From contig PEWQ01000186.1 of NCBI GenBank assembly GCA_002780065.1, positions 1-13,916 on the forward strand: a stretch of DNA of 13,916 bases, given 5' to 3'. Below are positions 1-13,916 of this stretch, piece after piece (positions within the stretch are counted from its first letter, which is position 1; every line of letters begins with the position of its first letter). The DNA is from Candidatus Hydrogenedentes bacterium CG07_land_8_20_14_0_80_42_17 (GTDB lineage: Bacteria > UBA8481). A program made the position numbers and the translations under genes. The notes under the pieces were generated by a model. The model worked only from the letters and a program-made list of their open reading frames with translations. It was not told the origin of the DNA and made no database searches.

Positions 1-90
1 CTCAATTCCCAATTCCCTGCAAGCTCGTATTATTCTTACAGCAATTTCTCCTCTGTTCGCAATCAATACTCTCTTGAAATTCGGCATCAT
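1..90 (-). CDS. accC: Biotin carboxylase, acetyl-CoA carboxylase subunit AccC (N-terminal fragment, cut by window edge)
   Basis: The reverse strand from position 90 encodes 30 residues that match the conserved AccC N-terminus: a short start, then [10 protein letters not shown] and [12 protein letters not shown]. AccC carries out the ATP- and bicarbonate-dependent carboxylation of biotin on the carrier protein, the first half-reaction of acetyl-CoA carboxylase. This stretch is the beginning of the biotin-carboxylase N-terminal fold; the rest lies beyond position 1. The start ATG (90-88) overlaps the TGA of the AccB-like gene (89-87) as ATGA, so the two are probably translationally coupled. A second ATG follows at 87-85. 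No strong ribosome binding site is visible, which fits coupling. Pyruvate and propionyl-CoA carboxylases share this N-terminus, but the AccB-like neighbour favours AccC. Confidence 0.9.
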
Positions 91-473
91 AAAATTGACT
101 CGGAAACAATTTTCATTAGGGCCTGCCCGTATTCAACACCCATTCCAGCCTCTACAAATAACTCTTCTATCGTTCCCGAAATCGGAGCGTTCACCGCATA
201 TTTTACGTCCATGACTCGGAGCTCGCCTAACGGTGCTCCTGCTTTAACTTTTTCACCGGCTGATGCTTTCGTCAAAAATATCCCCACTCTCGGAGAAGTC
301 ACAATCACCTTGCCTTCGTCGATAACTTCTCCCCGCTCAGATTGTGAAGGCTTCTTGTTCAGAGCACGTTCTATCGCAACAAAATTCTGCCCATCCATAA
401 GTTCAAGTTCTCCGAGCTCACGCGTCTCCATCAAATCAACCAGAGATTCCAATCGCTTTAAATCGAACTTCAT
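87..473 (-). CDS. accB: AccB-like biotin/lipoyl-attachment domain protein lacking the biotinylation lysine
   Basis: This 128-residue protein resembles the acetyl-CoA carboxylase biotin carrier. Residues 1-35 form the amphipathic N-terminal segment typical of AccB, followed by a short linker (about 38-55, much shorter than the Ala/Pro linker of E. coli) and a biotinyl/lipoyl barrel at about 56-122 (S-P-R-V-G-I-F near 60, I-S-G-T-I near 98, V-E-Y-G-Q near 113). At the attachment hairpin, where carriers have A-M-K-M, it has V-M-D-V (87-90). Counting back from S-G-T puts Asp89 at the lysine position, and the nearest Lys is residue 91. The start at 473 is chosen because it matches the AccB N-terminus, overlaps the upstream stop as ATGA (473-470), and has a GGGGAG site 10 bp upstream. 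A longer in-frame reading to 545 would run into the transporter gene. It sits directly before accC. The fold assignment is firm; biotinylation is doubtful. Confidence 0.85.
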
Positions 474-1630
474 TCTATTTTTTCTCCCCTTATCACATAC
501 TTCAAAATAAATGCCGATACCGGCACTCCTAGCAATAGCCCCCAAACTCCGAATAAATGCTCGCCAATAAGAAGAATAACCAATACCACAATTGGATGCA
601 TCTTCATGTGATGACCATAAATTAAAGGATTGAGAGCATAAGTTTCTACCGTGTGGACAATCAGAATTACAATGACAAGCAAAAATATTTTTATGATGCC
701 GCCGGCTTTAAATGCAAGTATAGCTGCAGGCAAACTTGAAAGTATCACTCCGAGTACAGGAATGTAAGAGCAAAAGAAAACGATTGTAGAAAGCAGAGCT
801 ATTGATTTCAAGCCGATGATCCAAAATCCAATCGCGGTCAAAACAGCATTTACAATTGCAATACCCGATTGAGCCTCAAAAGCGCGGCCTAGAACCGTTC
901 CAAAGGCTTTTAAGCTTGGAGCAATCTCCGCGTAAATTTTTTCAGTTTTTCCTTCCGAAAATGATTGTGCCGCCAAAATTAGGTTTGGAAGGTCCCAAAG
1001 AATAATGAAGGAAAGGATTAATGCCAGAGCAAAATGAAATCCTATAACTGCCAAATGATTAATAAAACTCTTCACGGCATTGACAATTACAGGGACAAAA
1101 TCTTCTACGGCATTGTCAATTTTTATTAGAAGTTCATTATAGAGATCTGAATTTTTGAACGAAGCAAAAGATTCAGGATCGAGAAGTGGCTGGAGAGTTT
1201 TATCGAGATAATGTCTCGTTTCACGCCTAACAATCGATTGCTCTGCTGTATCAGTTTCAACAGCAATCGAAGGCTCCATCTTCAAATGTCTATGATTCTG
1301 ACTTTCGGTAATTGCCTCTAATTCTGCTTCGCGCCGCACTTGCTCCGCCAGAAAATCTTTTGCCAGATTTCGAGTTTCGCTGAAAACTCTCGGAATAACT
1401 GCGCCTGAAAATCCTACTATCGCTAATAAAAATAAAACATATATTATTACAAGATTCAATCGGCGGTATTTTAGGCGATAAGCCATCAATTTCAGTAATG
1501 TATTTCCTATGTATGTAAGAATAAAAGTTAGAAAAATTATAGCGAAAAGTTTGCTAAGCAATATTAGAATGCCAATCAGGACTATCCAGATAGCAGTCTT
1601 CTGAATCTTTACTCCAATATCTTCCTTCAA
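470..1630 (-). CDS. AI-2E family (PerM/UPF0118) integral membrane protein
   Basis: This 386-residue polytopic membrane protein has hydrophobic segments at about 12-45, 58-80, 195-215, 260-305, 312-330 and 345-380. The C-terminal half holds typical family stretches: S-Y-I-P-V-L-G near 290, followed by a Leu/Pro/Ala-rich helix, and G-V-W-G-L-L-L-G-V-P near 362. The family is annotated as AI-2 exporter-like, but substrates differ and some members act as ion antiporters, so no substrate is assigned. A hydrophilic, charged stretch (about 82-190) between the third and fourth hydrophobic segments is rather long. The start is TTG (1630-1628), supported by AAGGAG 7 bp upstream. It lies 60 bp after mnmA on the same strand, and its TGA overlaps the AccB-like start by 4 bp. 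The coupling to accB/accC looks organisational rather than functional. Confidence 0.87.
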   Translation of the reverse strand: MKEDIGVKIQKTAIWIVLIGILILLSKLFAIIFLTFILTYIGNTLLKLMAYRLKYRRLNLVIIYVLFLLAIVGFSGAVIPRVFSETRNLAKDFLAEQVRREAELEAITESQNHRHLKMEPSIAVETDTAEQSIVRRETRHYLDKTLQPLLDPESFASFKNSDLYNELLIKIDNAVEDFVPVIVNAVKSFINHLAVIGFHFALALILSFIILWDLPNLILAAQSFSEGKTEKIYAEIAPSLKAFGTVLGRAFEAQSGIAIVNAVLTAIGFWIIGLKSIALLSTIVFFCSYIPVLGVILSSLPAAILAFKAGGIIKIFLLVIVILIVHTVETYALNPLIYGHHMKMHPIVVLVILLIGEHLFGVWGLLLGVPVSAFILKYVIRGEKIE

Positions 1631-1690
1631 ATTATTTCTCCTTGGAACCCTGAATATAATAAACCTTGGAATATACTCCAGTCGAGAATT

Positions 1691-2725
1691 TTATTGAATC
1701 ACTCCTCCTCCAAGCACTAAATCGCCATCGTAAAAGACACAGGCTTGTCCAGGAGTGACATTTTCCTGAAGCTCATCAAAAATCACTTTTGCTGTATCTT
1801 CATCCGCAATAATTATTTCCGCCCAAGATCCTTTATGTTGAGACCGTATCTTCACAACGGCTCTGAATTTTTTTTTAGCCGCACGCATAACGAGCTTCGA
1901 TACTGAAAGCTCTTTTGAAATAGGTCTATTACCAACTCTAATACTATTTTCAGAGGCGTTAAGCTCAATTACATATTTGTCTTGATAATCTCTTAGCCCT
2001 AATCCTTTTCTCTGACCTACCGTAATTTTTCCTATTCCATTATGTCTGCCAATAATGATCCCGGTTTCGTCCAAAATATCTCCCGGCATCAAAGCAGAAG
2101 GAGCGAAGCGTTCAAAAACTTTTGTAAAATCTTTATTCGGAGCGAAACAAATCTCCATGGAATCTTTACTGTCCTTCGACTCCAAATAATATTTTTTTGC
2201 AAGCTCTCTAACCTCATCCTTCGTAAGTTCTCCAAGCGGAAATATTGTTTTACGCAGAACTTCTGAAGAAAGTCTGTATAGAAAATATGACTGGTCGCGC
2301 TTCTTATCTCGAGCTGAAAAGAGCATTCCATCATTGCATAAAGCATAATGGCCGGTAGCAATCATCTCCGCGCCTTTTTCCCGAGCCTTTTCAAACATCA
2401 TTCCGAACTTCATCTCTTCATTGCAATCACAGCACGGATTCGGAGTCTTGCCCGACGCATAAGTCAGAGCAGTAGGAGCAAGAACTTTTTCTTCAAACTC
2501 TTTTTCCAATTCAAATATGTAATGTTTGATTCCATATTTTTTGCAAAGCCTTGACGCCGACATTACAGCGGCTCTAGAACAGCATGAGCCTTCCCATAAA
2601 TCAAAACATTCATCATTCAAATGGCGCATCGTAACGCCTATAAGATCGTGTCCCGCTTCTTTCAAAAGCATCAGTGCTACAGACGAATCCACTCCGCCCG
2701 AAAGCGCTACTGCAATCTTTGCCAT
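1691..2725 (-). CDS. mnmA: tRNA-specific 2-thiouridylase MnmA
   Basis: MnmA installs the 2-thio group on the wobble uridine (U34) of tRNA Lys, Glu and Gln, using ATP to activate the base and a persulfide sulfur donor. The 344-residue protein begins with the PP-loop S-G-G-V-D-S-S (9-15). The expected cysteine pair is present: Cys101 in the N-P-C-C-D-C-N segment before M-K-F-G, and Cys193 in E-I-C-F. A-T-G-H-Y near 123, D-Q-S-Y-F-L near 144 and G-Q-R-K-G-L-G-L in the middle domain are family hallmarks. The C-terminal barrel ends P-G-Q-A-C-V-F-Y. Length is slightly below the roughly 360-370 residues of enteric homologues. The ATG start has AGAGGAAAA just upstream. It is the first gene of the minus-strand series leading to accC. 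Confidence 0.97.
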   Translation of the reverse strand: MAKIAVALSGGVDSSVALMLLKEAGHDLIGVTMRHLNDECFDLWEGSCCSRAAVMSASRLCKKYGIKHYIFELEKEFEEKVLAPTALTYASGKTPNPCCDCNEEMKFGMMFEKAREKGAEMIATGHYALCNDGMLFSARDKKRDQSYFLYRLSSEVLRKTIFPLGELTKDEVRELAKKYYLESKDSKDSMEICFAPNKDFTKVFERFAPSALMPGDILDETGIIIGRHNGIGKITVGQRKGLGLRDYQDKYVIELNASENSIRVGNRPISKELSVSKLVMRAAKKKFRAVVKIRSQHKGSWAEIIIADEDTAKVIFDELQENVTPGQACVFYDGDLVLGGGVIQ

Positions 2726-2745
2726 ATTTTTCCTCTTTCATCAAA

Positions 2746-2774
2746 TTGTAGAAATCAGTTTAACATGATACTAT
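2746..2774 (+). promoter_or_regulatory. Promoter for the DHH/DUF512 gene pair
   Basis: TTGTAG at 2746-2751 and TACTAT at 2769-2774 are separated by 17 bp. TGA directly precedes the -10 box, an extended -10 form. A start near 2781 would leave about 22 nt including AAGGCGG before the ATG at 2803. The boxes are only moderate matches; spacing and position carry the call. Confidence 0.45.
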
Positions 2775-2781
2775 TATATCA
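2773..2781 (-). promoter_or_regulatory. Extended -10 promoter for mnmA
   Basis: Read on the reverse strand this is TGA followed by a perfect TATAAT: an extended -10 element (TGn-TATAAT), with no convincing -35 box at 17-18 bp. A start near 2766 would leave about 40 nt before the mnmA ATG. The box overlaps by two bases the -10 box of the promoter for the gene read to the right. Confidence 0.55.
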
Positions 2782-2802
2782 AGAAATTTTTAAGGCGGTT
2801 TA

Positions 2803-3897
2803 ATGTTCAGATATCTTTATGTAAGTCACGGGAATGCGGGGCATGGAAATACAAGAACCGATTTTGACGCAGTAGGCTCGATTGCTTTGATGTGGCGAAG
2901 CGCTTTGCTGAAAGGATTGCAGAAGGGCGAAGATTTCGAAGTTTCAATGATCGATTATTATTCGCGCGGCATTGAGCAATTGCTCAATTTTCACGATGCA
3001 ACAATTCTTCTCGCTGATGTGCCTCCAGAGGCTCTGGCGCGCTCAGACGAACCAGATAAGATCACTGCTCTTTCTGCTGCGCTCTTGAAACTTAAAGCGC
3101 AAAATGTTCTCTTGAATTTCATAGATCATCACGCTCACGATTATTCGACCGGCAAAAGATTTCTTCAATACGTCGAAGACGGACTGCTGGAGAGCGCTTA
3201 TATTTCGTTCATGGATGCCGAGACGGATAGAATCAAACCTCTAATTGAAAAACGCTCTGCGGCGGAAATGGTTTTAAATTTTTTGGAGAATAGATATGAG
3301 CAGGCGGCTGACGATATCATGCGCACAATAGCCGCTTATTCTCACGATCAGGATTTCGGCATCAGAAAAATTCACGAAGCAAACCGCATCTCGGCTGTAA
3401 TAGGTTCAGACTTTCCTCCGTTGGAACTTGCAGGAATGCTGGCGCATGGAACGCTATGGAACGAAAAACTGGAAAATGTTTATCAATATCAGCAAGCCAG
3501 ACAACGGCAAGCTATTCTCAAATTAAAATATGTGTGGAAAAAATGGCGGCAAAGAGACGGGCGAGAAGTTCCCGTAGTTTACGCGCTAATGCCGCAAGGC
3601 GATGCTTTGAAGGTCTCGCCGGCCGGAATGCACTGCATAAAAGCCATGGGTGCTGGAGTTGCCGTGCTCGTTCAGAGATATGCCTTCATCTCTCTAAGAA
3701 TTCCACCCGAGGAAAATCAATTTCACGCAGGCGAAATATGCCGAGCGCTCGGCGGAGGCGGACATCAAGGAGCCGCTTCAGCAGGAGGACGCAACGGTTA
3801 TTTTCCATATAAGCAAGCTAATGAATCCAATTTTTTTGATGTGGTTAATTCGCTTGATCCTATCCTCTCCCGCGCCGCCGGCGTCTATTCAGTCTGA
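2803..3897 (+). CDS. DHH/DHHA1-family phosphoesterase
   Basis: This soluble 364-residue protein belongs to the DHH superfamily of metal-dependent phosphodiesterases (nanoRNase, pAp-phosphatase, RecJ and c-di-AMP hydrolase relatives). Visible motifs are His14 and D-F-D (20-22) followed by A-V-G-S (motif I), L-A-D near 70-72 (motif II), I-D-H-H at 107-110 (motif III), and S-H-D near 180-182 (motif IV). The DHHA1 substrate-binding domain carries G-G-G-G-H at 317-321 followed by Q-G-A-A. There are no membrane, PAS or CBS segments, so it is neither GdpP-like nor a CBS-type enzyme. The likely activity is hydrolysis of short oligonucleotides or a nucleotide phosphate, but the substrate cannot be read from sequence. 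AAGGCGG 4 bp upstream supports the ATG. The DUF512 gene begins 5 bp after its stop, so the two are probably co-transcribed. Confidence 0.87.
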   Translation: MFRYLYVSHGNAGHGNTRTDFDAVGSIALMWRSALLKGLQKGEDFEVSMIDYYSRGIEQLLNFHDATILLADVPPEALARSDEPDKITALSAALLKLKAQNVLLNFIDHHAHDYSTGKRFLQYVEDGLLESAYISFMDAETDRIKPLIEKRSAAEMVLNFLENRYEQAADDIMRTIAAYSHDQDFGIRKIHEANRISAVIGSDFPPLELAGMLAHGTLWNEKLENVYQYQQARQRQAILKLKYVWKKWRQRDGREVPVVYALMPQGDALKVSPAGMHCIKAMGAGVAVLVQRYAFISLRIPPEENQFHAGEICRALGGGGHQGAASAGGRNGYFPYKQANESNFFDVVNSLDPILSRAAGVYSV

Positions 3898-3902
3898 ATA
3901 TC

Positions 3903-5180
3903 GTGATCGAAAAAGGCATCAAAGTAATTAATTGCATAACTAATTCTCCCGGAGAAATTTCAGGAGTAAAAAAAGGCGATTCGATCATCAGCGTTGACGG
4001 AAAGAGAGTTAGTGATTGTTTGGATTTTTTATATTATTCAGCCGAGCCTGAATTCGAACTGGAAATTCTGCGCCGCGAAAAAAAGAAATGTATCTTCGTA
4101 TCACGAGATGAAAATGAGCCGCATGGAATTATTGTTGAGGATCCTCCTATCAGAAAATGTGCAAATAATTGTTTCTTCTGCTATGTGAAGCAGACACCGC
4201 CTAAACGCAAATTTAGAAAAGGGCTGTCCATCCGCGATGATGACTACAGGCATTCTTTTTTATACGGACATTATGTCACTCTCACAAATATTTCTAAAAG
4301 CGACATCGAAAGAATTAAATCGCTCAAACTTTCTCCGCTTTATGTCAGCGTTCATTCCGCCGCTTCGGCTGTAAGAAAGAAACTGTTTGGCCGCGACGTT
4401 GGAGCGATAATGCCGCTTCTTAAAGAACTGACAGACGCTGGAATAGAACTTCACGCGCAGATCGTACTTATAAAAGGAGTGAATGACGGCGAAGAATTAA
4501 AAAATACTCTGAATGAACTCTATTCACTGTATCCTAAAGTAAAAACCGTAGCAGTAGTTCCAGTCGGACTAACAAACTGGCATCATCCTGAAATAGCGCC
4601 TTGGAGAAACGAAGATGCAGAAGAAGCTCTGATCGAAATTATTAAATTCGGCTCGGATTATCCGAAATCATTTGTTCAGGCCGCAGACGAATGGTTCTGC
4701 ATGACAAGAATTAATCCTCCTCCCGCAAATTATTACGGCAGGATGGAGGTTGAAGAGAACGGAGTTGGAATGATAAGAAGAATGCTGGACGAATGGAAAA
4801 AAATTAAATTGCCAAAAAAAATAAAACCTAAATCTTGTCTGATTGTCACAGGACTTTCACCTAAACCTTTCATTGATAAAATTGTTGCAATTCTTTCAAA
4901 AATACAAGGTCTTGATATAGAACTATCTGCAGTCGAGAATAAAACCTTCGGGCGTATTACAACCGTGACCGGTCTTCTTTCATGGCGCGACATTCGGCAA
5001 ACTATTTTAGAAACCGAAAAGGATATTGTTTTTATTCCGGACGTAATGCTGAATTCCAAAAAAAAATTTCTCGACGACATTTCGTTGGAAAGGGCAAGAA
5101 AAGAAAGTGGGAAGAATATCCAAGCCGTATCGTCAAGTGCTGAAGGATTTAGAGAGATAATCAAAAGTCGTGATAAGTGA
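3903..5180 (+). CDS. PDZ - radical SAM-like - DUF512 protein
   Basis: The 425-residue protein has the three-part layout of the DUF512 family. A PDZ-like domain occupies about 5-65 (G-V-K-K-G-D-S-I-I-S-V-D-G, residues 21-33). A radical-SAM-type iron-sulfur site follows with Cys86, Cys90 and Cys93 (C-x3-C-x2-C), then a TIM-barrel-like core with D-D-D-Y-R near 112 and the L-S-P-L-Y-V-S-V-H stretch. The C-terminal DUF512 domain holds the W-F-C-M near 264 and the late V-T-G-L-L region. Members of this family are cytoplasmic; the reaction is unknown to me. The start is GTG (3903) because no in-frame ATG gives a complete PDZ domain. The site before it is poor, so it may be coupled to the DHH gene ending at 3897. 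Confidence 0.9.
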   Translation: MIEKGIKVINCITNSPGEISGVKKGDSIISVDGKRVSDCLDFLYYSAEPEFELEILRREKKKCIFVSRDENEPHGIIVEDPPIRKCANNCFFCYVKQTPPKRKFRKGLSIRDDDYRHSFLYGHYVTLTNISKSDIERIKSLKLSPLYVSVHSAASAVRKKLFGRDVGAIMPLLKELTDAGIELHAQIVLIKGVNDGEELKNTLNELYSLYPKVKTVAVVPVGLTNWHHPEIAPWRNEDAEEALIEIIKFGSDYPKSFVQAADEWFCMTRINPPPANYYGRMEVEENGVGMIRRMLDEWKKIKLPKKIKPKSCLIVTGLSPKPFIDKIVAILSKIQGLDIELSAVENKTFGRITTVTGLLSWRDIRQTILETEKDIVFIPDVMLNSKKKFLDDISLERARKESGKNIQAVSSSAEGFREIIKSRDK

Positions 5181-5302
5181 TGCATAATATTGAAGCAAGA
5201 GTAGCGCCGTTAGTCATTCGTACGTAATCGGGTATCTAGGACTTAACTTGGGGGTATCAGAATGGATTTCTGTTTTCACGAAAACAGTAAACTTATAAGT
5301 CT
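5181..5302. other. Intergenic region between convergent units, with a hairpin and a short direct repeat
   Basis: No gene is evident between the DUF512 stop and the toxin stop. It holds a perfect 8-bp inverted repeat (CTGTTTTC 5270-5277, GAAAACAG 5280-5287) and two copies of GGGTATC (5230-5236 and 5252-5258). A 15-codon frame from 5180 overlaps the DUF512 stop but has no support. Confidence 0.6.
5270..5287. terminator. Possible bidirectional terminator hairpin
   Basis: CTGTTTTC and GAAAACAG form a perfect 8-bp stem (7 bp plus a CACG loop in practice) between the ends of convergent genes, the usual place for a shared terminator. Neither side has a proper T-tract, so strength is doubtful. Confidence 0.35.
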
Positions 5303-5557
5303 TCATTTATATACTTCTTTACGATGAGCAACCCTCAATATCAGTATATTATTATCAGCCAATATAGAATAAATAACTCTATAATCTCCACTTCTGTATG
5401 AAAACAAACCTTTAAAATTGCCAACCAATTCTTTTCCTTTTTCAGGAAATAGAGAAAGTTCTTTTTCGATCTTATTTAAAAGCCTTTTGCATTGTTTCTT
5501 GTCAATTTTATTCAAATCTTTTGTAACTGACTTTTTATAATTAATTTTATAAGCCAA
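5303..5557 (-). CDS. RelE/ParE-superfamily toxin of a type II toxin-antitoxin module
   Basis: This small basic 84-residue protein has the RelE/ParE fold pattern: an N-terminal strand (Y-K-I-N-Y), a Lys-rich helical hairpin at 12-40 (D-L-N-K-I-D followed by L-L-N-K-I-E), then sheet strands around S-G-D-Y-R-V-I-Y (56-63) and a C-terminal R-V-A-H-R-K-E-V-Y (75-83). RelE-type toxins cut mRNA on the ribosome, while ParE-type ones poison gyrase. The H-R-K-E-V-Y ending is common in RelE-like proteins, but sequence alone does not settle the target. The start is TTG (5557), inside the last codons of the antitoxin gene: an 11-bp overlap in another frame, typical of co-translated pairs. It ends facing the DUF512 gene. 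Confidence 0.87.
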   Translation of the reverse strand: MAYKINYKKSVTKDLNKIDKKQCKRLLNKIEKELSLFPEKGKELVGNFKGLFSYRSGDYRVIYSILADNNILILRVAHRKEVYK

Positions 5558-5765
5558 GATTTTTTCTCATCTCTTTTGAAGAAATTATCTTATCATCTTT
5601 GTCATTAAATCTGTCTATAGCAATTTGATAATCAGCATATTCGTTTAGATAATTTTCAATCGCTTTTTTTATGACAAAAGTTTTGGGTCGTTCTAAATCC
5701 CTACATAATTTATTCAAAGGAATCGCTATTTCATCCGGAATTCTTACTGATAATGTTTGTGGCAT
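5547..5765 (-). CDS. Ribbon-helix-helix antitoxin
   Basis: This 72-residue protein begins with a DNA-contacting strand (L-S-V-R-I-P, residues 4-9), followed by two helices (about 12-24 and 28-42, ending in A-I-E-N-Y-L), the layout of CopG/MetJ-type dimeric repressors. Residues 45-72 form a charged tail ending I-S-S-K-E-M-R-K-N-L-G-L, which resembles the toxin-wrapping tail of RelB/RHH antitoxins. Such proteins neutralise the toxin and repress their own promoter. The start ATG has an excellent AGGAGG 7 bp upstream, whereas the toxin has only a TTG start overlapping the antitoxin's end. This fits the usual excess of antitoxin. It is an independent unit between the DUF512 and meaB genes. Confidence 0.87.
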   Translation of the reverse strand: MPQTLSVRIPDEIAIPLNKLCRDLERPKTFVIKKAIENYLNEYADYQIAIDRFNDKDDKIISSKEMRKNLGL

Positions 5766-5794
5766 ATTAATCCTCCTATAATATTTGTAATATA

Positions 5795-5823
5795 AATATA
5801 TCTTTGTATTAATATTTTGTCTA
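5795..5823 (-). promoter_or_regulatory. Promoter of the toxin-antitoxin operon
   Basis: On the reverse strand TAGACA (5823-5818) and TATATT (5800-5795) are separated by exactly 17 bp. The predicted start is near 5788, giving about 22 nt of leader with AGGAGG before the antitoxin ATG. Confidence 0.65.
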
Positions 5824-5828
5824 CTGTA

Positions 5829-5844
5829 ACTCTGATGTCAGAGT
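5829..5844. repeat. Palindrome ACTCTGA-TG-TCAGAGT upstream of the toxin-antitoxin promoter
   Basis: A perfect 7-bp inverted repeat with a 2-bp centre lies just after the meaB stop and 5 bp upstream of the -35 box of the toxin-antitoxin promoter. It could be an operator for the ribbon-helix-helix antitoxin or part of the meaB 3' end. There is no T-tract, so an intrinsic terminator is less likely. Confidence 0.5.
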
Positions 5845-5850
5845 AATGCG

Positions 5851-6783
5851 TCAAAACGTGTTGTTGAAAAAACTATGCAATAACTTTTCGGCGGAGAGGG
5901 CAGGATTCTCGGAATTTTCTTCAACCGATTTCAAAGATTCTTGATATGCAGAAGAATTTTTTATGCGAGAATTTAATTCATAACGAACTGTTTCCTCAAA
6001 TTCAAAACGCCGCCGCCTTGAAAAATGATTTTTTCTGCTGTCTGACGACTCGATATAATTTTCGTGTTCATCTATCAATTTAGACAGATCGTAAATACCT
6101 TCTCCATTTCGAGCAGAAACTGAAATTATCTTTGGCGACCATCCACAGGTTTTATCGGGCAGAGTCAATTGCAGAGCAGAAGCTGTTCTGTCTGCGGCTC
6201 CTAGATCAGACTTATTTACGCAATGAATATCTGCAATCTCCATCATGCCTGCTTTCAATGCCTGAATGCTGTCTCCTGTATTCGGAGTTGAAACCACAAT
6301 TGTCGTATCTGCAATTTCAGAGATTGACACGTCGTTCTGTCCTGCTCCAATAGTCTCAATATGCACCTCATCAAAACCACATGCAGTAAGAAATCTCGAT
6401 ATTCTCAATACCGATGGTGAAAGCCCTCCTGCAACGTTTTTCGATGCAACGGAGCGAATAAACACGTTCTCATCGAGCGCTAATTCCTCCATTCGAATTC
6501 GATCGCCAAGTACCGCTCCGCCCGTCCTATAACTCGACGGATCGACTGCTACAATTCCAATTCTCATATCAGGAAATGATTCTCTTCTCTGCCGCACAAT
6601 TGCAGAAATCAAGCTGGATTTTCCCGCGCCAGGCGCGCCCGTCCATCCAATAATTCTCGGTTCAATCATCGGTGCTCGCGAAAGCAATTTTATTCCTTCA
6701 GGCGATAGTCTTTCAACTTCACTCACCGCACGCGCAAATTCAGAGCGTGAAGCGAATTTCAAAATATTAGAATGTTCATTCAT
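5851..6783 (-). CDS. meaB: MeaB/ArgK-type G-protein chaperone of a B12-dependent acyl-CoA mutase
   Basis: MeaB uses GTP to gate loading of adenosylcobalamin into, and protect, methylmalonyl-CoA-type mutases. This 310-residue protein has the P-loop G-A-P-G-A-G-K-S (49-56), D-P-S-S (81-84), G-D-R-I-R-M (93-98), the switch-type E-T-I-G-A-G-Q (143-149), I-Q-A-L-K-A-G (173-179) and the guanine-specificity N-K-S-D (190-193). Length is close to the usual 310-330. The family's usual E-T-V-G-V-G-Q and L-G-G-L appear as E-T-I-G-A-G-Q and A-G-G-L, small deviations in loops that contact the nucleotide or the mutase. It begins 12 bp after the B12-subunit stop, so the pair form an operon. The ATG start has AGAG upstream. 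Confidence 0.94.
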   Translation of the reverse strand: MNEHSNILKFASRSEFARAVSEVERLSPEGIKLLSRAPMIEPRIIGWTGAPGAGKSSLISAIVRQRRESFPDMRIGIVAVDPSSYRTGGAVLGDRIRMEELALDENVFIRSVASKNVAGGLSPSVLRISRFLTACGFDEVHIETIGAGQNDVSISEIADTTIVVSTPNTGDSIQALKAGMMEIADIHCVNKSDLGAADRTASALQLTLPDKTCGWSPKIISVSARNGEGIYDLSKLIDEHENYIESSDSRKNHFSRRRRFEFEETVRYELNSRIKNSSAYQESLKSVEENSENPALSAEKLLHSFFNNTF

Positions 6784-6795
6784 TAAAAACTCTAA

Positions 6796-7227
6796 TCAAG
6801 AATTTGAAGTTCCTTTTTCTTTAGAATGTTTTTCGGACGCAAATCTTCTGAACGCCTCGACAATCTCGGAAAGAGAAGAACCTGAGCTAAATACCTTCTT
6901 GATGCCCAGCTCTTCCAGTTTGGCGATGTCATCATCAGGAATGGTGCCGCCTCCGATCACTGGAATATCCGGCCTGCCTAATATTTTAATTTCGGATAGC
7001 ACTTTCGGAAAGAGTTCCATGTGAGCGCCTGAAAGACACGACAAACCTACAAGGTCGACATCTTCGTCCACTGCCACAGCCGCAATCTTTTCCGGAGTCT
7101 GACGAATGCCTGTGTAAACAACCTCCATGCCTGCGTCTCGCAATGCTCGTACGATAACGTGCGCGCCGCGATCATGGCCGTCAAGTCCAGGCTTAGCTAC
7201 AAGTATTTTGTAATGTCGTTCTTCCAT
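6796..7227 (-). CDS. Free-standing B12-binding (C-terminal) subunit of a methylmalonyl-CoA mutase-type enzyme
   Basis: The 143-residue protein is a complete cobalamin-binding Rossmann domain. [10 protein letters not shown] (12-21) contains the D-x-H-x-x-G signature whose His18 replaces dimethylbenzimidazole as lower cobalt ligand. G-L-S-C-L-S-G-A-H and V-I-G-G-G downstream bind the nucleotide tail. It matches the mutase C-terminal domain rather than methionine synthase (Y-T-G-I-R-Q-T-P-E). A charged Lys/Glu tail ends the protein. In split mutases this subunit pairs with a separate catalytic barrel, which is not in the window. The ATG at 7227 is preferred over an upstream in-frame TTG (7242) because the promoter's -10 box overlaps the codons between them. 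No ribosome binding site is present, which fits a leaderless message. meaB follows 12 bp downstream. Confidence 0.93.
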
Positions 7228-7233
7228 ATTTGA

Positions 7234-7262
7234 AATATACAATCAAATGCAGTTTTACTCAA
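7234..7262 (-). promoter_or_regulatory. Promoter predicted to give a leaderless mRNA for the B12 subunit/meaB operon
   Basis: On the reverse strand TTGAGT (7262-7257) and TATATT (7239-7234) are separated by exactly 17 bp. Six bases separate the -10 box from the A of the ATG at 7227, placing transcription start on or next to the start codon. No Shine-Dalgarno sequence is present. Confidence 0.6.
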
Positions 7263-7295
7263 TACGGATTCTGTGCGAGAAATATTTATTTCGTA

Positions 7296-8042
7296 TTACG
7301 ACTTAATTCCCAGCATTTTGGTTAGACCTGCTCCGAAAATCATTCCGGCAATGTGCGCGGCATTATCGATGCCTGGCACAAGAAAACCGAATATCAGCGT
7401 AAGGACAATCCAGCGCGTAACAACTCGCCGAACGATTTCACCGTAAAGTCCACCACGAATTCTGGCAATCATGTATAGCGAACCTATCAGAGCGCAAATT
7501 GCGCCTGAAGCTCCAACTTGAAAGAGTTCATTTCCATGCACCATCAGCGACGCAAAATTGGATAATACTCCGCCAACCATAAAAATAACTAAGAAGCGTA
7601 TTTTACCCAAATTACGTTCAGCCTCGATTCCTACAGCTCCAAGCGCCATAGAGTTAAAAAGAAGATGAAGTAATCCAAAATGCGCAAATATTGCAGTAAA
7701 AAGACGATACCATTCTCCTCCGGCAAGAACGGAATTTCCCTTCAATGCACCAAGATAATCAAGTGTATTAGCAAAAGAGTCGTCAGGAAAAAATGCGGCC
7801 ATAAGAGTCCCGCCCCATATCACAGTCAAAACCACCGCCGCCAAAAAATCGATACCCAATATTACTTGAAGAGTTCGAGTTAAAAAACTGTCGCTATTAA
7901 ATAACTCAGCAACATCTTTTCCATATTTTTCCGCTGTTGCTGACGATGTTGCCGTCAAAACTGCTCCGCATCTGTAGCATTTCTCACTATTTATTGACTC
8001 GATTGCTCCACAATTAGGACAGCAAATTGCGCTACGCTGCAT
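7296..8042 (-). CDS. Rhomboid-family intramembrane serine protease with N-terminal zinc ribbon
   Basis: This 248-residue protein cuts substrates within the membrane. An N-terminal zinc-ribbon has C-P-N-C (8-11) and C-Y-R-C (22-25). The rhomboid core has six or so hydrophobic segments from about 58. H-F-G-L-L-H-L-L-F-N (121-130) keeps the His, His and oxyanion Asn with the spacing seen in GlpG. G-A-S-G (177-180) carries the catalytic Ser179, and the last segment D-N-A-A-H-I-A-G carries the catalytic His230. All catalytic positions are intact, so it should be active. The gene starts at an ATG inside the last 11 bases of trpD, so translation is probably coupled. The zinc ribbon probably binds a partner or regulates the protease; this is inference. 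Confidence 0.94.
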   Translation of the reverse strand: MQRSAICCPNCGAIESINSEKCYRCGAVLTATSSATAEKYGKDVAELFNSDSFLTRTLQVILGIDFLAAVVLTVIWGGTLMAAFFPDDSFANTLDYLGALKGNSVLAGGEWYRLFTAIFAHFGLLHLLFNSMALGAVGIEAERNLGKIRFLVIFMVGGVLSNFASLMVHGNELFQVGASGAICALIGSLYMIARIRGGLYGEIVRRVVTRWIVLTLIFGFLVPGIDNAAHIAGMIFGAGLTKMLGIKS

Positions 8043-9126
8043 TATTCTTCATCCAGCCGACAATTCTCTCAAGTTGTTTCAAAGCCTCGCCTTTTTTTAA
8101 AGTCTCAGTGACAATCTCTATTGCAGTCTTAAATCCATAAGTCGTAAGTAACAAAATCGCGGCGGCAGAATTAATGAGTATCGCATTTGTAATAGAAGGA
8201 TAGTCGTCCGGCGAAGTAAAAGCTTTTCGAATCATATCAGCCGAAGTCTCGGCATCAGCCGCCGATAGGTCTGCAATCGGAACTCTCTTCAATCCAAAAT
8301 CTTCCGGAACGAATTCTACTTCTACATACCAACTTTCTTTCATCATTATTCCGCGAGTCAAGCCGCACGGTGAAACTTCATCCATCGCCTTTCCGTCATC
8401 ACTCGTTCCGCAAACGCAAAACGCGCATTGCACTCCCAATTTGTCGAGCGTCTCCGCTCCAAGCCGAATCTTGTCTTCCGAAAAGAAACCTACCAGTTGA
8501 TAATTTGCTCTCGCGGGATTGACTAGCGGACCTATCAGATTGAATGCCGTTCGTATCCCCTGTTTCGCCAATTCAAGTCGAATTGGATTAACTCTTGAAA
8601 ACGCTGTGTGATATTTCTGAGCGAAAAAAAATGCAAATCGAGTTTCATCCAAAAGAGCAACATTTTTTTCGGGAGACAAATCGATTTTGATTCCCAGCTT
8701 CTCCAGAACATCGGCGGAACCGGATTTTGACGCCACTGCCCGATTGCCATGCTTGGTCACGCATAAAGAATTAAGCTTTTCATCTGAAACTGCATGTGGA
8801 ACCGCTGAAAGCAGAATCGACGCCGCAGTCGAAATGTTGAAGGTTGGAACACCTCCGCCGGTTCCGACTATATCCAGTTTCTTCGCCCATTTAATTTCAG
8901 GTATCGGAATAACACATTCCAGCACTGCGCTCGCAAGCCCTGCTAAAGTCGGAGCGTCTACGCCGTCAATCGAAATGGCATGAGTAAGTAAGAACTCGCG
9001 CAATTCGTCTCTTGGAGCATAACCTGTTGCGATAATCTGCATTGCCCTGTTCGCAGCAATGTCATTCATCCGATTTCTTTTTGCAATATTTAAATACTGT
9101 ATAAAATCAATTGTATTGAACACCAT
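8032..9126 (-). CDS. trpD: Anthranilate phosphoribosyltransferase family protein (TrpD), divergent
   Basis: TrpD joins anthranilate and PRPP in tryptophan synthesis. The 364-residue protein has the helical N-terminal domain, then D-I-V-G-T-G-G (85-91), T-F-N-I-S-T-A-A (95-102), K-H-G-N-R-A (125-130), S-K-S-G-S-A-D-V-L (133-141), G-I-R-T-A-F-N-L-I-G-P-L (190-201) and metal-binding M-D-E (248-250). Three departures from the usual pattern are seen: GTGGDG is shortened to G-T-G-G-G-V without the Asp, about ten extra residues precede KHGNR (108-122), and three extra residues lie before GIRT. The start has AGAGG 9 bp upstream. No other trp genes are nearby and the next gene is a rhomboid protease, so tryptophan synthesis is likely but a related phosphoribosyl transfer cannot be excluded. 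Thymidine phosphorylase is less likely because KHGNR and GIRTxFN are TrpD-type. Confidence 0.87.
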   Translation of the reverse strand: MVFNTIDFIQYLNIAKRNRMNDIAANRAMQIIATGYAPRDELREFLLTHAISIDGVDAPTLAGLASAVLECVIPIPEIKWAKKLDIVGTGGGVPTFNISTAASILLSAVPHAVSDEKLNSLCVTKHGNRAVASKSGSADVLEKLGIKIDLSPEKNVALLDETRFAFFFAQKYHTAFSRVNPIRLELAKQGIRTAFNLIGPLVNPARANYQLVGFFSEDKIRLGAETLDKLGVQCAFCVCGTSDDGKAMDEVSPCGLTRGIMMKESWYVEVEFVPEDFGLKRVPIADLSAADAETSADMIRKAFTSPDDYPSITNAILINSAAAILLLTTYGFKTAIEIVTETLKKGEALKQLERIVGWMKNNAA

Positions 9127-9190
9127 CTTCTAAAACCTCTAGCTTGTATCTATTTTTATACATTCTATTATTTTTAGAAAGCTAAATTTT

Positions 9191-9258
9191 TTGTAATCGC
9201 TCAAGCGAGATCACATGCAAGATGCGTGTGCCTACAAACCGAGACTTAAGGATTACAA
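9191..9258. repeat. 68-bp element with perfect 8-bp terminal inverted repeats and two internal hairpins
   Basis: TTGTAATC (9191-9198) and GATTACAA (9251-9258) bound a 68-bp segment inside the 151-bp trpD-flagellar gene spacer. Inside are TCGCT-CA-AGCGA (9197-9208) and an 8-bp stem CACATGCA/TGCGTGTG (9212-9219 and 9223-9230, one G-U pair on the plus strand). It is flanked by T-runs on both sides and is more GC-rich than its surroundings. It looks like a small palindromic (REP/MITE-like) element or a structured RNA; only genome-wide copy number can tell. The rest of the spacer (9127-9190, 9259-9277) is AT-rich with no gene. TATAAA (9160-9155, minus) is a possible weak -10 box for trpD. Confidence 0.6.
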
Positions 9259-9277
9259 TTTTTTTACCTTGATAAAT

Positions 9278-9979
9278 TCAACTCTTCATGTCGATTAGAG
9301 TTCCAAGATTCTCGTCTTCAGTTTTTACAATCTTTGTATTCGCTTCTATAAACCGTTCATTTTTAATTTGATTAATCATCTCATCGGCAATATCTGTATT
9401 CGAACGTTCCAGAGCTCCTGAAAACATTTCACTGCCGCTGACTTTTATGCCCGCACCGGAAGCCGCAGTTGGAACAGCAAGATTGTTTCCGATTTTTTCC
9501 ATGCCTTGAGAATTTGGAAAGCGAACAGGCTGTATCTTTCCAACTTCTTCACGAGCGCCGTCTCCCCTCAAAACCGAAACTTGTCCGTCTTTTCCGACAC
9601 TGACGCCTTTAGAATCTGACGGCAACTGCAAAGGCGGTTCCAATCTGTCTCCATTCTGCGTAACGATTTGCCCGCTTCCATCTACAGTAAAAGAACCGTC
9701 TCTAGTGAAAGCAAGTCTGCCGTTCGAAGTTCTCACCGCAAAATAAAGGCCGTCCTGAAGCGAAATATCCAATGGGCGGCCTGTAAACTCTCTAGGCCCG
9801 GGCAACGTGTTTTCGGAAATTGATCCCGTTTCCACGCCCCTCCCCCCGGGCCCGGAGTATGAATTCGTTGAAGAGGATTTAAAACCGCTTGTATTAAGAT
9901 TTGCAAGATTATTCGCCGAGACATCGAGCGATGTCTGACCGACATTCAAAGCTGTCTGAGCTATTCGAATACCATCCAT
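9278..9979 (-). CDS. FlgF/FlgG-type flagellar rod / hook-basal body protein
   Basis: This 233-residue protein belongs to the FlgE/F/G family of axial flagellar proteins, exported through the flagellar type III apparatus. The N-terminal rod motif (about 5-35) contains S-A-N-N-L-A-N-L-N-T-S-G-F-K. A middle D1-type domain has R-P-L-D-I-S-L and the F-T-R-D-G-S-F-T-V-D-G turn. The C-terminal coiled segment contains S-N-T-D-I-A-D-E-M-I-N and ends L-I-D-M-K. It is a little shorter than typical FlgF or FlgG (about 250-260), and FlgF versus FlgG cannot be decided. The ATG has GGAG 9 bp upstream. No other flagellar gene is in the window. It lies 49 bp after the STAS gene and has its own promoter there, so its expression need not follow rnc. 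Confidence 0.9.
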   Translation of the reverse strand: MDGIRIAQTALNVGQTSLDVSANNLANLNTSGFKSSSTNSYSGPGGRGVETGSISENTLPGPREFTGRPLDISLQDGLYFAVRTSNGRLAFTRDGSFTVDGSGQIVTQNGDRLEPPLQLPSDSKGVSVGKDGQVSVLRGDGAREEVGKIQPVRFPNSQGMEKIGNNLAVPTAASGAGIKVSGSEMFSGALERSNTDIADEMINQIKNERFIEANTKIVKTEDENLGTLIDMKS

Positions 9980-10003
9980 GGTTTAAACTCCTATTCAGCT
10001 AAA

Positions 10004-10032
10004 TTTATATCACACAACACTGTAATAGTCAA
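10004..10032 (-). promoter_or_regulatory. Housekeeping-type promoter for the flagellar rod gene
   Basis: On the reverse strand TTGACT (10032-10027) and TATAAA (10009-10004) are separated by exactly 17 bp, with TGA directly before the -10 box. The -35 box includes the TGA stop of the STAS gene. Predicted start near 9997 gives an 18-nt leader with GGAG. It resembles a sigma-70/SigA promoter rather than the TAAA/GCCGATAA pattern of sigma-28. Confidence 0.7.
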
Positions 10033-10391
10033 GATTTTTTTGATTCAGAATCAATCGATTCATTTTTAGCTTCGTTCAAAACTTCTTCAACTGACTCTTT
10101 AATATTGAAAACACGAACAAGTTTTGTCAAAGCGAATATCTCTTTAATGTAAGGAGACAATCCAACAAGAGTGAGTTTTTTATCATATTGAATGCAATGT
10201 TTGTGAATTGAGAGCAAAGCTCCTAAGCTGGGAGTAGAAACTAATTTTACACCGCTTATGTCCAAAATAACTTCTTTGACGTCAAAATTGTCGTAAACAC
10301 TGCGCTTAATTTCAGAGGTATCGTCGGCTATAAATTCAGAATTATAAATAATGACAAGAAAATTCCCTTTGCGTTCAACAAGAAAATTCAT
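10029..10391 (-). CDS. STAS-domain anti-sigma-factor antagonist-like protein
   Basis: The 120-residue single STAS domain resembles SpoIIAA/RsbV, which release sigma factors by binding anti-sigma kinases. V-I-L-D-I-S-G-V (41-48) is the core strand, L-G-A-L-L (56-60) begins the key helix, and L-V-G-L-S-P-Y-I near 75-82 follows the family pattern. At the phosphorylation site, where SpoIIAA has D-S-S-G-L-G, it has S-T-P-S-L-G, so Thr53 occupies the target position and Pro54 follows. A charged tail ends the protein. The ATG at 10391 is chosen because it overlaps the rnc TGA as ATGA and has GGGAGG upstream. A longer frame starting at 10445 would lie wholly inside rnc. No anti-sigma kinase is nearby. 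Confidence 0.88.
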   Translation of the reverse strand: MNFLVERKGNFLVIIYNSEFIADDTSEIKRSVYDNFDVKEVILDISGVKLVSTPSLGALLSIHKHCIQYDKKLTLVGLSPYIKEIFALTKLVRVFNIKESVEEVLNEAKNESIDSESKKS

Positions 10392-11398
10392 CTCTTTCTG
10401 CGCCTCCCGGAAAATACAGGCTTGAAACTTTCTTCCGCCGCCCATGCCACAGGATCGTCGATCTTGCTGTCAGGAACATAATCTCCGCTCCTATTGCCAT
10501 TTCTAATATAATTATCCTTGAAACGATATTTTTTTTCAATTTTATTAACTTTATCAGAGCTCTTAATAATTTTCTTTTGGTTTGGCGTTGTTTTGACATT
10601 TTGAGTTCTACTCTTCTTCTGAGGTTCAGCATGTATAGGCTTTTTATTAAGCCAAGCTGAGATTGCTTCTTCAGCCGCTTTCTGCTCAGCCTCTTTTTTT
10701 GATTTACCTATTCCAATTCCATATCTATTGCCTTGAACCTCAACAGCTATTCTAAATAGTTTTGAATGCTCAGGACCAGATGATTTCATCATCACATAAT
10801 CAGGTCGGCTACCAGTCTCTTTTTGAATTATCTCCTGAAAATGAGATTTGTAATCGCCGACAGATTCTTCTTTCGACATTACACGGATCCTGGATTCCAA
10901 ATGCTGAAGCACAAATCTTCTAGTCGCAGGTAAGCCTCGATCAATGTAAATAGCGCCGATTAGAGCCTCTACAACGTCTGCCTGCAAACTCGGTCTATCA
11001 GCTCCGCCGCTTCGTTCTTCTCCTCTGCCAATAAGAATCATATTCGACAATTCTATGTCTTTAGCCATTTCAGCTAAAGCTACTTCCGAAACAACAGCCG
11101 ACTTAATCTTTGCAAGCTCTCCCTCTTCATCATCAGGAAAAACCTTAAAAAGATATTCGTTGATTATAAGACCAAGAACTCCGTCTCCGAAAAATTCCAA
11201 TTTTTCATACTGTTCGTTATGGCTGTATCCTAACTCATTTGTATATGATTTATGCGAAAGCGCTCGATTCAGCAGATTCAAGTCTTTAATACTGATATCG
11301 ATCTTCTTGCAATATTCTTCAAGCTCTTTTTTTCGCTTAGCATCAACTCTGTCCAAATAATCAACCTTGGGCAGAGGATCTCTCTTATGTCTCTTCAC
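10388..11398 (-). CDS. rnc: Ribonuclease III with long basic C-terminal tail
   Basis: RNase III cleaves double-stranded RNA (rRNA precursors, structured mRNAs). The 336-residue protein has the signature N-E-Q-Y-E-K-L-E-F-F-G-D (61-72) with catalytic Glu68 and Asp72, and D-V-V-E-A-L-I-G-A-I-Y-I-D (141-153) with Asp141 and Glu144. A double-stranded-RNA-binding domain at about 183-250 ends K-S-K-K-E-A-E-Q-K-A-A. Typical enzymes end near there (about 220-250 residues). Here an 86-residue Lys/Arg/Asn-rich, probably disordered tail follows, ending G-R-R-R-K-R. The start is GTG (11398), with an in-frame TGA just before it and no adjacent Shine-Dalgarno; an internal TTG (11356) preceded by AAGG is an alternative. 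It lies 51 bp after fabF and its TGA overlaps the STAS start. Confidence 0.97.
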   Translation of the reverse strand: MKRHKRDPLPKVDYLDRVDAKRKKELEEYCKKIDISIKDLNLLNRALSHKSYTNELGYSHNEQYEKLEFFGDGVLGLIINEYLFKVFPDDEEGELAKIKSAVVSEVALAEMAKDIELSNMILIGRGEERSGGADRPSLQADVVEALIGAIYIDRGLPATRRFVLQHLESRIRVMSKEESVGDYKSHFQEIIQKETGSRPDYVMMKSSGPEHSKLFRIAVEVQGNRYGIGIGKSKKEAEQKAAEEAISAWLNKKPIHAEPQKKSRTQNVKTTPNQKKIIKSSDKVNKIEKKYRFKDNYIRNGNRSGDYVPDSKIDDPVAWAAEESFKPVFSGRRRKR

Positions 11399-11406
11399 TC
11401 ACGGCA

Positions 11407-11430
11407 AAAACAGTTTTAAGAAACTGTTTT
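11407..11430. other. Perfect 10-bp hairpin between fabF and rnc (attenuator or RNase III site)
   Basis: AAAACAGTTT (11407-11416) and AAACTGTTTT (11421-11430) are perfect inverted repeats around a 4-base loop. On the transcribed (reverse) strand the stem is followed by five T's, so it could act as a weak, AT-rich terminator or attenuator. It ends 8 nt before the rnc start codon and separates an AGGTGG sequence (near 11435-11440) from that start. Confidence 0.6.
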
Positions 11431-11449
11431 CTTCACCACCTAACAAAAT

Positions 11450-12688
11450 TTATTTCAATTTAGACAAAGCCAGCACTGCATTGTGCCCGCCAAAACCTAA
11501 ATTTTCGTTCAATGCAGCCGTGACCTCGGCTTCGCGCGCTTCATTAGGCACGTAGTCCAAGTCACAGTCAGGATCGGGTTCTTCATAATTAGTTGTCGGA
11601 GGCACCTGGTTTCTGCTTACACTAAGTGCGCAGACAATAGTCTCAACTCCTCCGGCCGCTCCAATCATATGACCGGTCATCGATTTCGTCGAACTGACCA
11701 TAATTTTTTTTGCTCGGTCTCCAAATACTTTCTTGATCGCGACCGTTTCGAATTTATCATTGAAATGCGTCGAGGTTCCATGCGCATTCACGTAATTAAA
11801 AAATTCAATCGAGAGATTTGATTCTCGAATAGCAAATTCCGCCGCCGCGGCTATTCCAGAACCGTCATCAAGCGGAGCAGTAATATGATGAGCATCACAC
11901 GTCATTCCGTATCCAACAACTTCAGCGTAAATTCTAGCTCCCCTATTTTTTGCATGTTCATATTCTTCGAGCACTACTACTCCTGCACCTTCGCCCATAA
12001 CAAAACCGTCACGTCCCTTATCAAAAGGACGCGATGCTCTCTCAGGTTCATTATTTCTCCGAGACATCGCATGCAATGCGCAAAATCCGCCCATTGCAAG
12101 CGGAGTGATGCACGCCTCGGCTCCGCCGGCAATCATCGCGTCGGCATCTCCCCTTTGAATAATTCTGAAGGAATCTCCGATCGCGTGAGTCCCAGTCGCA
12201 CAAGCTGTGGCAACAGATGTGTTAGGTCCTTTAAAACCGTATCGAATCGCAACGAGGCCGGACCCCATGTTGATAATGATCATTGGAATTAGAAAAGCAT
12301 TCAGACGTTCCGGTCCTTTACTACGGAGAATTTCGTGCTGAGTTTCAATCGAGCCTATTCCTCCGATTCCAGAACCGACAATCACTCCTACCCGATCTTT
12401 AGGATAAGTCTCAGACGTCATTCCAGCATCTTCCAGAGCGAGTTGCGCTCCGGCTAGAGCAAAAATGCAAAACCGGTCCATCCTCTTTTGTTCTTTTTTT
12501 GAAACAAATTTTTCTACCGGAAAATCATGAATCTCCGCCGCGATTTGAGTATCAAATCTCGATGCATCGTATCCTTTAACACGACTAATGCCTGATTTGC
12601 CGGATAGGATCGAGGACCAAAATTTATCAACGCCTATTCCAATGGATGTGACAGGGCCAAGACCTGTGATTACAACTCGACGACTCAT
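11450..12688 (-). CDS. fabF: 3-oxoacyl-[ACP] synthase II (FabF)
   Basis: FabF condenses malonyl-ACP with the growing acyl chain in type II fatty-acid synthesis. The 412-residue protein keeps the full catalytic set: Cys163 in T-A-C-A-T-G, His303 in N-A-H-G-T-S-T, and His340 with Lys335 in K-S-M-T-G-H, the same residue numbers as in E. coli FabF. R-P-F-D-K-G-R-D-G-F near 220 and the C-terminal N-L-G-F-G-G-H-N are further hallmarks. After the HGTST motif the usual P-L-N-D is H-F-N-D, a minor change. The ATG is 33 bp downstream of acpP and has only a weak binding site (AAGAATC), so it may depend on read-through from the very strongly served acpP. Confidence 0.98.
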   Translation of the reverse strand: MSRRVVITGLGPVTSIGIGVDKFWSSILSGKSGISRVKGYDASRFDTQIAAEIHDFPVEKFVSKKEQKRMDRFCIFALAGAQLALEDAGMTSETYPKDRVGVIVGSGIGGIGSIETQHEILRSKGPERLNAFLIPMIIINMGSGLVAIRYGFKGPNTSVATACATGTHAIGDSFRIIQRGDADAMIAGGAEACITPLAMGGFCALHAMSRRNNEPERASRPFDKGRDGFVMGEGAGVVVLEEYEHAKNRGARIYAEVVGYGMTCDAHHITAPLDDGSGIAAAAEFAIRESNLSIEFFNYVNAHGTSTHFNDKFETVAIKKVFGDRAKKIMVSSTKSMTGHMIGAAGGVETIVCALSVSRNQVPPTTNYEEPDPDCDLDYVPNEAREAEVTAALNENLGFGGHNAVLALSKLK

Positions 12689-12721
12689 CTGTGTAGATTC
12701 TTTATTCTTACTATTTTCGAA

Positions 12722-12955
12722 TCACTTATGGCTATCAACAAATTCGACAGCTTGACCTACAGTTGCGATCTTCTCGGCATCACTGTCAGGAATCTCGACA
12801 TCAAACGCTTCTTCTAAAGCATTCACAATGTTAGCCTGATCAAGCGAGTCCGCTCCGAGATCGTTAATGAACGACGCTTCGGGAGTAACCTGAGCCTCTT
12901 CAACGCCAAGCTGTTCGACAACTATTTCCTTAATCCTTTGAAATGTATCTGACAT
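12722..12955 (-). CDS. acpP: Acyl carrier protein (AcpP)
   Basis: This 77-residue acidic four-helix protein has the phosphopantetheine attachment motif G-A-D-S-L-D with Ser37. It carries the growing chain between FabG, FabF and the other FAS II enzymes. In the recognition helix, where E. coli reads D-S-L-D-T-V-E-L-V-M-A-L, it reads [12 protein letters not shown], so the nearly invariant Glu after the attachment Ser is replaced by Asn42; the following E-E acidic pair is kept. A strong AAAAGGAG lies 6 bp upstream of the ATG. It is flanked by fabG and fabF in the standard order. The 97-bp leader in front of it is structured. Confidence 0.98.
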
Positions 12956-12973
12956 ACAATACTCCTTTTATTA

Positions 12974-13020
12974 AATCTCTGACTTTTCGGTCTTTGGCCG
13001 ATTCAGTCCATTGAGAGATT
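12974..13020. other. Structured leader ahead of acpP (nested inverted repeats)
   Basis: AATCTCT (12974-12980) and AGAGATT (13014-13020) form a perfect 7-bp outer pair around a hairpin TCGGTC-TTT-GGCCGA (12987-13001; one G-U pair on the plus strand, a C-A mismatch on the transcribed strand). No T-tract follows in the fabG to acpP direction, so termination is unlikely; an mRNA-stability or processing element for acpP is plausible. Confidence 0.5.
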
Positions 13021-13043
13021 ACCAATCTAAAAAAATTCGGCAA
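13016..13043 (-). promoter_or_regulatory. Candidate acpP promoter
   Basis: On the reverse strand TTGCCG (13043-13038) and TAATCT (13021-13016) are 16 bp apart, with TGG before the -10 box (extended form). The -10 match is weak. It would allow acpP to be transcribed above the level of fabG, as is usual, but is only a candidate. Confidence 0.3.
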
Positions 13044-13052
13044 GTTATTTTT

Positions 13053-13802
13053 TTACATCACCATTCCGCCATCGACAGTCAATATCTGACCTGTGATGTA
13101 AGAAGCCTCATCCGACGAAAGAAATCTTACAGCTCTAGCAACATCAGAAGGCTCGCCAAGTCGATTTAGGGGGATCAAAGCCTTCATCTTTTCGATAACT
13201 TCCGGAGTAAGCTTAGCCGTCATATCTGTCTGAATATAGCCAGGAGCAATGGCATTCACTGTAATTTTTCTTCCTGCAAATTCTTTCGCTAATGATTTTG
13301 TCAGCCCAATTATTCCGGCTTTCGACGCCGCATAGTTTGCCTGTCCAACATTTCCCATCAGTCCTATGACTGACGCAATATTTACAATCCTGCCGTATCT
13401 CGCTTTCATCATGTGAGTAATGAGTTCACGAGTCACAAGAAAAACCGACTTGAGATTCACTTCTATAACAGCGTTCCAATCTTCATCCTTCATTCTAATT
13501 AGAAGCGAGTCACGAGTTATTCCCGCATTATTAACTAAAATGTCGATCTTGCCGTTCAGCTTTATAGCTTCACCTACCATTCTCTTCACATCTTCGGTTT
13601 TAGCGACATTTGCCGCAATGCCGACTGCTTTGACTCCGGTCGCCGCAATTTCAGAAGCAGTAGCCTTTGCAGAATCCTCGACGAGATCAACTATTATTAT
13701 ATCCGCTCCGCCTCGAGCCAATTCCTCTGCTATCGATCGCCCAATTCCTCTGGCTCCACCGGTCACAACAGCAGTTCTATTCTTCAACTCAGCATAAGAC
13801 AT
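13053..13802 (-). CDS. fabG: 3-oxoacyl-[ACP] reductase (FabG)
   Basis: FabG reduces 3-oxoacyl-ACP, the first reduction of each elongation cycle. This 249-residue short-chain dehydrogenase has the nucleotide loop T-G-G-A-R-G-I-G (14-21), N-N-A-G-I-T-R-D (91-98), Asn115 in V-N-L-K, Ser144 in N-I-A-S, and Tyr157/Lys161 in N-Y-A-A-S-K-A-G. The C-terminal G-Q-I-L-T-V-D-G-G near 238-246 is typical. The second strand ends I-I-I-V-D-L with Asp39, the position that in SDR enzymes often binds the adenosine ribose hydroxyls and favours NADH, whereas most FabG proteins use NADPH. GGAG lies 8 bp upstream of the ATG. It heads the fabG-acpP-fabF order; fabD, often the preceding gene, is not in the visible 114 bp upstream. 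Confidence 0.95.
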   Translation of the reverse strand: MSYAELKNRTAVVTGGARGIGRSIAEELARGGADIIIVDLVEDSAKATASEIAATGVKAVGIAANVAKTEDVKRMVGEAIKLNGKIDILVNNAGITRDSLLIRMKDEDWNAVIEVNLKSVFLVTRELITHMMKARYGRIVNIASVIGLMGNVGQANYAASKAGIIGLTKSLAKEFAGRKITVNAIAPGYIQTDMTAKLTPEVIEKMKALIPLNRLGEPSDVARAVRFLSSDEASYITGQILTVDGGMVM

Positions 13803-13822
13803 AAATCATTCTCCTTTTATTC

Positions 13823-13916
13823 ATTTTGCATTTTCCAATTTCCAATCTTCAATTTTCAATTTCAATCTTCCACTCACTTATTGAAAAATGCAAATTGGAA
13901 ATTCTAAATTGGAAAT
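13823..13916. repeat. Heptad-like ATTGRAA repeats with imperfect inverted repeat, upstream of fabG
   Basis: Read on the reverse strand, 13866-13831 contains about five head-to-tail units of ATTGAA(A/G) or ATTGGAA(A), each 6-8 bp. Two further AATTTCCAATTT-like copies lie in opposite orientation at 13892-13916. ATTTTGCATTTTCCAAT (13823-13839) and ATTGAAAAATGCAAATT (13880-13896) form an imperfect inverted repeat with about a 40-base loop. No coding frame or clear promoter box is visible; the region continues past the window. Confidence 0.6.

Follow-up and report, generated by a model that had tools for sequence, protein, structure and literature searches.

The DNA analysed here (the window, i.e., the whole stretch of 13,916 nucleotides from the Candidatus Hydrogenedentes bacterium CG07_land_8_20_14_0_80_42_17) encodes, just upstream of the biotin carboxylase gene accC, an AccB-like protein that lacks the lysine to which biotin is normally attached. 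This protein, referred to below as accB', is probably a non-biotinylated AccB paralogue made together with AccC, the carrier of acetyl-CoA carboxylase being the AccB domain of another protein, where it is fused to a degenerate carboxyltransferase. As far as sequences can tell, this suggests that the carrier's two jobs now fall to two different proteins, one keeping the complex together and the other carrying carbon dioxide.

The initial annotation had reported at positions 87-473 a biotin carrier with an aspartate in place of the biotinylated lysine. This observation was confirmed, except that the strand had to be corrected: accB' is a minus-strand ORF encoding 128 amino acids (MKFDLKRL...SESIL), and the plus-strand translation of the same interval is riddled with stops. 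The features of this region are the following:

470-1630, minus strand: AI-2E family permease gene, upstream of accB' (PF01594, 1.6e-44; same gene order in the second genome of the order)
87-473, minus strand: accB', Lys-less AccB-like protein, 128 aa (PF00364 and TIGR00531 scores; ortholog in the second genome)
366-473, minus strand: AccB-type N-terminal segment, helix and beta-hairpin, residues 1-36 (alignment with 4hr7_B; model)
255-272, minus strand: approximate site of the missing 8-residue AccB thumb (alignments)
207-209, minus strand: Asp89 codon (GAC), biotinyl-lysine position at the hairpin tip (alignment, model, codon reading)
201-203, minus strand: Lys91 codon, in the strand that follows the turn (model, codon reading)
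1-90, minus strand: 5' end of accC (ATGA overlap with accB'; the rest lies on contig C50)

The permease gene and accB' overlap as ATGA at 473-470. In the same way, the ATGA overlap with accC that had been noticed initially was found at 90-87. The first 72 bases of the window exactly match the terminal bases of contig C50, where the remainder of accC lies; because this overlap joins the two contigs, the linkage to accC is real.

Elsewhere in the window, an 84-aa ORF (5303-5557, minus strand) looks by eye like a RelE/ParE-type toxin. Furthermore, genes encoding a MeaB GTPase and a stand-alone methylmalonyl-CoA mutase B12-binding domain are adjacent at 5851-7242 (minus strand).

Residues 86-92 of accB' read RVMDVKY, codon 89 being GAC. 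AccB/BCCP proteins carry their biotinyl lysine within E-A-M-K-M at the tip of a hairpin, and the alignment with E. coli AccB (PDB 4hr7) pairs D89 of accB' with the AMKM lysine, K91 falling two positions later, as the initial annotation had proposed for both residues. The AlphaFold2 model, built from a three-sequence alignment (overall pLDDT 64.8, about 80 locally at the hairpin), displays strands at 81-87 and 90-95 separated by the turn M88-D89. Asp89 therefore also stands in this model where lipoyl domains (GcvH, E2) have their lipoyl lysine.

The order is represented by two genomes that belong to two families, this one (G000, 86.9% complete) and a second one (G001, 94% complete). The G001 ortholog of accB' shares 53% protein identity with it, is also devoid of thumb and harbours the same RVMDVKY. 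A sequencing or assembly error, already judged improbable from the codon, or a chance event can be rejected as the source of Asp89, because the second genome possesses the same Asp and the same permease-accB'-accC order. These sequences strongly support the view that accB' is not biotinylated; as it reads, it is a protein that cannot carry biotin at the usual place.

accB' reaches 42.4 bits against Biotin_lipoyl (PF00364), over the cut-off of 22.1, but only 38.7 bits against the AccB/BCCP equivalog TIGR00531, far under the cut-off of 115.2. A Foldseek search with the model, which is reasonably confident for the barrel only (block means 63-88 from residue 51 on), retrieves the BCCP structures 1bdo and 4hr7, pointing to a biotinyl-domain fold. 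Residues 3-38 align with residues 21-56 of the E. coli AccB chain 4hr7_B, and the N-terminal part of the model, of low confidence, contains a helix (5-17) and two strands (22-27 and 30-35). accB' thus resembles AccB/BCCP proteins (E. coli AccB, TIGR00531) by its N-terminal helix and hairpin, its biotinyl-domain fold, its linkage to accC and its C-terminal VEYGQ motif, present in many bacterial AccBs, while it differs from them by the loss of the biotinyl lysine, by its low equivalog score and by the absence of the thumb, seen as an 8-residue gap relative to E. coli AccB (4hr7) and in the carrier census described below. The statement that the rest of the fold and the AccB-type N-terminal segment are intact is hence true of the barrel and of this segment but not of the thumb.

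Other components needed for an acetyl-CoA carboxylase, i.e., accA, accC and accD, as well as the biotin ligase, appear intact in sequence. G000 encodes one Biotin_carb_C protein, the biotin carboxylase; the AccC ORF on C50 scores 649.8 against TIGR00514 (cut-off 626.5) and retains motifs common to the AccCs of other genomes. The Carboxyl_trans proteins of G000 are AccA and AccD only, both over their family cut-offs. A biotin-ligase-like protein retains the GRGR and KWPND motifs, and a second, weak match to the ligase family is found on C166.

The search for a second, canonical accB, which had been advised with the initial annotation, gave no free one; a biotinylatable AccB was found fused to a carboxyltransferase. 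The only PF00364 matches in G000 are accB', two HlyD-type adaptors and the carrier domain at the C-terminus of the PycB-like fusion protein. In G001, besides accB' and the ortholog of the fusion, the profile matches a complete pyruvate carboxylase, a lipoyl E2 and GcvH. Among the matches listed, PF00364, A1 and A2 searches of G000 (86.9% complete) gave no canonical free accB, so that an overlooked gene was rejected for this genome, and the PF00364 search of G001 (94% complete) gave none either. A free accB could possibly have been missed in one or the other draft genome; that it was missed in both is unlikely. The two fusions are:

Contig C49 of G000, L054:3039-4829, minus strand: PycB/OadA-like carboxyltransferase fused to an AccB-type carrier, 596 aa, two metal-ligand residues lost
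Contig C57 of G001, L058:3500-5305, minus strand: PycB/OadA-like carboxyltransferase fused to an AccB-type carrier, 601 aa, two metal-ligand residues lost

They share 46% identity, and their genes adjoin trpS and scpA in both genomes and are unlinked to acc genes. The ScpA-like protein of G000 (L054:1229-2053, minus strand) has a tandem GIKLPD repeat at its N-terminus, of which the G001 counterpart has a shorter version. In both genomes, the carrier domain of the fusion includes a thumb and the motif EAMKLFHE; against TIGR00531, this C-terminal part scores 84.4 (G000) and 77.1 (G001), below the cut-off of 115.2.

The phylogeny of the carriers also relates the fused domains to AccBs. In a first tree using all columns, both fusions join the free second AccBs of G005 and of a WS1 genome (100/93), PycB carriers clustering on their own (100/100). 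When the motif columns are left out, a quick tree groups the fusions with the second AccBs of G005, WS1 and G030 (SH-aLRT 88) and keeps PycB carriers apart at 96. These trees rely on 78-83 columns and include many unresolved forks, several Lys-less AccBs being long branches.

By analogy, accB' is best read as a bacterial counterpart of BADC, a subunit that bears no biotin and assembles or regulates AccC. BADC is known as a protein of plant plastids. Arabidopsis BADC1-3 are BCCP homologues that lack the AMKL biotinylation motif and coexist with a canonical BCCP; within heteromeric acetyl-CoA carboxylase, they reportedly work alongside biotin carboxylase and BCCP, as a glue or as an inhibitor (PMC11926652). 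Likewise, accB' is by sequence a BCCP homologue without biotinylation motif, from a genome that also encodes a separate canonical carrier, the AccB-type domain of the C49/C57 fusion. It differs from BADC in that it is bacterial, overlaps accC and has no thumb, and in that the canonical carrier forms one polypeptide with a degenerate carboxyltransferase. accB' fits an assembly role because it retains the N-terminal segment and the fold, is encoded with AccC and has no usual biotin site. Like the plant BADC proteins, accB' would bind AccC, with a structural or regulatory role, and could affect its activity. The AccB domain of the fusion would be biotinylated by the biotin ligase of the genome, charged by AccC and discharged by AccA/AccD, and would thereby serve as the carrier of acetyl-CoA carboxylase, with the presumably dead carboxyltransferase half acting as a scaffold. 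That the fused carrier serves AccA/AccD is proposed for G000 because no other intact carboxyltransferase was recognised in this genome; the proposal is weaker for G001, which also has a pyruvate carboxylase. Among the possibilities raised initially, the best supported is that of a former biotin carrier, now without its cofactor, which would regulate or scaffold AccC. In its broader form, namely that bacteria possess their own BADC-like Lys-less AccB that assembles or gates biotin carboxylase, and that the carrier of this order has moved to a dead carboxyltransferase scaffold, the proposal has about an even chance of being right.

accB' could instead be an inhibitor that slows carboxylation by taking up the places where carriers dock on AccC, a mode of action first put forward for plant BADC. 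The retention of the barrel domain and of the N-terminal segment and the coupling of the gene to accC would suit such a role, and both inhibitor and glue models exist for BADC. However, a plant NMR study favours the glue over the inhibitor (PMC11926652), and the overlap with accC is probably easier to reconcile with a stoichiometric subunit than with an adjustable inhibitor. Inhibition thus seems rather unlikely as the role of accB'.

The fusion is itself another unusual feature and calls for caution in annotation, since family models call the whole protein pyruvate carboxylase subunit B. Over its whole length, it has the carboxyltransferase-PYC_OADA-carrier layout of PycB/OadA proteins. However, where homologues show KDMAG, the two fusions show VNDVAG and LIDITG, and where homologues show HxH, they show HTR and HIR. 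The lysine is thus replaced by Asn or Ile, and the second histidine by Arg. Pairwise comparison of the G000 fusion with 5ks8 and 2nx9 reveals differences at the same two places, namely the KDMA lysine and the second His of HxH. We take the altered Lys and His to be metal ligands, as in the pyruvate carboxylase (PC) and OAD structures, where the metal would be held by an Asp, a carbamylated Lys and His-x-His; the full set of four ligands of PycB/OadA is thus found in neither genome. The comparison covered 30 loci from a search of 241 genomes, of which 27 were readable (the two fusions and 25 others) and three (L088, L094 and L098) were left out. KDMAG and HxH are kept in all 25 readable homologues outside the order. 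Judged by its sequence, the carboxyltransferase of the fusion is apparently dead: the loss of metal ligands argues against activity, without disproving it.

It could be supposed that the fusion nevertheless acts on pyruvate or oxaloacetate as a working carboxyltransferase whose metal ligands are unusual, and that a free canonical accB was missed in both drafts. The similarity to PycB over the full length (NF006761, 514 bits), the retention of R84 and D14 in both fusions and the incompleteness of the assemblies are in line with this idea. Against it stand the disappearance of the same two ligands from both genomes when every readable outside homologue keeps them, the complete pyruvate carboxylase already present in G001 and the failure to find a free accB in either genome. 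Furthermore, the carrier is of the AccB type, with a thumb, and groups with AccBs, whereas the PycB carriers included in the trees are thumb-less. This combination of an active fusion and a missed gene is accordingly quite unlikely.

Intact PycB-type carboxyltransferases fused to a thumb-bearing AccB-type carrier were observed in G087 (L085), G227 (L086) and G146 (L090). In G087 and G227, accC additionally adjoins a free canonical accB, and the fusion gene of G087 is near accA. No free AccB was recognised in G146, where the other PF00364 matches are a lipoyl protein and one short match.

Lys-less AccB-like proteins are not restricted to this order. They were found upstream of accC in G018, G030, G005, a WS1 bacterium, G166, G171 and G235; in the WS1 genome and in G005, a small pilin-like gene (L036:3444-3809 and L007:1758-2120, respectively) separates the Lys-less gene from accC. 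G178 (81% complete) encodes a Lys-less AccB with Asp in a locus where no accC was detected; a PF00364 match lies within a 1188-aa frame of pyruvate carboxylase size in this genome. A separate canonical thumb-bearing accB is present elsewhere in the genomes of G005, G018, G030, WS1, G166 and G171. In G235 (L217, L211), the AccB adjoining accC is of the Gly type, and no canonical carrier was recognised other than a thumb-less 69-aa protein beside a PycB gene. Among 89 carriers, a set enriched for Lys-less ones by its selection with a profile of Lys-less proteins, the biotinyl-lysine column contains K in 79, G in five, D in three, R in one and E in one. A single origin of all Lys-less AccBs was considered and not retained: six out of ten group in the first tree (93/88), and the grouping is not resolved without the motif columns.

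That Lys-less AccBs persist ahead of accC in several lineages outside the order also makes it improbable that accB' is merely the decaying, functionless relic of a former accB. The loss of both Lys and thumb and the presence of a canonical carrier elsewhere in the genome could be seen as signs of decay; however, 53% identity is retained across two families, with an upstream ATGA overlap and an unbroken frame in both genomes. As for the modification of the shifted lysine envisaged initially, biotinylation at Lys91 is highly improbable although K91 is kept in both genomes, since biotin ligases need a lysine at the turn, while K91 lies in a strand of the model, outside any EAMKM context, and is lacking in the Lys-less AccBs of other lineages.

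The reading of accB' as a BADC-like subunit can also be compared with the Chloroflexus aurantiacus BC1, a BC-BCCP fusion in which the BCCP beta-hairpin holds biotin carboxylase dimers together (PMC11077971). There also, a heteromeric acetyl-CoA carboxylase has its carrier fused to another domain, and the assembly job of the hairpin is of the sort proposed for accB'; however, the BC1 carrier is fused to an active biotin carboxylase and is itself biotinylated. In the open-licence literature (titles and beginnings of abstracts), neither a report of a bacterial Lys-less AccB beside accC nor a description of an acetyl-CoA carboxylase with a split carrier was found. If the proposal is true, a bacterial counterpart of BADC would be encoded with accC in several lineages, implying that evolution can separate the assembly role of BCCP from its carrier role. 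These bacteria would then offer simple systems to settle whether BADC-like subunits help or inhibit acetyl-CoA carboxylase.
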